Assembly: GCA_003134685.1 (NCBI GenBank)
Contig: PLCA01000002.1
Coordinates: 62,001-126,000, forward strand
Direction of reading: 5' to 3'
Source: Gemmatimonadota bacterium
GTDB lineage: Bacteria > Gemmatimonadota > Gemmatimonadetes > Gemmatimonadales > Gemmatimonadaceae
DNA length: 64,000 nt
The position numbers and the translations under genes were made by a program. The notes below the pieces were generated by a model. It did no database searches and had not been told where the DNA came from. It saw only the letters and a program-made list of their open reading frames with translations. Positions 1 to 64,000 of the stretch are shown one piece after another (position 1 is the stretch's first letter; the number at the start of each line of letters is the position of its first letter).

Positions 1-150
1 GCTACGATCGGCGTGGGATCAGCATGGCAGGGTAACATCCTCGCCGTGTCGAGCATCACGCTGAATGACAACGTTACGCTGCTCGGACGCGCGCTGACGC
101 GGATCGGTGCGGTAACGCTGGGCAACAATAACGTCATCACGCTGCCATAG
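1..150 (+). CDS. Ice-binding-like protein (DUF3494), C-terminal fragment
   Basis: The window opens inside this gene. The first 49 codons, read from base 1 to the TAG at 148-150, give a repeating hydrophobic/Thr/Asn pattern with WQGNILA, SITLNDNVTLLGRAL and GAVTLGNNNVI. This is how the beta-solenoid of DUF3494 ice-binding-like proteins ends. The family is secreted or surface-attached; some members bind ice, and in many soil bacteria the role is unproven. The N-terminal part, including any signal peptide, lies outside the window. A strong hairpin follows about 105 bases downstream. Family assignment rests on a short fragment, so an ice-binding activity is not established. Confidence 0.72.
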   Translation, partial: ATIGVGSAWQGNILAVSSITLNDNVTLLGRALTRIGAVTLGNNNVITLP

Positions 151-254
151 TACCGGCGAGAGCTGGGGCCGGACGACCGTCCGACTCCAGCCCCGCTCCG
201 GGCAGGAAGTTTCAAAGGAGAAGCAGTAAGTACCCGAGCCGAACACGGCTCTGC

Positions 255-296
255 GAAGATCTGCCGGGTGCGGAAGACCGCACCCGGCAGATCTTC
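255..296 (+). terminator. Long perfect hairpin, probable terminator
   Basis: A perfect 19-bp stem (255-273 paired with 278-296) with a 4-base loop AAGA. The arms start GAAGATCTGCCGGG. It lies downstream of the DUF3494 gene and upstream of the IS3 OrfA remnant. It is followed by AATCTTTC rather than a clean T-tract, so it may stop transcription or protect a 3' end. The structure is plain in the sequence; the function is inferred. Confidence 0.7.
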
Positions 297-317
297 AATC
301 TTTCAAGCGCATGCGGC

Positions 318-596
318 ATGGAGGATCAACCGATGCGACCAAGCAAATTCACTAAAGACCAGATCGTGCAGGCACTCCGGCAAGTGAAGGCCGGAACGCC
401 CGCCGTGCAGGTATGCCGTGAGATGGGAATCACGGAGACCACGTTTTACCGCTGGCGCAACAAGTACGATGGCGTGACGGTGAGCGGAGCGCGCGAAGTG
501 CGAGAGCTGCGCGACGAGAATCAGAAGCTCAAGCAGATCGTGACGAACCTTCTGCTCGACACGCGAGGATCAACCGACTTCCTTCGGAAGAAATAG
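318..596 (+). CDS. IS3-family OrfA-like transposase subunit, solitary remnant
   Basis: 92 residues from ATG 318; an in-frame ATG at 333 gives the more usual N-terminus MRPSKFTKDQI. The helix-turn-helix region (VQVCREMGITETTFYRWRNKY) and the leucine-zipper part (ELRDENQKLKQIV) match OrfA of the IS3 family, IS407-like group, which binds the inverted repeats and makes active transposase by -1 frameshifting into OrfB. No OrfB is present: the following 130 bases show no DDE-domain coding and lead straight into the GMC gene. The C-terminal residues DTRGSTDF are unlike the usual end of the family, although the final LRKK is kept. It is probably a dead fragment, or a captured DNA-binding protein. Confidence 0.8.
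   Translation: MEDQPMRPSKFTKDQIVQALRQVKAGTPAVQVCREMGITETTFYRWRNKYDGVTVSGAREVRELRDENQKLKQIVTNLLLDTRGSTDFLRKK
321..577 (+). repeat. 13-bp direct repeat within the OrfA remnant
   Basis: GAGGATCAACCGA occurs at 321-333, across the OrfA start, and again at 565-577, near its end, where it encodes the atypical RGSTD. The copies are 244 bases apart in the same orientation. They could come from a local duplication or repair event that replaced the normal OrfA tail; chance is possible. Confidence 0.55.
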
Positions 597-733
597 CCGC
601 CCTCGGGATGGGCGCCGCCTGCACCGGATCCAACGCACGTTGCAGCGGAAAATCACCCACGTATATTTTCCCCCTCCACTCGCCGCGCCCCGATCCCGGC
701 GCCAGCTTCGCCTACTCCTAGACAGGGCCTTCC

Positions 734-2425
734 GTGACCGCTGACGTCACCACCTTCGATGCGATCGTCGTGGGCTCGGGAATTTCCGGTGGGTGGGCAG
801 CCAAGGAGCTCTGCGAAAAGGGACTGAAGACGCTCGTTCTCGAGCGCGGGCGCAATGTAGTCCACATCAAGGACTACCCCACCATGAACCTCAACCCGTG
901 GGAGCTCCCGCATCGCGGCGCAATGTCGCGCCAGCAGCTGAAAGAGAATCCGCTCATAAGCAAGGCCGCGGGTTATGGCGAAGACACCGCTCACTTCTTC
1001 GTGAAGGACCGTGATCACCCATATGTGCAGGAAAAGCCTTTCGACTGGATCCGCGGCTACCAGGTCGGCGGCAAGTCGATCATCTGGGGGCGCGCCTGCC
1101 AGCGCTGGAGCAAATACGAATTCACGGCGCCAGAGCGACAGGGCTATGGGATCAACTGGCCGATAGGTTACGACGACGTCGCGCCCTGGTACTCGCACGT
1201 CGAGAAATTCATCGGAGTTTGCGGGAATCGCGATGGGCTCGAAGCGATGCCCGACGGCGAATACCTTCCGCCCTTCGATTTCAACTGCGTCGAGCGACAT
1301 CTGAGCGAGAAGGTCCACGCGCACTATGGCAACCGATACGTCGTGCAGGGCCGGTGGGCGCATCTCTCGAAGCCGAAGGAGATCCACCTCCAGCAGGGAC
1401 GCGGCACGTGCCAGGCTAGGAACCTGTGCATGCGCGGCTGTCCTTACGGCGGCTACTTCAGCTCGAACGCGTCCACTCTTCCCTGGGCGGCGAAAACCGG
1501 AAACCTGACGATCCGGCCCGACTCCATCGTCCATTCCATCATTTACGACGAAGCAAAAGGAAAAGCGACGGGCGTACGCGTGATCGACGCGCACACGCAC
1601 GCCATAACCGAGTACCACTCGCGCATCGTCTTCGTGAACGCATCCGCGCTCAACACGACTCTCATCCTCCTCAACTCGACCTCGAACCGATTTCCGCACG
1701 GACTCGGCAACGACAGCGGGCTGTTGGGGAAATACATCTGCCATCACAACTACCGCACCGGAGCGAACGGAAAAATCGACGGCTTCCAGGACAAATACTT
1801 CTACATTCGGAATCCCACCGAATGCATTCTCGTCAACTTCCGCAACCTCGGAAAGCAGGAGATGGACTTCGTGGGCGGTTACACCACGTTCACGGGAGCT
1901 TACCGGGAGCGCGGCGAGCCGACGACGGAGCGCGTCGGCGGTGAGTATAAGGACGCGCAGGCGCAGCCGGGCCCGTGGGGGATCTACATGTACATGCAGG
2001 GCGAGACGATTCCGAGGGAATCAAATCATGTCCGCCTGCACGAAAGTGAAAAGGACCAGTGGGGAATCCCGCGCCTGGTCACATCGGTCGGATACGACGA
2101 CAACTCTGAGAAGATGATTCGCGACTGGCGCACCGAGGCGAAAGCGATGCTCGAGGTCGCGGGCTGCCACGATGTCGAGTCGCACGACAACCATCAGGCT
2201 CCCGGGCTCGACATTCACGAGATGGGCGGCGCGCGCATGGGAAACGATCCAAAGAATTCGCTCCTCAACAAATGGAACCAGCTTCACGCCGTCCCCAACG
2301 TCTTCGTCACCGATGGCGCGTGCATGACGTCCACCGGCAACCAGAGCCCGTCCATCCTGTACATGGCGCTCACGGCACGCGCGGTGAATCACGCCGCTGA
2401 AGAGATGGGGAAGCAAAACCTGTGA
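734..2425 (+). CDS. GMC-family FAD-dependent sugar dehydrogenase, large subunit
   Basis: 563 residues from GTG 734. The N-terminal Rossmann motif GSGISGGWAAKE (about residues 14-25) binds FAD. A Cys-rich stretch in the middle (CQARNLCMRGCPYGG) is typical of membrane-associated sugar and gluconate dehydrogenases. The C-terminal GMC part carries HEMGGARMG and GNQSPS, which hold the catalytic His/Asn region. The next gene, 7 bases downstream, encodes a gluconate 2-dehydrogenase subunit-3-like protein, the usual partner. Together they likely oxidise a sugar or glycoside and pass electrons to a membrane cytochrome. Related pairs include glucoside 3-dehydrogenases, but the substrate cannot be read from sequence. 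No signal peptide is evident; export could piggyback on the Tat partner. Confidence 0.88.
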   Translation: MTADVTTFDAIVVGSGISGGWAAKELCEKGLKTLVLERGRNVVHIKDYPTMNLNPWELPHRGAMSRQQLKENPLISKAAGYGEDTAHFFVKDRDHPYVQEKPFDWIRGYQVGGKSIIWGRACQRWSKYEFTAPERQGYGINWPIGYDDVAPWYSHVEKFIGVCGNRDGLEAMPDGEYLPPFDFNCVERHLSEKVHAHYGNRYVVQGRWAHLSKPKEIHLQQGRGTCQARNLCMRGCPYGGYFSSNASTLPWAAKTGNLTIRPDSIVHSIIYDEAKGKATGVRVIDAHTHAITEYHSRIVFVNASALNTTLILLNSTSNRFPHGLGNDSGLLGKYICHHNYRTGANGKIDGFQDKYFYIRNPTECILVNFRNLGKQEMDFVGGYTTFTGAYRERGEPTTERVGGEYKDAQAQPGPWGIYMYMQGETIPRESNHVRLHESEKDQWGIPRLVTSVGYDDNSEKMIRDWRTEAKAMLEVAGCHDVESHDNHQAPGLDIHEMGGARMGNDPKNSLLNKWNQLHAVPNVFVTDGACMTSTGNQSPSILYMALTARAVNHAAEEMGKQNL

Positions 2426-2432
2426 GGACCTC

Positions 2433-2990
2433 ATGCCTCAGATGAACCGACGCGAGGCGGTGAAAGCCACGACCGCTTTGGTGGGGAGCGTGCTGCTCAC
2501 ATCCAACGGTTTCCTGATCGCATGCGCTCGCGACGCGAACACAGCAGCCGGGAAAACGCTGACGCTCGACGACCAATCGCTGATCGAGGAGATCGCGGAT
2601 ACCCTGCTGCCGGCAACCCCTTCATCTCCAGGCGCGAAGGCGGCGGGCGCCGGTGCGGCGATCAACCTGCTGCTCACCGACTGCTACGAGCCGGACCAAC
2701 AGAAGCGCGTGGTGGACGGATTGAAGGAATTCCGCAGCATGTGCCGCCAGCGTTGTGGCGACAACTTCGCATCACTGCCTCAAAAGGATCGCGAGCAGGT
2801 ACTGCGCGATGTCGACGCCGAGGCGGGAAAGGCAGGCCCTACGCACTATTTCGGCTTCGTTCGCCAGCTGTCGCTTCAGGCGTATTTCTCGTCCGAGATC
2901 GGGATGACGAAGGCGCTCCGCTACGTAATGGTTCCCGGAAAATGGGTCGGCTGCGTTCCGCTGTCGCCAGGCCAGCCCGCCTGGGCATGA
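2433..2990 (+). CDS. Gluconate 2-dehydrogenase subunit 3-like protein (Tat-exported)
   Basis: 185 residues from ATG 2433; ATG 2442 is an alternative. The N-terminus (NRREAVKATTALVGSVLL) is a Tat-type signal with a twin-Arg-like NRRE start and hydrophobic core, followed by the subunit-3 domain (DDQSLIEEIADTLLPAT). This small subunit accompanies GMC-type flavoprotein dehydrogenases and helps them to the periplasm. It begins 7 bases after the GMC stop, with GAGG just upstream. The C-terminus ends in a small aromatic motif (GKWVGCVPLSPGQPAWA). No dedicated cytochrome c subunit lies next to it, so the electron acceptor must be encoded elsewhere. Confidence 0.87.
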   Translation: MPQMNRREAVKATTALVGSVLLTSNGFLIACARDANTAAGKTLTLDDQSLIEEIADTLLPATPSSPGAKAAGAGAAINLLLTDCYEPDQQKRVVDGLKEFRSMCRQRCGDNFASLPQKDREQVLRDVDAEAGKAGPTHYFGFVRQLSLQAYFSSEIGMTKALRYVMVPGKWVGCVPLSPGQPAWA

Positions 2991-3035
2991 CGTGACCGCG
3001 ATTCGCTGTCAAACGTCCATGACATCCAACAACGC

Positions 3036-4145
3036 ATGGTGTCGAAGGTAAGAATCGGAATCGTCGGCTCACGCTTCCAGGCGGATTGCATCGCCACCTC
3101 GGTGAAAGCGATGCCGGAAGAGATGGAGGTTGTCGCCGTTGCGTCCCCGACCAAGGGGAACGCCGAAGCGTTCGCGCAGCGTCATGCGATCCCGCGTTTC
3201 TATTCCGACTACCGGGAAATGTTGAGCGACCCCGAGATCGAGATGATCTCCATCACCGCGCCAAATCGGCTGCACGCACAGATGACGATCGACGCCGCGC
3301 GCGCCGGCAAGCACGTCGTCTGCGAGAAGCCGCTCTGCGTGACGCTCGAGGAAGCGGACGCCATGATCGACGCGTGCGCGAAGGCCGGCGTGCTGCTCAT
3401 GTACGCCGAGGAGCTCTTCTTCGCGCCGAAGTACGTGAAGGCGAAGCAGATGGCCGACGAAGGGGCGTTCGGTCGCATTCATCTGGTAAAGCAAGGCGAA
3501 AAGCACTCGGGTCCGCACTCCGAGTGGTTCTGGGACGTGAACCAGTCCGGCGGCGGCGCCCTCATGGACCTCGGCTGCCACGGCATTGCTTTCTGCTGGT
3601 GGTTTCTCGGCAAGCAGAAAATTAAGAGCGTGTATGCCCAACTCTCGACCCAGGTCAACGCCGCGCGCACACAAGGCGACGACGAGGCAATCACCATCAT
3701 CGAGTTCGAGAACGGCGCGGTCGGCATGGTCGAGAGCAGCTGGAACCGGCCCGGCGGAATGGACGACTCAATAGAGGTCTTCGGCGACAAGGGTCAGACG
3801 TACGCCGACATGCTGATGGGCAACGCTCTACCGACCTACTCCGAAGTCGGGTTCGGCTACGCTGTCGAGAAAGCCGCCTCCACGAAAGGCTGGACGTATC
3901 CAGTGTTCGAGGAGCACTGGAATTACGGGTTTCCGCAAGAGATGCGACACTTCGCGCGCTGCGTGCGCGGCAAGGAGACGCCGATTTCCGACGGCGAGAC
4001 GGGGCGAGTCGTGCAGGAAGTTCTTTACGCAGCTTACGCGTCGGCGGGGCTCGGTCGAAAGATCGCCCTGCCCTTCAGACCAAGGGGAATCGCCAAACCG
4101 ATCGATCTCTGGAAGAAACCGGAGCTGGCAAGAGCGGCGCTCTGA
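3036..4145 (+). CDS. Gfo/Idh/MocA-family oxidoreductase
   Basis: 369 residues from ATG 3036. The N-terminal Rossmann fold (VRIGIVGSRFQADCIA) binds NAD(P). It is followed by the family motif CEKPLCVTLEEAD with the conserved EKP lysine, then a catalytic-region GGGALMDLGCHGIAFCWWFLG. Members oxidise or reduce sugar, inositol or keto-sugar hydroxyls, and some work on 3-keto-glycosides. Its place right after a GMC sugar dehydrogenase pair and 1 base overlapping a ROK kinase suggests it processes the oxidised sugar in the cytoplasm. Substrate unknown. Confidence 0.87.
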   Translation: MVSKVRIGIVGSRFQADCIATSVKAMPEEMEVVAVASPTKGNAEAFAQRHAIPRFYSDYREMLSDPEIEMISITAPNRLHAQMTIDAARAGKHVVCEKPLCVTLEEADAMIDACAKAGVLLMYAEELFFAPKYVKAKQMADEGAFGRIHLVKQGEKHSGPHSEWFWDVNQSGGGALMDLGCHGIAFCWWFLGKQKIKSVYAQLSTQVNAARTQGDDEAITIIEFENGAVGMVESSWNRPGGMDDSIEVFGDKGQTYADMLMGNALPTYSEVGFGYAVEKAASTKGWTYPVFEEHWNYGFPQEMRHFARCVRGKETPISDGETGRVVQEVLYAAYASAGLGRKIALPFRPRGIAKPIDLWKKPELARAAL

Positions 4146-5047
4146 TGCGGATCGCCGGAGCGATCGACATCGGCGGGAGCGCCACCAAGATCGGAATCGT
4201 CGCCGAGGATGGCGGCATCGTCCGGCGGGACTCCGTTCCGACCGGGCTTCACGGCGAGCCGACAGTACTCATCGATGCGATAGTATCGTCGCTCGGTTCT
4301 ATGCTGAGTGCCGTGAGCGGTGAGGCATCACCGGTGCCTGGAATTGGCGTGTCTGTCGCGGGCTTTCTCAACCGCGACCGCTCGGCGATGATCCACAACG
4401 CGAACCTCCCGGCCCTGCGCGAGTTTCCGCTGCGTCGATCGCTCGAGGAGCGACTCTCTCTTCCCTGCCTGCTCGAAGTAGACTCGAACGCGTCCACCGT
4501 CGCGGAATATCGTCACGGGGCCGGCAGAGGCTCGACGCGATTGCTGGGAGTAACGGTCGGCACCGGTCTGGGTGGGGGAGTGATCATCGATGGCAAGCTG
4601 CTGCGCTACACGGGCGAGTGCGCGGGTGACCTTGGACACATCATTCTCGATCCGAAGGGACGACTCTGCACGTGTGGCGCGCGCGGTTGTCTCGAGGCCA
4701 TGGTGGACTCTGCGTCGGTGTCGGAACGCGGGGGAGGACGCCCGGTCCGCGACATAATCCGGAGCGCGCACGAAGGCGATCAGCTCGGACTCAATGTGCT
4801 GGCCGAGACCGGTTGGTGGCTCGGACTCGGGCTCGCGTCGCTCTCGCCGATTTTCTCTCCGGACAGAATCGTCGTGGGCGGAGGAATCGCTGCCGCCGGG
4901 GACTTGTTGATCGATCCGACGAAGGCGAGCTATCGTGAGCACGCGCGTCCGGAGTTTCGCGACAAGACAGAGATCGTTGGGTCGTCGTTCGAGGGATGGG
5001 AGGGGATTGTTGGCGCCGCCAGTCTCTTCCTCGATCCGCTAGCATAG
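4145..5047 (+). CDS. ROK-family sugar kinase
   Basis: 300 residues. ATG 4145 overlaps the preceding TGA (TGATG), indicating translational coupling. The N-terminal phosphate loop AIDIGGSATKIGIV, the catalytic-Asp region NDANA-like EVDSNAST, and GTGLGGGVIIDGKL match ROK kinases. The zinc motif is present as CTCGARGCLEA. Such enzymes phosphorylate glucose, N-acetyl-sugars or fructose; some ROK proteins are regulators, but this one has no N-terminal helix-turn-helix. It likely phosphorylates the sugar handled by the cluster before the NagB-like enzyme acts. Confidence 0.88.
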   Translation: MRIAGAIDIGGSATKIGIVAEDGGIVRRDSVPTGLHGEPTVLIDAIVSSLGSMLSAVSGEASPVPGIGVSVAGFLNRDRSAMIHNANLPALREFPLRRSLEERLSLPCLLEVDSNASTVAEYRHGAGRGSTRLLGVTVGTGLGGGVIIDGKLLRYTGECAGDLGHIILDPKGRLCTCGARGCLEAMVDSASVSERGGGRPVRDIIRSAHEGDQLGLNVLAETGWWLGLGLASLSPIFSPDRIVVGGGIAAAGDLLIDPTKASYREHARPEFRDKTEIVGSSFEGWEGIVGAASLFLDPLA

Positions 5048-5053
5048 CTATCC

Positions 5054-5854
5054 ATGTCCCGGACATCCGTGACCGTTTTTCCGTCGGCCGACGCCATCGG
5101 TGAGCATCTGGCGAAGCGTCTGCTCTCCCAAATAGAACGGTCGCGTGTTTCGGGCAGGCGTTTCGTCCTCGGCTGTCCTACCGGTCGGACGCCGCGTCCG
5201 GTGTACGGCGCGATGGCGCGGCGACTTGCGCAGAATCCACAGAACCTGAGCCACCTCGTCCTGGTGATGATGGATGAGTATCTCGTTGCCGTAGATGGCG
5301 AATTCAGATACGCGTCGGCCGACGAGCCGTGGTCCTGTCATCACTTCGCTCGCGTCGAGATCGCGGACCGCCTGAACGCGGGACTGCCACCGGCGCGCGG
5401 GCTGCGCGACGATTCGATCTGGTTTCCCGACCCGCGCGATCCGGCCGCGTACGATGCAAAGATCGCGGACGCCGGAGGAGTCGACTACTTCATCCTGGCG
5501 TCCGGCGCCAGCGACGGACATGTCGCGTTCAACCCGCCCGGGAGCGGTCGCGATAGTTGCACGCGCATCATTCAGCTTTCAGAAGAGACTCGTCGCGACA
5601 ACCTGCAAACCTTTCCGGCGTTCGGCACGCTGGCCGCTGTTCCAAGCCATGGGATTAGCGTCGGCATCGACACCATCGCATCGGCAAAGGAGAGCGCGAT
5701 GATTGTGTGGGGTGCCGGTAAGCGTCTGACGCTGACTCGAATTCGTAGCGCCGAGCGTTACGAACCGGATTGGCCGGCCACCGTGATTCACGAGTGTGCT
5801 GTTGGAGAGGTACTCACGGACACGGACGCCGCCGAGCCGCTGGCCAGACGTTGA
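5054..5854 (+). CDS. Glucosamine-6-phosphate deaminase/6-phosphogluconolactonase family protein (NagB-like)
   Basis: 266 residues from ATG 5054, six bases after the ROK gene. Motifs of the NagB fold are visible: the phosphate loop GCPTGRTPRPVYG, MMDEYL (family usually LDEY), and ASGASDGHVAFNPPGS, which matches the deaminase signature GxDGHIAFNEPG. GlcN6P deaminases convert an amino-sugar phosphate to fructose-6-P and ammonia. The variations (GCPTG, ASGASDGH) leave the exact substrate open. The last bases overlap the next start (TTGA). The ROK kinase supplies a plausible phosphorylated substrate. Confidence 0.82.
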   Translation: MSRTSVTVFPSADAIGEHLAKRLLSQIERSRVSGRRFVLGCPTGRTPRPVYGAMARRLAQNPQNLSHLVLVMMDEYLVAVDGEFRYASADEPWSCHHFARVEIADRLNAGLPPARGLRDDSIWFPDPRDPAAYDAKIADAGGVDYFILASGASDGHVAFNPPGSGRDSCTRIIQLSEETRRDNLQTFPAFGTLAAVPSHGISVGIDTIASAKESAMIVWGAGKRLTLTRIRSAERYEPDWPATVIHECAVGEVLTDTDAAEPLARR

Positions 5855-6507
5855 CCCTCGTTGAGGCCGCGGTCGAAACGCTCAATTCCGGTCTCGCTGC
5901 GGAGCGCGCCGGTGCTGACCGGATCGAGCTGTGCGACAATCTGAACGATGGCGGCACCACTCCAGGCGCAGGACTAATCGCCGCCGTTGCCAAGCGGATG
6001 CGGCTTCCGGTGTTCGTGCTGATTCGACCGCGCGCCGGCGGCTTCGTCTATTCGGACGAGGAATTCGATACGATGGTTCGCGACATCGGGCTGGCCGTTA
6101 GGATGGGCATCGCCGGAATCGTGACTGGCGCGCTCACTCCCGATGGTCGCGTCGACGCTACGCGCATGCGCACTCTGGTCAAAGCGGCAGCCGGACTGCC
6201 CGTCACATTCCATCGCGCGATTGATTCCGCGGTGAATCTGCCGGCCGCGCTCGAGGAGACGATTGAAGCGGGCGCAAGCAGAGTGCTCACGTCAGGAGGT
6301 GCTGCGACGGCATTGGAGGGCGTGGATCTCATCGCAACGCTGGTAGATCAGGCGCGAGCACGGATCACGGTCGTTGCCGGCGGCGGCATTCGGGAGCACA
6401 ATGTGCGCGATGTGATCTCACAGACAGGCGTTCGTGAAATCCACGCTCGACTCGCCGATGAGGCGCAAATGCAGGGACTGGTCGACGTCGTGAGAAGAAA
6501 CTGCTGA
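5851..6507 (+). CDS. cutC: CutC-family TIM-barrel protein
   Basis: 218 residues from TTG 5851, which overlaps the NagB-like stop as TTGA. This start fits the family, whose proteins begin a few residues before the first barrel strand; no ATG is suitably placed. Seen motifs: AGADRIELCDNLNDGGTTPG, VLIRPRAGGFVYS, GIVTGALTPDGRVD, TFHRAID, VLTSGG and VVAGGGI. CutC was named for copper homeostasis, but its direct role in copper is doubtful. The fold and conserved barrel mouth look enzymatic, and this copy is coupled to sugar-phosphate genes rather than to the copper genes 50 kb away. Confidence 0.9.
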   Translation: MTLVEAAVETLNSGLAAERAGADRIELCDNLNDGGTTPGAGLIAAVAKRMRLPVFVLIRPRAGGFVYSDEEFDTMVRDIGLAVRMGIAGIVTGALTPDGRVDATRMRTLVKAAAGLPVTFHRAIDSAVNLPAALEETIEAGASRVLTSGGAATALEGVDLIATLVDQARARITVVAGGGIREHNVRDVISQTGVREIHARLADEAQMQGLVDVVRRNC

Positions 6508-6567
6508 GTCAGGGGAACGTGTAGCGCCAGAGGTGTCCGCTTAGCATTTTAGAATGCAGGCCCTGAC
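6508..6567 (+). terminator. Nested inverted repeats after the sugar cluster
   Basis: GTCAGGG at 6508-6514, directly after the cutC stop, pairs with CCCTGAC at 6561-6567. Inside lies a small hairpin, GCATT-TTAG-AATGC, at 6544-6557. The arrangement could end the sugar operon or structure the 5' end of the DUF2277 transcript. No T-run follows. Confidence 0.4.
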
Positions 6568-6596
6568 TGTATACCCGTGCTAAGAGGAGTACGAGG

Positions 6597-6863
6597 ATGT
6601 GCCGCAACATCAAGACGCTCGCCAACTTCGAGCCACCCGCGACTGACGACGAGATCCGCGCGTCATCGCTTCAATTCGTGCGAAAACTGAGCGGGACAAC
6701 TAAGCCGTCGCGCGCAAACGAAGAGGCGTTCAAGCAAGCGGTCGAGGAGGTGACCGCGGCCGCGCATCGACTTGTCCACTCGCTACATACCAACGCCCCG
6801 CCTCGAAACCGAGAAGTTGAAATGCAGAAAGCGAAGGAGAGATCGCTCAAGCGGTTCGCGTAA
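6597..6863 (+). CDS. DUF2277 family protein
   Basis: 88 residues from ATG 6597, preceded by AGAGGAG. The start MCRNIKTLANFEPPATDDEI and the body SLQFVRKLSGTTKPSRANEEAF match the small soluble DUF2277 family, whose members nearly all begin MCRNI. The family has no known function. It stands alone here, about 90 bases after the sugar cluster and 98 bases before the protease cassette. Confidence 0.88.
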   Translation: MCRNIKTLANFEPPATDDEIRASSLQFVRKLSGTTKPSRANEEAFKQAVEEVTAAAHRLVHSLHTNAPPRNREVEMQKAKERSLKRFA

Positions 6864-6961
6864 GATGACTGGACAACTGACGAGCCTCCCCCATTCATCC
6901 GATACCGAAGCAGCAGCAAACCCGCGAGTGTGACTACGAGTCCCTCTCACACCGGGTTTGC

Positions 6962-7891
6962 ATGTCAACAAAATCAGATACCAGCTCCAGCACACTCGCC
7001 GAACTCTCCTCGCAGCTCGCAGCGGCGGTAGCGACGGCGGGCAATTCCGTCGTCGCCATTCACGCGCGACGTCGCATTCCATCGAGTGGAATCGTCTGGC
7101 GTGACGGGGTGATCGTCAGCGCCAGCCATACGGTGAGGCGCGATGACGAGATCCCTGTCACACTCCCTAACGGCGATTCCGTGGTCGCGACTGCCGCCGG
7201 ACGCGACCCGGCGACCGATCTGATCGCGCTCCGCGTCGAGGGGGCGAAGGCGCACGTCGCTCCAAGGGCGGATTCCAGCTCGCTTCGCGTTGGCTCACTC
7301 GTTCTCGCCGTCGGACGACCCGGACGCAACGTTTCCGCGAGCTTCGGCATCATCAGCGCGGTCGGTGAAGGATGGCGCAGCTGGCAGGGGGCGCGCATCG
7401 ATCGTGTTTTCAGGCTCGACCTGTCGGTGTACGACGGATTCTCCGGGGGCCCGCTCGTCGATGCATCTGGCGCCGTGCTCGGACTCAATAATTCCGCGCT
7501 GGCTCGCGGAACTCCGATGGCGCTGCCGGCGAAGGCGGTCGATCGCGTTCTCGACGAGCTGCTCGAGCGCGGTCATGTTCGGCGCCCATTCATTGGTGTC
7601 GCCGTCCAGCCGGTCGCGCTTTCCGCGTCCGTCGTCAAGCGGCACAAGCTCCCGAGTGATCCCGGGCTCCTCATTGTCTCGATCGCCGATTCATCTCCCG
7701 CTGACAAGGCTGGACTCCTCCTCGGCGATGTTCTGCTCGAAGCGAACGAACAAGCGCTCGGTCGACCGGACGACCTGCTCGACGCTCTGTCCAGCGTTCC
7801 GAGCGGCGGCGCGGTTACGCTCAAGGTTCTCCGAGGCGGCACCATCAAGGCTGTCTCCGTCACCCCGGCTGATCGCGGAGAAGGAGAATGA
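6962..7891 (+). CDS. HtrA/S1C-type serine protease with PDZ domain, no signal peptide
   Basis: 309 residues from ATG 6962. A trypsin-like domain (about 20-195) carries the triad His56 (SASHTV), Asp86 (DPATDLIAL) and Ser161 (GFSGGPLVD, where the family usually has GNSGGP). A PDZ domain follows (about 205-300; FIGVAVQP, ADKAGLLLGDVLLEAN). HtrA proteases degrade or regulate misfolded proteins, normally in the periplasm; here the N-terminus is polar (MSTKSDTSSSTLAEL), with no export signal, so it is probably cytoplasmic. It overlaps the next protease gene by 4 bases (ATGA). The G-N to G-F change next to the catalytic Ser may alter activity. Confidence 0.85.
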   Translation: MSTKSDTSSSTLAELSSQLAAAVATAGNSVVAIHARRRIPSSGIVWRDGVIVSASHTVRRDDEIPVTLPNGDSVVATAAGRDPATDLIALRVEGAKAHVAPRADSSSLRVGSLVLAVGRPGRNVSASFGIISAVGEGWRSWQGARIDRVFRLDLSVYDGFSGGPLVDASGAVLGLNNSALARGTPMALPAKAVDRVLDELLERGHVRRPFIGVAVQPVALSASVVKRHKLPSDPGLLIVSIADSSPADKAGLLLGDVLLEANEQALGRPDDLLDALSSVPSGGAVTLKVLRGGTIKAVSVTPADRGEGE

Positions 7892-8484
7892 TCACTTCGA
7901 TGCTGGGCTCAGCTCGAGGCGTGTCGTCGAACGTCAGCGGACTGGCGGAGCTCCTGCGGCAAGCCGTGGTAGAAGTCCGGAGCGGCGAAAGCGGCAGCGG
8001 CACTGGAATCATCTGGGGCGGGTCGGGGCTCGTCGTCACCAACGCACACTGCGTCAGGCGCGGCGCGCCACTTCAGGTCGATGCCGGCGGGAAGTGGCGC
8101 GAAGCACACGCACTCGCATACCATCCTCAGCATGACCTCGCGCTTCTCGCGGCGCCATCGGTCAGCGGACCGATGCTCGAGCTTCGCGACCCCGAGTCGC
8201 TCCGAGCGGGGGAGCTGGTATTCGCGCACGGGCATCCGCTCGGCATTCGCGACGCGCTCGCGATGGGCGTCCTCCACGCCGTCACGCGTGACCGGGCCAA
8301 GTCGCCGCGCTGGATCGTCGCCGACGTGCGACTCGCACCGGGCAACTCCGGCGGCCCCCTCGTTGACGCCCAGGGGCGGCTCGTGGGAATCAACAGCATG
8401 GTCGTCAACGGACTCGGAGTCGCGGTGCCGGCGTCGCTGGTCCAGCGATTCGTGGAGAGCGCACTCTCTCAACGCGCCGCGTAA
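7888..8484 (+). CDS. Second trypsin-like (S1C) protease, no PDZ
   Basis: 198 residues from ATG 7888, overlapping the first protease stop. The triad is intact: His54 (VVTNAHCV), Asp83 (QHDLALL) and Ser154 (APGNSGGPLVD). It has no PDZ domain and no signal peptide, so it is a minimal protease domain. Coupling to the PDZ-bearing paralogue suggests the two subunits form a mixed assembly or act in sequence. A LuxR-type regulator gene starts 16 bases downstream. Confidence 0.85.
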   Translation: MITSMLGSARGVSSNVSGLAELLRQAVVEVRSGESGSGTGIIWGGSGLVVTNAHCVRRGAPLQVDAGGKWREAHALAYHPQHDLALLAAPSVSGPMLELRDPESLRAGELVFAHGHPLGIRDALAMGVLHAVTRDRAKSPRWIVADVRLAPGNSGGPLVDAQGRLVGINSMVVNGLGVAVPASLVQRFVESALSQRAA

Positions 8485-8499
8485 GAGCGGCGCGCGACG

Positions 8500-8904
8500 A
8501 TGACGCGCATCGCGATCGTCGCGGCATCGGAGAAGTTGCGCCTGTCTCTCGCGGCAGCGCTCGCGGCGAGCGAGGCATTCGAAGTCGTCGGTGTCGCGGC
8601 GTCGAGCGCGGGCGTTCCGCCTTCCGCCGATGTCGTCCTGTTCGCCCGGGGCGGAGAGGGCTCAGCCACTGGCCGGCAACCCACCAGTGGCGAAACTGTA
8701 GCCGGCACGGTCCTCAGCAATCGTGAGCGCGAGATTCTCGCGCTTCTCGCCGACGGCCTGGTGAACAAGCAGATCGCCGCGCGACTTGGCATCTCCACCA
8801 ATACTGTGAAAACTCATCTGGAGCTTCTGTTCGACAAGCTCGGGGTGACGACACGCGCCGAGGCGGTGGCAACCGGAGTCCGGCGTGGGCTGTTGCTGCT
8901 TTGA
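8500..8904 (+). CDS. LuxR-type transcriptional regulator with degenerate receiver-like N-terminus
   Basis: 134 residues from ATG 8500. The C-terminal half (about 72-134) is a GerE/LuxR helix-turn-helix: LSNREREILALLADGLVNKQ, then ARLGISTNTVKTHL. The N-terminal 55 residues resemble the first strand and helix of a receiver domain (RIAIVAASEKLRLSLAAALA), but the region is shortened and has no phospho-acceptor Asp. It is therefore likely not a phosphorylation-controlled response regulator. It could control the two proteases upstream or be controlled by them; the tight spacing indicates one transcript. Confidence 0.83.
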   Translation: MTRIAIVAASEKLRLSLAAALAASEAFEVVGVAASSAGVPPSADVVLFARGGEGSATGRQPTSGETVAGTVLSNREREILALLADGLVNKQIAARLGISTNTVKTHLELLFDKLGVTTRAEAVATGVRRGLLLL

Positions 8905-8967
8905 GGCACGACGCTTGATGATGTCGTATCTCTACGCCAATGTATTCCCATCCTGACCGGGACGCGC

Positions 8968-9396
8968 ATGACAGAAGGGCCAATCGAAGCACAGCTGTTG
9001 GATCACGAGAAGCAGTACTGGCAGGCGATCAAGGACAGGGATGTGCAGGCGGCGATGCGGCTGACAGACGACCCTTGCATCGTGGCCGGCGCCCAGGGTG
9101 TCGCGCGCATCACCCGCGAGGCATTCGCTGGAATGCTGAAGGCGGGCGGCTGGACCCTCCACGAGTTCACGCTCAGCGAGGTGCAGGTCAGGGTCCTGAG
9201 CGAGGACGCCGCCATCATAGCGTATAAGGTCAAGGAACTGTTGACGGTCGACGGAAAACCGCTGATGCTCGAGGCAGCCGATTCGTCCACCTGGGTGCGC
9301 CGCGAAGGGCAATGGATGTGCGCGCTACACACGGAAGCGCTCGTCGGCGATCCGTTCGGCAGGGACCGGCAGCCGATGGCCCCGAAGAGGTTCTAG
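8968..9396 (+). CDS. NTF2-like / SnoaL / DUF4440-type protein
   Basis: 142 residues from ATG 8968. The sequence begins with a long helix (EAQLLDHEKQYWQAIKDRDV), followed by a sheet-rich part with RVLSEDAAIIAYKVKE and SSTWVRREGQWMCALHTEA. This is the cone-shaped NTF2-like fold. Such small proteins bind or isomerise diverse small molecules, or serve as binding modules; no catalytic set can be assigned here. It converges on a rhodanese gene, with a shared hairpin between them. Confidence 0.75.
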   Translation: MTEGPIEAQLLDHEKQYWQAIKDRDVQAAMRLTDDPCIVAGAQGVARITREAFAGMLKAGGWTLHEFTLSEVQVRVLSEDAAIIAYKVKELLTVDGKPLMLEAADSSTWVRREGQWMCALHTEALVGDPFGRDRQPMAPKRF

Positions 9397-9405
9397 CGCC
9401 TGCCT

Positions 9406-9436
9406 GGATCTCGGCGACCGGAGGTCGCCGAGATCC
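9406..9436. terminator. Perfect 14-bp hairpin between convergent genes
   Basis: GGATCTCGGCGACC (9406-9419) pairs without mismatch with 9423-9436 around a 3-base GGA loop. It sits between the NTF2-like gene (ends 9396) and the rhodanese gene (ends 9443 on the other strand). Being symmetric, it can end both transcripts. No T-tract is present on either side. Confidence 0.7.
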
Positions 9437-9442
9437 GTTCCG

Positions 9443-10342
9443 TCAGGGTGTTGCCCCCGCCTTCACCGGCAGCTTTCGCTGCTGCCAATCCTGATACGAT
9501 CCATCGTACAGCTTCACGGGATATCCCAGATAGCGCGCGATGAAATAGGTCATGCTGGCGCGGTATCCCACCCAGCAGTAGGTCGCGACCGTATCGCCCG
9601 CGCTGACCCGCGCCGCGTAGAGTCGCTGCAGCTCGGCCCGATCCTTCAACAGCGGGGAGTCGCCGTCCCGGAACAACTGCTCCCACTGCAGCTGCCGCGC
9701 GCCGGCGATATGACCCGCACTCGGCATTCCGTGCCGCTCGCCCGCTCCGACGTACTCACCATCGGTTCGGGTATCGATCAGTGAGACTCCTGGCTTGCCG
9801 AGGTGCGCGGTGATCCAGTCAGCGGTGGCGACCTTTTCCGGATGCGCCTGGGCGGTGAGATGGCCGCGAGCGAAAGTCGGCACCTCGCGCGCTACCGGAC
9901 GTCCCTCGGCGCGCCACTGCTGGAGCCCGCCGTCGAGCATCGCGAATCGCTCGTGTCCGATGTAGTCGAGCGTGAAGAGCGCGCGCGAGGCCATTGGGCC
10001 CTCGCTGGCGTAAACGATCACGCGCGATTGATCGGACACACCCAGTTTCTCGAACGCGTCCCGAATCTGATCGACGGACGGCACCTCGGAGCCAAGTCCG
10101 CCGCGCGAAGCCACGATGTCCATGTAGGAAAGTGAGCGTGCCCCTGGTATGTGACCTTCGTTGTAAGCGTCGTCGTGCTCCACCTGGATCACGACGATGG
10201 ATGGATCGTTCAGGTGTGAAGCCAGCCATGCGGTGGAGACCACCAGCGGCTCGTCGGGCGCTGCGGGTCGCCGAGCGGCAACGAGGGCGCCGGTGAGCGC
10301 TGTTCCAGCGGCGACGATCATGAGAGAGCGAGAGAAGCGCAT
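9443..10342 (-). CDS. Exported two-domain rhodanese (thiosulfate/3-mercaptopyruvate sulfurtransferase)
   Basis: 299 residues from ATG at 10342-10340, chosen because AGGAGG precedes it and a signal peptide begins there (MRFSRSLMIVAAGTALTGAL). Two rhodanese domains follow. The first is inactive, with YASEGP at its loop; the second has catalytic Cys256 in TYCWVGYRAS, matching the CxxGxR loop. These enzymes move sulfane sulfur from thiosulfate or mercaptopyruvate to cyanide or thiols. The export signal places it in the periplasm, where sulfur detoxification or thiosulfate use is likely. Divergent from the GlxA-type regulator. Confidence 0.88.
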   Translation of the reverse strand: MRFSRSLMIVAAGTALTGALVAARRPAAPDEPLVVSTAWLASHLNDPSIVVIQVEHDDAYNEGHIPGARSLSYMDIVASRGGLGSEVPSVDQIRDAFEKLGVSDQSRVIVYASEGPMASRALFTLDYIGHERFAMLDGGLQQWRAEGRPVAREVPTFARGHLTAQAHPEKVATADWITAHLGKPGVSLIDTRTDGEYVGAGERHGMPSAGHIAGARQLQWEQLFRDGDSPLLKDRAELQRLYAARVSAGDTVATYCWVGYRASMTYFIARYLGYPVKLYDGSYQDWQQRKLPVKAGATP

Positions 10343-10454
10343 CGAATGCCTCCTACTAACGGATAACGAATTCGGGGTGCCAATGGCCCAACGATGCGGT
10401 CCGGGCACGAAGGGCGCGAGTGGCAAAACTGCCGGCATACGATAGGTTTCTGCC

Positions 10455-11417
10455 ATGCTCCAGCACAATGTTGCCGTCCTCGTCCTTCCCTCGGTCGTCC
10501 CCTTCGACCTTGGGGTTCCCGTGCAGGTGTTCGGATATCCCCGGCCCGACCTCGGAGCCAGGCGGTACTCGATGACGTTGTGTGCCGTCAAACCGGGAAA
10601 GGTCAAGACATCGATAGGGTTCTCGATCGTGGTCGAGAACGGACTGGCGCCGCTGCGCCGCGCCGACACCATCGTTGTCCCGGGCATCGATGACCTCGAC
10701 ACTGCGATTCCAGCCACCGTCACGCGGGCGCTGGCGGACGCGCACGAGCGAGGCGCCCGCGTGGTGTCGATCTGTACGGGGGCTTTCGTTCTCGCCGCGG
10801 CGGGCCTGCTGGACGGGAAGCGAGCGACCACTCACTGGATGGACGCCCCGGCGTTGGCGGCGCGATTCCCGAGCGTCTCGGTGGATCCGGGCGTTCTCTA
10901 CATCGACGAGGGGACCGTTCTCACCTCCGCGGGAATTGCCGCCGGCATCGATCTCTGTCTCCACCTTGTCCGCAAGGATTTCGGCTCCGAAGTCGCCAAC
11001 GCGGTCGCTCGGCGGCTCGTGGTCGCGCCCCACCGGAGTGGCGGACAGGCTCAATTCCTCGTCCAGCCGGTGGCGGCACCACGCGGCCAGCGGCTGGAGG
11101 TGACGCGTAGCTGGGTCCTGGGTCGTCTTGCCGAGCCGTTGACCGTCGCGCGGATGGCAAAGTATTCCGGGAGGAGTCTCCGAACCTTCGCGCGCCATTT
11201 CTACGAGGAGACGGGGACATCTCCATTGCAATGGCTCCTGCGTCACCGCATTCTGGCGGCACAGCAGCTTCTGGAGCAGACTGATATGCCGGTCGATCGG
11301 ATCGCCGCGGATGCGGGGTTCGGGTCAGCGGTGTCGTTGCGCGTACATTTCCGGCGCGAGCTGAACACGACTCCTCTGGCATACCGCCGAGCGTTTCGGC
11401 AGAGCGCGACATCCTAA
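10455..11417 (+). CDS. GlxA-type transcriptional regulator (DJ-1/PfpI + AraC domains)
   Basis: 320 residues from ATG 10455. The N-terminal DJ-1/PfpI-like domain (about 1-190) has the nucleophile-elbow region VVSICTGAFVLAAAGLLDGK and RATTHW. The C-terminal AraC domain (about 215-315) has LAEPLTVARMAKYSGRSLRT and IAADAGFGSAVSLRVHFRRE. Such regulators sense small metabolites, often nitrogen compounds. The divergent rhodanese gene, with a 112-base shared upstream region, and the membrane methyltransferase 8 bases downstream are candidate targets. Confidence 0.88.
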   Translation: MLQHNVAVLVLPSVVPFDLGVPVQVFGYPRPDLGARRYSMTLCAVKPGKVKTSIGFSIVVENGLAPLRRADTIVVPGIDDLDTAIPATVTRALADAHERGARVVSICTGAFVLAAAGLLDGKRATTHWMDAPALAARFPSVSVDPGVLYIDEGTVLTSAGIAAGIDLCLHLVRKDFGSEVANAVARRLVVAPHRSGGQAQFLVQPVAAPRGQRLEVTRSWVLGRLAEPLTVARMAKYSGRSLRTFARHFYEETGTSPLQWLLRHRILAAQQLLEQTDMPVDRIAADAGFGSAVSLRVHFRRELNTTPLAYRRAFRQSATS

Positions 11418-11425
11418 AAGGAGGA

Positions 11426-11983
11426 ATGAATCCGGTGAAGATTCCGATGACTCTCCGCCACTTGCTCGCGATCATGCTCCTTCCATTCGTCGTGGTAGTG
11501 ATGATACCGCGCTGGCTGCTCCGCGCGTGGTCAGTGTCGGACGAACGTTGGGTGGACGGAACGCTCGCCGCGGCTTTCGCGCACATTGCCGGCATCGTTG
11601 TCTTTATCTGCGGCTTCGCACTTTTCGCGTGGTGTGTTTCCCTCTTTGCGAGCGTCGGCCAGGGCACGCTCGCGCCGTGGGACCCCACACGCCGGCTCGT
11701 GGCGGTCGGTCCGTATCGGTACATGCGGAATCCGATGATCAGCGGCGTCGTGGCGATGCTGGCCGGGGAAGGGATTTCCCTGGGATCGCGCGTGATCGCG
11801 ATCTGGGTAGCGACGTTCATCGCCATCAATCAGGTCTATTTCATGTTTTTCGAAGAGCCCGGGCTGGAGCGGCGATTCGGCGCGGCCTACCGCGAATACA
11901 AATCGGCCGTTCCGAGGTGGGTTCCGAGGGAGACGCCATGGAAGCTGGCTCGCAAACGCCGCTCGCGCACGGATTTTGATTGA
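11426..11983 (+). CDS. Membrane isoprenylcysteine/phospholipid methyltransferase-like protein
   Basis: 185 residues from ATG 11426, preceded by AAAGGAGG. Hydrophobic segments occur near 12-32, 50-75 and 105-135. The C-terminal part has GPYRYMRNPMISG and EEPGLERRFGAAYREYKSAVPRW, the SAM-binding signature of the ICMT/PEMT membrane methyltransferases. Bacterial members methylate lipids or other small membrane substrates; the substrate here is unknown. It follows the GlxA-type gene by 8 bases and overlaps the next small membrane gene. Confidence 0.85.
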   Translation: MNPVKIPMTLRHLLAIMLLPFVVVVMIPRWLLRAWSVSDERWVDGTLAAAFAHIAGIVVFICGFALFAWCVSLFASVGQGTLAPWDPTRRLVAVGPYRYMRNPMISGVVAMLAGEGISLGSRVIAIWVATFIAINQVYFMFFEEPGLERRFGAAYREYKSAVPRWVPRETPWKLARKRRSRTDFD

Positions 11984-12444
11984 GTGTCAGTGACCAAACC
12001 ATTCATCATCCCATGACAGACCCGACTGCTCAACGGCTCGCGCCCAGTGTTCTCCCGAAGGACATTTTCAGAAGCATCGTCGCGGCGCTGGTTACCGTGC
12101 TCACCGTCTATGGCTGGGTTGACGCACTTGGTCGGACGCCGATGCGCAACGCCCTGGCTGCTCAGACGCGTCTCTGGTGGATCGAGCAGATCGTAAAGCT
12201 CGTACTGGCTATCGTTTGCGCCGGGATCATCCTTCGCAAGCAGTGGTCTCTCACCCCCGCGTTCTGGCTGACGATCTACTCGTTGGTGTTCGTCATCGTG
12301 CGTTGGGTATTCATATTCAGAGAAGGCCAATTGGAGATCCTGGTAGCGCCGTTGCTTTACGCGCTCCTTCTCTGGCGGCTGTGGATCACCCGGAGACAGG
12401 TGGCCGAGGCAGACGATACGATCGTTATCGGCACGACCGGCTAG
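11980..12444 (+). CDS. Small integral membrane protein, unknown function
   Basis: 154 residues if TTG 11980 is used, overlapping the methyltransferase TGA; ATG 12013 gives 143 residues. About four membrane helices are seen (IVAALVTVLTVYGWVDAL, IVKLVLAIVCAGIIL, FWLTIYSLVFVIVRWVF, LVAPLLYALLLWRLWI). The ends are polar. I do not recognise a family. Coupling to the methyltransferase suggests a shared membrane task. Nothing else is visible in the 182 bases after it. Confidence 0.65.
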   Translation: MSVSDQTIHHPMTDPTAQRLAPSVLPKDIFRSIVAALVTVLTVYGWVDALGRTPMRNALAAQTRLWWIEQIVKLVLAIVCAGIILRKQWSLTPAFWLTIYSLVFVIVRWVFIFREGQLEILVAPLLYALLLWRLWITRRQVAEADDTIVIGTTG

Positions 12445-12626
12445 GATTTACCTCGAAGCCGGAGCTAATACAGTGGCGCCTTCGACGCCCCGGCTGTAAC
12501 TATTCAGCGAAAGGAACAAGCCGGTCGGTTCGATGTTGCTGATATCGCTCCTTTTCAGCGTGCTGTCATACGTTTTACGCCGCAACTTCTGAGAATCACC
12601 CGCCTTTCCTGAGCCGCGATCGGCGC

Positions 12627-14366
12627 GTGGGCAATCGCGCCCACTTGTCGCTCCTGTCCACGGCCCTGGCGTTGACCCTCGTCGCGCCCGCCTCCTTGGC
12701 GCAGTCGCAGCTCCTCAAAGCGTCGGCGCGCAGCACACAGCTACGAACCGACTCCGTGCAGATTTCTCACCGCGTGCGCGATCTCCAGGCGAATTTCGAG
12801 CGCCGGCGGCGGCAGATGCTGCCGAGGTTCTACATTGGCAGCGCGGATCATTGCCTGATCGTCGGCCGATTCTGTGAGTGGCATCCCAACCTGAGCGACT
12901 ATGTAGTGCCGGACGAGGGCAAGAACATAGTCCGCGCGCGGGCGGAATTGCTTCGTGAGCTCGAGAAGGCGTCCGCCGCCCTTCCGGGCGATGACTGGAT
13001 CATTGGACAGCGTGTGCGCTATCTCACGGAGGGGCACGACACGTCAGCGGTGGATGTGGCGCGCTCGTGCCGGGCAACCAGGTGGTGGTGCGATGCGCTG
13101 CTCGGTCTCGCGCAACACGTGGGCGGCAACTACGCAGGGTCTGATAGCGCGTACGCCGCCGCGCTCGATGAAATGCCATCGACGACGCGTTGTCACTGGC
13201 TGAATCTGGCGCCCCTTCTCGATGACGACATCCGCGACACATACAAGAAGATGAGCTGTGGACAGCGAGAGGCGGCCGATGCGCGAATCTGGTGGGTCGC
13301 CGATCCGCTATACATGACGCCCGGCAATGAGCGGCGTACAGAGCATTTCTCGCGGGTTCTTCACACGGCGTTGCAGCAGGATGCGGAGAACACTTACGGC
13401 TCGAGCTGGGGTGGCGACCTCGCCGAATTGATTCTCCGCTTCGGCTGGGCGGAGAAATGGACGCAGCAACCTTCGCAGAGCATGTATGCGGAATCGAAGC
13501 CCGCGATCACGGGTCACGAGCGGGAGCCGGGCTACCACTTTTTCCTCACGCTGCAGCCGCCGGACAGCCTGGCACTGATCGTCGATTCCCTGTTCGACAT
13601 CTACCAGTTCCCGCCGCGTGAACAGTACGCGCCGGTCTATGCCCGGGCGTTCGTGCGGCTCGATGCGCAGGTGGCGCGCTTTCGTCGCGGAGATTCCACG
13701 AAGGTCGTCGCTGCCTACGATGTGAGCACTGATACGATTTTCGGCCGAAGAAAATTCACCGCCGCGCTGATAGCGATGGGAGACGAAGCAACGAGCCCGT
13801 CGAAGAGTGAAGTCGCTGAGGCGCCGGTCAGAAATGTCCTGACGGTGTCGACACTGTGGAAAGAGCAGCTCATCGGCGTCGAGCTGTTGGCGAACGACAG
13901 TGCCGCTGCCGCGCGCTGGAGGTCGGGTTTCGCCGAAATCCCTCTCGATTCGGGAAAGATCAGCGTATCGGATCTGCTCTTCGTCGATGGGGCGCCTTCC
14001 CTTCCCGGCAATCTCGACGAAGCAATTCCGCACATGCATGGCGGGACGACGTTCAGCCGCGACCAGAAGATCGGGTTGTTCTGGGAGCTCTACGGAAGGA
14101 CACCGGCTGACAGCGCGCTTCCAATCTCCCTTACGATCACCCCGGTAGACGCAGGCCTGCTGAGACGCGCTTTCCGCGTGTTGCGCATCGCGCCCAAGGC
14201 AACACCCCTCAACATCCGCTGGCGGGAGAATGGCGCGTCCGGGGTTGTGTCGGCGAGATCGGTGCTGCTCGATCTGTCTCTCGTTCCCGTCGGGAAGTAC
14301 GCGGTGAAGCTCGAAGTCGGAAATAATCCGGCGGCGGCGACCTCGCGCATCATCGAGGTGAGATGA
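12627..14366 (+). CDS. Large secreted protein of unknown function
   Basis: 579 residues from GTG 12627. A signal peptide is clear (LSLLSTALALTLVAPASLAQ). The mature protein has helix-rich, TPR-like spacing in its first third (RARAELLRELEKASAALPGDDW, LGLAQHVGGNYAGSDSAY), a central NTYGSSWGGDLAELILRFGW, and a C-terminal beta-rich part ending in ASRIIEVR. Cys pairs at CRATRWWC and CLIVGRFC may form disulfides in the periplasm. I do not recognise the family. It stands alone, with 182 bases upstream and a convergent sigma-factor gene downstream. Confidence 0.75.
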   Translation: MGNRAHLSLLSTALALTLVAPASLAQSQLLKASARSTQLRTDSVQISHRVRDLQANFERRRRQMLPRFYIGSADHCLIVGRFCEWHPNLSDYVVPDEGKNIVRARAELLRELEKASAALPGDDWIIGQRVRYLTEGHDTSAVDVARSCRATRWWCDALLGLAQHVGGNYAGSDSAYAAALDEMPSTTRCHWLNLAPLLDDDIRDTYKKMSCGQREAADARIWWVADPLYMTPGNERRTEHFSRVLHTALQQDAENTYGSSWGGDLAELILRFGWAEKWTQQPSQSMYAESKPAITGHEREPGYHFFLTLQPPDSLALIVDSLFDIYQFPPREQYAPVYARAFVRLDAQVARFRRGDSTKVVAAYDVSTDTIFGRRKFTAALIAMGDEATSPSKSEVAEAPVRNVLTVSTLWKEQLIGVELLANDSAAAARWRSGFAEIPLDSGKISVSDLLFVDGAPSLPGNLDEAIPHMHGGTTFSRDQKIGLFWELYGRTPADSALPISLTITPVDAGLLRRAFRVLRIAPKATPLNIRWRENGASGVVSARSVLLDLSLVPVGKYAVKLEVGNNPAAATSRIIEVR

Positions 14367-14390
14367 GCGCGGCTTCTTGATCCCCTCTGA

Positions 14391-15653
14391 CTAGCTGACG
14401 GAACGACTCTCGTGTAATTCCGCCAGTCGCCGGGTGATGAACCGCCGCTCCGGCTCCAGTGTGGCCAGCTCCAACGCGCGTTGGTAGGCTGTGATCGCCT
14501 CGCTCGGGCGCCCGAGTCGGCGGCAAAGATCTGCACGCGCCGCATGGGCGAGGTGGTACTCGAGGAGATCTCCACGCACGAGAATCGCATCGATCAGCGA
14601 GAGCCCCGCTTCTGGTCCATCGCGCATCGCGATCGCGGCCGCGCGATTGAGCTCGATCACCGGAGACGGATCCGCTCTCAGCAGCACGTCGTACAACCCG
14701 ACGATCTGCGGCCAGTCCGTCGTGGCCGCTCTCGATGCCTCGGCGTGCACGGCCGCGATTGCTGCCTGGAGCGTGTAGGGCCCGAAGCGATGCGAGGCCA
14801 GAGCGCTCTCTACCAGCTCGACCCCTTCCTCGATCTGGGCGCGATTCCATAGCGAGCGATCCTGGTCTTCGAGGAGGATCATCTCGCCCGCAGGCGTCGT
14901 CCGCGACGAGTGCCTGGCTTCGTGGAGAAGCATGAGCGCCAGAAGTCCCATCGCCTCCGGCTCCGGCAGCAGCTCCACCAGGAGCCGTCCGAGGCGGATT
15001 GCCTCGCCCGCCAGGTCCGCTCGCGTGAGGGTCGCGCCACTCGAAGCGAGGTAACCCTCGTTGAAGACGAGGTAGATCACGTGAAGGACGCTGGCGAGGC
15101 GCGCGGCAAGATCGGATCGCGACGGTATCTCATAAGGGATGCGTGCATCCCTGATCTTCCCTTTGGCCCGCACGATCCTTTGCGCCAGTGTCGGCGGCGG
15201 GGTGAGGAAAGCATGCGCAACTTCCTCGGTCGTAAGGCCGCACACCTCGCGCAAGGTGAGCGCGATCTGTGCGTCCGGGCTCAGCGCCGTATGACAACAG
15301 GTGAAGATCAGGCGAAGACGGTCGTCTTCCACTCCCTCTTCGGCCTGGTCAGGCATCTCCGTCGCCTGCAGGCGATCGAGAATCGCGCCGTCCGCCGATT
15401 CGAACCTCTCGCTCCTGCGCAGCCGGTCGATGGCCTTGAACCGTCCGGTGGAGATCAGCCATGCGCGCGGGTTCGCTGGAATTCCCGTTTCTCCCCATTG
15501 CTCCACCGCCGCCACGAATGCGTCATGCAGGCCTTCCTCGGCCAGATCGAAATCGCCGAGCAGACGGATGAGGGTCGCGAGCACACGGCGCGATTCGGAG
15601 CGATAGATCGCATCCACCTGGTCGCGCACGTGCGCCGCAACGTCTTCCTCCAT
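14391..15653 (-). CDS. ECF42-type RNA polymerase sigma factor with C-terminal TPR extension
   Basis: 420 residues from ATG 15653. Sigma region 2 (AEEGLHDAFVAAVEQW, RAWLISTGRFKAIDRLRR) and region 4 (LTLREVCGLTTEEVAHAFL) occupy the first 180 residues. A long C-terminal DUF6596/TPR-like extension follows (HVIYLVFNEGYLASSG, ELNRAAAIAMRDGPEAGLSL). This architecture defines the ECF42 group, which lacks a classical anti-sigma factor and is partnered by a DGPF/YciI-like protein, encoded 19 bases upstream. The C-terminal extension is known to be needed for activity in studied members. Regulated genes cannot be identified here. Confidence 0.93.
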   Translation of the reverse strand: MEEDVAAHVRDQVDAIYRSESRRVLATLIRLLGDFDLAEEGLHDAFVAAVEQWGETGIPANPRAWLISTGRFKAIDRLRRSERFESADGAILDRLQATEMPDQAEEGVEDDRLRLIFTCCHTALSPDAQIALTLREVCGLTTEEVAHAFLTPPPTLAQRIVRAKGKIRDARIPYEIPSRSDLAARLASVLHVIYLVFNEGYLASSGATLTRADLAGEAIRLGRLLVELLPEPEAMGLLALMLLHEARHSSRTTPAGEMILLEDQDRSLWNRAQIEEGVELVESALASHRFGPYTLQAAIAAVHAEASRAATTDWPQIVGLYDVLLRADPSPVIELNRAAAIAMRDGPEAGLSLIDAILVRGDLLEYHLAHAARADLCRRLGRPSEAITAYQRALELATLEPERRFITRRLAELHESRSVS

Positions 15654-15672
15654 TCACTCTCGCGTCCGACCG

Positions 15673-16029
15673 CTACGCGCTGGCGTGCTCGACCAAGGGT
15701 CGCACTTCGATCGAGCCAGACCTGGCCGACGGAATGCGCGCGGCCACCTGGATCGCGTCGTTCAGATCCTTTGCCTCGATGAGGTAGTAGCCGCCCAGCT
15801 GTTCCTTCGTCTCGGCGTAGGGGCCGTCGGTGGTCGAGACCTTCCCATTGCGTGAGCGCACGACGGTGGCGGCACTCGTGGGTCGAAGCTGGCTTCCTCC
15901 GACGTACTGGCCGCTCTTCTTGATGCTGTCGCCAAACGCCATGTACTCGCCCATGTACTTGTCCTGGACGTCCTTAGGGAATTTCGCCCACTCCTTCTCG
16001 TTGTCGTAAATCAGGCACAGGTACTTCAT
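15673..16029 (-). CDS. YciI/DGPF-domain protein, ECF42 partner
   Basis: 118 residues from ATG 16029. Begins MKYLCLIYDNEKEW and contains TDGPYAETKEQLGGYYLIEA, the DGPF motif (here DGPY). Proteins of this family are almost always coded beside ECF42 sigma factors. They adopt a ferredoxin-like YciI fold; their task is uncertain, and they may influence the sigma factor. It is first in the operon, with CTTTCAAACAATTGGAGGAACG giving a strong GGAGG ribosome-binding site. Confidence 0.92.
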   Translation of the reverse strand: MKYLCLIYDNEKEWAKFPKDVQDKYMGEYMAFGDSIKKSGQYVGGSQLRPTSAATVVRSRNGKVSTTDGPYAETKEQLGGYYLIEAKDLNDAIQVAARIPSARSGSIEVRPLVEHASA

Positions 16030-16101
16030 CGTTCCTCCAATTGTTTGAAAGGGTCCTCGCTAGTTAATCGGGCGGGGATGGCCAAAATCGACATCCCGGT
16101 T

Positions 16102-17901
16102 CTACGAGGTTGACCCTCTCAAGATCGCTCCGCGTATTCGTACCGCCTTTTCCGGGGCGTTCGGGATTGGCAGAACGCGAACCTGCACCCGGGTTGTCAA
16201 TCTGACCGGCAGCTGGAGGGTGACCGTCTCACTTCCACGGCGCACAATCAGCGACAGAGTCGTAATGGTCGTGCCGGCGTACCGGGCCCGCAAAGGCTCG
16301 AATGAATCGTCGTTCGAGATCGTGACATCGCCAATCGAAACGATTTTGTCGCCCACGCGCGCGCCTGCTTCCGCCGCCGCGCCAGTCGGCGACAGCTGGG
16401 TGATGGAGACTCCGGTGCTGTCGGTGCTGGTCGAGATCCCCAGCCGAGGCTCGCGAATGGTGTCGCTCTCGGAACGCAATCCGGCGAGGCGCAAAACCGA
16501 ATCAACCGGAAGCGGCTCACGGCCATCTACATAGCGGCGCGCGAATTCCGTGAATGATTTGCCGCCGGCTGCGCGGGAAACTTCGGACCACCAATCGGCG
16601 CTCGTAAAGCCTTTGCCGCGCTTGTATGTCGCGTCATAGAGCCGGCGCATCACGTTGTCGAGCGACTTGTGGTTGTTGCTCGCGTCGCGGATCAGGACGT
16701 CGAGCAGAAATCCCGTGAGACCGCCCTTCGGGTAGTAGAGTCCGCCGCTGCCATCGGTCGGATTGATCCAGGATCCCAGCGATGCATCGCTCACCGCCGT
16801 CGGTGGTGCGCCAGCGACGGACGCGATCTCACCGGCGATGAAGTCAAAAAACCGCGTGCTGTCGTTGACTCCACCCCGCACCAGCGCGAGAGCGCCGTAG
16901 TAATCGGTGACACCTTCGCTCACCCACAGCCATGTCGTCGGTTGCGCGTCATCGTACCGGTAAGGAACCATGTCGGCGGGGCGTAACCGCTTCACGTTCC
17001 AGGCGTGGAAGAATTCGTGCGAGTAGAGTCCGGGCAGATACGATGCATCGAGCTGACCCGTCGTGACTTCATCCACCTGCGAGCTGTGGTGTTCGAGACC
17101 GCCTCCGTTCACGACCGTGTCCGACCGCTGGAAGATCGTGTAGTTGCGGAAGGGCGCCTCGCCGAAGACCGCAATCTGCGCCGGGACAAATTTCTGAAGC
17201 CACGCGAAGGTGCGGCCCCGGCGCGCCGGCGTCAGGCTCGCGGCCGGATACCACGCGAGACGAATCCATTTGCCGGCAATCTGAGTGCTGTCGATGGCAA
17301 ACCGTCCGACATAAAACGGCATGTCTGTCAGATCGTGATAGTTCCCTGCCGTGAAGGTGTTGGTGCCCGGCGCGGGATCCATCCCGCTCGCGATGCGCCA
17401 CGATGGTTCCGTGCGGACCGAGATACGCGCGGGCCAATTGAATCCGCGGCCCGCGGGATAGAGAAAGAGGTTGGTGCCATTGAAGAACGCGAAGTTGGGG
17501 GCGGTCCAGGCAACGGCGCGATCCACTGCATCAGCGAGATAGTTGAACGACACGCGCACTGTTCCGGCAGAGCGCGGTTTGATCTCCCATGTCTGGAAAT
17601 CGAGCTTCCGCCAATCGAGGGGAACGCCATTGGACTGGGCGGAAAACTGCGACACCCTCCGTGCAAACCAGAGAAGTACGTAGTGTCCCGGTGACCAGGC
17701 TGGAAGCGCAAGGATGACCGGCGCTGGGCTGGCAACGGTGAACGACATCGTTACCCCGAGCTGTCGTCGCCCGACCGCGGAAGAGTCCGCGGTTATCTCA
17801 TAGCTGATGTCGCTGATCGGCGCGGATATTTTCTGCGACTGCGCAAGCGCTGGCTGAGCAATTCCAAGCGCGATGACGGCGAATCCAAGCTTGTGAAGCA
17901 T
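16102..17901 (-). CDS. M61-family metallopeptidase with PDZ domain (glycyl aminopeptidase-like)
   Basis: 599 residues from ATG 17901, with a signal peptide (KLGFAVIALGIAQPALAQ). The zinc site is HEFFH in YSHEFFHAWNVKRLRP, with the downstream Glu in VSEGVTDYYG. A C-terminal PDZ (about 490-570) has TGAAAEAGARVGDKIVSIGD. M61 enzymes remove N-terminal Gly and other small residues. A periplasmic site is expected. It is divergent from the M23 gene, 86 bases away. An imperfect GGGATG/CATCCC hairpin at 16075-16097 lies just after its stop. Confidence 0.92.
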   Translation of the reverse strand: MLHKLGFAVIALGIAQPALAQSQKISAPISDISYEITADSSAVGRRQLGVTMSFTVASPAPVILALPAWSPGHYVLLWFARRVSQFSAQSNGVPLDWRKLDFQTWEIKPRSAGTVRVSFNYLADAVDRAVAWTAPNFAFFNGTNLFLYPAGRGFNWPARISVRTEPSWRIASGMDPAPGTNTFTAGNYHDLTDMPFYVGRFAIDSTQIAGKWIRLAWYPAASLTPARRGRTFAWLQKFVPAQIAVFGEAPFRNYTIFQRSDTVVNGGGLEHHSSQVDEVTTGQLDASYLPGLYSHEFFHAWNVKRLRPADMVPYRYDDAQPTTWLWVSEGVTDYYGALALVRGGVNDSTRFFDFIAGEIASVAGAPPTAVSDASLGSWINPTDGSGGLYYPKGGLTGFLLDVLIRDASNNHKSLDNVMRRLYDATYKRGKGFTSADWWSEVSRAAGGKSFTEFARRYVDGREPLPVDSVLRLAGLRSESDTIREPRLGISTSTDSTGVSITQLSPTGAAAEAGARVGDKIVSIGDVTISNDDSFEPLRARYAGTTITTLSLIVRRGSETVTLQLPVRLTTRVQVRVLPIPNAPEKAVRIRGAILRGSTS

Positions 17902-17987
17902 TCATCCTCCAAAAGAAGCCGAACCTCTCGCCGGCAGCGAGGTATCATACGTTACCTTCCGTCACACTCAACCGAAACACACCAAAC

Positions 17988-18923
17988 GTGAAAAGCTTCG
18001 CCGCATCAATCGTTTTTGCGTGCCTCTTTTCCAGCATGGTCACCGCGCAGACAGCGCGCTTGACGGCGGTCCCCACTCGACCCGAGCCGGGAGCAATCGT
18101 GCGCCTGACACTGAGGGCCCCGGTGTCACACGCCGATTCGATTGTGTCCGTTCACGGCACGCTGGCCGGTGAGCCACTTCACTTCATGTATTTGACAGCC
18201 GGAACATGGCATGCGATTGGAGGAGTGCCGGTCGACTCCGCAGGCAGCCTGGTCGGGAGCGCGACCATCGAGCGCGCGTCGGGAAAGACGGAGACCGCGC
18301 GCGTGCGCTTTGTGTTGCCGAAGGTGCCACCGCCGGTGGCTCAGCCGCTGGCCGTCGACAGCAGCTTCACCAAACCGCTCGACGCCGCGACAACCGCGCG
18401 CATCAACCGCGAGAATGAACGCGCCCGTGAGATCGGCCGGCGGGCGCACGACAGGCCTCCCATGTGGACCGCATCCTTCCTCAAGCCGCGTACATCGGTG
18501 ATCACGAGCGAATTCGGATCGGGGCGACTCTTCAATGGCGCTCTCACCACGCGGCATCTGGGCGTCGATTTCAGGGGCGCCATGGGTGAGCCGGTGCGCG
18601 CGGCGAATCGCGGGGTCGTGGCACTCGTCGACAATTTCTTTCTGGCCGGCAATGTGGTCTACATCGATCACGGCGGCGGAGTCGTCACCGCGTATTTCCA
18701 TCTGAGCAAGACGCTCGTCGCAGTCGGCGACACCGTAAAGCGAGGCCAGGAGATCGGGCTGGTGGGGAACACGGGACGTGTGACCGGCCCGCACCTGCAC
18801 TGGGCGGCGCGTTACGGAGCCATCACCGTGAATCCGCTCGACCTTGTGGCGCTCGGCGGCCAGTGGTACACGGGATCCTTGTCCCGTCCGCCGGCAGCAT
18901 CGCGAACATCAGCGGCCAGGTAA
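17988..18923 (+). CDS. Exported M23-family peptidoglycan endopeptidase
   Basis: 311 residues from GTG 17988 with a signal peptide (SFAASIVFACLFSSMVTAQ). The first half is an Ig-like beta domain. The catalytic M23 domain (about 165-300) has the zinc ligands RHLGVDF and HLHW, and IDHGGGVVTAYFHLS. M23 enzymes cut peptide cross-links in peptidoglycan or act as scaffolds; the full ligand set suggests activity. It shares an upstream region with the divergent M61 peptidase and converges on DUF3179 within 5 bases. Confidence 0.92.
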   Translation: MKSFAASIVFACLFSSMVTAQTARLTAVPTRPEPGAIVRLTLRAPVSHADSIVSVHGTLAGEPLHFMYLTAGTWHAIGGVPVDSAGSLVGSATIERASGKTETARVRFVLPKVPPPVAQPLAVDSSFTKPLDAATTARINRENERAREIGRRAHDRPPMWTASFLKPRTSVITSEFGSGRLFNGALTTRHLGVDFRGAMGEPVRAANRGVVALVDNFFLAGNVVYIDHGGGVVTAYFHLSKTLVAVGDTVKRGQEIGLVGNTGRVTGPHLHWAARYGAITVNPLDLVALGGQWYTGSLSRPPAASRTSAAR

Positions 18924-18928
18924 AACCG

Positions 18929-20071
18929 TCAGTACCTCGTCGTCGCCGGCTGAAACGTTCGCCAGCTGTGCCAGAACTCCTGCGACGCGCTCACGGGCTC
19001 CAGCGCTCCATTAGCCCCCTGACCTGTAAACGCGTATGTAGCTCCGCCAGCGACGAGTGAATCGTGACGGATGGAAAAGTCCGTCGCAGCGCTCGGGCGC
19101 ACGAACGCGAAGAAGCTGCTCTTGTCCGACGCGAGGGCAAGTACGATCGGCTTGCCGCCAAGCACATCGTTCACGACGTTTTCGCGGCGGAGCCGATTCC
19201 AGTCGTACGCCTTGCTCTGCCCATTCACCGTGATTCCCACTACCCACGACTTGTCGTGCCAGGAAGCCGTGTCGGTTCCAGTCAGCTTTTTCCGGCTCTT
19301 GCCCGTCTCAAAGTCGAAGTCCTTGGAGTAATTCGTCTTGAGCGAAGAGTCCGCTTGCATGATTAGAGAATTCGGATGCAACGCCAGCCACTCCGAGAGC
19401 TTGACTTGGCGGCTCGGGATTTCAGTCAGAAACTTCCCCTTGCTGGGTCCAACGATCGCCTCGCCATTTGCCTGCCGCCACCAGCTGTGGGTCGTGGCAT
19501 CCTCGAACATGGCGTTGAAGTGATCCATGCCCACGAGGCGGAATGACTCTGTGCGTCCGTTCACGACGGGACTGAAAACGCGACCCGTTCGGCAGACGGT
19601 GCAGTAGCTCACCATCACCGGCTGCCCGGCAACTGTGTCGCGCACCTGGTGGTGATAACCGATGAACTGGACTGGGAACGCGCGCGCCTGGCCATTGATG
19701 TCGATGCCGACGACGAGGCGCGCGGTATCCACTTTGTTTCGATCGGCCGGCACCATGACCACCGACTTCGGTGCAATGAACATGGAATCGGCCGCCATCT
19801 GGAAGTTGAGGCCGTACACGACTACCGCCGCGACGACCAGCAGCACCGGCACGGCAAACCTTTTCCGCCCGGGAGCACGCCAGGCGGAGGCCGCCCCTGC
19901 GACGATCATCGCCACAAAAATCGCGCGGAACAACCAGCGCCAGGTGTAGATCAGATACGCCAGGTCGATGCTGGCCATGCGCTGGCTTCCTGGCATCGGC
20001 ATGATGAAATACACATTCGCGATTTCGAACAGCACCAGCAGGCCGATGCCGAGGTAGAAGAGCTTTCTCAT
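18929..20071 (-). CDS. DUF3179 family membrane protein
   Basis: 380 residues from ATG 20071. Three hydrophobic helices in the first 105 residues (FYLGIGLLVLFEIANVYF, LFRAIFVAMIVAGAAS, VLLVVAAVVVYGLNF) anchor a periplasmic domain. That domain has the DUF3179 marker VSYCTVCRTGRVF, with two Cys, and HFNAMFEDATTHSWWRQ. Function unknown; the CxxC suggests a metal or redox site. It follows the M23 gene on the opposite strand. Upstream 52 bases separate it from the winged-helix gene. Confidence 0.88.
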   Translation of the reverse strand: MRKLFYLGIGLLVLFEIANVYFIMPMPGSQRMASIDLAYLIYTWRWLFRAIFVAMIVAGAASAWRAPGRKRFAVPVLLVVAAVVVYGLNFQMAADSMFIAPKSVVMVPADRNKVDTARLVVGIDINGQARAFPVQFIGYHHQVRDTVAGQPVMVSYCTVCRTGRVFSPVVNGRTESFRLVGMDHFNAMFEDATTHSWWRQANGEAIVGPSKGKFLTEIPSRQVKLSEWLALHPNSLIMQADSSLKTNYSKDFDFETGKSRKKLTGTDTASWHDKSWVVGITVNGQSKAYDWNRLRRENVVNDVLGGKPIVLALASDKSSFFAFVRPSAATDFSIRHDSLVAGGATYAFTGQGANGALEPVSASQEFWHSWRTFQPATTRY

Positions 20072-20123
20072 GGGATCAATTACTCAACCGAATCACTTTC
20101 TTGGCAAGTCGCGGACAGACCCA

Positions 20124-21200
20124 CTAGGCCAGCTCCACGGGCATCCCCAGGAACGCCCTGAGTCTCCGTACTTCTTCAGCTATTGCGCGGCGCTCGTCGT
20201 CACCGAGCGTTGTGAGCAGCCTCAGGTCGACGATGGTCGTCTCTCCCTTGAGGACCCGCGTCCATCCGCCGACGATCTGCCCATTGATGGTGAGGATGTG
20301 GCCACCTAGGAAACTCACGCTACCATCCCGTCCGGAGGTCCTGAGTACCGACTGCATGGCACTCCGGTCTTTGAGCCCGATGAAGTACTCGTCGTAGTTT
20401 GGAAGCAGATGCGCGACCGGCGATTTTCTCTGGGATCGCGCGGGCTTTGGAAACCAATATCCGCGTCCCTCGATGACCTCGTGCTCTAGCTCTGATCCCG
20501 CAGCCTGCACCCCTCGTTTTGCGTCCGACTTCGTCAGCCCGGACCACCACGCAAAATCGTGTACCGTCGCTGGACCGCGAGTGTTGAAGTATCTCTTCGC
20601 GAGCTCGCACAGCGCTGCGTCGCCCTTCAATACATTCGCTCGGGGCGCGCGCTCCTCGAGCAAGCCGTAGGTGGATTGCTTGCCCCGGCGCGGACCGCTG
20701 CAGATGAGTCCGTCCAGCTCCGCGTGCATTACGATGCGCGCAAGCCGTTGTGTGCCCTCAGTCCGGATCCCCGCGCTTTGCATCACCTGCGACAGTTCTG
20801 CGCGTGTAAGGTGCTTGCCACCCTGGAGCGCTTTCGTCAGGACCGTTCTGCTCCGGCGGAGAACAGCCGCGTCGATCTCGAGCGTCCGATCATAGGAGGC
20901 GAGCACGGCATTCACGCGTGGCGCCGTGAGCGCCAGCATCCAGCGAATGTCGGCGGCCACCACGAAATGCCATGTCGGGCGCAGAACGTGGGTGCGCAGA
21001 ATCACGCCCTCGTCGAGCTCCTTCTCGACCATCGCGTCCGCCGCGTTGCGCGTCCGTTGGGCGACGCCCCACTTGGCCGTGGAGTAGTCCTGAGCCTGCA
21101 CCGCGCCGAACAGCCGGACTATTTCACTCGGCTTGTCGACCGTTTGCCTGCTTAGATGCTGGTTAGCGAGACGCTGACCGCAGATGTCCAGTCGTGGCAT
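20124..21200 (-). CDS. Winged-helix DNA-binding domain protein (YcaQ/AlkZ-like)
   Basis: 358 residues from ATG 21200. Contains QAQDYSTAKWGVAQRT, THVLRPTWHFVVAADIRWML, TVHDFAWWSGLTKSDAKRG and LLPNYDEYFIGLKDRS, matching the HTH_42 family. AlkZ/YcaQ members are DNA glycosylases that open interstrand cross-links via a QxQ-type motif; here the QAQD motif near residue 38 is present. Whether this branch is a glycosylase or only DNA-binding is unsure. It stands between DUF3179 and TauE in the same direction. Confidence 0.82.
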   Translation of the reverse strand: MPRLDICGQRLANQHLSRQTVDKPSEIVRLFGAVQAQDYSTAKWGVAQRTRNAADAMVEKELDEGVILRTHVLRPTWHFVVAADIRWMLALTAPRVNAVLASYDRTLEIDAAVLRRSRTVLTKALQGGKHLTRAELSQVMQSAGIRTEGTQRLARIVMHAELDGLICSGPRRGKQSTYGLLEERAPRANVLKGDAALCELAKRYFNTRGPATVHDFAWWSGLTKSDAKRGVQAAGSELEHEVIEGRGYWFPKPARSQRKSPVAHLLPNYDEYFIGLKDRSAMQSVLRTSGRDGSVSFLGGHILTINGQIVGGWTRVLKGETTIVDLRLLTTLGDDERRAIAEEVRRLRAFLGMPVELA

Positions 21201-21244
21201 TGATCGATGATAATGGTCGCCCTGTGGATTGCAGGAGAGGTTCC

Positions 21245-21985
21245 TCAGTAAAAAATAAGCTTCGCACCGGCAACGATAAGAACCAACGAGAGCAGCTGCC
21301 TCAACACCGGGGCGGGCGCGCGTTTGCTTCCGTAAGTTGCGCCGATCCAGCCTCCGATCACAGCGGCGGCACCCCAGATCGAAATACTCGGCGGCAGTTG
21401 GCCTACGCTCGAGAAATGCCCAAGCAATCCGGCAATCGAATTCACGAGAATGAATGGCGCGGCGACGCCGGACGTCGCCCTCGTCTCCGCCCAGCCCATG
21501 TATAGGATCAGCGGACTCAGGAATATTCCGCCGCCAACGCCAGTGAGCCCCGACAGAAATCCAATCGCTCCTCCCGCCACGAGCGCGGCCCAGAGTGGTG
21601 GAAGATGCGTCTCCTTACTGATTGGCCTGAGCGCCGAGCGGAACATCCATACGGCCGCGTAGAGGAGCACGACTCCGACGAGGATCTTGTACGCCCGCGC
21701 CGGGAGCATCATCGCCCCGCCAATGAACGCGGCCGGAACGGAAACTACGGCGAATGGCCAGAAGAGTTTCCAGGAGAACAACCCCGCACGATAGAACTTG
21801 AACGTCGCTATGCCAGCAACGAGGATGTTGAGGGCGAGGGCCGTCGGCTTCATGACGCTCGGCGCAAGACTGAAGAGACCCATCACCGCCAGATAGCTGG
21901 ACGCGCCGCCGTGTCCCACCGATGCATAGAGCGCGGCACCAACAAGGAAAAGAATCGCGATCGCCAAAGTCTCTGAAACAGGCAT
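21245..21985 (-). CDS. TauE/SafE-family membrane permease
   Basis: 246 residues from ATG 21985. About eight hydrophobic helices; GVGGGIFLSPLILYMGWAET and SVGHGGASSYLAV are typical of the family. Members export or import sulfite, sulfonates and other organic anions. No sulfur genes adjoin, so the substrate is unknown. It is divergent from the NatA-like ATPase gene, 53 bases apart. Confidence 0.88.
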   Translation of the reverse strand: MPVSETLAIAILFLVGAALYASVGHGGASSYLAVMGLFSLAPSVMKPTALALNILVAGIATFKFYRAGLFSWKLFWPFAVVSVPAAFIGGAMMLPARAYKILVGVVLLYAAVWMFRSALRPISKETHLPPLWAALVAGGAIGFLSGLTGVGGGIFLSPLILYMGWAETRATSGVAAPFILVNSIAGLLGHFSSVGQLPPSISIWGAAAVIGGWIGATYGSKRAPAPVLRQLLSLVLIVAGAKLIFY

Positions 21986-22038
21986 TTACTTTCGACGTAT
22001 ATTGTTGTCCTGCTCCGATGCTTCCCCCGCGAAGCTAC

Positions 22039-23004
22039 ATGACCGAATACGCCATCGACATAGTGAACGTCACCAAACGCTACGCCGATCACACGGCGGT
22101 GCGCGATCTGACGTTGCGCGTTCCCAAGGGAAGCGTGTACGGACTCCTCGGCCCCAACGGCGCCGGGAAGACGACCACGATCCGGATGATCCTCAACATC
22201 ATCGCGCCCGATTCGGGGAAGATTCATATCTTCGGACGCCCGTCGAACGATCCCAAGATCACCGAGCGGCTAGGTTATCTCCCGGAAGAGCGCGGACTCT
22301 ATCGGAAAATGCAGGTGCGTCGCGTCCTGAAGTTTCTGGCCGAGCTCAAGGGCGTGAGGGGTAAAGACGCGGATCGCCGCATCGACGAATGGCTCGTGCG
22401 GCTGTCGCTCAAGACTCCCGAGAAGGACTGGGGACTCTCCAAGATCGACGAGCTCTCACGGGGCATGCAGCAAAAAGTCCAGTTCATCGGAACGCTGCTG
22501 CACGATCCGGATCTGGTGATCCTCGACGAGCCGTTCAGCGGACTCGATCCGATCAATTCTCAGGCGCTGAAGGACACCGTGGTCGAGCTAAAGAAGCGCG
22601 GCAAGACGGTGATATTCAGCACCCATTTGATGGACAACGCCGAGCGGCTGTGCGATTCGGTCTGCATCATCGCGCGGGGCGAGAAAGTGCTCGATGGAAC
22701 CGTCACCTCCGTGAAGGAAGAGCACGGGCAGAGGAACATCGCGCTCGCGCTCGAGGGTGATGGAATCTCCGGCGTAGCGGCAATATTGCGCGACCACTCA
22801 CTGGTGAAGCGCGCCGACGACTCCAACAGATTCTTCGAGATCGAGATGGCGCCGGGCGCCGATCCGCAGGCGCTGCTCAGGCGAATCGTCGAGTCGGGCG
22901 CCGCGGTGCAGAGATTCGAGATGATCCAGCCATCGCTGCATCAGATATTTCTTCAGAAGGTCGGCGCCACCGGAGTGGAAGAGGGGATGACCGGACATGG
23001 CTAA
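22039..23004 (+). CDS. ABC transporter ATP-binding protein, NatA-like
   Basis: 321 residues from ATG 22039; ATG 22018 would add seven residues. Walker A GLLGPNGAGKTTTIRM, signature LSRGMQQKVQF, Walker B LVILDEPFSGLDP and the switch His in STHLMD are intact. A C-terminal DUF4162 extension is typical of exporters of the NatA/EcsA type. It overlaps the permease gene by 8 bases. A TTTACT...TATATT element at about 21986-22002 could be its promoter. Substrate could be Na+ or a peptide. Confidence 0.93.
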   Translation: MTEYAIDIVNVTKRYADHTAVRDLTLRVPKGSVYGLLGPNGAGKTTTIRMILNIIAPDSGKIHIFGRPSNDPKITERLGYLPEERGLYRKMQVRRVLKFLAELKGVRGKDADRRIDEWLVRLSLKTPEKDWGLSKIDELSRGMQQKVQFIGTLLHDPDLVILDEPFSGLDPINSQALKDTVVELKKRGKTVIFSTHLMDNAERLCDSVCIIARGEKVLDGTVTSVKEEHGQRNIALALEGDGISGVAAILRDHSLVKRADDSNRFFEIEMAPGADPQALLRRIVESGAAVQRFEMIQPSLHQIFLQKVGATGVEEGMTGHG

Positions 23005-24283
23005 GCTCTGGGCGATCATCAAGCGCGAGTATCTCGAGCGTGTGCGGTCGAAGTGGTTTCTGATCGCGACGTTTTTCGGGCCGATTTTCTTCAGCGCGAT
23101 CATCATCGTGCCGGCGTGGCTGGCGTCGACGAGCAAGGCGACGACCGACGTCTACAACACGACGATTCTGGATGCCACCGGTACCGGGTTCGGGCATCGG
23201 CTGGCTGTGAACATCGCCGTTGACACCACGATTCCCGGCAGAATGCCGGTAGTCAAGGTGGTGGCGCCGAGTGAGCTGACGCAGGCGGAGAGTCTGGCGA
23301 CGCGGGAAGTGATGCGAAAGGAGAAGTCGGGTTACCTCGTCGTGGATCAGCAGACGATCGCGGGTGAATCAGCGCGCTACGCGGGGTCGAACGCGACCTC
23401 GATCGTCGACATGACGCAGATCAAGAGCGCGATCCGGCAAACAATACTCGCGTCACGCCTGCAGAACGTCGGATTGGATGATGCCAAGCTGAAGCAGATC
23501 ACCTTCATCCCTCTCGATTTCAGCACCGAGCGGATTACGGAGCGCGGCCGCGCCGGATCGGGCATGGCCAGCGTGCTGTTCGGCTTCGCGATTGGATTCC
23601 TGCTTTACCTCTCGATCGTGATCTACGGGCAGACGATTATGAGCGGCGTGCTCGAGGAGAAGACGACTCGCGTTGCCGAAGTGGTGATGTCGAGCGTTCC
23701 GACCGACACGCTCCTCGCCGGAAAGGTCCTCGGCGTCGGCGCGGTCGGACTGACGCAACAGATACTCTGGATCGCCACGACTTACGTCTTGCTCAAGCTC
23801 AGAGCGCCGATCATGGCGAAGCTGGGCGCGCCGACGATGAACTTCTCTCTCCCTGATATAACCCTCGGGGCGGGAGTTCTTTTCCTGTTGTTTTTTCTGC
23901 TCGGATTCATCTTCTACTCGTCCCTCTACGCCGCGGTCGGATCATCGGTGAACAGCGAGAGCGAGGCGAGACAGGCAGCGAGCCCCCTCATGATCATGAT
24001 CGTGAGCACGGCCGTGTTCATTCAGCCGGTGCTGCTGAATCCAACCGGATCGACGGCGCGCGTGCTCTCGCTCATTCCGATCTCGTCGCCAATCATCATG
24101 CCGATCCGCATGGCGGTGACGGGAGTGCCCACGCTCGAGATGGCGGCGAGCCTGGCCTTCCTGGCGATCGGCTGCGTCGCCGCGCTCTGGCTGGCGTCAC
24201 GGATTTACCGCGTCGGGTTGCTCATGTACGGGAAGAGGCCCACGATGAAGGAGATGGCGCGGTGGGTTTCGTACGCGAGGTAG
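22997..24283 (+). CDS. ABC-2 type permease, NatB-like
   Basis: 428 residues from ATG 22997. The N-terminus (KLWAIIKREYLERVRSKWFL) and first helix are followed by a large extracytoplasmic loop (about 45-185) and five helices (ASVLFGFAIGFLLYLSIVIYG onward). GVLEEKTTRVAEVVMSSV is the conserved signature of the ABC2_membrane_3 family. Pairs with the ATPase upstream as a half-transporter exporter. 54 bases separate it from the bacilliredoxin gene. Confidence 0.92.
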   Translation: MAKLWAIIKREYLERVRSKWFLIATFFGPIFFSAIIIVPAWLASTSKATTDVYNTTILDATGTGFGHRLAVNIAVDTTIPGRMPVVKVVAPSELTQAESLATREVMRKEKSGYLVVDQQTIAGESARYAGSNATSIVDMTQIKSAIRQTILASRLQNVGLDDAKLKQITFIPLDFSTERITERGRAGSGMASVLFGFAIGFLLYLSIVIYGQTIMSGVLEEKTTRVAEVVMSSVPTDTLLAGKVLGVGAVGLTQQILWIATTYVLLKLRAPIMAKLGAPTMNFSLPDITLGAGVLFLLFFLLGFIFYSSLYAAVGSSVNSESEARQAASPLMIMIVSTAVFIQPVLLNPTGSTARVLSLIPISSPIIMPIRMAVTGVPTLEMAASLAFLAIGCVAALWLASRIYRVGLLMYGKRPTMKEMARWVSYAR

Positions 24284-24337
24284 GCGCAATCCATTATCTT
24301 TCCTGCAACAGTCATTCGCTAAAGAGAGGCTCACAAG

Positions 24338-24769
24338 ATGTACGACGAAAGGTTCGTCACCCCGATGCGCCAGGAACTGACGCAGCTCGGCGTTGAAGAG
24401 ATGCGTACGGCCCAGGAAGTCGATTCGCAGTTGAAGGACGCCCATGGGACCACGCTGGTAGTTGTCAATTCCGTCTGCGGATGCGCGGCTCGCAACGCGC
24501 GCCCCGCTGTTGCCAAGGCGATTCAGCACGACACCAGGCCCCACAAGCTCACGACGGTTTTCGCGGGGCAGGATGTCGAGGCGGTGCAGAGAGCGAGAGG
24601 TTATTTCACCGGCTACGCGCCGAGCTCACCCCAGATCGCGCTGCTCAAGGACGGCCAGCTCGTGTACATGCTCGAGCGTCACCAGATCGAAGGGCGCACC
24701 GCTGACGACATCGCGAAGGATCTCACGCGCGCGTTCGACAAGTACTGCGAGGCAAGCACCGCCGCGTAG
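24338..24769 (+). CDS. Bacilliredoxin (BrxA/BrxB family)
   Basis: 143 residues from ATG 24338. Begins MYDERFVTPMRQELTQLG and contains the CGC active site in VNSVCGCAARNARP. Bacilliredoxins remove bacillithiol from protein thiols. If this organism makes bacillithiol, the protein would be its debacillithiolase; bsh genes are not in the window. The long palindromic element follows 16 bases after its stop. Confidence 0.92.
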   Translation: MYDERFVTPMRQELTQLGVEEMRTAQEVDSQLKDAHGTTLVVVNSVCGCAARNARPAVAKAIQHDTRPHKLTTVFAGQDVEAVQRARGYFTGYAPSSPQIALLKDGQLVYMLERHQIEGRTADDIAKDLTRAFDKYCEASTAA

Positions 24770-24785
24770 GAAAGACCAACTGCGA

Positions 24786-24964
24786 CTGAACGGGATCCGA
24801 GATCTGAGAAGCGTAGATACCAGAGTTTAGTAACTACGCTGCGACGTATCTGAGTGGCGTTATGGCACAGGCGGTCGGTTGTAACAGGATACGCGCCGGA
24901 TACGGTCAGAGCGCGGTGACTGCTTTCTGAGATCTATGCCTCTGAGATCTCGGATCCCGTTCAG
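24786..24964. repeat. 179-bp palindromic element with 32-bp inverted ends
   Basis: CTGAACGGGATCCGAGATCT (24786-24805), continuing to 24817, is the reverse complement of 24933-24964 with three mismatches in 32. The 115-base interior is open in no sensible frame, with smaller inverted pieces such as CGTAGATAC near 24811 and GACGTATC near 24843. It fills the gap between the bacilliredoxin gene and a convergent membrane-protein gene. It may be a MITE-like element, a giant terminator hairpin or a structured RNA. No clear target-site duplication is seen. Confidence 0.65.
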
Positions 24965-24999
24965 TTCAGTTTCCGCCTTTTATGTACGAGACGCCAGAG

Positions 25000-25611
25000 C
25001 TAAAGCTCGTCTCGCTTCCGTCTCTCGATGAACGGCTGTCCGTCGGGATGAGTCTTCGGCTCGACCTCTCTGCCGGTCTCCTTGAGCACACGGCCGCGGA
25101 TGAACGACACCGTAACGCCAAGCAGCAGCGCCCACACGCTCACTCCGAGCACCCGCCAGAATACCACGTTGGTCGCCATTGCCTGCCAGTCCATGAACTC
25201 GGCGCGCGCGGTTCCCCACGGCTCGCGGTGCAGCGCGATCAGCACAAGGCTCACCGTCATCTCGCCCACTGTCTCGAACACCGCGAACAAAGGCGCGCGC
25301 CACGGCCACTCGCGCACGGGAAATCTTCCGAGGTGGAGCGTCGCCATCCCCAGCAGAAAGAGAGTCCCCAGCACCAGCGACGCGCCCAGGAAAGTGCTGG
25401 TCGCCTGGCCGTGGGTGAGAACGACGGCGCGGAAGAGACGTATCACGACGCCCGTAATCAGCGCGAGCTCGATTGGGGATCGCGCGATCCTGGTGAACGC
25501 TGCCGGCTCCTCGAGATCCCATTCGCTCGATTTGAACAAGTGGCGGCGCTTCTCGACCGAACCTGGCTTCGTCACGGCTTCCAATGTAACTCCCGCGCGG
25601 ATAGCGTCCAT
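25000..25611 (-). CDS. Integral membrane protein of unknown function
   Basis: 203 residues from ATG 25611. Four or five hydrophobic segments (IELALITGVVIRLFRAVVL, FLGASLVLGTLFLLGMATL, LFAVFETVGEMTVSLVLIAL, VVFWRVLGVSVWALLLGVTV) and a charged C-terminal tail ending FIERRKRDEL. I do not recognise a family. The competing long frame on the plus strand lacks hydrophobic structure and is a shadow. It ends just after the palindromic element and follows signal peptidase I in the opposite order on the same strand. Confidence 0.75.
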   Translation of the reverse strand: MDAIRAGVTLEAVTKPGSVEKRRHLFKSSEWDLEEPAAFTRIARSPIELALITGVVIRLFRAVVLTHGQATSTFLGASLVLGTLFLLGMATLHLGRFPVREWPWRAPLFAVFETVGEMTVSLVLIALHREPWGTARAEFMDWQAMATNVVFWRVLGVSVWALLLGVTVSFIRGRVLKETGREVEPKTHPDGQPFIERRKRDEL

Positions 25612-25684
25612 AGATCTTCCTGCCGAGTCACAGGGAGAGCAGTAGTCTCGCTACGATTCGACGCCGACGCCCGACGATCGGTAA

Positions 25685-26467
25685 CTATTTGATCCAGTGC
25701 CCGATCCTGCTCCACCGAATGTCCGTGATGTATGGCATCGGACGGTCGCTGTCGTCGGCGTTGTAGGAGTAGTACACGAACAGTGGCTTCCCTCTCACGT
25801 TTTCCCTCGGGACGAAACCCCAGTAGCGGCTGTCCTTCGAGTTGTAGCGGCTGTCGCCCATCATGAAGAGTCTCTTCGGAGGAACAATGATGGGTCCCCA
25901 GTTGTCGAGCGCGGGCTGCGACGGCGCGGGGCCGAAGCGCGACGATTGGAGGCCAACTTTCTTCTGCCAGTCGAAGAGCGGACTCACAGCGGTACCCATC
26001 ACAGAATCCGGCGGGGCGATGCCGTATCCCTGCCGCTGCGGAATCCCGTTCACATAGAGCAGGCCCTTCCGCATGTAGAGCGTGTCGCCAGGTGTACCGA
26101 CGAGCCGCTTCACGAGTGTCGGCGTTGGGTCGTGTCCCACCAGTTCTTCGTCTGCCTGATACGGCGAGACGAATACCACTACGTCACCACGTTTCGGGTC
26201 CCGGTACGCCGGCAGACTCACGCGACTGAACGGCACGTGCGCTCCGTAGATCGCCTTGTTGACGAACAGCCAGTCTCCGACGAGGAGCGTCGGGATCATG
26301 CTGCCGGAAGGAATGCGGTACGCTTCGACGAGGAATGCCCGGAGCACGAGGAAGATCGCCAGTGCGCCGACGATCGACTTGACATTCTCCCAGATGTTGC
26401 GGAGTTGGGACTGCTGTGAAACGGGGCGCGCCTTTTGAGCGCGCCCCGCGTTAGACGTAGTTGCCAA
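25685..26467 (-). CDS. lepB: Signal peptidase I
   Basis: 260 residues from ATG 26467. One membrane helix (VGALAIFLVLRAFLVEAYRI) leads into the catalytic region: Ser in RIPSGSMIPTLLVGD, Lys in LVKRLVGTPGD, and the box MGDSRYNSKDSRYWG. This is the type I leader peptidase that cuts Sec and Tat signal peptides at the outer face of the inner membrane. The N-terminal 20 residues are polar and unusual only in length. It lies 5 bases after the SWIB gene, likely on one transcript. Confidence 0.96.
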   Translation of the reverse strand: MATTSNAGRAQKARPVSQQSQLRNIWENVKSIVGALAIFLVLRAFLVEAYRIPSGSMIPTLLVGDWLFVNKAIYGAHVPFSRVSLPAYRDPKRGDVVVFVSPYQADEELVGHDPTPTLVKRLVGTPGDTLYMRKGLLYVNGIPQRQGYGIAPPDSVMGTAVSPLFDWQKKVGLQSSRFGPAPSQPALDNWGPIIVPPKRLFMMGDSRYNSKDSRYWGFVPRENVRGKPLFVYYSYNADDSDRPMPYITDIRWSRIGHWIK

Positions 26468-26472
26468 GGAGC

Positions 26473-26859
26473 TTACGGATTCTTGAGGTGATTGTTGACG
26501 AGGCGGGTCATCTCGAACATCGAGACCTGGCTGCGGCCGAAGATCGGACGGAGGTTTTCGTCGGCGTTGATCATGCGGCGGTTCTTTGCATCCTGAAGAC
26601 CTTTCCGCTTGATGTACTGCCAGAGCTTCTTCGTCACTTCGGTGCGCGGCATCGGTGAGCTGCCCACTACATTCGCGAGATCGCTGCTCGGCCGCATCGG
26701 CTTCATGAACGCCGCGTTCGGAACGCGCTTCTTGCCCGAGGATTTCCGGCGGCTGCTCTTCCGAGCGCCTTTCTTTGCCGCCTTTCTAGATGACTTTCTG
26801 GCCGAAGATTTCCGGGACGAGGACTTCTTCCTTCCTTTGCTCTTCTTTTTCGCTGCCAT
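26473..26859 (-). CDS. SWIB/MDM2-domain protein with Lys/Ser/Arg-rich N-terminal tail
   Basis: 128 residues from ATG 26859. Residues 1-45 are almost all Lys, Ser, Arg and Ala, like a histone H1 tail. Residues 50-128 form a SWIB domain (LANVVGSSPMPRTEVTKKLW, YIKRKGLQDAKNRRMINADE, MFEMTRLVNNHL). SWIB domains belong to eukaryotic chromatin remodellers and to some bacterial phyla, where they are associated with nucleoid compaction or regulation. The protein likely binds DNA with the tail. GGAG ribosome site upstream (CAAGGAGACAAG). Confidence 0.9.
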   Translation of the reverse strand: MAAKKKSKGRKKSSSRKSSARKSSRKAAKKGARKSSRRKSSGKKRVPNAAFMKPMRPSSDLANVVGSSPMPRTEVTKKLWQYIKRKGLQDAKNRRMINADENLRPIFGRSQVSMFEMTRLVNNHLKNP

Positions 26860-27004
26860 CTTGTCTCCTTGTTTGGTGATCGGATGCGAGTTGGTACAAG
26901 AGAGTGAAACGCCGTCCGTCAGCGACGCAAACTATGGTCCCGCGAGGCGAAAGCAATAGGGAAAGCAAAGAGTTTCCCTATGAGAAATACGAAATCTCAG
27001 AGGG

Positions 27005-27036
27005 AAAAACGACATTTCGGGTCCCGATGAGTCGGG
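27005..27036 (-). terminator. Weak hairpin after the endonuclease IV gene
   Basis: CCCGA-TGAG-TCGGG at 27023-27036 lies just past the endonuclease IV stop. On the minus strand a run of five T (27009-27005) follows 13 bases later. The stem is short, so termination is only possible. Confidence 0.3.
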
Positions 27037-27044
27037 CGGGTACC

Positions 27045-27938
27045 TCATTTTCCAGCAAATTCCTCCAGGAGCTTCACCATTTTCAGGTCGTACGGGTCGG
27101 GCGAATCATCGTCTTCCGCTATCTCGTAATTCAGCTGTGGGGTCTCGAGAATGAGAGGGACATCACTGCTGCGGCGGTCATGCATGAGCCACTCGAACGG
27201 CTGCTTACCTATGTGTCCTTCCCCTATGAGAACGTGGCGATCCTTGTTCGATCCCAGCTCTCCCTCGCTATCGTTCAGATGGAAGAATGAGGGCGCCTCG
27301 CCGGCGGCTTCCTCGAATTCGTCCAGCACCGCGGTGAGCGCCTGCTTCGATGCGGTGATGTCGTAGCCCGAGGAAAAGAGGTGGCAAGTATCGAGTCCGT
27401 AGCCGGTTCTCGCCCGGAGAGACTCCGGAACGCCGGCCAGGATTTCTTTCACCTCCTGCGCCGTCTTTCCCATCGTCTTTCCAGCGCCCGCGGTGTTCTC
27501 CACGAGGAGACGGGTGTCCGACTCGATCGTCTTCAGTGCCACCGTGATCGCCTTGGCGATGCGCTTTGCCGAGTCCGCGCGATCGCCCGTTCCCGCTGAG
27601 CCGGGGTGAAAACACACGGCACCTACGCCGAGGGCGCTCGATCGCTCCAGCTCCTTGGTGAGGCCCGCGCTGGCCCTCGCCCACTTCTCGTCGTCCGGCG
27701 TCGCGACGCTCAGCACGTACGCCGCGTGCACGACGACATTCGCAGGCTTGATTCTGGTCTTCGCCAGTGCCGTCTTGAACCGGGCCACCCGCTCCGGCTT
27801 GATTGTCGACTTGTCGCCGTAGAACTTTGGGATGGCCGTGAAGAGCTGCATCGCGGTCATCCCCGCGTTCCCCGCTCGGAGAACCGCCATATGGATGCCG
27901 CCGTTTTCGATCGTGTGGGCGCCTATGTATCGAGTCAT
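27045..27938 (-). CDS. nfo: Endonuclease IV (deoxyribonuclease IV, AP endonuclease)
   Basis: 297 residues from ATG 27938. Family motifs: YIGAHTIENGGIHMAVLRA, VVHAAYVLSVATP, VENTAGAGKTMG, YGLDTCHLFSSGYD and FFHLNDSEGELGS, which hold the three zinc ligands. The enzyme cuts DNA at abasic sites in base-excision repair. The interior is somewhat diverged, for example ENTAG, but the ligand set reads complete. It is 185 bases from the SWIB gene and divergent from the regulatory-domain protein. Confidence 0.95.
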   Translation of the reverse strand: MTRYIGAHTIENGGIHMAVLRAGNAGMTAMQLFTAIPKFYGDKSTIKPERVARFKTALAKTRIKPANVVVHAAYVLSVATPDDEKWARASAGLTKELERSSALGVGAVCFHPGSAGTGDRADSAKRIAKAITVALKTIESDTRLLVENTAGAGKTMGKTAQEVKEILAGVPESLRARTGYGLDTCHLFSSGYDITASKQALTAVLDEFEEAAGEAPSFFHLNDSEGELGSNKDRHVLIGEGHIGKQPFEWLMHDRRSSDVPLILETPQLNYEIAEDDDSPDPYDLKMVKLLEEFAGK

Positions 27939-28052
27939 GCCGCTCGCCGTGCAAGTAGTCTACCGCGCGCTGCCCTGGAGGGGCGGGCAATCCCAAGTGT
28001 TGCACCAGCGCACGCCGACATTGATAATAGAGAAGTCTCCCTCGGCTGGCTG

Positions 28053-28814
28053 TTGCGAACTGTCATTTCTTTTTTAGCTGTCTGCCTGGCTTCGGCGGCG
28101 CTTCACGCGCAGACGGAAGCCCGTGCTGACATTCTCACCGGACGAATCACGGACCTGACCGGCAAGCCCGTCGCCGATGCACAGGTCGGTGCGACATCGC
28201 TCGGCTCGGGTCGCACGCGATCGTACACCACCGACGAAGAGGGACGTTACAAGATCTTCTTCCCCGAGACGGCGCCCAGGTACGTGCTCCAGGCGAAACG
28301 CATGGGATTTGCCCCCGTGCAGCGGACGATCACCCGCCACACGAAGGATCCCGAGCAGATGACCGTTGACCTTCAGCTGGGTGGGACGCCACTCGCGCTG
28401 TCGATGGTCGAGATAACGGGGAGCTCCGACGCGCCACCTCCGCGCGAGACCGAAAAGGCCACGGGAATCGACGCCACTGTTCCCAATCCGGTCGCCGAGA
28501 TTCTCGGCATGAAGGACACGCTGCACTTGAGCGCGGTTCAGATCCTCGGGCTCACCGACGTCGCCGATACGCTACAGGCGAAGAACGGGCGCATCTACAA
28601 AAACATTCGCTCGCTGCTCTCGAAGTCGCAGGAGGCGGGTGACGTCACGCAGATGGCGGGGAGCGTCGCGATGATGCTGGAAAAGGCATCGGGGAATACC
28701 GCGCGCGCCGTCGCTGCCGCGGAAAAGCTGCTGCGCGCCGAGCAATGGGCGATACTGCCTCAGGTCATACGCGATCGGCAGGAGAGCGGCGACAGCAGCG
28801 CGGCAAAGCAGTAA
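28053..28814 (+). CDS. Secreted carboxypeptidase-regulatory-domain protein
   Basis: 253 residues if TTG 28053 is the start, chosen because a signal peptide begins there (RTVISFLAVCLASAALHAQ). A carboxypeptidase regulatory-like beta-sandwich follows (TGRITDLTGKPVADAQVGAT, YTTDEEGRYKI). The C-terminal half (about 105-250) is helical, with LSKSQEAGDVTQMAGSVAMM, and ends in a charged tail. In this phylum the domain is mostly the N-terminal part of TonB-dependent receptors, but here no plug or barrel follows. Role unknown. Confidence 0.75.
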   Translation: MRTVISFLAVCLASAALHAQTEARADILTGRITDLTGKPVADAQVGATSLGSGRTRSYTTDEEGRYKIFFPETAPRYVLQAKRMGFAPVQRTITRHTKDPEQMTVDLQLGGTPLALSMVEITGSSDAPPPRETEKATGIDATVPNPVAEILGMKDTLHLSAVQILGLTDVADTLQAKNGRIYKNIRSLLSKSQEAGDVTQMAGSVAMMLEKASGNTARAVAAAEKLLRAEQWAILPQVIRDRQESGDSSAAKQ

Positions 28815-28836
28815 GCGCTAACGCCGGGCGCCACGC

Positions 28837-29607
28837 TCAGCGCCAGATTCCATCACGATACCCCACCCGCTCCGTACTGCCAGCTGAATCGTTGGGCGTC
28901 CTCCACCAGACTCTGATTTTGTTGTGGTCCAACGCGATCCAGGGCGCGATCGCTGGCACATCGTCGGGGGTCGCCTGCCCGCGCTGGTCGAAAATGTGCC
29001 CTGTCATGCGCGAGAGCACGATCCCGATCCTGGGCGTTGTAGAATTTGGATCCTCGAAAACGACGACCACGCTGTCGCCATGCGCGGCTACGCCTGCAAT
29101 CGAAGGTGAATTGCCGTAAACGACTGGAACCGGCGAGTGAAACATTCCGCCCTTGTCCATCGAGTGCGCGAAGAAGACGCCGGCTCCATCGCTTGCCTCG
29201 ATGAAGTAGACGAGATGCACGTACCCGCTCACCGGATCATAGAAAATTCCTGGAGCTGGACGAGCGCAGCCACGACGGCCGCGGTCCCGCGACTCGACTT
29301 CCACCGGGGGCTGCCAGGTCCCGCCCTCATCTCCGGAGCGCTGCATCGACAGCACGACGTCGCTATCACTCCGTGACGACCACCAGGTGCGAAACAATTC
29401 CTTGGCGTCCCCGGCAGTGCGAATCGAGCGAATGCATGGGGCATTCGCCCCGGCGATCGTCGGCAGATTGGCGCTCGTCACCGCGCTCCGTGAATCGGGA
29501 TCGCCGAGCTGGGACTGCCGGTATGAAACGTCGCCCCACTCTACCGGCTCGTTGACGCAGCCGGCGAGAAGGAGCGCCAGCGAGTATCTCAGAGCGCGAT
29601 TTCCCAT
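28837..29607 (-). CDS. Lipoprotein with BNR/sialidase-like beta-propeller
   Basis: 256 residues from ATG 29607. The lipobox LALLLAGC ends the signal sequence. The body has repeated strands with DEGGTWQPPVEV, MDKGGMFHSPVPVVYG and DSVVVVFEDPNSTT, as in sialidase/BNR propellers that bind sugars or act as glycosidases. No catalytic set is evident. Likely anchored in the outer membrane. Convergent with the regulatory-domain protein and divergent from P5C dehydrogenase. Confidence 0.75.
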   Translation of the reverse strand: MGNRALRYSLALLLAGCVNEPVEWGDVSYRQSQLGDPDSRSAVTSANLPTIAGANAPCIRSIRTAGDAKELFRTWWSSRSDSDVVLSMQRSGDEGGTWQPPVEVESRDRGRRGCARPAPGIFYDPVSGYVHLVYFIEASDGAGVFFAHSMDKGGMFHSPVPVVYGNSPSIAGVAAHGDSVVVVFEDPNSTTPRIGIVLSRMTGHIFDQRGQATPDDVPAIAPWIALDHNKIRVWWRTPNDSAGSTERVGYRDGIWR

Positions 29608-29736
29608 CCGCGCACTTTAGCTCCTGGCGACGAGGGAGAGAAGCCCGGCACGCGCGCGCTCTTGCCGAAGGGGTTCGTTTTGAGTCGACGGACCGTATCT
29701 TTCGAGAGTACTTCCGCACGTCATCTCGAGGAAATC

Positions 29737-31491
29737 ATGTCCGCCTCTGCAGTCAAACCCGGCCGTTCCGGCTCCTCCGGCGCCAGCCCGCGCAAAGCCA
29801 AATCAACCAACGGCGAGCCCGGCGTTCAGAGCGCAGCTCTCGAGACTCCCCCGCGAGCTCTGGCCGGATTCAATGGCAACCGCCGCGTCCCGCCCCCGGT
29901 GAATGAGCTGGTCAAGAGCTACGCGCCTGGAACACCGGAGAGAGCAGCGCTCAAGGATCGTCTGCGCTCGATGTCCAGCGAGCGGATAGACATTCCCAAC
30001 ATCATCGGCGGCAAGGAGGTTCACACCGGTGAGCTGGCCGAGTCGGTGATGCCCCACAATCATCGCCACGTACTGGCCCGTTGGCACCGCGCCAGCGCGG
30101 CGAGCATCGATCAGGCTATCACCGCGGCGAAGGAAGCGGCGAAAGACTGGGCGAACTGGGCGTGGGAAGATCGCGCCGCCGTGTTCCTCAAGGCGGCCGA
30201 GCTGCTGGCGACGACGTGGAGACCTACGGTCAACGCCGCGACGATGCTCGGCCAATCGAAGACCGCGTACCAGGCGGAGATCGATTCGGCGGTCGAGCTG
30301 ATCGATTTCTGGAGATTCAATCCACACTACGCGCAGAGCCTCTACGACGAGCAGCCGCTCAGCGACCGCACGATGTGGAACCAGCTCGATTACCGGCCGC
30401 TCGAAGGATTCGTGTACGCGGTGACGCCGTTCAACTTCACGTCGATCGCGGGAAATCTTCCGACGGCGCCGGCGCTGATGGGGAACACCGTTATCTGGAA
30501 GCCGGCGTCGAGCGCGATATTGAGCGCCCACTACATCATGAAGCTGCTCGAGGAGGCGGGACTTCCGCCGGGCGTGATCAACTTCGTGCCAGGTGATGCT
30601 GCTCTCATCTCCGACCGCCTTCTCTCGAACCGTGATCTCGCCGGCGTGCATTTCACGGGCAGCACCGCCGTCTTCAACAACATGTGGAAGACTATCGGCG
30701 CCAGCATGTCGCGCTACAAGTCGTATCCGCGCATCGTCGGGGAGACGGGCGGCAAGGATTTCATCGTCGCGCATGCGTCGGCGGATCCGGTGGCTCTTTC
30801 GGTCGCGATCGCGCGCGGAGGGTTCGAATACCAGGGACAGAAGTGCTCCGCCGCGAGCAGGGTGTACATCCCCGAATCGATCTGGCCCGAAGTGCGCGAC
30901 CGCACCGTCGCGATCATGAAAGAGCTTCGCATGGGCGACATTACTGATTTCCGCAACTTCATGGGTGCTGTGATCGACAAGAAGGCGTTCACGAAGATTG
31001 GCGAATACCTCGAGCATGGCCGCAAGAACGCGAAGATCATCGCCGGAGGCGTCGCGCGTGGAGAGGAAGGCTACTTCATCGAGCCGACGTTGATCGAGAC
31101 AAAGGATCCCGCGTATCGCCTGCTGTGCGAGGAGATCTTCGGGCCGGTGGTTACGGCGCACGTCTATCCCGACGACAAGTGGACCGAGACGCTCAGGATC
31201 GTGGACGAGACTTCGCCCTATGCGCTCACCGGCGCGGTATTCAGCAGGGAGCGTCAGGCGATCCGCGAGGCCGCGCTCGTGCTTCGCAATGCCGCCGGCA
31301 ATTTCTACATCAACGACAAGCCGACGGGCGCGGTCGTGGGACAGCAGCCATTCGGGGGCGCGCGCGGATCGGGTACCAACGACAAGGCCGGGTCGAAGCT
31401 CAATCTCGTGCGCTGGGTCAGTGCGCGCACGATCAAGGAGACCTTCTCGCCGCCAACCGACTATCGGTACCCGTTCATGGCGGAGGAGTAG
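29737..31491 (+). CDS. pruA: L-glutamate gamma-semialdehyde (P5C) dehydrogenase
   Basis: 584 residues from ATG 29737, chosen for the GAGGAAATC ribosome site. The first 45 residues are a disordered Ser/Gly/Lys-rich extension; the enzyme begins near VPPPVNELVKSYAPG. Catalytic Cys in FEYQGQKCSAASRVYIP, NAD-binding VIWKPASSAILSA, GETGGKDFIVAHA and EEIFGPVV match the P5CDH family. It converts P5C to glutamate in proline breakdown. No proline dehydrogenase adjoins it. Family enzymes are usually about 540 residues, so the extension is the only oddity. Confidence 0.95.
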   Translation: MSASAVKPGRSGSSGASPRKAKSTNGEPGVQSAALETPPRALAGFNGNRRVPPPVNELVKSYAPGTPERAALKDRLRSMSSERIDIPNIIGGKEVHTGELAESVMPHNHRHVLARWHRASAASIDQAITAAKEAAKDWANWAWEDRAAVFLKAAELLATTWRPTVNAATMLGQSKTAYQAEIDSAVELIDFWRFNPHYAQSLYDEQPLSDRTMWNQLDYRPLEGFVYAVTPFNFTSIAGNLPTAPALMGNTVIWKPASSAILSAHYIMKLLEEAGLPPGVINFVPGDAALISDRLLSNRDLAGVHFTGSTAVFNNMWKTIGASMSRYKSYPRIVGETGGKDFIVAHASADPVALSVAIARGGFEYQGQKCSAASRVYIPESIWPEVRDRTVAIMKELRMGDITDFRNFMGAVIDKKAFTKIGEYLEHGRKNAKIIAGGVARGEEGYFIEPTLIETKDPAYRLLCEEIFGPVVTAHVYPDDKWTETLRIVDETSPYALTGAVFSRERQAIREAALVLRNAAGNFYINDKPTGAVVGQQPFGGARGSGTNDKAGSKLNLVRWVSARTIKETFSPPTDYRYPFMAEE

Positions 31492-31518
31492 AGACCGCAG
31501 GGCGGCTTCGTCCGATTG

Positions 31519-32175
31519 CTACCAGGGCAGAAGGTATCGCCCGAAGTCTCCATGAATGGTGATCGCCGGAACGAAGAGAATGTTTCCCTTGCGAATTCGA
31601 AGCGCGGAATGGTCGTAGAAAACGCCTAGCTCGGGGGAGATGCCAGCTTTGAGCGAGCCAATCCTGGCGCCAAAGAATCCACCGAGCGTTGGCGAATCGT
31701 GAACCGCGCCCTTGTTGATGGGAATCACCTGCATCGCGCGAAGCCCGCCATATGGTGTAAAGCGGTCGTTGTCTGCGGCTGAACTGATCAGAGTGGCTTC
31801 CAGATGCAGATGATCGCCCCAGTTCACCAGCCCACCGCCGACCATGATCGCGGTCGCAGCGCCGGGGGCTTGGGAAACACCGTTCAGCCGTCGCTTGTAG
31901 TTGGCTACGATCCCGCTGAAAGACGGGGACCGGACACCAATGTCCGAACGGTCATCCAATCCGAATCGGACTTCCGGATCGACTCCATAGCGCGGGAATG
32001 AACGCTTGTCGACGGAATCGTCCACTGAATTCGGGACGACATACATGGACATGCTGTGAACGGTCGTTCCGACTGGAACCGGCTGCGCGGTGCTTCCCAC
32101 GGTTAGCGGTATGCAGCCGCCGGTGTAGACCATCGACAGCGCGGCCCCAGCACGAAATACGAATTTCAATGTCAT
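31519..32175 (-). CDS. Lipoprotein of unknown function
   Basis: 218 residues from ATG 32175; an upstream in-frame ATG gives 229. The lipobox is VYTGGC. The mature protein has beta-rich stretches (TSMSMYVVPNSVDDS-like start, ATAIMVGGGLVNWGDHLHLE, LKAGISPELGVFYDHSAL). It looks like a small outer-membrane-linked beta protein with no family I recognise. A palindrome TACGTCA-N2-TGACGTA lies 61 bases upstream. Confidence 0.65.
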   Translation of the reverse strand: MTLKFVFRAGAALSMVYTGGCIPLTVGSTAQPVPVGTTVHSMSMYVVPNSVDDSVDKRSFPRYGVDPEVRFGLDDRSDIGVRSPSFSGIVANYKRRLNGVSQAPGAATAIMVGGGLVNWGDHLHLEATLISSAADNDRFTPYGGLRAMQVIPINKGAVHDSPTLGGFFGARIGSLKAGISPELGVFYDHSALRIRKGNILFVPAITIHGDFGRYLLPW

Positions 32176-32235
32176 GAACGATCCCAGGTTAGAGGTAACG
32201 GAATGCAACCTAGGATCGCCGGTTCAAGCGGTCTT

Positions 32236-32251
32236 TACGTCAGATGACGTA
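32236..32251. promoter_or_regulatory. Perfect palindrome, candidate operator
   Basis: TACGTCAGATGACGTA: 7-base arms with a 2-base spacer, 61 bases upstream of the lipoprotein ATG on the minus strand. A similar half-matching site lies upstream of the gene at 39488. A Crp/Fnr-type regulator is encoded at 39599-40300, but its site is not known. Confidence 0.45.
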
Positions 32252-32364
32252 GTAGGGTCGCCTGCGCGTCGAAAAGTACGAGCGAATGAGCCCATCGCAG
32301 CGAGCGTTACGGCCGAAGAGGATACCGCGATTCGACCCAAACCGAGATGCTTCAGAAACGCGAG

Positions 32365-34716
32365 CTAGAACCGCGCCTCGACGTAAAGATTGGCGCGCAC
32401 GGATTTCTCCGGATAAATCCCCTTGGCGAGATCGATGCGAATCAATCCATCCATGAAAGAGGCGCCGACGCCTGCTCCACTAAGCGGACGGCCCGGATGC
32501 GAGAAGTTCGTGCGATCGCCCGCCCAGCCGAGATCTCCGAACACGATCTTGCGGAATCCCACCGATCGCGTGCCGAGTTCCAGGCTGGACATCCAGAACG
32601 AATCTCCGATCTCCGCACCCGCTCTCTGGCCGCGCACGGTCTGAACGCCACCGAGGAAAAACTGCTTCTGGATCGGGACATGGCCGCCCGACGTGCCGCC
32701 GCCGAGCGTGAGCGATCCATCGAGCGCACTGCCGAGGCCGTGCGAGAGAGTAGTCTGCAACGACCCGCGCGAATAGTCGAAGGTGCCCGTCCCTCCCTCG
32801 ACCTTGATGTCGGTCAGAGCGCGGAACCCGTGCGGATCGAGGCCGTACGACGAGTGGTGCCCGACCGCCAATCCGACGATCTTGCCATTCACGGCGTTGA
32901 TGTTCGTGAGACCGCCCTTCACCCCGCTCGGATGCGCGATCGAGAATTCCGTGTGCACCGTCGCATCGAACTGCTGCTCGGCGAACAAGCGCCAGTTGTT
33001 GATCAAGCCATAGTCCTTCTCGCCCTTCAGCTCCGCGCCCCACGTCCGGTAATAGAACCCTTCGTCACGCCCGAAGAAGAGCGCCGACACCGAGCTGCTG
33101 AAGCCGAGCGGATCACCCCAGTCGTTCGAAGCGACGAGACGGCGATAGACACCGACTCCGATCTTCCGCCGGCCATCGGTCCGATCGAGGGACAGCTCTC
33201 CATTGGGCGAGAGATCGGCGACGCCAAGCCGGAAGAGCGCGTGCGTCGAGTACCCTCCACCAAGCACCTGTTCGACCGCCAGAGCGCTCGACAATCCTTC
33301 GACGCGATTGAAGCGCGTGAACGGAAGTCCCCACGAGACCGTCGGCTTCTGCGGACTGAACCCGGGCTGGGCGCCGAGTGTCAGCGCCTCGGACACAAGT
33401 GCGTCACGCTCGGCCGTTCCGAAAACTTGCTCGCCATCGTCGTAAATCGATTTTGGGAGCTCGCTCGAGTGAGCCAGCGCCACGGTATCGCACGGAACTC
33501 TGACCAGAATCTGCAGGTCCTCGTCCCGGTTGTGGTGGGTGCGGATGCGCTCGGTTCCCTGCTTGCACTCGTTGCGCCGAAGCTCTCTGCGTGCCGCGCG
33601 AGAGACTGAATCGCTGGCTGTGTCCGTCACTGCAATGGTGATAGCGGGCATCGGTTCGGTTCCATTCACACTCTCGTAGGAGTAGCGCTGCTCGAGCTTG
33701 AACGGAATGTGCATGAAGCTCACCTGAGCCTCGCCCTCGATCGTCTGCGAGCGCGGTAGCCAGAATCGCCCCTCGTGCAGGCCGTACTCGACTGTGATGG
33801 CGCTTACGTTGGCCCGCATCGGCGTGATCATCGGCTTCACCCAGCGGGGGATGTCGTCGTCGGGGTCGTGCTCCGCTTCGTTCGCTTCCTTGGCGACGGC
33901 CATGATGTCCATCTCCTGCGCCATGCGATAAACCGCGCGCACGAGGTGGCCTGAGGCCGCGTCGAACCAGAGCGAGCCGACCGCGACATTCCACTTCGGC
34001 TGCCGCGGGCGAATGCGGAGCTCGCGCAGCTGGATGCGCTGTCCCCCTGGAAGCTGGAACTCGACGGAATCTCCCGACTGGTACGTGTAGTATGCCTCGG
34101 CACCGGCGGCGAGTGGATGAATTACCTCGTTCTCGTTGACGTCGGCTTTAGCCATGTCCGAGCCGATCCAGAGGGTTTCCCGCCCGGGAGCGTAGGGAAT
34201 GTCACCGTCATTGCCAAGGTTGATGTCTCCCGTTCCGACGCCTTCGATCATTGGAAGAACACTGCGGCGCCCTTTGACGTCGACGACCGCGCCCTTGCCG
34301 CGCTGCCACATCACGTGCGACGCTTGCTCGCTCCGGATCAACAGGCGGTCTCGTCCGATGCGCTTGAATCCCATTCCGACCGACATTCGCTCGTAGGAGT
34401 TTGCATCGTAGGCTGTGAGCGACGAGTCCTGGCTGAGTCTCGCTTCGCGCGCACGAAGCAGAAGCGCTCTGGCGCCCGGATCTTTGAACGCGCTTGCCAG
34501 CACCGCCGGTGTGACGGGCAACTGCTTTGCAATCCGGATTTCTTTTCTGACCGAGTCCCTGGCCCTGCCCCGGGCGCGCAACGAATCGCGCACCTGGTCT
34601 CTCCTGATAGCGATTGAATCTCTCTTCGTCTGCGCCACGCTGTCCTGCTTGTCCCTGCCTACCTGAAGCGTGGCGTGGGACTGCGCGAATACGACGACGG
34701 CGAGGAGCGCTAGCAT
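32365..34716 (-). CDS. Outer-membrane protein of the Omp85/BamA-like surface-antigen type
   Basis: 783 residues from ATG 34716. A signal peptide (LALLAVVVFAQSHA) leads to an Arg/Asp-rich stretch and then a beta-domain with GVADLSPNGELSLDRTDG. The C-terminal barrel has FFLGGVQTVRGQRAG and GWAGDRTNFSHPG, reminiscent of the BamA/TamA barrel RGY loop, and ends in Phe. The N-terminal part has a DUF5686-like layout. Likely an outer-membrane translocation or assembly factor; a porin is possible. It follows the small beta-barrel gene by 2 bases. Confidence 0.82.
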   Translation of the reverse strand: MLALLAVVVFAQSHATLQVGRDKQDSVAQTKRDSIAIRRDQVRDSLRARGRARDSVRKEIRIAKQLPVTPAVLASAFKDPGARALLLRAREARLSQDSSLTAYDANSYERMSVGMGFKRIGRDRLLIRSEQASHVMWQRGKGAVVDVKGRRSVLPMIEGVGTGDINLGNDGDIPYAPGRETLWIGSDMAKADVNENEVIHPLAAGAEAYYTYQSGDSVEFQLPGGQRIQLRELRIRPRQPKWNVAVGSLWFDAASGHLVRAVYRMAQEMDIMAVAKEANEAEHDPDDDIPRWVKPMITPMRANVSAITVEYGLHEGRFWLPRSQTIEGEAQVSFMHIPFKLEQRYSYESVNGTEPMPAITIAVTDTASDSVSRAARRELRRNECKQGTERIRTHHNRDEDLQILVRVPCDTVALAHSSELPKSIYDDGEQVFGTAERDALVSEALTLGAQPGFSPQKPTVSWGLPFTRFNRVEGLSSALAVEQVLGGGYSTHALFRLGVADLSPNGELSLDRTDGRRKIGVGVYRRLVASNDWGDPLGFSSSVSALFFGRDEGFYYRTWGAELKGEKDYGLINNWRLFAEQQFDATVHTEFSIAHPSGVKGGLTNINAVNGKIVGLAVGHHSSYGLDPHGFRALTDIKVEGGTGTFDYSRGSLQTTLSHGLGSALDGSLTLGGGTSGGHVPIQKQFFLGGVQTVRGQRAGAEIGDSFWMSSLELGTRSVGFRKIVFGDLGWAGDRTNFSHPGRPLSGAGVGASFMDGLIRIDLAKGIYPEKSVRANLYVEARF

Positions 34717-34718
34717 TG

Positions 34719-35444
34719 TCAGTGCCCCGACGAGCGAGGAATGACGAAGGAGACGCCCACCTGCCAGAGGACGAGATCGGTCTCGCTATTGCGCGGGTTC
34801 AGCGTGATGGAGCCGTCGGGATTGTCGGTGATGTCGCCCTTTTTCAGATACGTCGCGCTCGCACCATAGTGGTATTTCGCCCCAAGGTTGAGCGCGCCGA
34901 TCGATTTCCCGAACGGAATCATCACGCCGCCACCAAAAATCCAGGCGTAGGACCAGTCGTCGAGGTTGGTCGTATTTAGCACCGCGTCCGAATTGCCCGT
35001 CCCCGAGATCGACGACTCCGTCCAGAAATACGTGCCCGCTATCGAGGCGTTGGCATAGGGCCTAAACCAGCCATCCGGAATCTGCAGCTGGGCGCCGAGA
35101 GCACCGAACCCGATCTGATTGTCGGTGTTGAGATCCACTGCGATGCGGCCAGAGATCGGGAAGCCGATCTGCTGCCGCTCGTGCCCGTATCGAACGCCGC
35201 CGAGGTCTGCACGGAGATTGAAGTAGCCCCCCCGATCGAGCCGAAACATTCCGGTGAGATCAAAACCGTAGCCATTCGGAACGTTGCTCGCGAACTCGCC
35301 CTTCGGCTGCGAGATTGTGAGATCGGCGCCAAACGAAAAGCGTGAAGGAACCTGATCGCCGGAAGGGGCGATCTGCGCATTGACGACCGACGCCGACGCG
35401 AAAATGAAAGCAGTGCTCAGTACCAACACGGCTTTGGACTGCAT
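34719..35444 (-). CDS. Outer-membrane beta-barrel protein
   Basis: 241 residues from ATG 35444. Signal peptide (VLVLSTAFIFASASVVNAQ), followed by alternating strands (FSFGADLTISQPKGEF, GYFNLRADLGGVRYGHE, GAKYHYGASATYL) and a final strand LVLWQVGVSFVIP. Eight to ten strands are likely, as in OmpX/OmpW-like porins. It is just upstream of the Omp85-like gene, probably co-transcribed. Confidence 0.82.
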   Translation of the reverse strand: MQSKAVLVLSTAFIFASASVVNAQIAPSGDQVPSRFSFGADLTISQPKGEFASNVPNGYGFDLTGMFRLDRGGYFNLRADLGGVRYGHERQQIGFPISGRIAVDLNTDNQIGFGALGAQLQIPDGWFRPYANASIAGTYFWTESSISGTGNSDAVLNTTNLDDWSYAWIFGGGVMIPFGKSIGALNLGAKYHYGASATYLKKGDITDNPDGSITLNPRNSETDLVLWQVGVSFVIPRSSGH

Positions 35445-35597
35445 AGTTTCTCTCCCTCGGGTTTGGAACCAGCATTGGCAGGGACGGTGCCCAGTCTTCA
35501 GCCAACGCTATATCATTTTACGGTAAGAGGTTACAACGAGTTTCACGCTCGCTGAAACAAGTTGTTGCCCTCTCCACGTGACACTCCTTGTCGTTCT

Positions 35598-36380
35598 ATG
35601 GTGACACCTTTGGATAATTCCGCCCCCGCGCTCCGGGTTGAGGGGCTCCGGAAAGCCTACGACGACGTCGTCGCCGTCGATGGCCTCAATCTCCAGGTCG
35701 AGACTGGCGAGTGCTTCGGGCTGCTCGGCCCCAACGGTGCCGGAAAGACGACCACGATCGAGATCTGCGAGGGTCTTCTCCCCGCCGACTCGGGCAGCGT
35801 CGAAGTGCTCGGCCGGCACTGGGAGTCGGATGCTCGCGATCTTCGCGAGCTGCTCGGGATCCAGCTGCAGGATACGCAGCTGTCCGAAAAGCTCACGGTG
35901 GATGAGACACTTACTCTTTTCCAGAGCTTCTATCGAGACGCGCGCGACGTCGGAGAGGTGGTCGATCACGTCGACCTGGGCGAGAAGCGCTATTCAAGAG
36001 TCGGCGGATTGTCGGGCGGACAGAAGCAGCGCCTCGCGGTCGCATGCGCGCTGGTCGGAAATCCCCAGCTCCTCTTTCTGGACGAGCCCACGACGGGTCT
36101 CGATCCGGTGTCGCGTCGGCAGCTCTGGGAGCTGATCGCAAAATTCCAGGCGGAGGGCAAGACGATCGTTCTCACGACCCACTACATGGAGGAGGCGGAG
36201 CGCTTGTGCGACCGCGTGGCGATCGTGGATCACGGTCGAGTGATCGCACAGGGGACGCCCCGCGAGCTGATCGACAACGTGGATGTCTCGCATCTTCCGC
36301 CGCCTGAGCCAAGGAAGACCTCGGCGACTCTTGAAGACGTGTTCGTGTCGCTCACAGGAAGGACTCTGCGCGATGAGTGA
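35598..36380 (+). CDS. ABC transporter ATP-binding protein
   Basis: 260 residues from ATG 35598; TTG 35562 would add 12. Walker A GLLGPNGAGKTTTIEI, signature LSGGQKQRLAV, Walker B LLFLDEPTTGLDP and TTHYMEEAERLCD are complete. It overlaps the permease start by 8 bases. The pair resembles drug or lipid exporters of the DrrA/NodI type. Divergent from the outer-membrane barrel gene. Confidence 0.93.
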   Translation: MVTPLDNSAPALRVEGLRKAYDDVVAVDGLNLQVETGECFGLLGPNGAGKTTTIEICEGLLPADSGSVEVLGRHWESDARDLRELLGIQLQDTQLSEKLTVDETLTLFQSFYRDARDVGEVVDHVDLGEKRYSRVGGLSGGQKQRLAVACALVGNPQLLFLDEPTTGLDPVSRRQLWELIAKFQAEGKTIVLTTHYMEEAERLCDRVAIVDHGRVIAQGTPRELIDNVDVSHLPPPEPRKTSATLEDVFVSLTGRTLRDE

Positions 36381-37533
36381 GCCGCGTTCATTGGACCCCG
36401 AAGCGGGTCGCGCGAGAACCAAGCGGGCGCCTTTTCCGTTCACCGAGGAACAGGCCTCCCGCCCACGCCTACCGTTCATGCGTCGCCCTTTCATGAAGCG
36501 CTCGATGGTTCAGCTCACGCTGGTGCGCTTCCGCGAGTTCATTCGCGAGCCCGAAGCAGTTTTCTGGACGTTCATCTTCCCCATCCTCCTAGCGGCAGGA
36601 TTGGGAATCGCCTTCAGACAGCGCGGGCCGGACAAGGTGCAAGTCGGCGTCGTCACGGGTTTCGCAGGAAGCGGCGCGGTTGTCCAGTCTCTCGCCCGGG
36701 ATTCCACTCTCGTAGTTACGACGTACGACGACAGTGCGGCGGCACTCGCTCTTCGCACGGGAAAGGTTGCGCTGCTCGTTGTTCCCGGATCGGCAAAGGA
36801 CAGCGTCCGCTACGTCTACGATCGCGGACGCAGCGAAGCGATAAACGCGCGCTTGATGGTGGACCGCGCCGTCCAGACTGGCGCGGGTAGAGTGGACGCG
36901 GTTCGCGCGACCGATACTTACGTAACGGAAGCCGGCTCACGCTACATCGACTTCCTCATTCCCGGCCTGCTCGGCATGAATCTCATGGGGAGCAGCATCT
37001 GGGGACTGGGATTCTCCATCGTCACGGCGCGCAGCAAGAAACTGCTCAAGAGATTGATGGCGACGCCGATGTCGCGCGCGCAGTATCTCCTTTCGTACCT
37101 GTGTTCACGACTGGTTTTTCTGATTCTGGAAGTCGTGACCCTCGTTGGTTTCGGACACTGGGCGTTCGGCGTTCCGCTGCGCGGCTCGCTCGCGACGCTG
37201 TTTCTGATCTGCCTGCTCGCGGCTGTCTCCTTTGGCGGTCTGGGGCTGCTTACGGCATCACGGGCGCGCACGACGGAAGCCGTATCGGGAATCATGAACT
37301 TCATCATGCTGCCGATGTGGATTTTCTCGGGCGTGTTCTTCTCATCCGCGAATTTTCCGCACGCTGTTCAGCCGTTCATCAAGCTACTTCCGCTCACCGC
37401 TGTAAACGATGCGCTCCGCGCCAACATGCTCGAGGGAGCGTCGTTCGCCGCCGTCACTCCCAAAATGCTCGTCATTCTGGTCTGGGGAGTAGTCACGTTC
37501 TTCGCCGCGCTCAAGCTGTTCCGGTGGCGTTGA
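36373..37533 (+). CDS. ABC-2 type permease
   Basis: 386 residues from ATG 36373, overlapping the ATPase stop. After a polar N-terminus come a helix (FWTFIFPILLAAGLGIAF), a large loop and five further helices. LIPGLLGMNLMGSSIWGLGF, KKLLKRLMATPMSRAQYLLS and MLPMWIFSGVFFSSANFP are typical of DrrB/NodJ-like permeases. Forms the exporter with the preceding ATPase. Confidence 0.92.
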   Translation: MSEPRSLDPEAGRARTKRAPFPFTEEQASRPRLPFMRRPFMKRSMVQLTLVRFREFIREPEAVFWTFIFPILLAAGLGIAFRQRGPDKVQVGVVTGFAGSGAVVQSLARDSTLVVTTYDDSAAALALRTGKVALLVVPGSAKDSVRYVYDRGRSEAINARLMVDRAVQTGAGRVDAVRATDTYVTEAGSRYIDFLIPGLLGMNLMGSSIWGLGFSIVTARSKKLLKRLMATPMSRAQYLLSYLCSRLVFLILEVVTLVGFGHWAFGVPLRGSLATLFLICLLAAVSFGGLGLLTASRARTTEAVSGIMNFIMLPMWIFSGVFFSSANFPHAVQPFIKLLPLTAVNDALRANMLEGASFAAVTPKMLVILVWGVVTFFAALKLFRWR

Positions 37534-37537
37534 TGTC

Positions 37538-37990
37538 GTGAGCGACACTTCGGCGACCGCACCCCGAAATCTTCTCGCGGTCAACGAGGCGCTCTCGATC
37601 CCGCGCAGCGAGCTCGACGTGCGGGTGTCGAGGTCGTCGGGCGCCGGCGGACAGCACGTGAACAAGACCTCGTCGCGCGTGGAGATCTTCTGGAACGTTC
37701 TCGGATCGCGCGCGATTACCGAGGAACAGCGCGCGCGCCTTCGAGAAAAGCTCTCGTCCCGACTCACGACCGAGGGGAGCATCCGCGTCGTCGCGAGCGA
37801 CATGCGGAGCCAGGGGCGCAATCGGGAACTGGCAGAGGAACGACTCGCCGATCTCGTCAGGCGAGCGCTCATCATCCCCAGAAAGCGACGGGCGACGAAG
37901 CCCACGAGGGCCGCAAAGGAAGCACGCCTCGATTCAAAGAAGCGGCACTCGACCAAGAAACGCGATCGCAGGGATACACCACTCGATTGA
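37538..37990 (+). CDS. arfB: Ribosome-rescue peptidyl-tRNA hydrolase ArfB
   Basis: 150 residues from GTG 37538. The GGQ motif (SGAGGQHVNKTSSRVEIFW) hydrolyses peptidyl-tRNA. A basic C-terminal tail (KKRHSTKKRDRR) enters the empty mRNA channel of stalled ribosomes. It has the GGQ domain only and no codon-recognition domain, so it rescues non-stop complexes. It overlaps the EamA gene by 4 bases. Confidence 0.94.
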   Translation: MSDTSATAPRNLLAVNEALSIPRSELDVRVSRSSGAGGQHVNKTSSRVEIFWNVLGSRAITEEQRARLREKLSSRLTTEGSIRVVASDMRSQGRNRELAEERLADLVRRALIIPRKRRATKPTRAAKEARLDSKKRHSTKKRDRRDTPLD

Positions 37991-38913
37991 ACGATAGACC
38001 CGGCCACGCCTCGCGCGCGCAGATAATCGCTGCGTTTGCATCGATCTATCTGGTCTGGGGATCGACATATCTCGCGATCAGCTACGCCGTCGAGACGATT
38101 CCGCCGTTCATCATGGGAGGAACTCGTTTCGTGATCTCCGGCGCAATGCTCTACCTGTGGGCGCGATCTCGTGGAGCGCCGAGGCCGACGCGCCTCCACT
38201 GGCGGAACGGGATCATTGCGGGCGGGTTTCTTCTCCTCGGTGGAAATGGAGCAGTCGTATGGGCGGAGCAGTTCGTTCCGTCGGGCCTCACCGCGCTGCT
38301 AGTGTCGATTCTTCCGTTCTGGCTCGTGATCATCGAGTGGGTGAGGCCCCCGCGCAGACGTCCGAGTGGTGCCGTCCTGATTGGACTCATCCTCGGCTTC
38401 GCTGGAATCGTCGTGCTCGTGGGGCCGACCGGCGTCGGCGGTCACGGCGACGTGAGGCCGATCGGCGCGCTGGTGCTGATACTCGGCTCCTTGTCGTGGG
38501 CGATCGGATCCTTCTGGTCGCGCGATGCACAGTTGCCTGACTCCGGACTGCTCACCACGGGGATGGAGATGCTCGGCGGCGGCGTGCTGCTGCTGATCGT
38601 TGGAGCAGCAACGGGCGAGATCGCTCACACCGACATTCATCGCATCTCGAGCGCATCTGCCGTGGGCCTGCTCTATCTCATCACTTTCGGGTCGCTGGTC
38701 GGCTTCACGTCATTCATCTGGCTGCTGGACAAAGTCTCTCCGGCCAGACTCGGAACGTACGCCTACGTCAATCCAATCGTAGCCGTACTGTTGGGATGGG
38801 CAATCGCGGGTGAGAGGTTGTCGATTCGGACTGGCATAGCCGCCGTGATCGTCATTTGTGCGGTGGCTCTCATTACGACGGCGCGGAGCACGAAAGCCAA
38901 TCAAAGTGGCTAG
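37987..38913 (+). CDS. EamA/DMT-family transporter
   Basis: 308 residues from TTG 37987, overlapping arfB as TTGA. Ten hydrophobic helices in two halves; IYLVWGSTYLAISYAVETIP and GTYAYVNPIVAVLLGWAIAGE are typical DMT motifs. Exports amino acids or other metabolites; closest in style to YedA. Its stop shares bases with the convergent gene at 38910 (CTAG). Confidence 0.9.
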   Translation: MNDRPGHASRAQIIAAFASIYLVWGSTYLAISYAVETIPPFIMGGTRFVISGAMLYLWARSRGAPRPTRLHWRNGIIAGGFLLLGGNGAVVWAEQFVPSGLTALLVSILPFWLVIIEWVRPPRRRPSGAVLIGLILGFAGIVVLVGPTGVGGHGDVRPIGALVLILGSLSWAIGSFWSRDAQLPDSGLLTTGMEMLGGGVLLLIVGAATGEIAHTDIHRISSASAVGLLYLITFGSLVGFTSFIWLLDKVSPARLGTYAYVNPIVAVLLGWAIAGERLSIRTGIAAVIVICAVALITTARSTKANQSG

Positions 38914-39488
38914 TGCCCGGCCCTGTGATCACCACGCTGCGCCAGAAGAAATTCCCGGATGGCAGCCAGCGACGCCGAGTCAGCCGTGGCGATTCTCACC
39001 TCTCCGCCACGGGGTAGATCCGCGTAGGTGTAGCGGATGAGAGCTTTGTTCCGACTCATGACCTGGGTTCCGGGCATCTCGCGCATGTGGACGAACTCTG
39101 GCGTGGAGAAATCTCCCACCTGAAATGCGTGTTCAATGAGCTTCATGTGTGCGCGTATCTGAGCAACAGCGAGGGAATCAGCGCCTTTCATTTCGAGTGC
39201 TATTCGGCCCCCATTCGGCAGGACGTCAAAGTGGTGCGCAGATGCGTATTGATCGACTCCCATTGCCATCTTTCCGCGCTCCTGCAAAGCGGCGAACGAA
39301 CTGTCTCGTTGCGCCTTAGTGGAGTCGGTTCCACCATGCATGGCGGCGTGTTGCGCCGGCGTCATCGCGCTGTGGTCCATGGGCTTTGATGCGGCCGTAT
39401 CAGTTGACTGCGCCATCCCATGCTTCGCGCAAAAGACGCTCAATGCAAGGAGCCCGAACAGGGCCGCCTTTGTCGGAAGAAATGACAT
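38910..39488 (-). CDS. Periplasmic Met/His-rich protein of unknown function
   Basis: 192 residues from ATG 39488, with a signal peptide (AALFGLLALSVFCAKHGMAQ). The mature N-terminus is PMDHSAMTPAQHAAMHGG, a possible metal-binding tail, followed by a conserved-looking domain (GVDQYASAHHFDVLPNGGRI, QIRAHMKLIEHAFQVGDFS). I do not know its function; homologues I recall from this phylum are unannotated. It ends convergently with the EamA gene, with a shared CTAG. Confidence 0.7.
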   Translation of the reverse strand: MSFLPTKAALFGLLALSVFCAKHGMAQSTDTAASKPMDHSAMTPAQHAAMHGGTDSTKAQRDSSFAALQERGKMAMGVDQYASAHHFDVLPNGGRIALEMKGADSLAVAQIRAHMKLIEHAFQVGDFSTPEFVHMREMPGTQVMSRNKALIRYTYADLPRGGEVRIATADSASLAAIREFLLAQRGDHRAGH

Positions 39489-39541
39489 TGTTTCTCCAGG
39501 TTGGTGACCAGCTGCCGCCCCGTGCGGCCTGGCTTGATAGT

Positions 39542-39554
39542 TACGTCACCTGAC
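39542..39554. promoter_or_regulatory. Partial TACGTCA-N2-TGAC site
   Basis: TACGTCACCTGAC lies 54 bases upstream of the Met/His-rich gene. It shares the left half TACGTCA and the TGAC of the palindrome at 32236. The second arm is incomplete. It lies between that gene and the Crp/Fnr-type gene. Confidence 0.35.
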
Positions 39555-39598
39555 CTTTCCTGGCTGGGACTAAAGTTCCCCTCGTTCGCGGATGGCTC

Positions 39599-40300
39599 CT
39601 AAGGCGCGGATTCGGCGAGCTCCTCGAGAATCGCAAGCTCGAGGACTCGATATTTCCCCTCGCCGACCCTTTCGATCGCCCCCAATCGTCGCAATCCCCG
39701 AAGCGCTCGGACGACGACCTCCCTGACAGTTCCAAGTTCTTCCGCGAGAGCTGTTTGTGTCATGCCGAGCGAGAACGCCGCGTTCTTTCGTGCGCCAGCC
39801 CTCGACGGGGCAGAGGTAATTGTCGTCTGGTGCCGCTGCAGAATGAACTGTGCGAGTCGCGTTTGGACGCTGTTCACGGTAATCTGATCCACTCTCTCCA
39901 CCAGGGCTTCGATTCGGTGCGAGAGACGCTTCAGAAAGAAGAATGCGAGCGCCGGGTCTATGGCGATCGCTCGTCTGACCGCGCCCTCGAGGAGAAACAG
40001 GCATCGCGTTGGTTCCGCGGCGATCGCCGTCGCGGGATAGCGGCCGCCGGTAAAGAACGGCACTTCTCCAAGGGTGGCACCGGGCTCACCGGAATGAATG
40101 ACCAGTTGGCGACCACCGCTGCCGCGAACGATGCGTACCATCCCCTCGAGCACGAGGATGATGCCTTCCGAGTGATCGCCGGCAGACCAGAGAATCTCGC
40201 CAGTCGAGAATTGTTTCTCTACCGACTGCTTCAGCAGCGCTGCCCGGCCCGCTGAACTCAGCGCCTCGAGAAGTTGGTTTCTTGCGTCGACTTGGCTCAA
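39599..40300 (-). CDS. Crp/Fnr-family transcriptional regulator
   Basis: 233 residues from TTG 40300, selected because the family length is about 230 and the domain begins there; the reading frame is open far upstream. The N-terminal cyclic-nucleotide-binding-like domain has FSTGEILWSAGDHSEGI and GEPGATLGEVPFF. The C-terminal helix-turn-helix is SLGMTQTALAEELGTVREVV. No Cys cluster for an Fe-S site and no clear cAMP residues are seen, so the ligand is unknown. Divergent from the propeller lipoprotein. Confidence 0.85.
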   Translation of the reverse strand: MSQVDARNQLLEALSSAGRAALLKQSVEKQFSTGEILWSAGDHSEGIILVLEGMVRIVRGSGGRQLVIHSGEPGATLGEVPFFTGGRYPATAIAAEPTRCLFLLEGAVRRAIAIDPALAFFFLKRLSHRIEALVERVDQITVNSVQTRLAQFILQRHQTTITSAPSRAGARKNAAFSLGMTQTALAEELGTVREVVVRALRGLRRLGAIERVGEGKYRVLELAILEELAESAP

Positions 40301-40477
40301 TGGACGAATACGGATGGAGGCGAAGGGTGAGGCCGGTGAAAGTATGCCGTTGTTTTCATTGTCGGTGGGGGACCAACTAACGGGCACTTGGGTATAGGTG
40401 GAGCGGAACAACGACGATCGATATCGCAACCCCAGGCGTTCGTGCTGAGCACTGATGTTTTTCCCAGGGTTTTTCGA

Positions 40478-41548
40478 ATGATCTTCACCCGATCGATTGC
40501 CGACCCGCGACTTCTCGTCGCATTGCTGGTCTCCCTCGCTTGTTCTGACGCTTCGTCGCCGCGTAAAGTTCCGCCACCTACCGATCTCCACGTGCTCGCG
40601 CTCGAGACCTTCGACGGCTCCGGCCAGGCCGTGCACCCCGATGCCGCCATCACCCCGCTGACATGGGCGCCGGACCAGACGCAGCTTTTTGTCACGCCGT
40701 ATCCGAATGGGGACGCGACGAAAGAGAATCCTTCGCTGTTCACGGGAAGAACCTTTGTCGACTGGCTCATTCCGCCCGGGGTCATGAATCCGATCGCGCG
40801 ACCTGCCACAGGATATCTCTCGGATCCCGATGAAGTGTTCAATCCCGAGACTAACGAGCTCTGGCTGTATTACCGCGCGGTCACGAGCGAAAATGAGATC
40901 CTGCTCATTCGAGGCAGCGGACCCTCCACCTGGAGTCCGCCGACGCTGGTTGCCAGCGGCACCAATCACACAATCGTTTCACCAACCGTGGTCAGGCGTG
41001 GGGCCGGTGACTGGTTGATGTGGTCGGTGAACAGTGGCACCGGTGGCTGCGCCGGCAACAGTACGACGGTGGAAATGCGGCGATCGAGCGATGGAATCAA
41101 TTGGTCCGATCCCGCAACGACGGATTTGTCGGAGGTCAACGCCTTCGCCTGGCACATCGACGTCGAATGGATTCCGAGCAAACAGGAATTCTGGGCTATC
41201 TACAATGTGAAGATTCCCGGATCGTGCACGACATCGGAATTGCATTTCGCGAGGAGCACCGATGGACTGCATTGGGTGCTGGCAGGCGGACCTGTACTGG
41301 TGCGCGGGGCAATACCAGCATTTGCGGACATTGTCTATCGAGCCTCGCTCTTGTATGACGAAGCCACCGACAGCATAACGCTCTGGTATTCAGGCGCTCG
41401 ATTCCAGGACGGGCGCTATGACTGGAGAATCGCAACCGAGCGGTTGACTGCATCAGCATTCTTCGAGCGACTCGCGGCGTCAGGCCTTCCTGGCGGAGGA
41501 TCGGGCGTTACAACCGCGCCTCCGCTCACCGATGCTGACGCGCCCTAA
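40478..41548 (+). CDS. Lipoprotein with glycosyl-hydrolase-type five-blade beta-propeller
   Basis: 356 residues from ATG 40478. The signal ends in the lipobox LVSLAC. The body shows propeller blades with DEVFNPETNELWLYYRAVTS, WSPPTLVASGT, MRRSSDGINWSDP and HFARSTDGLHWV. This matches five-bladed glycosidase-like folds (families 32/43/68 region), but active-site acids cannot be assigned. Likely surface exposed. It is divergent from the Crp/Fnr gene. Confidence 0.72.
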   Translation: MIFTRSIADPRLLVALLVSLACSDASSPRKVPPPTDLHVLALETFDGSGQAVHPDAAITPLTWAPDQTQLFVTPYPNGDATKENPSLFTGRTFVDWLIPPGVMNPIARPATGYLSDPDEVFNPETNELWLYYRAVTSENEILLIRGSGPSTWSPPTLVASGTNHTIVSPTVVRRGAGDWLMWSVNSGTGGCAGNSTTVEMRRSSDGINWSDPATTDLSEVNAFAWHIDVEWIPSKQEFWAIYNVKIPGSCTTSELHFARSTDGLHWVLAGGPVLVRGAIPAFADIVYRASLLYDEATDSITLWYSGARFQDGRYDWRIATERLTASAFFERLAASGLPGGGSGVTTAPPLTDADAP

Positions 41549-41640
41549 GGTGCGCCCGCGAATAGCATCAGGCCAGTTGATCTAAGCGACGACCGCGAGC
41601 CCGAGTCTCGCGTACTCATGCCCCCGCAGCTATCTGGGCA

Positions 41641-41668
41641 TTGACATCCAACCTAGATTTTTTCTAAT
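41641..41668 (+). promoter_or_regulatory. Sigma70-type promoter for the alpha/beta hydrolase gene
   Basis: TTGACA at 41641-41646 and TCTAAT at 41663-41668, spacer 16. A GGAG-type ribosome site (AGGAG, 41676-41680) follows, six bases before ATG 41687. Confidence 0.55.
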
Positions 41669-41686
41669 CCCCACTAGGAGAACATC

Positions 41687-42589
41687 ATGGGCGCCAACGG
41701 ACGAACTTCGAACAAGCCGACCATCGTTCTGGTTCACGGACTCTGGCTCACGCCGAGAAGCTGGGAAGGGTGGATCGACCGCTATCAGAAGGCTGGGTAC
41801 AACGTTATCGCCCCCTCCTGGCCGGGACTCGAAGGAGAAGTCGAAGCCGTTCGCAAGGATCCGTCGCCGCTCAAGGGGCTCAAGCTCAAGACCGTCGTCG
41901 ATCACTACGACCGCATCATTCGCAAGCTCGACGCGCAGCCAATCCTGATGGGCCACTCGTTCGGCGGCCTCATCGTGCAAATGCTGGTTGACCGCGGGCT
42001 CGGTTCAGCCGGGGTTGCCGTGGATTCGGCACAGTCGGCTGCCGTACCGGTTCTGCCACTCTCGTCAGTCTGGGCAACGATCACGGTGCTTGGTAATCCG
42101 TTCACGTTCAACGCGGCCGTTGGTTTGAGCCCGGAGAAATTCAACTACGCGTTCACGAACGAGCTCGATGCCGTAGAATCAAGGAAGGTCTACGATCGGT
42201 ATCAGATCCCGGGAAGTGGTCGTATCCTCTGGGATGCGGCGCTCTCGCTCCTGAATCCGAACGCGTCGTCCAAGGTGAACTACGGCAACAATAACCGCGC
42301 GCCTCTGCTGTTCATCGCCGGCGGCAATGATCACCTCGTTCCTCCGGCCATCAACAAGGCCAACGTGCGCAAGTACATCAAGAACTCTTCCGCCGTCACG
42401 GACTACAGGGAATTCCCAAACCGCACACACCACACAGTCGGTCAGAAGGGATGGGAAGAAGTCGCGGATTTTGCGATCCAATGGGCAACCGAGCACGCGC
42501 GCGATCAGGTAACTTTGGCTGATGTCAAATCGGCGTTCGCGCCGACTACCACACAATCCGGGACCAGGAGCACCGAGATTCGCACCTGA
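41687..42589 (+). CDS. Alpha/beta hydrolase
   Basis: 300 residues from ATG 41687. VLVHGLWLTPRSWEGW is the oxyanion-hole segment, LMGHSFGGLIVQML has the nucleophile Ser in GHSFGG, FIAGGNDHLVPP the acid, and FPNRTHHTVGQKG the catalytic His region. The C-terminus is extended and polar. Substrate unknown. It precedes the redox cluster by 70 bases and could be part of it, or separate. Confidence 0.88.
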   Translation: MGANGRTSNKPTIVLVHGLWLTPRSWEGWIDRYQKAGYNVIAPSWPGLEGEVEAVRKDPSPLKGLKLKTVVDHYDRIIRKLDAQPILMGHSFGGLIVQMLVDRGLGSAGVAVDSAQSAAVPVLPLSSVWATITVLGNPFTFNAAVGLSPEKFNYAFTNELDAVESRKVYDRYQIPGSGRILWDAALSLLNPNASSKVNYGNNNRAPLLFIAGGNDHLVPPAINKANVRKYIKNSSAVTDYREFPNRTHHTVGQKGWEEVADFAIQWATEHARDQVTLADVKSAFAPTTTQSGTRSTEIRT

Positions 42590-42600
42590 ATCCTGAGGCC

Positions 42601-42646
42601 TGATTCCGCTGAATCACATTGATTCTGCTGATTCTGTTGATTTCGC
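42601..42646 (+). repeat. Tandem 9-bp repeats upstream of the redox fusion gene
   Basis: Units TGATTCCGC, TGAATCACAT, TGATTCTGC, TGATTCTGT and TGATTTCGC follow each other from 42601 to 42646. They fill nearly the whole leader between the hydrolase gene and ATG 42660. Spacing of about one helical turn would suit repeated binding or slippage. Confidence 0.6.
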
Positions 42647-42659
42647 TTAGAGAGGCATC

Positions 42660-44339
42660 ATGACGGCACCGATCGCAGCAACTCCCTCGAGGCCTGCGCC
42701 GAACGTCGATCAGACTTTTCCAAAGCTGACGCCGGCGCAGATCGAACGCGTTGCCGCGCATGGCCGCAGGCGCCGCATCGAGCGTGGTGAAGTGCTCGGC
42801 GCCGTGGGAAAGGTGACTCCATTGTTCTTCGTCGCCCTCACGGGAACCATCGAGGTCGTTCAGCCGGGTGGCAACGGGAAAACCACGACCGTAACGGCCA
42901 TTAGCCCTGGCGAGTTCACCGGCGAAGTTTCCATGCTCTCAGGCCGCCCCTCGCTCGTGACACTTCGCGTTGGCGAGCCGGGCGAGGTGATCGAAGTCCA
43001 GCGGGATGATCTCCTGTCGCTCATACAGGTAGACGCGGAGCTGAGCGAGATATTCGTGCGGGCGTTCCTCCTCCGCCGGGCGGGATTGGTAGCTGGGGGG
43101 TTTGGAGATGTGGTGCTGGTGGGGTCGAATCATTCCGCTGACACGATTCGGATCAAGGAGTTCCTGACCCGAAATCTCCACCCATACGTATTTATCGACC
43201 CGGATCGCGATGCCGGCGTTCAGGACCTGCTGGATCGTTTCGAGTTTGCGATCGTGGATCTCCCGGTACTCATCTGTCGTGGCAATGCCGTCCTTCGTAA
43301 CCCGACCAATCGGCAGATCGCCGATTGCCTCGGCTTCAACGAGGCGATCGATCAGGTACATGTTCGCGATGTTGTGATCATAGGCGCCGGGCCAGCCGGG
43401 CTCGCGGCCGCAGTATACGCCGCGTCGGAAGGACTCGATGTCCTCGTTGTCGAGGCGAATTCACCTGGTGGACAGGCCGGCTCCAGCTCGAGGATCGAGA
43501 ATTACCTCGGCTTTCCCTCGGGCATCTCTGGTCAGGAGCTCACGGCTCGCGCGTACACGCAGGCCCAGAAGTTCGGCGCGGAGGTAATGATTGCGGAAGG
43601 CGCGACGCGGCTCGACTGCACGCGCAAGGCGTACACGATCGAGATCGACAACGGCCCGCGCGTACCGGCAAAAACGGTCATCATCGCCACAGGTGCGGAG
43701 TATCGAAAGCTGCCCATCGACAATATCTCGCGGTTCGAAGGAGCCGGCGTGTACTACGGCGCGACGTTCATCGAGTCACAGCTGTGCGAAGGCGAAGAGG
43801 TAGTCGTAGTTGGAGGAGGCAACTCCGCTGGCCAGGCCGCGGTGTTCCTCGCGCAGACGGCGAGCAAGGTGCACGTGCTCGTCCGCTCGAGAGGTCTCGC
43901 CGAATCCATGTCGCGCTACCTGATCCGGCGTATCGAAGAGAGCCCAGCGATTGTTCTGCGGACGTGTACCGAGCTCATCGCGCTCGAGGGAAACGGACAA
44001 CTCGAGCGGGTTCAATGGCGGAAGGACAATGAGCCCGGCGAGAGTCACGACATCCGACACGTCTTCGTCATGACGGGCGCGGCGCCGAGCACCCAGTGGC
44101 TTAGCGGTTGTCTCACGTTGGACCCGCGTGGATTCATCAAGACCGGACCCGAGCTTTCGCGTGACGAGCTCAGCGCGGCGAAGTGGCCGCTTTCCCGACC
44201 GCCGCATCTTCTCGAAACGAGCCGGCCCGGGGTATTCGCTGTGGGTGACGTGAGAGCCGGCAATGTCAAACGCGTGGCTTCGGCGGTCGGAGAGGGATCG
44301 ATCGCGGTTTCCTTCGTTCATCAGGCGCTGCAGGAGTAA
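42660..44339 (+). CDS. Cyclic-nucleotide-binding/glutaredoxin-like/TrxR fusion, lacking both CxxC sites
   Basis: 559 residues from ATG 42660. Three domains: a cyclic-nucleotide-binding-like domain (about 25-140), a glutaredoxin/thioredoxin-like domain (about 150-225) and a thioredoxin-reductase-type flavoprotein (about 235-559). FAD (GAGPAG, 242-247) and NADPH (GGGNSAG, 385-391) motifs are intact. The TrxR dithiol is replaced by YYGAT (365-369), and the Trx-like domain has SNHS at 156-159 instead of CxxC, though a cis-Pro-like LPVLIC remains. So it is likely a regulated FAD/NADPH electron module that does not reduce thioredoxin by the usual route. It starts a cluster of redox genes. Confidence 0.88.
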   Translation: MTAPIAATPSRPAPNVDQTFPKLTPAQIERVAAHGRRRRIERGEVLGAVGKVTPLFFVALTGTIEVVQPGGNGKTTTVTAISPGEFTGEVSMLSGRPSLVTLRVGEPGEVIEVQRDDLLSLIQVDAELSEIFVRAFLLRRAGLVAGGFGDVVLVGSNHSADTIRIKEFLTRNLHPYVFIDPDRDAGVQDLLDRFEFAIVDLPVLICRGNAVLRNPTNRQIADCLGFNEAIDQVHVRDVVIIGAGPAGLAAAVYAASEGLDVLVVEANSPGGQAGSSSRIENYLGFPSGISGQELTARAYTQAQKFGAEVMIAEGATRLDCTRKAYTIEIDNGPRVPAKTVIIATGAEYRKLPIDNISRFEGAGVYYGATFIESQLCEGEEVVVVGGGNSAGQAAVFLAQTASKVHVLVRSRGLAESMSRYLIRRIEESPAIVLRTCTELIALEGNGQLERVQWRKDNEPGESHDIRHVFVMTGAAPSTQWLSGCLTLDPRGFIKTGPELSRDELSAAKWPLSRPPHLLETSRPGVFAVGDVRAGNVKRVASAVGEGSIAVSFVHQALQE

Positions 44340-44343
44340 TACG

Positions 44344-44964
44344 ATGCCACCGGTCTCTCGAGGCTTTCGCGGGCGGCGACAATCCACGGACACTGCAAGC
44401 CGACTCCCGCCCGGACAGTACGAGACACGAGACTTTCCGGTACTCTCGGCGGGGCCGACACCACGGACTTCACTCGCTACGTGGGATTTTACGCTTCGAG
44501 GCGCCAACGGGCAGACCGCGCGCTGGACGTGGGACGAGTTTACCGCTCTGCCGCGTCAGACAACAACGAAGGACATCCATTGCGTCACCAAGTGGTCCAA
44601 GTTCGACACGGTGTGGGAGGGAATCTCGGTTGACACACTTCTCTCGGAAGCGGCGGCAAAGGGAGTCGTGCCTTCGCCATTCGTGCTCGCCACATGCGAC
44701 GGCGGCTACACCACTAACGTTCCGCTCGCCGACGTAACTGGGGGGAAGGCCTGGGTCGCTTTCATGTACAACGGCGCTCCGCTGCCGCCGGAGCACGGAG
44801 GGCCTGCGCGCCTGCTCGTTCCGCACCTCTACTTCTGGAAGAGCGCGAAGTGGATGCGTGAGCTGCGCCTCATGGAAAGCGATGAGCCCGGGTTCTGGGA
44901 ATCGCTGGGTTATCACAACTATGGTGACCCGTGGCGCGAGCAGCGCTACGCCGGCGACGAGTGA
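44344..44964 (+). CDS. Sulfite-oxidase-like molybdopterin oxidoreductase
   Basis: 206 residues from ATG 44344, four bases after the fusion gene. The oxidoreductase molybdopterin-binding domain carries the Mo-ligating Cys80 in KDIHCVTKWSKFDT. Further conserved GGYTTNVPLADVTGGKAWVA and RLLVPHLYFWKSAKW. No Tat or other signal sequence, so it is cytosolic, unlike exported YedY/MsrP. Electrons could come from the ferredoxin-reductase-like partner, whose GTG start overlaps its stop. Substrate unknown; sulfoxide or sulfite-type oxyanions are options. Confidence 0.9.
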   Translation: MPPVSRGFRGRRQSTDTASRLPPGQYETRDFPVLSAGPTPRTSLATWDFTLRGANGQTARWTWDEFTALPRQTTTKDIHCVTKWSKFDTVWEGISVDTLLSEAAAKGVVPSPFVLATCDGGYTTNVPLADVTGGKAWVAFMYNGAPLPPEHGGPARLLVPHLYFWKSAKWMRELRLMESDEPGFWESLGYHNYGDPWREQRYAGDE

Positions 44965-45737
44965 GTTCCGGTGGCAGCGCACCACGAATTGTCTGGCGGG
45001 TCGCCACCGTGATTGACGTCGTGCTGGAGACGCCAAGGACGCGGACGCTCGTACTCGATGTGCCGGGGTGGCCCGGCCACCGCGCGGGGCAGCACGTCGA
45101 CGTACGGCTCACGGCGGAAGATGGCTATCAGGCCGAGCGGAGTTACTCCATTGCGTCACCACCGGAAGACACTCGACTCTCTCTCACTGTCGAGCAACTG
45201 AAAGACGGCGAGGTTTCACCATACTTGTCCGAAGTGCTTCACCCTGGGGATACGCTGGAGCTCCGCGGCCCGATCGGCGGATACTTCGTCTGGGACATCC
45301 CGACCGGCGGGCCGCTCTTCCTTGTTGGCGGGGGCTCGGGGATCGTGCCGCTGATGGCGATGCTGCGTCATCGCAGCGCCTCCCTTGCTACCGGTGACGC
45401 CCGACGGCGACTGCCCGCGCGGCTATTGTACTCATCGCGCCGCTGGGACGAGGTGATTTATCGGGACGAGCTAACGAGTCTGACGGAGAAGGATCCAACG
45501 CTTCAGGTAACGCATACGCTTACTCGCGAACAGCCGGATGGATGGAATGGATTCCGCCGTAGGATCGACCGCGCGATGCTGGAGCAGGTCGCATGGCCGG
45601 CGAGCGCGCAGCCGCGTGTCTTTGTGTGCGGCCCGACGCCTCTGGTTGAATCAGTTGCTTCGACGCTGGTCGACCTTGGGCACCAGCCGGCGCTCGTGAA
45701 GACGGAGCGCTTCGGTCCAACCGGCGGTGCGGTCTAG
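44961..45737 (+). CDS. Ferredoxin-reductase-like FAD/NAD(P) oxidoreductase
   Basis: 258 residues from GTG 44961, overlapping the molybdoprotein stop (GTGA). FAD-binding RSYSIASPPED and NAD(P)-binding FLVGGGSGIVPLMAMLRHR, plus the final VFVCGPTPLVESVASTL, define the FNR family. No 2Fe-2S domain is present. It probably feeds NAD(P)H electrons to the molybdoprotein or a small partner protein. Confidence 0.9.
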   Translation: MSSGGSAPRIVWRVATVIDVVLETPRTRTLVLDVPGWPGHRAGQHVDVRLTAEDGYQAERSYSIASPPEDTRLSLTVEQLKDGEVSPYLSEVLHPGDTLELRGPIGGYFVWDIPTGGPLFLVGGGSGIVPLMAMLRHRSASLATGDARRRLPARLLYSSRRWDEVIYRDELTSLTEKDPTLQVTHTLTREQPDGWNGFRRRIDRAMLEQVAWPASAQPRVFVCGPTPLVESVASTLVDLGHQPALVKTERFGPTGGAV

Positions 45738-45778
45738 CACGCCATGCAGAACTTTTATCTGCGCAAAAAGGAGTGACG

Positions 45779-46111
45779 ATGAACAGTGCTTCGAGTGAAT
45801 CGCGCGAGTCAGTTGTTGCCGGGGAGCGTCTCGGCGACACGCGCCGAGTCGACGGAAATGCCGCCGCCGGGATTCTGAGCGAAGTATTCGTTTCGGATCT
45901 GACGGCCGCGCGCGCAAAGTGCGCTGGCTGCGGAGTGACACGGGCGATTGGGACGCTGATGGTCTACGGCCACGGGATGGGAATGGTCGTGCGTTGCCCG
46001 GGATGTGATCGCGTCATGCTGCGTCTCGCGCGCACCCCGACGCACGTGTGGCTCGATTCGACCGGTGCCACGTCAATCGTTATCTCCCGTGAGGATAATC
46101 ATCATGCTTAA
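45779..46111 (+). CDS. DUF6510 zinc-ribbon protein
   Basis: 110 residues from ATG 45779 with AAAGGAG five bases upstream; GTG 45773 would overlap that site. VDGNAAAGILSEVF and two CxxC pairs (CAGC at the first, CPGC at the second) give a small zinc ribbon. DUF6510 proteins accompany sulfite-oxidase-like and ferredoxin-reductase-like genes in other bacteria as I recall. Role unknown, perhaps metal insertion or electron transfer. Confidence 0.85.
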   Translation: MNSASSESRESVVAGERLGDTRRVDGNAAAGILSEVFVSDLTAARAKCAGCGVTRAIGTLMVYGHGMGMVVRCPGCDRVMLRLARTPTHVWLDSTGATSIVISREDNHHA

Positions 46112-46373
46112 CGCGCCGTGCGCCCACATCAAAGCGATCACTACCGTCAAGCTTCCGAAGAAGCGGGAGTGCGAAGAGTGCATCAAGATCGGCGCATCAT
46201 GGGTTCATCTGAGGACCTGCCAGGAATGCGGCAAGACGCTTTGTTGCGACGACTCGCCCAACAAGCACGCTTCAAAGCACGCGCGCGCGAGTGGTCACCC
46301 GGTGATTGCCTCGGCGGAGCCTGGTGAACGATGGCTGTACTGTTATCCCGACACCGCGTTCTTTGAATACTGA
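46104..46373 (+). CDS. UBP-type zinc finger protein
   Basis: 89 residues from ATG 46104, overlapping the DUF6510 stop by 8 bases. Cys and His positions (CAH, CEEC, CQECGKTLCC, H in SKHARASGHPV) match the ubiquitin-protease zinc finger, which in eukaryotes grips the C-terminal glycines of ubiquitin. Bacterial copies often sit near TrxR-type fusions, as here. A ubiquitin-like partner is not evident in the window; the domain may recognise another C-terminal peptide. Confidence 0.9.
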   Translation: MLNAPCAHIKAITTVKLPKKRECEECIKIGASWVHLRTCQECGKTLCCDDSPNKHASKHARASGHPVIASAEPGERWLYCYPDTAFFEY

Positions 46374-46436
46374 GCAGGGATAGTGGGCAAGCTTCCCGAC
46401 CCAGACAAAATCCTGGCAAGTCGCGCGCTGAATCGG

Positions 46437-49400
46437 TTACGCGGGCGTTTCCAGTCTCTCGCTCGGGTTGACCGCCCGCGGTATCGGGTGCTCGGCGGTG
46501 CGGCGCTTGTACACCCCGAATTTGCCGAATACCCATTCTCTCCACTCGTCGAGAATCTCGTAAAACGTCGGGATCACGACGAGCGTTAGCAGCGTCGATG
46601 TGATCACTCCGCCGATCACCGCGCGCCCGAGCGGCGCGCGGAACTCGGCGCCTTCACCAATGCCGAGCGCGACCGGAATCATGCCCGCGATCAGCGCCAG
46701 CGTCGTCATCATGATCGGACGCAGTCGAATCGCCCCCGCCTGAATCAGCGCCTCGCGCCTCGGCAGCCCGTCCTTCTCGCGCGCCCATTTGGCGAAGTCG
46801 ATGAGCAGGATCGCGTTCTTGGCGACGATGCCCATCAACAGAATCACGCCGATCAGACTCATGATGTTGATCGTCGTCCCCGTGATCATGAGCGCCAGCA
46901 TGACGCCGATGAGCGACAGCGGGAGCGAGATCATGATCGCCAGCGGCTCGAGGAACGAGCCGAACTGCATCACGAGAATCAGGTACATCAGCATCACCGC
47001 GATTCCGAGCGCCGAGAAGATGCGCCCGAACACTTCGTTCTGGCTGTCGACTTCGCCGCCTTGCGTCATGTGTACGCCGGGCGGAAAGGTGATCTTCGCG
47101 ATCCGGGCGTTGATGTCCTTCATCACTTCCGTCAGCGGACGATTGGACGTGTTCGCCTGAACGGTCACGACGAGATCCCCATTGAGATGGGTGATCTGCG
47201 CCGGCCCCAACCCCTGGGTAACTGTCGCGATTTGGCCCAGCGGCAACGTTCTCGGTTGACCATCGGGCCCAGTCACAACGAGGGGAAGCTGTTCCAGGTC
47301 CACGGCGCGCTGTCTGGATTCAGGAGCGAGGCGCACGTTTACCTCACGTGTCTCGTCGCTCGGGTCAACCCAGTCTCCGGCCTTGATTCCGGCGAATGCC
47401 GGACGGAGCGCCTGAGCCACCTGACCCACAGTGACTCCGAGCGTACCGGCCAGTCCGCGATTCAACTCGACGTTCAGCTCTGGTTTCTGACCTTTGGTCG
47501 ACAGCCCGACATCTACCGCGCCCTTTACCTGTTTTACCTGCTCGGCGATCGCTTCGGCAGTCGTCGCCAGTTGCTGCGACGTGCCACCGCGCATTTCGAT
47601 CTGAATCTGCTTCTGCGCACCCTGAAAGTCGTTGGTGAACACTGACATAGTCGCGCCACCGATGCGCCCGACTTCCAGGCGCAGCTGGCGGCCGAAATCC
47701 TCGGCACCGACGCTACGATCAGACTTGGGCACCAGTCGCACGTAGATATTCCCATTGTTCACGTCGCCGGTGCTTCCGCCGAGCGTCGTGAAGGTGAAGC
47801 GGACTTCCTTGTGCGCGCGCGCGACCCGAGCCGCCTCTTCAGCCTTGATCCTCGTGTAAGCGAGATTCGACCCCGGCGGAGTCTCGAGAGCAATGTTGAC
47901 CTCCGACTGATCCTCGGTCCCGAAGAAGCTCGCACCCACGAGCCCCACGGCTGGAAGCGCGAGCGCGATAACGAATGAGGCAATCGCAAGCAGAACCACT
48001 GCCACCCGGTGATCGAGCGCCCAGGCAATAAGCCCCTTGTAGCGCTCCGCCATGCGGTTGAACCAGTTGTTGAACTTCTCGAGCGTGCGCGCGATCGGAT
48101 TACGGTGCTCATGCGCCTCCACCTGCGGATCGGCCCAGTATGCCGACAACATCGGGTCGAGTGAGAACGACACGAACAGCGACACGAGCACCGAGGCCGC
48201 GATCGTAAGAGCGAACGGCTTGAACCACTGTCCCGCCACGCCATACATGAACGCCACCGGAACGAATACCGCGACGATCGAGAAAGTCGTGGCGGCGACG
48301 GCGAGGCCGATCTCGTCGGTGCCCTCGTGCGACGCAGTCATGTGGTCCTTACCCATCTCGATGTGGCGCACGATGTTCTCACGCACCACGATGGCATCGT
48401 CGATCAGAATTCCGATCGCGAGCGACAAACCGAGCAGCGACATGGTGTTGAGCGTAAATCCGAACGCCCACACGGCTATGAACGACGCCATCACCGACAC
48501 TGGCAGCGCCAAACCCGTGATGACGGTCGACCGCCACGAGTTGAGGAACACGAACACCACCAGCACGGTGAGAAGCGCTCCGATGAGAAGCGCCTCTTCA
48601 ACGTTGGTCACCGATGCTTTGACACGGAGACCCGAGTCTTTCACAACGTCGATCTTCGCGCCGACGGGAAGGGTCTTCTGGATCTCCGCCACCTTGGCGC
48701 GAACCTTCGCGCTCACATCGGTCGTGCTGTAGCCCTTCGCTTTAACGATGTTGATGCCGACGGCCTCATTCCCGTTGTAGAGGGCAAGCGAGCGCTGCTC
48801 CTGCGTGCCGTCGATCGCATCGGCGACCTGACCCAATCGCACGATCTGACCGTTTCGCTCGGCGACTACCAGGTTCATGAAATCCTGCGGGCCTTCGAGA
48901 CGTCCCTGCAGACGAATCGTCCGTTCGTCCAGGGTTCCGTTGAGGCGCCCAACCGGTGCGGCGAGATTCTGCGCCTCCAGCGCCTGGACGACCTGGCCGA
49001 CACTGATGCCGGCTGCCTGAAGCGATTGAGGCCTCAGCTGGATCGTCATCTCGCGCTTCACGCCACCCACTAGCTGCACCTGGGCGATGCCCGGAATTCC
49101 TCTCAGCTTGCTCGTTATGTCGGGATCAGCGAGTCGTGTGAGCTGCGCCGGAGTCAACGTCGGCGAAGCGATCGTCATCGACACGATCGGCTGGTCCGAT
49201 GGATCGAATCGTTGCAGCACTGGCTCCTTCATCTCCAGGGGAAGATCGGAGCGGATTCCGGAGATGGCATCGCGAATGTCCTGCGACCCGACCTGGGGAT
49301 CCTTCTCGAACAGAAAAAGCGTGATGATCTGAGCGTACCCATCGCCGGCAGTGCCATAGATCTTGTCGACTCCGGCGATTCCCTTGATCGCGTCCTCGAC

Positions 49401-49598
49401 CGGCTTCAGGATCTCGCGCTCGACGCCCTCCGGTGATGCACCCGGATAAGGAATGAACGTGAGCACGACCGGCTGCTGAATGTCAGGGAACTCATCGGTC
49501 TGAAGGCGCCAGAGCGCGAACAGTCCGAATACCACGAGCGCCACCATTGTGACCACGGTGATCATCGGACGCTTGATCGCAAAATCTGATATGATCAT
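46437..49598 (-). CDS. RND efflux permease (HAE1/AcrB-like)
   Basis: 1053 residues from ATG 49598, four bases after the adaptor stop. The first helix is AIKRPMITVVTMVALVVFGL. Twelve membrane helices and two large periplasmic loops are expected. TM4 has ILIDDAIVVRENI with the two Asp needed for proton transfer. Substrate is probably a drug or other organic compound; a metal-type (CzcA) role is less likely. It forms a tripartite pump with the next two upstream genes. Confidence 0.96.
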   Translation of the reverse strand: MIISDFAIKRPMITVVTMVALVVFGLFALWRLQTDEFPDIQQPVVLTFIPYPGASPEGVEREILKPVEDAIKGIAGVDKIYGTAGDGYAQIITLFLFEKDPQVGSQDIRDAISGIRSDLPLEMKEPVLQRFDPSDQPIVSMTIASPTLTPAQLTRLADPDITSKLRGIPGIAQVQLVGGVKREMTIQLRPQSLQAAGISVGQVVQALEAQNLAAPVGRLNGTLDERTIRLQGRLEGPQDFMNLVVAERNGQIVRLGQVADAIDGTQEQRSLALYNGNEAVGINIVKAKGYSTTDVSAKVRAKVAEIQKTLPVGAKIDVVKDSGLRVKASVTNVEEALLIGALLTVLVVFVFLNSWRSTVITGLALPVSVMASFIAVWAFGFTLNTMSLLGLSLAIGILIDDAIVVRENIVRHIEMGKDHMTASHEGTDEIGLAVAATTFSIVAVFVPVAFMYGVAGQWFKPFALTIAASVLVSLFVSFSLDPMLSAYWADPQVEAHEHRNPIARTLEKFNNWFNRMAERYKGLIAWALDHRVAVVLLAIASFVIALALPAVGLVGASFFGTEDQSEVNIALETPPGSNLAYTRIKAEEAARVARAHKEVRFTFTTLGGSTGDVNNGNIYVRLVPKSDRSVGAEDFGRQLRLEVGRIGGATMSVFTNDFQGAQKQIQIEMRGGTSQQLATTAEAIAEQVKQVKGAVDVGLSTKGQKPELNVELNRGLAGTLGVTVGQVAQALRPAFAGIKAGDWVDPSDETREVNVRLAPESRQRAVDLEQLPLVVTGPDGQPRTLPLGQIATVTQGLGPAQITHLNGDLVVTVQANTSNRPLTEVMKDINARIAKITFPPGVHMTQGGEVDSQNEVFGRIFSALGIAVMLMYLILVMQFGSFLEPLAIMISLPLSLIGVMLALMITGTTINIMSLIGVILLMGIVAKNAILLIDFAKWAREKDGLPRREALIQAGAIRLRPIMMTTLALIAGMIPVALGIGEGAEFRAPLGRAVIGGVITSTLLTLVVIPTFYEILDEWREWVFGKFGVYKRRTAEHPIPRAVNPSERLETPA

Positions 49599-49602
49599 AA
49601 AA

Positions 49603-50757
49603 TCAGTTCCCCCCACCGCTATTTGCTGCTGGACTTCCCGTCGGTGCCGAAATCCGAACGAGGGTTCCCGGAGTTATTCCCAGGGCCGCGCCAAGAAGAA
49701 GCGTGTCGCCCGGTTGCAGGCCTGACAACACCTCGATCGTCTCCGACGTCTTGTCCGTCAGGCCGATCTTCACCGGGACCATCTCCGCCTTTCCCTGCTT
49801 CACCCGCATCACGGATGGAATCGACCCGCGCACATCAACCGCGGACTGCGGAACCACCAGTCCCATCTTCGTCGCGGTGGACATCCGCCCGGTCGCGAAC
49901 AGCCCGCCGACGAGCGAACGACCCTCGTTTGGAATCGAGACGTAGATGCGCACCTGGCGAGTGGTCGGATCCGCGGTCGGGTTGATGCGAGTGATACGAC
50001 CCACAAATTGGCGGCCTGGATAGCCGCTGACCGTGAAATCCACCGGCACGCCGATGCGGATCGATGCGAGCTGCTCGGCCGGAACCGATGCTTCGAGTCT
50101 CATGCTCGAAGGATCAACGACCGTAAAGAGAGCGGTCCCTGGCTGCACGACATCACCTGACGACACAGGACGCTCGCTCACGACGCCCGCGAACGGCGAC
50201 GTGACAGTCGTGCTGCGGTAGGCTTTCTCGGCTGTCGCGAGTCTGGAGTTCGCATCTTCGAGGGCCGCCTGCGCCGCGATCGACGCTCGACGCGACTGAT
50301 CGATATCCCGTTCAGCGATCGCGCCGGCGGCTAGCAGCTTCTCGTTTCGAGCGAGATCTTTCGCCGCCACATCCGCCGCGTTGCGCGCGGAGACGAGGCC
50401 GGCTCGCGCCGAGGTATAAGCGTCCTGGATTCCCGACGCATCTATGCGCGCGAGCACGGTGCCGGCGTTCACGGCCTGACCCTGATCCGCGTAGGTCTGG
50501 AGAACGCTGCCGGAAACCTGCGCGCGAAGCACGGCTTCACGGTCAGGCTCGAGCGTCCCGGAAATGGATGGCCCGGTCATGATCGACCCATTGGCTGCTA
50601 TAGCGATGTTCTCGGGCCCCACCACCATCGTTTCCGCTTTCGCCATCTCGGCCGCCGAGGCGTTGTCGCCTTTGCTGCACGCGTTGAGCGCGGCGAGCAC
50701 AGAAAAGCTCAACAGAATGGCGGCGCTCTTTCTCAAAATGCTCCGATCTTGCTTCAT
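49603..50757 (-). CDS. RND periplasmic adaptor (membrane fusion) lipoprotein
   Basis: 384 residues from ATG 50757; a GTG at 50781 would overlap the TolC stop. The lipobox LAALNAC anchors it. The lipoyl-hairpin part (LRAQVSGSVLQTYADQGQAV, coiled-coil around SARAGLVSARNAADVAAKDL) and barrel domain (VTSPFAGVVSERPVSSGD) are typical AcrA/MexA. Links the inner-membrane pump and TolC. Confidence 0.95.
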   Translation of the reverse strand: MKQDRSILRKSAAILLSFSVLAALNACSKGDNASAAEMAKAETMVVGPENIAIAANGSIMTGPSISGTLEPDREAVLRAQVSGSVLQTYADQGQAVNAGTVLARIDASGIQDAYTSARAGLVSARNAADVAAKDLARNEKLLAAGAIAERDIDQSRRASIAAQAALEDANSRLATAEKAYRSTTVTSPFAGVVSERPVSSGDVVQPGTALFTVVDPSSMRLEASVPAEQLASIRIGVPVDFTVSGYPGRQFVGRITRINPTADPTTRQVRIYVSIPNEGRSLVGGLFATGRMSTATKMGLVVPQSAVDVRGSIPSVMRVKQGKAEMVPVKIGLTDKTSETIEVLSGLQPGDTLLLGAALGITPGTLVRISAPTGSPAANSGGGN

Positions 50758-50777
50758 AAATACTCTCGTCGAAATAA

Positions 50778-52448
50778 TCACTGTGGTGGAATGCCGGTCG
50801 TTTGTTGTCCCTGCGACTGCTGTTGCGCGGCCTGCGCCGGCTGACTGCTCTGCTGCGACTGCGTTTGCTGCGCTGTTGACTGGCTCTGCGCCTGCGTTGC
50901 TCCGGTGCTCTGCAGCGGAAGATCAGGAAGGAGCGCCAGCTTCACGCGCGCGACCTGCAGATTCCTCGCTGCCAGCGCGCGATTCGTGACCGCCTGCTCG
51001 AGCAGAATTCTCGAATCGTTCAGCTCGATCTGCGTCGAGATCCCCTCCTTGTAACGAACCTCGGCGATCGAGTACGCACGCGCTGCCTGCGCCGCCGTGC
51101 CCTGACTTGCAAGCCACGCCGCACGAGCCTGGAGAAGATTGTTGATCGTCACCCTGGAGTCGAGCGCGGCGAACTCGCGGACCTGATCGTAGCGGGCCTG
51201 CGCTTCACGCACGTTGGCTTCCGCTACCAGCTGATCGCCCTTGATCCGGCCCCCGGTGAAGAGCGGGACCTGCGACCCCAGAGCAATCGTCCAGTTTGTC
51301 CGGAAATCTCCCGACCCTGGAAGTCCACTTAGCGGAAACGCGACTTTCCCATATTGCGACGTCAGGGCAAGCGTGGGAAATCTCTGCGCCTTCGCGACCT
51401 TGAGAAGTCCCCGCTGGGCATCGATCGCGTCGGCCGCCTGTCTGACCGTTGCTCGATCGATGGCCGCCGTATCGCTGGTGATTCCCATGCTCTCGAGAGC
51501 GGTATTTACCGCGGCGGAATCATCGACAACGGTCGTCAGCTCCACCGGGGAATCGAGCGGAATATTCAGGAGCTGCTTGAGCCTCAGGTACGCTACTTCG
51601 CGATCGCTCTGACGCTGGATAACGATGGGCAACTGATTGGCGCTCGAAACCTGGGCGCGCAACAGCTCGAACTCGGAAACATTGCCGACCGCGCGGGCCA
51701 GCCTGGTCTGCTTCAGAACATTGTCGGTCTGAACGGAAGACGACTCGGCGAGCGCGACCAGCCTGTCGGCGAGCGCGGCATCGAAGTACGACTGCGTCAC
51801 GTCGAGACGGAGTTGCGCGCGCTGCGCGGTCAGCTCGATGTCGGCCGAGCGACGCCCCGCATTCGCGACCGCATTCTGCGCCGAAATGCGTCCGCCCGCG
51901 AACAGGCTCTGCGAGAAAGCGAGGCCGAGACTGTACTGGTTCTTCGCGCCGAATCCGAGACTACCGAACGACGAGAACGGGTTTCCGCTGAGGGCGCAGC
52001 GATTTGCGTTCTCGAGTCCCGCCAGCCGGTCGGCCGTGGTAGCCGTCGCGTCGAGGAGATACTGGTCGCACGGAGCCGGGGGCGGCACGGGCTTCGTCGT
52101 ATCTGGTGCCGGCCCGGCGACGACGGAGAACTGCGACGCCAGGGTGCGGGTGTAGCTGGCCGATCCCAGGAGCTGCGGCAGCCTCTGGCTCCGCGCCTGA
52201 TACTGCTGGCCTTGGGCGCGCTGGACTCCGGCGCGCGCGATACGGACCGCCTCGCTCTGGGATTCAGCGATGCGAACGGCTTCGTCCAGCGAGAGCGTGC
52301 GACGTTCCCCGGTCGTATGGACCGTTGGTAAGCTGGGAGTCACCTGTGCTGGTGCGATCGCCGGGATCAGCAAAGCTGCTGCGGCGAGGGACACCCTCAG
52401 AATTCTGCCGAGCCTGAGGGCGCGGAGTTGGGCTTTGTTGGAAGACAC
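50778..52448 (-). CDS. TolC-family outer-membrane channel
   Basis: 556 residues from GTG 52448, three bases after tetR. Signal peptide LRVSLAAAALLIPAIAPAQ. Two helical repeats with long coiled coils (SLDEAVRIAESQSEAVRIAR, YDQVREFAALDSRVTINNLL). The last 45 residues are a Gln/Ser/Ala-rich tail (TAQQTQSQQSSQPAQAAQQQ), probably disordered in the periplasm. It forms the outer channel of the pump. Confidence 0.94.
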   Translation of the reverse strand: MSSNKAQLRALRLGRILRVSLAAAALLIPAIAPAQVTPSLPTVHTTGERRTLSLDEAVRIAESQSEAVRIARAGVQRAQGQQYQARSQRLPQLLGSASYTRTLASQFSVVAGPAPDTTKPVPPPAPCDQYLLDATATTADRLAGLENANRCALSGNPFSSFGSLGFGAKNQYSLGLAFSQSLFAGGRISAQNAVANAGRRSADIELTAQRAQLRLDVTQSYFDAALADRLVALAESSSVQTDNVLKQTRLARAVGNVSEFELLRAQVSSANQLPIVIQRQSDREVAYLRLKQLLNIPLDSPVELTTVVDDSAAVNTALESMGITSDTAAIDRATVRQAADAIDAQRGLLKVAKAQRFPTLALTSQYGKVAFPLSGLPGSGDFRTNWTIALGSQVPLFTGGRIKGDQLVAEANVREAQARYDQVREFAALDSRVTINNLLQARAAWLASQGTAAQAARAYSIAEVRYKEGISTQIELNDSRILLEQAVTNRALAARNLQVARVKLALLPDLPLQSTGATQAQSQSTAQQTQSQQSSQPAQAAQQQSQGQQTTGIPPQ

Positions 52449-52451
52449 TTT

Positions 52452-53078
52452 TCAGTTTGAAAGTTGTTTCGATCGTTTGGTCTGCTTATTCGTCGCCTTG
52501 CGCGAGCCGTTTTCGACACCCAGAGCGCGAAGCAGCACCCGGGTGTACATGTGCGCCGCCTTCTCCTTGGGTTGCGGAAAGTTCTCGGGCATCATCTCAC
52601 GTCCCATCGCGTCGGAGAAGATCGCCCCCATGAGCATTGCGGCGGCCGTCTTCGGCTCGAACCTTTCAGTGATTCTTCCCTGCCGCTCGAGCGCGGCGAG
52701 GTAGTGGCACAGATCGTTCGAAGCCCGTCTCGGGACGTCGGTGGCGCACTCGCCCATTTCCGGTCTCTCTTCGATCTCACCCATCGTCTTACGGATGATC
52801 GAGCTATGAAGTCTCAAATGTTGCATGAACGACTCGCTCCACACCGTCAGCTCCCGTTCCGGGTCGGACGGGATATCGGGCAGCGTGGCGAGGCCGGCGG
52901 ACTGCGTCAGGTGTTGCATTGCGGCGCGGATCAGCGCTTCCTTTGACCCGAACTGGCGGAAGATCGTGATCTCGTTTACGCCCGCGGCATCCGCGATGCG
53001 ACGGGTGGTAGAGCCGCGGAAACCATGCTGCGCGAAGACTCCGGCAGCGGCGGCGAGGATTGCGTCTCGGTGATTCAT
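52452..53078 (-). CDS. TetR-family regulator of the efflux operon
   Basis: 208 residues from ATG 53078. The N-terminal helix-turn-helix is GVFAQHGFRGSTTRRIADAA and NEITIFRQFGSKEALI. The C-terminus is basic (RKATNKQTKRSKQLSN). As the first gene of the operon it probably represses itself and the pump genes until a drug binds. A candidate operator lies 36 bases upstream. Confidence 0.93.
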   Translation of the reverse strand: MNHRDAILAAAAGVFAQHGFRGSTTRRIADAAGVNEITIFRQFGSKEALIRAAMQHLTQSAGLATLPDIPSDPERELTVWSESFMQHLRLHSSIIRKTMGEIEERPEMGECATDVPRRASNDLCHYLAALERQGRITERFEPKTAAAMLMGAIFSDAMGREMMPENFPQPKEKAAHMYTRVLLRALGVENGSRKATNKQTKRSKQLSN

Positions 53079-53113
53079 GGGCAGGGAAGCTAAAATCAGC
53101 GATCAGGAAATGC

Positions 53114-53129
53114 AAGTAGTCACTTACTT
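53114..53129. promoter_or_regulatory. Candidate TetR operator
   Basis: AAGTAGTCACTTACTT: 5-base arms AAGTA/TACTT around six bases. On the minus strand it reads AAGTAAGTGACTACTT, in the style of TetR/AcrR sites, 36 bases before the tetR start. It probably overlaps the promoter of the efflux operon. Confidence 0.5.
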
Positions 53130-53445
53130 ACACAACCGTTTCCACGATTTGACCTCCGAGGCGACAGTTGGCCACTACTGTTGAGCTTGAATCCGCGCTC
53201 GAGCGCGGAGCCGTCGACCGGGAATGGTTTCAAAGGACCGTTCGAGACCTCGTCGAATGGGTGCCTGAAACCGAGCTGACTCTCATCGCCGCACTCGGCC
53301 GCATCGCACGCACGGCGCCAAATGGTGTCGAGTAGCGTTGAGCTGAGCGGTTTTCGCCAGTGACCGATGGGGAGTGGAACTTGCGTCGAGATCGTCCCGT
53401 AGACGAACCGCGACCAGTCTCCTCACCGAAAGAACGCGACCACCA
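53130..53445. other. Gap between the efflux operon and the metal cluster
   Basis: The region holds no gene I can support. A TTG at 53168 opens a 55-residue frame to 53335 with helix-like composition (VELESALERGAVDREWFQRT), but it has no ribosome site or family. The remainder is the divergent upstream region of the efflux operon and the metal cluster. Confidence 0.4.
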
Positions 53446-53808
53446 GTGCGACGTGTTATTGGAATCGTGACCGGACTTTGCGCTCTCTATCTCACGGTGG
53501 GGACCGTCGATTCGCCTTGCAACGACCATCTGCGCCACGCCATGTCATCCGGTTCAAGCATGGGGATGGCAGCCCACGACGCCATGCACCCCAAACCACC
53601 GTCCGGAAAGGATGGGCAACCCGCGCCCTGTGGATCTTCCGGGATTCCCTGCTGCGTCGCGATTTCTTCGTGCGGCACAACCACAATATCGGGCACAATC
53701 GCCTCGTTGACTGTTTTGCCAATCGCGCGTGAAGTTGCTCCTCAAACACAGCCCTTCAAACCTCTCAGCCGCATAGCGGCCCCCGAGCCCCCGCCTCCGA
53801 AGGCATAG
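53446..53808 (+). CDS. Small exported Met/His/Cys-rich protein, copper-type cluster
   Basis: 120 residues if GTG 53446 is used; the frame is open from 53374. A hydrophobic leader (RRVIGIVTGLCALYLTVGTV) is followed by a metal-ligand-rich part (CNDHLRHAMSSGSSMGMAAH, then CGSSGIPCC). I do not recognise a family. Metal binding in the periplasm is inferred from composition and from the CopCD neighbour. Confidence 0.55.
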   Translation: MRRVIGIVTGLCALYLTVGTVDSPCNDHLRHAMSSGSSMGMAAHDAMHPKPPSGKDGQPAPCGSSGIPCCVAISSCGTTTISGTIASLTVLPIAREVAPQTQPFKPLSRIAAPEPPPPKA

Positions 53809-53916
53809 AGCGCCTGCTGGTGCTCCCGATTCGCGACGCGATCAGTCCGCGCGCAAACCTCGTCTCCGTATGAACGCTCGCCCCGACGGAACAATCGTTA
53901 ACCTCCGGATGGAAAG

Positions 53917-55464
53917 ATGTTTTTATCACGCTCGATTGCGTGCGCCCTTCGTTTGGCTGCCGTTTTATCACTGCTGATTGCCACAAAGCCTCTGGCCGCA
54001 CAGGGTGCGGCGCGCGATACCGTGCACAAAAAGGACACGGTGCCAATGCCCAAGAACATGCCCATGGGCAAGGAGACCCAGAAGAAAAAACCCGGGACTG
54101 ATGCTAGGCCGGGAATGCCCGGGATGGAGACACCGACCGTGCGAGCGGACTCGACACCGAAGCCAATGCCGGGTATGGACGCCGACGACATGATGATTGG
54201 ACCGGCTGGGGTCAGCATGGAGAGGATGGGATCCGGAACCACGTGGACTCCCGACGCCGTTACGATCCCTTCGCGGCGCAGAATGCTGGGAAGCTGGATG
54301 ATAATGACGCACGGATTCGTCTTCGTGCAGTACGACAAACAGAGTGGCGAGCGCGGCGATGATCAGTTCGGATCGTTGAATTGGGGAATGCTGATGGCAA
54401 CACACGACCTTGCCGGTGGCCGCTTCCAGGCGCGAACGATGCTCAGCCTCGATCCGCTGACGGTCAGTAACCGAGGGTATCCGCTGCTGTTACAAAGCGG
54501 AGAGACCTACAGGGGCAAGCCATTGTTCGATCGCCAGCACCCCCACGACTTCCTAATGGAAGTCGCCGCTCTGTATCAACACGACATCACCAAGCGATTA
54601 GCGTGGAGCATTTATGTGGCGCCGTCTGGAGAGCCGGCGCTTGGCCCCGTTGCATTCATGCACAGGCCGTCAGCGATGGACAACCCCACTGCTCCGCTCG
54701 GCCACCATTGGCAGGACGCCACGCACGTAAGCTTTGGCGTGGTGACTGGAGGTATCTACTCACGCAAATGGCAGCTGGAATCCTCGTGGTTCAACAGCCG
54801 CGATCCCGATGAGGATCGCTGGGATATCGACCCTATAAAGCTGGATTCCTATTCTGGAAGGCTCACCCTGAACCCGGACGCCCACTGGAGCATTGAGGGA
54901 GGCTACGGCTTTCTGAAAAGCCACGACGCATTGGCCCCCGAAGAATCACTGCACAGGAGGACCGCATCGATCCTTCATGGAGCTCCGCTGGGTGTTGATG
55001 GACAATGGGCCAGCTCCTTTGTGTGGGGTTCGAACAAACACAACACCGAGACACGTTGGACCAATGCGTTTCTGCTGGAGAGCGAGGCGATTCTCGACCG
55101 GCACAACACATTGTTCGGACGAGCCGAGGTCGTGAAAAAAGGCGCCGACGATCTTGTTGTCGACGGCCCCGTCGTCACGAAGGATGGAACTGTGCTGCCG
55201 GGGTTCCCCCCACTCCAGAAATTCAACGTCGGTGCGGTGGAGCTAGGCTACGTAAGGGAATTGGCAAGAACGCATTGGGCAACTGTTGGACTCGGAGCGG
55301 CCGGAACCCTCAATTTCGTCCCCGCGTCCCTCGAGCCATACTACGGTTCGAGACATCCAGTCGGTACTTTCATCTTTCTGAGAGTCCGGCCTTTTCATTC
55401 ACGTAAACCCGCCGTGCACAAGGACGAGATGAGTGGAATGCAAATGAAGCGAGATCGTGAGTAG
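53917..55464 (+). CDS. Outer-membrane porin-like protein with Met-rich N-terminus
   Basis: 515 residues from ATG 53917, preceded by GGAAAG. Signal peptide (LRLAAVLSLLIATKPLAAQ), then a Met/Lys/Pro-rich linker (MPKNMPMGKETQKKKPGTD and GMDADDMMIGP) suited to copper. The rest is a beta-barrel pattern (FQARTMLSLDPLTVSNRGYP, RQHPHDFLMEVAALYQHD) ending in GTFIFLRVRPFH and a Met-rich tail. Likely an outer-membrane channel for a metal; the class often lies next to copper genes. Overlaps the copCD start by 8 bases. Confidence 0.78.
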   Translation: MFLSRSIACALRLAAVLSLLIATKPLAAQGAARDTVHKKDTVPMPKNMPMGKETQKKKPGTDARPGMPGMETPTVRADSTPKPMPGMDADDMMIGPAGVSMERMGSGTTWTPDAVTIPSRRRMLGSWMIMTHGFVFVQYDKQSGERGDDQFGSLNWGMLMATHDLAGGRFQARTMLSLDPLTVSNRGYPLLLQSGETYRGKPLFDRQHPHDFLMEVAALYQHDITKRLAWSIYVAPSGEPALGPVAFMHRPSAMDNPTAPLGHHWQDATHVSFGVVTGGIYSRKWQLESSWFNSRDPDEDRWDIDPIKLDSYSGRLTLNPDAHWSIEGGYGFLKSHDALAPEESLHRRTASILHGAPLGVDGQWASSFVWGSNKHNTETRWTNAFLLESEAILDRHNTLFGRAEVVKKGADDLVVDGPVVTKDGTVLPGFPPLQKFNVGAVELGYVRELARTHWATVGLGAAGTLNFVPASLEPYYGSRHPVGTFIFLRVRPFHSRKPAVHKDEMSGMQMKRDRE

Positions 55465-56836
55465 GGGGGTTCGCCTCGCTGTCGCGCTTGTCCTTGTGCT
55501 GTGCCCCGTTCGGGCATGGGCGCATGCTCTCCTCAAGCGTAGTGATCCTGCAGCCGGTTCCACAATAGCGGCCTCGCCGCAATTGATCCACCTGTGGTTT
55601 TCGGAGCAACCGGAGCTGCGGATGACCTCCGTTTTGCTCACGGACGCGAGTGGGCGGGCGTTCGCGTTGGGTACACCGGCGGCCGAACAGGGCACACCAC
55701 TCGGGGTTTCCCTTCGGGTATCTGAATCTCTTCCGCCCGGACGGTATATCGTTTCGTGGAGAACCGCCGCATCAGACGGACATCCATCGCGTGGAAGCTT
55801 CAGTTTTATCGTTGCGCCTGAAGCGTCTGTATCAGTGCATCGGCCGCCGCCGCAGGCTGGCACAGTCGCCACCGTGTCCCCCAACGGCGTGGCGTCATCG
55901 ATGGAAGAGATGGACGAGGGAACAGCTGAGGCTTCTTCTTCGGTGTCCAACTCCCTGGCCCGTGCATTTTCGTTTGTTGGTCTTCTGGTCCTCATCGGCG
56001 CAACGACATTCAGAACCCTGGTTCTCCCGCGAGCTCGTGGGACAAACCCGGACCTGGCTGTACGCATGGAACGCCGCACAGCAGTCCTCGGGCTGACAGC
56101 GAGCGCTCTCGTCATCCTTACCGCGTTTGCCAGAATTGGTCTCGAGTCGGAAATGATGGCCGGAGTCGCCGGCATGAAGACGATGAGCATGACGGACATG
56201 ACGTTACATACTCGGTGGGGATTCGCGCTCCAGCTGGAGCTTGGAGCGGCGCTCGTAGCGCTCGTCTCCTTCGCCCTCGCCATAGGCCGACTTCGCGGCG
56301 CCTGGACGGTGGCGAGCATTTCGGCGATCTTGCTCGCGGTGACGCCGGCACTGGCCGGACACGCCGCGGCGAGCCCGAGATTTACATCATTGCTGATTGC
56401 CAGCGATTTCCTTCACGTGCTGGGCGGAGCCAGCTGGCTTGGGAGCCTCCTCTGCGTGATGCTGATCGGCGTGCCGATATCGCTCACACTCATGGGAGCG
56501 GAGCGATGGCAATCCGTAGCCGCGCTCGTAAATGCATTCTCTCCCGTTGCCCTGTTTTCCGCGGCCATCGTTGTCGTCAGCGGCGTCATCGCGTCGTGGG
56601 TGCATGTTCAGCATCTCACTGGCCTTTGGCAGACCTCGTATGGGCGGGTTCTGCTCGTGAAACTCGCTCTGGTTACGCTCACCCTGATGACAGGAGCTTA
56701 CAACTTCCGCAGAGTGCAGCCCCTGTTGGTCAGAGAGGAGGGAACGGCCCGACTTCGGCGATCAGCAGTACTCGAGCTGGGCCTCGGCTTTCTGATCCTT
56801 GTCGTCACCGGATTCCTGACGGGAGTTTCACCCTGA
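55457..56836 (+). CDS. Copper resistance protein, CopC-CopD fusion
   Basis: 459 residues from GTG 55457. After a signal peptide the mature start is HALLKRSDPAAGS, the copper-binding His of CopC, with a second ligand region in SDGHPSRGSF. The CopD part (about 170-455) has eight hydrophobic helices, including ASPRFTSLLIASDFLHVLGG, and ends in ILVVTGFLTGVSP. CopC binds copper in the periplasm and CopD carries it across the inner membrane. The fusion is common in diderms. Confidence 0.93.
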   Translation: MSRGVRLAVALVLVLCPVRAWAHALLKRSDPAAGSTIAASPQLIHLWFSEQPELRMTSVLLTDASGRAFALGTPAAEQGTPLGVSLRVSESLPPGRYIVSWRTAASDGHPSRGSFSFIVAPEASVSVHRPPPQAGTVATVSPNGVASSMEEMDEGTAEASSSVSNSLARAFSFVGLLVLIGATTFRTLVLPRARGTNPDLAVRMERRTAVLGLTASALVILTAFARIGLESEMMAGVAGMKTMSMTDMTLHTRWGFALQLELGAALVALVSFALAIGRLRGAWTVASISAILLAVTPALAGHAAASPRFTSLLIASDFLHVLGGASWLGSLLCVMLIGVPISLTLMGAERWQSVAALVNAFSPVALFSAAIVVVSGVIASWVHVQHLTGLWQTSYGRVLLVKLALVTLTLMTGAYNFRRVQPLLVREEGTARLRRSAVLELGLGFLILVVTGFLTGVSP

Positions 56837-56960
56837 CTCAGGTAAACACACGAGGCGGCACGAAAGTGCACCGGCGTCCGACGGATCTTCCGCGCTGGGT
56901 AGGTGAGTACCGTAGTCAGTACGACGGTATTTCCATTCCCTTTCACGAACACGATGCGCG

Positions 56961-57383
56961 ATGCGTAGATTGCCAGCCGTGAATCGCCGCGTTCTCTCCG
57001 TCAACCTCATCATCGTTCTTCTCGCACCGTGGATCGCGGCGCTGAGCGGCGCGGCAACATCGGCTGTTCCTTGCCCGATGCATCGCTCCGATGAAACGGC
57101 AGCGCACGGGCACGCCGCGCATACGCGAGCGGGGGATGCCGCCAGCAACGATCACCACAGCCAGCATCACGGGACCTCGGCGCGCGGTTGCAACTGCGTC
57201 GGTGAGTGTGGACGATCCGGCGCATCGTTCACTTTTCAGGCGCGCGAGCTCTTTCCGGCAATCACTCGCATGGCGCCGAAGCAAACGATCGCCACCGAGC
57301 GTCGCGGTTCCGACGCTGCCGTCCGTCTGCTCCCTCCCGCAACCGGTCCCCCCTCAGCGTCTCCTGTCCTGATCCAACGCTGA
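56961..57383 (+). CDS. Small exported His/Cys-rich protein
   Basis: 140 residues from ATG 56961. A leader helix (VNLIIVLLAPWIAALSGAAT) is followed by CPMHRSDETAAHGHAAH, DHHSQHH and CNCVGEC, all likely metal ligands. No family is recognised. Analogous to the Met/His-rich protein at 53446. It probably buffers copper in the periplasm; inferred. Confidence 0.6.
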   Translation: MRRLPAVNRRVLSVNLIIVLLAPWIAALSGAATSAVPCPMHRSDETAAHGHAAHTRAGDAASNDHHSQHHGTSARGCNCVGECGRSGASFTFQARELFPAITRMAPKQTIATERRGSDAAVRLLPPATGPPSASPVLIQR

Positions 57384-57429
57384 TTGAGCCCCGGAATTCC
57401 CGGGTGTCCTCACAAAAAAGGAGACGTAA

Positions 57430-58270
57430 ATGATGCTATTTCCGGACGTGTCTGCTTCGGAGCTTTGCTCCGCGTGTTCGTCCCGTTCACTGCTGGTTGT
57501 GTTCGCCTTGATGCTTCCGCTTACCGGCCTGAAGGCCCAGGAGCATGACGACGATCACGATCATCTGCATTTCTCGCATCCGATGGTTACGGAGTCGCCA
57601 AGTCCCGATACTAAGCTCAGATTGGACTACCTCGGAACTCGAGTCAGCGACCCAACCGACCTTCGTGAGCACGTCGTCCGGCTCGAAGGTGAGTACGCCT
57701 TCAATCACACCGTCAGCGTTGCAGTGGTGACACCCTTTGTCTGGCGGACGGCGCCGCAGACTGCGCGGGCCAGTGGACTTGGTGACATCGAAGTTTCGCT
57801 TAAGGCAGCAAGCCTGATGTTTGGGGATCGCGGACTTCTGCTCGGCGGCGGGCTTTCGAGCTCGCTTCCAACGGGAAATGATTCGAAGGGAATTGGGAGT
57901 GGGCACATCGTCGAACTCGAGCCATTTGTAGACCTCGGTTACAAGCGGAACGCCTTCGAGTTTGTCGGATTCGCGCGAGCATCATCCACTTTCCGCCGCC
58001 GGGCGGGTGAGGAAGCCGAGCGCGCGCTCGCTTTCGACTTTTCCGCATTGTATCAAGTCCGGTCGCGCCTCGAAGCTCTAGTCGAGCTGACAACCGACAC
58101 GAGCGCTGGTAGGCCCTGATGCGGGGCCGCCCCACACGTCTATCGCACCGGGGTTGAAGGTGTATCCGTTTCCAAACAGGCGGCTCATGTTCGGAGGGAG
58201 CGTGCTGCTCGGCACGGGGGCCGTTCAGGAAACGCGGGCGCTACTATTGTCGGGGTTCTATCACTTCTAG
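57430..58270 (+). pseudogene. His-rich outer-membrane transporter, frameshifted near its end
   Basis: The first frame gives 229 residues from ATG 57430 (or 57433): a leader (LLVVFALMLPLTGLKAQ), a His/Asp-rich start (EHDDDHDHLHFSHPM) and a barrel pattern, ending at a TGA at 58117-58119. The coding pattern continues in another frame to the TAG at 58268-58270 (GLKVYPFPNRRLMFGGSVLL, LLLSGFYHF), so the natural C-terminus is intact except for a one-base shift near 58104-58118. This could be a real mutation or a sequencing error. The final Phe-terminated strand is needed for barrel insertion. Confidence 0.75.
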
Positions 58271-58373
58271 TCGAACTGGAGCGGAAGTTGTCGCCCGCAA
58301 CCAGTAGCCACACACTGATGGCTCGCCGATAGGTCTTCAGTTGGAGTCCAAACCTTAGTCAAAAAGCGCAGCA

Positions 58374-58401
58374 TTGCCATAACAATTTATCTTGATATAT
58401 T
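58374..58401 (+). promoter_or_regulatory. Promoter of the arsenic operon
   Basis: TTGCCA at 58374-58379 and TATATT at 58396-58401, spacer 16. The -10 ends only seven bases before ATG 58409, so the transcript would be nearly leaderless. The ArsR-type palindrome lies between the two boxes. Confidence 0.55.
58388..58397. promoter_or_regulatory. Candidate ArsR operator
   Basis: TATCTTGATA, arms TATC/GATA, overlaps the spacer and -10 of the ars promoter. ArsR-type repressors usually hold such AT-rich dyads until arsenite binds. Confidence 0.5.
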
Positions 58402-58408
58402 AGAAGAC

Positions 58409-58729
58409 ATGGCCACAGTAGTCCACTCCCGAACTGACCGCGCTATCGAGCTCTTTCACGCCCTCTCCGATGAGACCAGACTCGAGATCATCGAGCTGCT
58501 CCGCAAAGGAGAGCGGTGCGTCTGCGAGCTGACCGACACCCTCGACGCTGCCCAGTCTCGCTTGTCGTTCCATCTTCGGGTTCTCAAGGACGCGGGAATC
58601 GTTCGCGACCGGAAGGATGGGCGGTGGGTTCACTACGAGCTGGTCCCTGATGCGTTCGAAGAGATCGAGACCCTCGTTACCGAGATGAAGCCGCGTGTCG
58701 TCGGTCAGGCTACGAACTGTTGCGCCTGA
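58409..58729 (+). CDS. arsR: ArsR-family arsenic-responsive repressor
   Basis: 106 residues from ATG 58409. Winged-helix core (ALSDETRLEIIELLRKGERC, LSFHLRVLKDAGIVRDRKDG). The Cys pair in ERCVCEL and the C-terminal CC (TNCCA) are the arsenite-binding thiols. It represses the operon and releases DNA on arsenite binding. First gene of the cluster. Confidence 0.95.
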   Translation: MATVVHSRTDRAIELFHALSDETRLEIIELLRKGERCVCELTDTLDAAQSRLSFHLRVLKDAGIVRDRKDGRWVHYELVPDAFEEIETLVTEMKPRVVGQATNCCA

Positions 58730-58751
58730 TTTTTTATTTCACTTACGCATC

Positions 58752-58764
58752 AACAAATATTGTT
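58752..58764. promoter_or_regulatory. Second palindrome, between arsR and arsM
   Basis: AACAAATATTGTT, arms AACAA/TTGTT around ATA, 11 bases before the arsM start. It could be a second operator or part of a secondary promoter; T-rich sequence follows the arsR stop. Confidence 0.4.
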
Positions 58765-58774
58765 TGGAGATCAT

Positions 58775-59641
58775 ATGACCGTATCTGACTCAACACTCAA
58801 GACCAGCGTGAAGGAGAAGTATGGTCAGGCCGCGCTTCGCGTCAGCGAGGGCGCCACCGCCGCTCCTTGTTGCGGCTCGAGCGCCTGCTGTGGAGCAACC
58901 ACGGAAGCGTGGGACCCGATCACCTCGGATCTCTACGACGAAAAACAAAAGGCCGGCATTCCCATCGAGGCGGTGCTCGCGTCGCTCGGCTGCGGAAATC
59001 CTACCGCGCTCGCCGCGCTAAAGGAGGGTGAGACCGTTCTCGATCTCGGCTCCGGCGGCGGAATCGATGTGCTTCTCTCCGCCAAACGAGTCGGTCCAAC
59101 CGGCAAGGCTTACGGGCTCGACATGACCGATGAGATGCTCGCGCTCGCCAACGAGAACAAGCGCCGAGCGGGCGCGGAGAACGTCGAGTTCCTGAAAGGA
59201 GAAATCGAGCAGATTCCGCTGCCCGACGCGTCGGTAGATGTCATCATCTCCAACTGCGTGATCAACCTGTCCGCGTACAAGCGCAAGGTGCTAAAAGAAG
59301 CCTTTCGCGTTCTGAAGCCGGGCGGCAGATTCGCCGTGTCGGATGTTGTTGTTCGCGGCCACGTTCCGGCCGCTGTGAAAACGAATATGGAGCTGTGGAT
59401 CGGCTGTGTCGCCGGCGCGCTCGAAGAGCGTGAATTCCTGGATCTGCTGCGCGAAGTCGGATTCGCAAAGCCGTCGATCGAGCCGACGAGGGTGTACAAG
59501 GCTGAAGATGCAGCGGCTTTCCTGAGCGGAAGTGGTCTCGACGCCGTCGAATTTGCATCCCAGATCGATGGAAAGTTCATGGGAGCATTCGTGCGTGCGA
59601 CGAAGCCGCTCGCACAGTGCTGCGGTCCTGACTGCTGCTGA
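58775..59641 (+). CDS. arsM: Arsenite S-adenosylmethionine methyltransferase
   Basis: 288 residues from ATG 58775, with TTTGGAGA upstream. The N-terminal CCGSSACCG and C-terminal CCGPDCC, plus SNCVINLS and IGCVAGAL, give the conserved cysteines of ArsM. The SAM motif is [19 protein letters not shown]. It turns arsenite into methylated, volatile arsenicals. Both Cys-rich ends bind arsenite. Confidence 0.95.
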
Positions 59642-59693
59642 TTTCAAGACGGCATCGCGCGCCTAAACGCGCGGAGCCATCGCGGAGGGTTTA

Positions 59694-60146
59694 ATGCGAA
59701 TCAGAAATGCAACGAGCGCGGATTTATCCGCCGTCGAAAGCCTCCTCTCGGCTAGCGATCTTCCGCTCGATGGAGTGCGGGACAATTTCTCCAGCTTCAT
59801 CCTGGCTGAAGACGAGGGCAAGATCGCGGGAGCGATTGGCCTCGAAGAGTTTGGCTCGACTGCCTTGCTTCGCTCGGCGGTAGTCTCAGCCGAGCATCGC
59901 GGCAACGGTATCGGCCGCCGGCTGGTGGAACAGCTGCTGGACCATGCGCAGGACGCGGGGATCGATGAGCTCTATCTCCTGACTACCACTGCCGAGAAAT
60001 ATTTTCCGCGCTTCGGGTTCGTACGCACGACGCGAGCGGCGGTTCCCGACGCGTTGAAGGCATCCGCGGAATTCCAGGGAGCGTGTCCCGATACTGCCGT
60101 GGTGATGACACGCCGCTTCGGGACATCCACCGGAGCCCCGGCGTGA
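59694..60146 (+). CDS. arsN2: Arsenic resistance N-acetyltransferase, ArsN2-like
   Basis: 150 residues from ATG 59694. GNAT fold: RSAVVSAEHRGNGIGRRLVE is the acetyl-CoA loop, and FPRFGFVRTTRAAVPDALKA matches ArsN2. Members lie in arsenic operons; ArsN1 acetylates phosphinothricin-like or methylarsenical compounds, while the ArsN2 substrate is less clear. Its stop overlaps the phosphoesterase start (TGATG). Confidence 0.9.
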   Translation: MRIRNATSADLSAVESLLSASDLPLDGVRDNFSSFILAEDEGKIAGAIGLEEFGSTALLRSAVVSAEHRGNGIGRRLVEQLLDHAQDAGIDELYLLTTTAEKYFPRFGFVRTTRAAVPDALKASAEFQGACPDTAVVMTRRFGTSTGAPA

Positions 60147-60913
60147 TGCGGTATGCACTGATCTCCGACATCCACGCTAATCTCCCCGCGCTCCGCGCCG
60201 TCCTGGCGAACATCGATGAACGCGGGGACATCGACGCGATCTATCATCTCGGTGATCTCACCGGCTACGCGCCATGGCCGAACGAGGTCGTAGCGCTGCT
60301 GCGCGGGCGGGCCATTCCCGGCATTTCCGGCAACTACGATTCTACGGTCGCAACTGATTACAAACACTGCGGGTGCAGAGCGGATACTCCGCACGACGAA
60401 GAGCTGTCGCATCTCTCGTTCGAGTGGACCCGTTCGCACGTCACGGCGGGGACGAAGAAATATCTGGGGAGCCTTCCATTCCGTCTGGACATTCGGCCGT
60501 TTGGCGGCCACGTGTCGGGCCCGACTATTACTCTCGTGCACGGCAATCAAACCTTGAACACGGTTTACGTGACCGCCGACCGATCAGACTCCTTTCTCGA
60601 GAAGATGGCGAAGGATCTCGGCGCCCGCGCGGAGGACATCATTTGCTTTGGACACACCCACAAACCGTGGCAGCGTGTGGTCGGGGGAGTTCAGTTCATC
60701 AACACAGGTAGCGTCGGCCGTCCCAAGGACGGAGACCCGCGCGCGTGCTACGTGTCGCTTGCGATCGACGGATCGGGCGCGCGGGTTGAGTTCGTGCGGG
60801 TGGCGTACGACATCGAAGAAGCTGCCCACGCGATTCATGAGAGCGACCTGCCGGATGAATTTGCGGATGTCCTCAGGTCGGGTGGAACCGCTCCCCTCCC
60901 CGCGGCAAGATAA
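60146..60913 (+). CDS. Metallophosphoesterase in the arsenic operon
   Basis: 255 residues from ATG 60146. The two-metal site is complete: SDIHANLPAL, HLGDLTGYAPWPNE, SGNYDS, VHGN and CFGHTHKPWQ. It resembles the YfcE/ApaH-like superfamily. Coupling to arsN2 ties it to arsenic detoxification; it could remove arsenate-containing or phosphorylated intermediates. Substrate unknown. 21 bases to the next gene. Confidence 0.9.
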   Translation: MRYALISDIHANLPALRAVLANIDERGDIDAIYHLGDLTGYAPWPNEVVALLRGRAIPGISGNYDSTVATDYKHCGCRADTPHDEELSHLSFEWTRSHVTAGTKKYLGSLPFRLDIRPFGGHVSGPTITLVHGNQTLNTVYVTADRSDSFLEKMAKDLGARAEDIICFGHTHKPWQRVVGGVQFINTGSVGRPKDGDPRACYVSLAIDGSGARVEFVRVAYDIEEAAHAIHESDLPDEFADVLRSGGTAPLPAAR

Positions 60914-60934
60914 ACGCGCTCTCCAAGCAACGTT

Positions 60935-62017
60935 ATGGCACTGTTTACGTCACACTCACCGAGTAAATCGATCCTGCTGGTCACGGCTTTATTGCCTTCG
61001 ATCATGCTAGCGCAAACCGGCGTCTGTTCCGCCAACGCGAAGACTCTCACACCGAGCTCCTGGCGTGCATTCGCGACGGCAGCGCAACCGCAACCCAGTC
61101 GTGGGCTCACACTGGTGGCCGAAATTGCGCTGCCAGGCCCGGCGAATCGATTCGACTACCAGAGCATCGATAGTACCACACGCCGCCTCTACATCAACCA
61201 CATGAACGCCGGGCGTACGATTGTCTTCGACCTCGATGCGGGACACGTTGTCGGTGAGATCAAGGACGTCCCTCAGTCAACGGGAGTGAGTACGGTACCT
61301 GAGCATCACGCCGTCTACATCTCTGCGGCTGGGGCGCACGATTTGGCTATCGTCGACGACAGGACTCTCGCCGTCGTGTCTCGTGTCGGCGGCATTCGGT
61401 TTCCGGACGGAATCGCGTACGCGCGCGATGTCGACAAAGTTTTCGTATCAGACGAATCCGGCGGCACGGACGTCGTTATCGATGCGAAGACGCGCTCCAA
61501 GCGCTCGACGATCGATCTTGGCGGTGAAGCCGGAAACACACATTACGACGCAGTCTCACACTGCATCATGGTGGCGGTGCAAACACGCAACCAGATGGTC
61601 GCTATCAACCCTGCCATGGAGCGAATCGTAGCGCGCTACAATCTCCCGGGTTGTGACCAACCCCACGGGTTCACGATCGACGAACAGGATCGCCTCGCGT
61701 TCGTCTCGTGCGAGGGGAATGCGGCGTTGTTGGTGCTCGATCTCCGCACGATGATAATCGTTGATCGCAAGAAAGTCGCTGACGATCCAGATGTTCTCGC
61801 GTGGGATCCGGCTTGGCGACGACTATACGTCGCGGCGGAATCAGGTGTTCTGTCTGCGTGGTGGCTGAATGGCGCGACACTCCGGCCAATCGGTGAGATC
61901 AGGGCGCCTCACGCGCACACCGTCGCAGTGGATCCGATGACACACCGCGTCTATCTGCCGCTGGAGAACCTGCGTGGAAAGCCGGTGCTCCGCATCTATG
62001 CGCCGCTAGCGCACTGA
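60935..62017 (+). CDS. YncE-like beta-propeller protein
   Basis: 360 residues from ATG 60935. Leader helix SILLVTALLPSIMLAQ. Propeller blades with RFDYQSIDSTTRRLYINHMN, HDLAIVDDRTLAVVSRVGG, NQMVAINPAMERIVARYN and HTVAVDPMTHRVYLPLENL. Family proteins bind small partners or DNA; role unknown. It may be the last gene of the arsenic transcript. It overlaps the convergent dipeptidase by 12 bases. Confidence 0.8.
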   Translation: MALFTSHSPSKSILLVTALLPSIMLAQTGVCSANAKTLTPSSWRAFATAAQPQPSRGLTLVAEIALPGPANRFDYQSIDSTTRRLYINHMNAGRTIVFDLDAGHVVGEIKDVPQSTGVSTVPEHHAVYISAAGAHDLAIVDDRTLAVVSRVGGIRFPDGIAYARDVDKVFVSDESGGTDVVIDAKTRSKRSTIDLGGEAGNTHYDAVSHCIMVAVQTRNQMVAINPAMERIVARYNLPGCDQPHGFTIDEQDRLAFVSCEGNAALLVLDLRTMIIVDRKKVADDPDVLAWDPAWRRLYVAAESGVLSAWWLNGATLRPIGEIRAPHAHTVAVDPMTHRVYLPLENLRGKPVLRIYAPLAH

Positions 62018-63307
62018 TTGCGGCGTCGCTGCTCTACTCTTCTTTAGACGCGCGGCCACCGCTTCGGCTTGCGTGAACACGCGGAGGAGATTTTCCCCCG
62101 CCAGCTTCCTGAGATCCGCGTCCGACCACCCGCGTCTTGCCAGCTCCGCGAACAACGCAGGAAAGGTCGAGACATCCTCGAGCCCCTGCACGACTTCGGT
62201 AATTCCATCGAAGTCGCTTCCGATGCCCACGTGATCGACGCCGGCGACTTTGCGCACGTACTCGATCTGGTCGGCCACCTGTGAGAGAGTCGCGCGTGGC
62301 TCCGGATGCGCGGCCCGCCACTGCTTCACCTCTCGCGTGATCGCGGCAGTGTCATTGCCATACTTTGCCTGCAGGTCTTTCATCACCGGGCGGGTTGACT
62401 GGTCGTACAGTAATACAGCCGGTGACACGAAACCGGTGACGAACGGCACCATGACTATTCCGCCGTTCGTCGTCACGCGCCGGAGAATCGAGTCTGGCAC
62501 ATTGCGCGGAACATCCACGAGCGCTCGTGCTCCCGAATGCGAGAATATCACCGGGGCCTGGCTCACCTTCAGAGCCGCGCTCATCGTTCCCGGCGAGACG
62601 TGTGAAAGATCCACCAGCATGCCGAGTCTGTTCATCTCGCGCACGACGCTGTCGCCGAATGGGGTCAGTCCCCTGTGCTTCGCGGAATCGAGAGCCGCAT
62701 CGGCCCAGTCGAGGGTGACGTTGTGCGTGAGCGTCATGTAGCGCACGCCAAGGTCGTAATAGGCGCGCAGCGCGCCGAGCGAGTTCTCGATGGCATGTCC
62801 GCCCTCGAGCCCGATGAGAGAGCCGATCTTACCCTGCTTGAAGTCGCGCCGGATGTCGTCGGCGCTGAGGGCGAGCGCGAGCCGGTCCGGATATTTCGCT
62901 ATGAAACGGCGCGCGATATCGATCTGCTCCAGCTGTACTCGCGCGTAGCCGGAGTCGCGATACTCTCCGGGCGTGTAAACGGACCAGAACTGCGCGCCGA
63001 CCATGCCCTTCTTCAGGCGGTCGAGATCGGTGTGGCCTGGCGTGCGTCTGCGGAGATCGTAGGCATCGACGTTCCCGCGCGCGACTGAATCCTCGCGAAT
63101 TCGCCAGGGCAAATCGTTGTGTCCATCGATGAGCGGAGTCTGGCTGAGAATACGCCTTGCTCGCGCAAGATACGGGTCTTCGGCCGCTGGGGAGCCCGTT
63201 TGCGCGTGAAGCGGATGCGCGGTGCCGATGAACAGCAGAAAGCTTGAGGCGCTGATGAGCGTCGTCAGCGGGCGCTGTTTGTTTCGGGCGAGGAATTGTG
63301 AGAGCAT
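62006..63307 (-). CDS. Exported M19-family dipeptidase
   Basis: 433 residues from ATG 63307. Signal sequence LTTLISASSFLLFIGTAHPL. Zinc-site motifs: DGHNDLPW, LEGGHAIENS, VDLSHVSPGTM, FSHSGARALVD and GIGSDFDGITEV. It cleaves dipeptides, including dehydropeptides, outside the inner membrane, perhaps for peptide use. Convergent with the YncE-like gene. Confidence 0.93.
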   Translation of the reverse strand: MLSQFLARNKQRPLTTLISASSFLLFIGTAHPLHAQTGSPAAEDPYLARARRILSQTPLIDGHNDLPWRIREDSVARGNVDAYDLRRRTPGHTDLDRLKKGMVGAQFWSVYTPGEYRDSGYARVQLEQIDIARRFIAKYPDRLALALSADDIRRDFKQGKIGSLIGLEGGHAIENSLGALRAYYDLGVRYMTLTHNVTLDWADAALDSAKHRGLTPFGDSVVREMNRLGMLVDLSHVSPGTMSAALKVSQAPVIFSHSGARALVDVPRNVPDSILRRVTTNGGIVMVPFVTGFVSPAVLLYDQSTRPVMKDLQAKYGNDTAAITREVKQWRAAHPEPRATLSQVADQIEYVRKVAGVDHVGIGSDFDGITEVVQGLEDVSTFPALFAELARRGWSDADLRKLAGENLLRVFTQAEAVAARLKKSRAATPQSVR

Positions 63308-63352
63308 GGCGCGTAAACTAACAGTCGTGCCCCGTAAACGCAGAGGCTCGGC

Positions 63353-63598
63353 TTACAGAATGAGTGTGGGCCCCGGTGGCGTATCCAGGAGGTCCACCGC
63401 CTGGGCGCTGTCTTCTTCGCATACTACCAGTCGAATCGGATGAAGCCATTGGAGCCATGGCATCATCCCGCTGGCGTCGTCCCGAATGAGACTGGAGTCG
63501 ATCCCGCTTGCATCGAGCACCGCTTGCGCTATGTGCGCCTCGGCCTCGTTGGCAAATGTCCTGATCACGGTGTTGAGCTCCGGCAATTCTTTCTCCAT
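63353..63598 (-). CDS. DUF2007-domain protein
   Basis: 81 residues from ATG 63598. TVIRTFANEAEAHIAQAVLD and IRLVVCEEDSAQAVDLLD match the small DUF2007 fold, which resembles a signal-protein domain. Function unknown. It is 45 bases upstream of the dipeptidase gene on the same strand. Confidence 0.85.
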   Translation of the reverse strand: MEKELPELNTVIRTFANEAEAHIAQAVLDASGIDSSLIRDDASGMMPWLQWLHPIRLVVCEEDSAQAVDLLDTPPGPTLIL

Positions 63599-63737
63599 CT
63601 TCCATCCTTGGCTGCGTGGCTGCCATGGAAATGTGTATCAGTGACGCGTCAACTGCACTGCCTCCTGCAAAACTCCTCCGCGTATGGCATGTTGTCTGCC
63701 GCGAACAGATGATGATGCTTCCCCCCGTCACGAAACT

Positions 63738-64000
63738 ATGAAAGCTCTTTCCCGACTATCAGTGGCGTACTGCTTTGTCTTCCTTATGGCGGGCGTCGCC
63801 TGCCGCAAGTACACCAAGGCCAAGGAGGTCGCCGCAGCCGGGCAGGACACGATGCTGCTGCACGATCTCGCCGAGGCGAACAGGAACACCGCTACGGCTA
63901 CGGCACAGGACAATAGCCTCAACACCGTGAGAACGAGCGGCGGCGGAGCCGTTCCCGCTGCTGGGCAGGCAGCTCAGAATCGCCCGGCGGACACCAAGGT
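63738..64000 (+). CDS. Lipoprotein, truncated by the window end
   Basis: The frame opens at ATG 63738 and runs to the last base without a stop. A signal sequence with lipobox LMAGVAC is visible; the mature part is Ala/Thr/Gln-rich and low in complexity, without a recognised domain. Convergent layout with DUF2007. The rest lies beyond the window. Confidence 0.6.
   Translation, partial: MKALSRLSVAYCFVFLMAGVACRKYTKAKEVAAAGQDTMLLHDLAEANRNTATATAQDNSLNTVRTSGGGAVPAAGQAAQNRPADTK

Follow-up and report, generated by a model that had tools for sequence, protein, structure and literature searches.

Known enzymes of the MsrP type lie outside the cytoplasm and draw their electrons from the membrane, and in eukaryotic UBP zinc fingers of the USP5/HDAC6 type an arginine is the reader of the C-terminal Gly-Gly. 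A cytosolic SUOX-family protein of Deinococcus was flagged in a review as a possible methionine sulfoxide (MetO) reductase (PMC8945050), the plasmid cassette msrB-msrA-yfcG-corA was treated only as resistance-island cargo (PMC9602987), and in a Gordonia transcriptome a "sulfite oxidase-like oxidoreductase" was assigned to sulfur metabolism and was more expressed on organosulfur substrates (PMC7661421). Literature searches found no paper on DUF6510, on the combination of UBP, TrxR and cNMP, or on a fused response regulator/TrxR. The cluster described here is a physical union of two normally separate, uncharacterised redox modules, designated A and B.

Organization of the cluster

The window, a 64,000-nt stretch of a Gemmatimonadaceae genome (G000), contained five co-directional genes at positions 42660–46373, with junctions of +4, −4, +41 and −8 nt (Table 1). 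The original prediction had named five genes in one direction, short or overlapping junctions and the gene families, all of which were upheld by Pfam searches and coordinates. A sixth gene of the cluster, absent from that prediction, encoded an alpha/beta hydrolase (ABH). It stood first in the cluster in each relative of the same genus (g1, which includes G000) whose contig was long enough; the order ABH-FUS-MOL was kept in L105, L106, L107 and L108, and ABH-MOL in L076. Scans for promoters and terminators gave no signal above shuffled sequence.

Table 1. Features of the cluster, with positions in the 64,000-nt window
Feature	Position	Strand	Evidence and remarks
Alpha/beta hydrolase (ABH)	41687–42589	+	PF12697; 70 nt before fusion, heads cluster
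TrxR-like flavoprotein fusion (FUS), 559 aa: cNMP-fold, glutaredoxin-like and TrxR domains	42660–44339	+	
FUS cNMP-binding-fold domain, residues 38–123	42771–43028	+	PF00027; MlotiK1 alignment
FUS glutaredoxin-like domain without CxxC, residues 147–226	43098–43337	+	PF00462 in relatives; PDB matches
FUS TrxR domain, FAD and NAD(P)H subdomains	43368–44297	+	PF07992; TIGR01292 below cut-off
Molybdoprotein (MOL), 206 aa, Mo-ligand Cys80	44344–44964	+	PF00174, E=4e-34; 4-nt gap after FUS
FNR-type NAD(P)H reductase (FNR), GTG start	44961–45737	+	PF00970 and PF00175; 4-nt GTGA overlap with MOL
DUF6510, small CxxC-x(n)-CxxC protein	45779–46111	+	PF20120, E=1e-31; 41-nt gap after FNR
UBP-type zinc finger, 89 aa	46104–46373	+	PF02148, E=4e-11; 8-nt overlap with DUF6510

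Module A, a TrxR-type fusion without a dithiol

The analysis showed module A to be a TrxR-family flavoprotein without the dithiol of either TrxR or glutaredoxin, carrying a cNMP-fold domain and accompanied by a cognate UBP finger. As had been predicted, the FAD and NAD(P)H domains of FUS were intact (Pfam) and the dithiol was missing, G367-A-T-F370 standing in place of the CATC site of TrxR. The dithiol was missing in 43/43 aligned family members, indicating that its loss is a rule of the family and no local oddity. The description of the fusion as "Cys-less" holds for the CxxC motif but not for the whole protein, in which six scattered cysteines are present. FUS scored 210 bits against TIGR01292 (thioredoxin-disulfide reductase), below the cut-off of 343. 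The glutaredoxin-like domain was matched by PF00462 in 7 of 11 family members, and its best PDB matches were glutaredoxins (E=0.01).

A cNMP-binding fold in FUS was detected by PF00027 at 47.6 bits (cut-off 27.5). At the position of the canonical phosphate-binding Arg, nine residues after a conserved Glu, FUS carried Ser98, and in an alignment with MlotiK1 this residue fell on the cAMP-binding Arg of the PRSATV motif. Arg occupied the site in 0/41 scored members (43 were aligned; in a few rows the motif finder missed the site, and these were judged from the family alignment). Because the canonical Arg was absent family-wide, cyclic-nucleotide gating of FUS in the usual form was rejected; the earlier label "cyclic-nucleotide-responsive" was not supported. 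In two Actinobacterial genomes (L162 and L165) the equivalent set comprised a response-regulator-fused TrxR, a cNMP-fold histidine kinase (typed in L162 only) and a UBP, which suggests that the output of the flavoprotein may be under signalling control.

The window UBP (PF02148, 43.4 bits against a cut-off of 22.7; best PDB match 2IDA, E=8e-28) was 72–77% identical to UBPs adjoining fusions elsewhere and ~48% identical to the general type. This fusion-associated subtype was found at the FUS loci of G110, G232, G035, G075, G145, G013, G282, G361 and G079 (Gemmatirosa kalamazoonensis, a member of Gemmatimonadaceae), in agreement with the expectation that UBP fingers go with TrxR-type fusions. 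Other Actinobacterial UBPs were C-terminal domains of Na+/H+ exchangers. When HDAC6 was aligned, its CGR fell on CCD of the window UBP, placing Asp at the Arg of the Gly-Gly pocket; ubiquitin-like Gly-Gly reading was rejected on the absence of this Arg, and the earlier idea of the UBP as a specificity factor found no support. Judged by their CxxC/His motifs, UBP and DUF6510 are putative zinc proteins.

Module B, a soluble molybdoprotein with its own reductase

Module B was shown to comprise a soluble, minimal molybdoprotein of SUOX/MsrP fold and an always-adjacent, Fe-S-free FNR, with DUF6510 as an optional member. FNR directly followed MOL in 31/31 Gemmatimonadaceae genomes with a contig extending that far, and the order MOL-FNR-DUF6510 was found in 20/20 fetched Actinobacterial DUF6510 loci as well as in Anaerolineales, Dormibacteraeota and one Streptomyces plasmid. 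The anticipated co-occurrence of the three families was thus seen, for DUF6510 often rather than always. A search for MOL in Anaerolineae returned almost only another, ~50%-identical subfamily.

The predicted Mo-ligating residue, Cys80 (DIHCVTKW), was invariant in nine relatives from four phyla. An AF2 model of MOL (pLDDT 76) matched SUOX/MsrP structures in Foldseek at E=1e-10 to 1e-9, and its superposition on 1xdq (E=7e-10, 2.5 Å over 169 columns) revealed the SUOX fold without the dimerisation domain. The best NCBIfam match of MOL was NF003767 (MsrP), yet at 37 bits against a cut-off of 207. No hydrophobic export signal was seen by eye at the N-terminus and the adjacent gene encoded the flavoprotein FNR, so that periplasmic export and an MsrQ partner were not found. 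Pfam detected FAD_binding_6 and NAD_binding_1 but no Fer2 domain in FNR, confirming a reductase without Fe-S, and the nearest PDB entry was NADH-cytochrome b5 reductase (2eix, E=2e-18).

DUF6510 (PF20120, 109 bits against a cut-off of 26.4) was the third gene in at least 14 of the 31 MOL-FNR operons of Gemmatimonadaceae and was not found in more than half; in G365, the closest relative, whose MOL was 97% identical to that of the window, it was an internal-deletion remnant with intact neighbours. FNR is therefore the constant partner and DUF6510 an accessory; its supposed place as a needed part did not hold, and a role as obligatory electron carrier was rejected. A model of DUF6510 (pLDDT 69, moderately confident) gave no significant Foldseek match and no rubredoxin-like protein among the matches listed; a ribosomal zinc-ribbon protein was matched weakly (Z 4.4, 2.3 Å over 52 residues).

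Union of the two modules

The modules adjoined in six g1 genomes (G000, G365, G372, G364, G291 and G366, the last with a Na+/H+ exchanger gene between FUS and MOL). In Gemmatirosa they were divergent and 100 nt apart. In Actinobacteria, UBP lay within 6.2 and 3.8 kb of module B on the same strand (G442 and G457) and ~0.4 kb downstream of it (G384). A survey of adjacency beyond the window thus found the union of both sets, as expected, in g1, in Gemmatirosa and in two Actinobacterial lineages. The modules were together in 7/17 Gemmatimonadaceae genomes holding both and apart in 10/17; among Actinobacterial DUF6510 loci (20 fetched and two of G377 judged by coordinates) they were together in 3/22 and apart in 19/22. 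They were apart too at the other named loci and on all non-Gemmatirosa plasmids examined.

By simple Poisson estimates of random placement, which ignore operon structure, 0.085 unions within 6.5 kb were expected in Actinobacteria and 3 were seen (2 lineages, P ~0.003); for Gemmatimonadaceae, within 2 kb and at genus level, 0.008 were expected and 2 seen. Adjacency of the two sets, on which the original prediction was staked, thus exceeded random placement in both groups, though the modules are usually apart. In trees, FUS and MOL of Gemmatirosa fell outside the g1 clades. The trees require at least two gains of the union, or one gain and several losses; three genomes with two loci each had duplicate rows and one Gemmatirosa row was mislabelled "apart", which left the result unchanged. 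The ~50%-identical molybdoprotein subfamily served as a negative control and adjoined FUS in 0/24 genomes holding both. Since the modules meet in several lineages more often than chance, their union suggests a shared role in oxidative-damage repair.

Alternatively, the union could be coincidence preserved by inheritance, module B having inserted once between FUS and UBP in the g1 ancestor, with functionally unlinked neighbours. Such an event would leave the nested order FUS-(MOL-FNR-DUF6510)-UBP in related g1 genomes and the modules separate in most others; it also fits their loss of contact in G136, where module B was kept beside the hydrolase, FUS was on another contig without its C-terminal FAD segment and the sole UBP was of the general type, and the situation in g11, where FUS lay 10 kb from module B on the opposite strand among unrelated genes. 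A single insertion accounts poorly for the separate arrangements in Gemmatirosa and Actinobacteria, with chance P ~0.003 or lower per phylum, and for the persistence of the union with short junctions in g1 although FUS there is down to 66% identity. Third neighbours were moreover common to both modules: a DsbA-like gene and a small gene, c15, stood beside FUS/UBP in some genomes and beside MOL-FNR in others. Mere coincidence is thus conceivable, though we think it rather unlikely.

Association of MOL-FNR with msrA, msrB and plasmids

At least eight separate contexts, resistance plasmids among them, had msrA and/or msrB beside MOL-FNR. The pair was accompanied by msrB-msrA-GST-CorA-ADH-grxC on Enterobacter and Acinetobacter plasmids, by msrA-msrB on a Sinorhizobium fredii plasmid, by OsmC-peroxiredoxins-msrB-msrA on a Mesorhizobium plasmid and by msrA/msrB/TlpA/grxC on a Comamonas aquatica plasmid; on a plasmid of Streptomyces NBC_01707, msrA was directly upstream and a catalase gene was also present. 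At genome loci, msrA adjoined MOL-FNR in G047 (order DsbA-like, MOL, FNR, MsrA), Streptomyces F001 and G468. Conjugative and mobilizable plasmids of Enterobacterales, Acinetobacter and Pseudomonas carried MOL-FNR beside msrA/msrB. Stress genes were not found around module B in Phyllobacterium and Streptomyces NBC_01136. Given these recurrent msrA/msrB neighbours, the most economical reading is that module B would serve NAD(P)H-driven repair of methionine sulfoxide or a related oxide.

Alternatively, module B might assimilate sulfur or handle sulfite as a sulfite-oxidase-like enzyme linked to NAD(P)+, the Msr genes being incidental. This role is kept alive by the Gordonia gene induced on organosulfur substrates (PMC7661421) and would suit both the SUOX superfamily fold of MOL and the YeeE/YedE transporters that adjoin MOL-FNR in Sinorhizobium. 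We judge it improbable: MOL has no SUOX dimerisation domain and is nearest MsrP in size, and msrA/msrB adjoin MOL-FNR in the contexts counted above.

Proposed function

The original prediction, one linear pathway in which a cyclic-nucleotide-regulated FUS, FNR and the zinc proteins jointly feed the molybdoenzyme, can draw on the tight co-directional overlaps in the window and on recurrence of the union elsewhere, but is very improbable, because the fusion family as a whole lacks the canonical cNMP Arg, MOL is always accompanied by an FNR of its own and in most genomes has no fusion beside it, G136 retains module B with a separate, FAD-truncated FUS, and the nearest relative has lost DUF6510.

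We read the cluster as two modules recruited together into one stress response rather than a single electron chain, and infer the path of electrons, the substrate, the sensing and the formation of complexes as follows. In module B, electrons of NAD(P)H would pass via the FAD of FNR directly to the Mo centre, a transfer that would fit a reductase without Fe-S whose closest relative of solved structure is NADH-cytochrome b5 reductase. The Mo centre would then reduce an oxidised cytosolic substrate, most likely a sulfoxide, e.g. methionine sulfoxide. Module A would work in parallel as a signal-controlled NAD(P)H flavoprotein, the N-terminal domain of FUS sensing something other than cAMP/cGMP and the UBP partner acting as a docking or regulatory subunit. 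With the modules joined, repair and signalling would belong to a single response to oxidative/electrophile stress, without any implication that electrons flow directly from module A to the molybdoenzyme. This proposal, in which an MsrP-like oxide reductase of the cytosol runs on NAD(P)H and was recruited, together with a signal-controlled flavoprotein, to a common response to oxidative stress, has in our estimate about an even chance of being right. That an uncharacterised pair for MsrP-type repair in the cytosol, driven by NAD(P)H and spread beside msrA/msrB by antibiotic-resistance plasmids, has in some lineages come under or beside a signal-controlled, dithiol-less TrxR/UBP switch to form one sense-and-repair unit seems to us doubtful.

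If the co-recruitment proposal is true, a soluble, NAD(P)H-fed, two-gene version of MsrP would be a portable repair enzyme, already present on plasmids beside msrA/msrB. The union also offers a first testable context for DUF6510 and for two widespread families without known role, the regulated TrxR fusions that lack a dithiol and the UBP fingers of bacteria.

Comparison with known systems

MOL resembles MsrPQ (YedYZ) in its SUOX fold, single Mo-ligand Cys, core without dimerisation domain and genomic company of MsrA/MsrB. It differs in length (206 aa against about 300), in that no hydrophobic export signal was seen and in its partner, a soluble NAD(P)H-FNR where MsrP has the membrane haem protein MsrQ; MsrP and MOL were ~21% identical in the structural alignment. 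Deinococcus DR_0716 (COG2041; PMC8945050), a predicted cytoplasmic SUOX-family Mo protein and possible MetO reductase, is likened to MOL by description and could fall within the other, ~50%-identical subfamily. In eukaryotic assimilatory nitrate reductase and sulfite oxidase, too, an FNR of the cytochrome-b5-reductase type serves a Mo domain with the SUOX fold, whereas here the genes are separate, with no cytochrome b5 and no dimerisation domain. FUS shares with TrxR-like ferredoxin/flavodoxin-NADP reductases the TrxR fold, the FAD and NAD(P)H domains and the lack of a catalytic dithiol, but adds cNMP-fold and glutaredoxin-like N-terminal domains and a cognate UBP. The window UBP is a single finger like the bacterial UBP of 2IDA and those of NHE-UBP fusions, in which the general type is fused to Na+/H+ exchangers; in contrast to that type, to which it is ~48% identical, it represents a distinct subtype paired with the cNMP-TrxR fusion.

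Genes flanking and linked to the cluster

A gene for a Crp-family regulator, upstream of the cluster on the opposite strand, is a possible candidate for its regulation, and an RND efflux set and a CopC-CopD gene lay downstream (see table). The RND pump gene was conserved downstream of the cluster in relatives (L075, L095, L098, L105 and L107).

Three Actinobacterial genomes encoded a Na+/H+ exchanger that carried a UBP zinc finger as a C-terminal fusion, and in G366, of the same genus as the window genome, a separate exchanger gene lay within the joined cluster.

Location of exchanger and flanking genes
Feature	Location	Strand	Context
Crp-family regulator gene (cNMP-fold + HTH_Crp_2)	39599-40969	-	upstream of cluster
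RND pump, HlyD-type adaptor, OEP channel, TetR regulator	46437-53078	-	convergent with cluster
CopC-CopD	55457-56836	+	beyond RND set
Exchanger-UBP	L213:6316-8718		Actinobacteria
Exchanger-UBP	L214:4946-6880		Actinobacteria
Exchanger-UBP	L216:4481-6364		Actinobacteria
Exchanger	L098:2135-3727		G366

A ~105-aa protein of unknown function (c15), with no Pfam family above cut-off, repeatedly adjoined UBP/fusion loci in ~11 Gemmatimonadota genomes (L091, L094, L139, L082, L118 and others) and molybdoprotein (MOL) loci in two more.

Possible exchange and plasmid carriage

In genus g11 (G306 and G308; L124 and L125), one shared chromosomal site ~10 kb from MOL-FNR (molybdoprotein and reductase) was occupied by fusion flavoproteins that fell into two distinct clades, one with 64% and the other with 44% identity to that of the window, as if one had been swapped for the other in place.

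The literature search found no study on the role of the plasmid-borne MOL-FNR pair. The pair (WP_003464980.1 and WP_002118292.1) was widely carried by plasmids, both conjugative and mobilizable, of Enterobacterales, Acinetobacter and Pseudomonas (e.g. L171, L172 and L179; NZ_CP033797, NZ_CP070867 and NZ_CP150797), frequently set in an msrB-msrA-GST-corA-ADH-grxC cassette.
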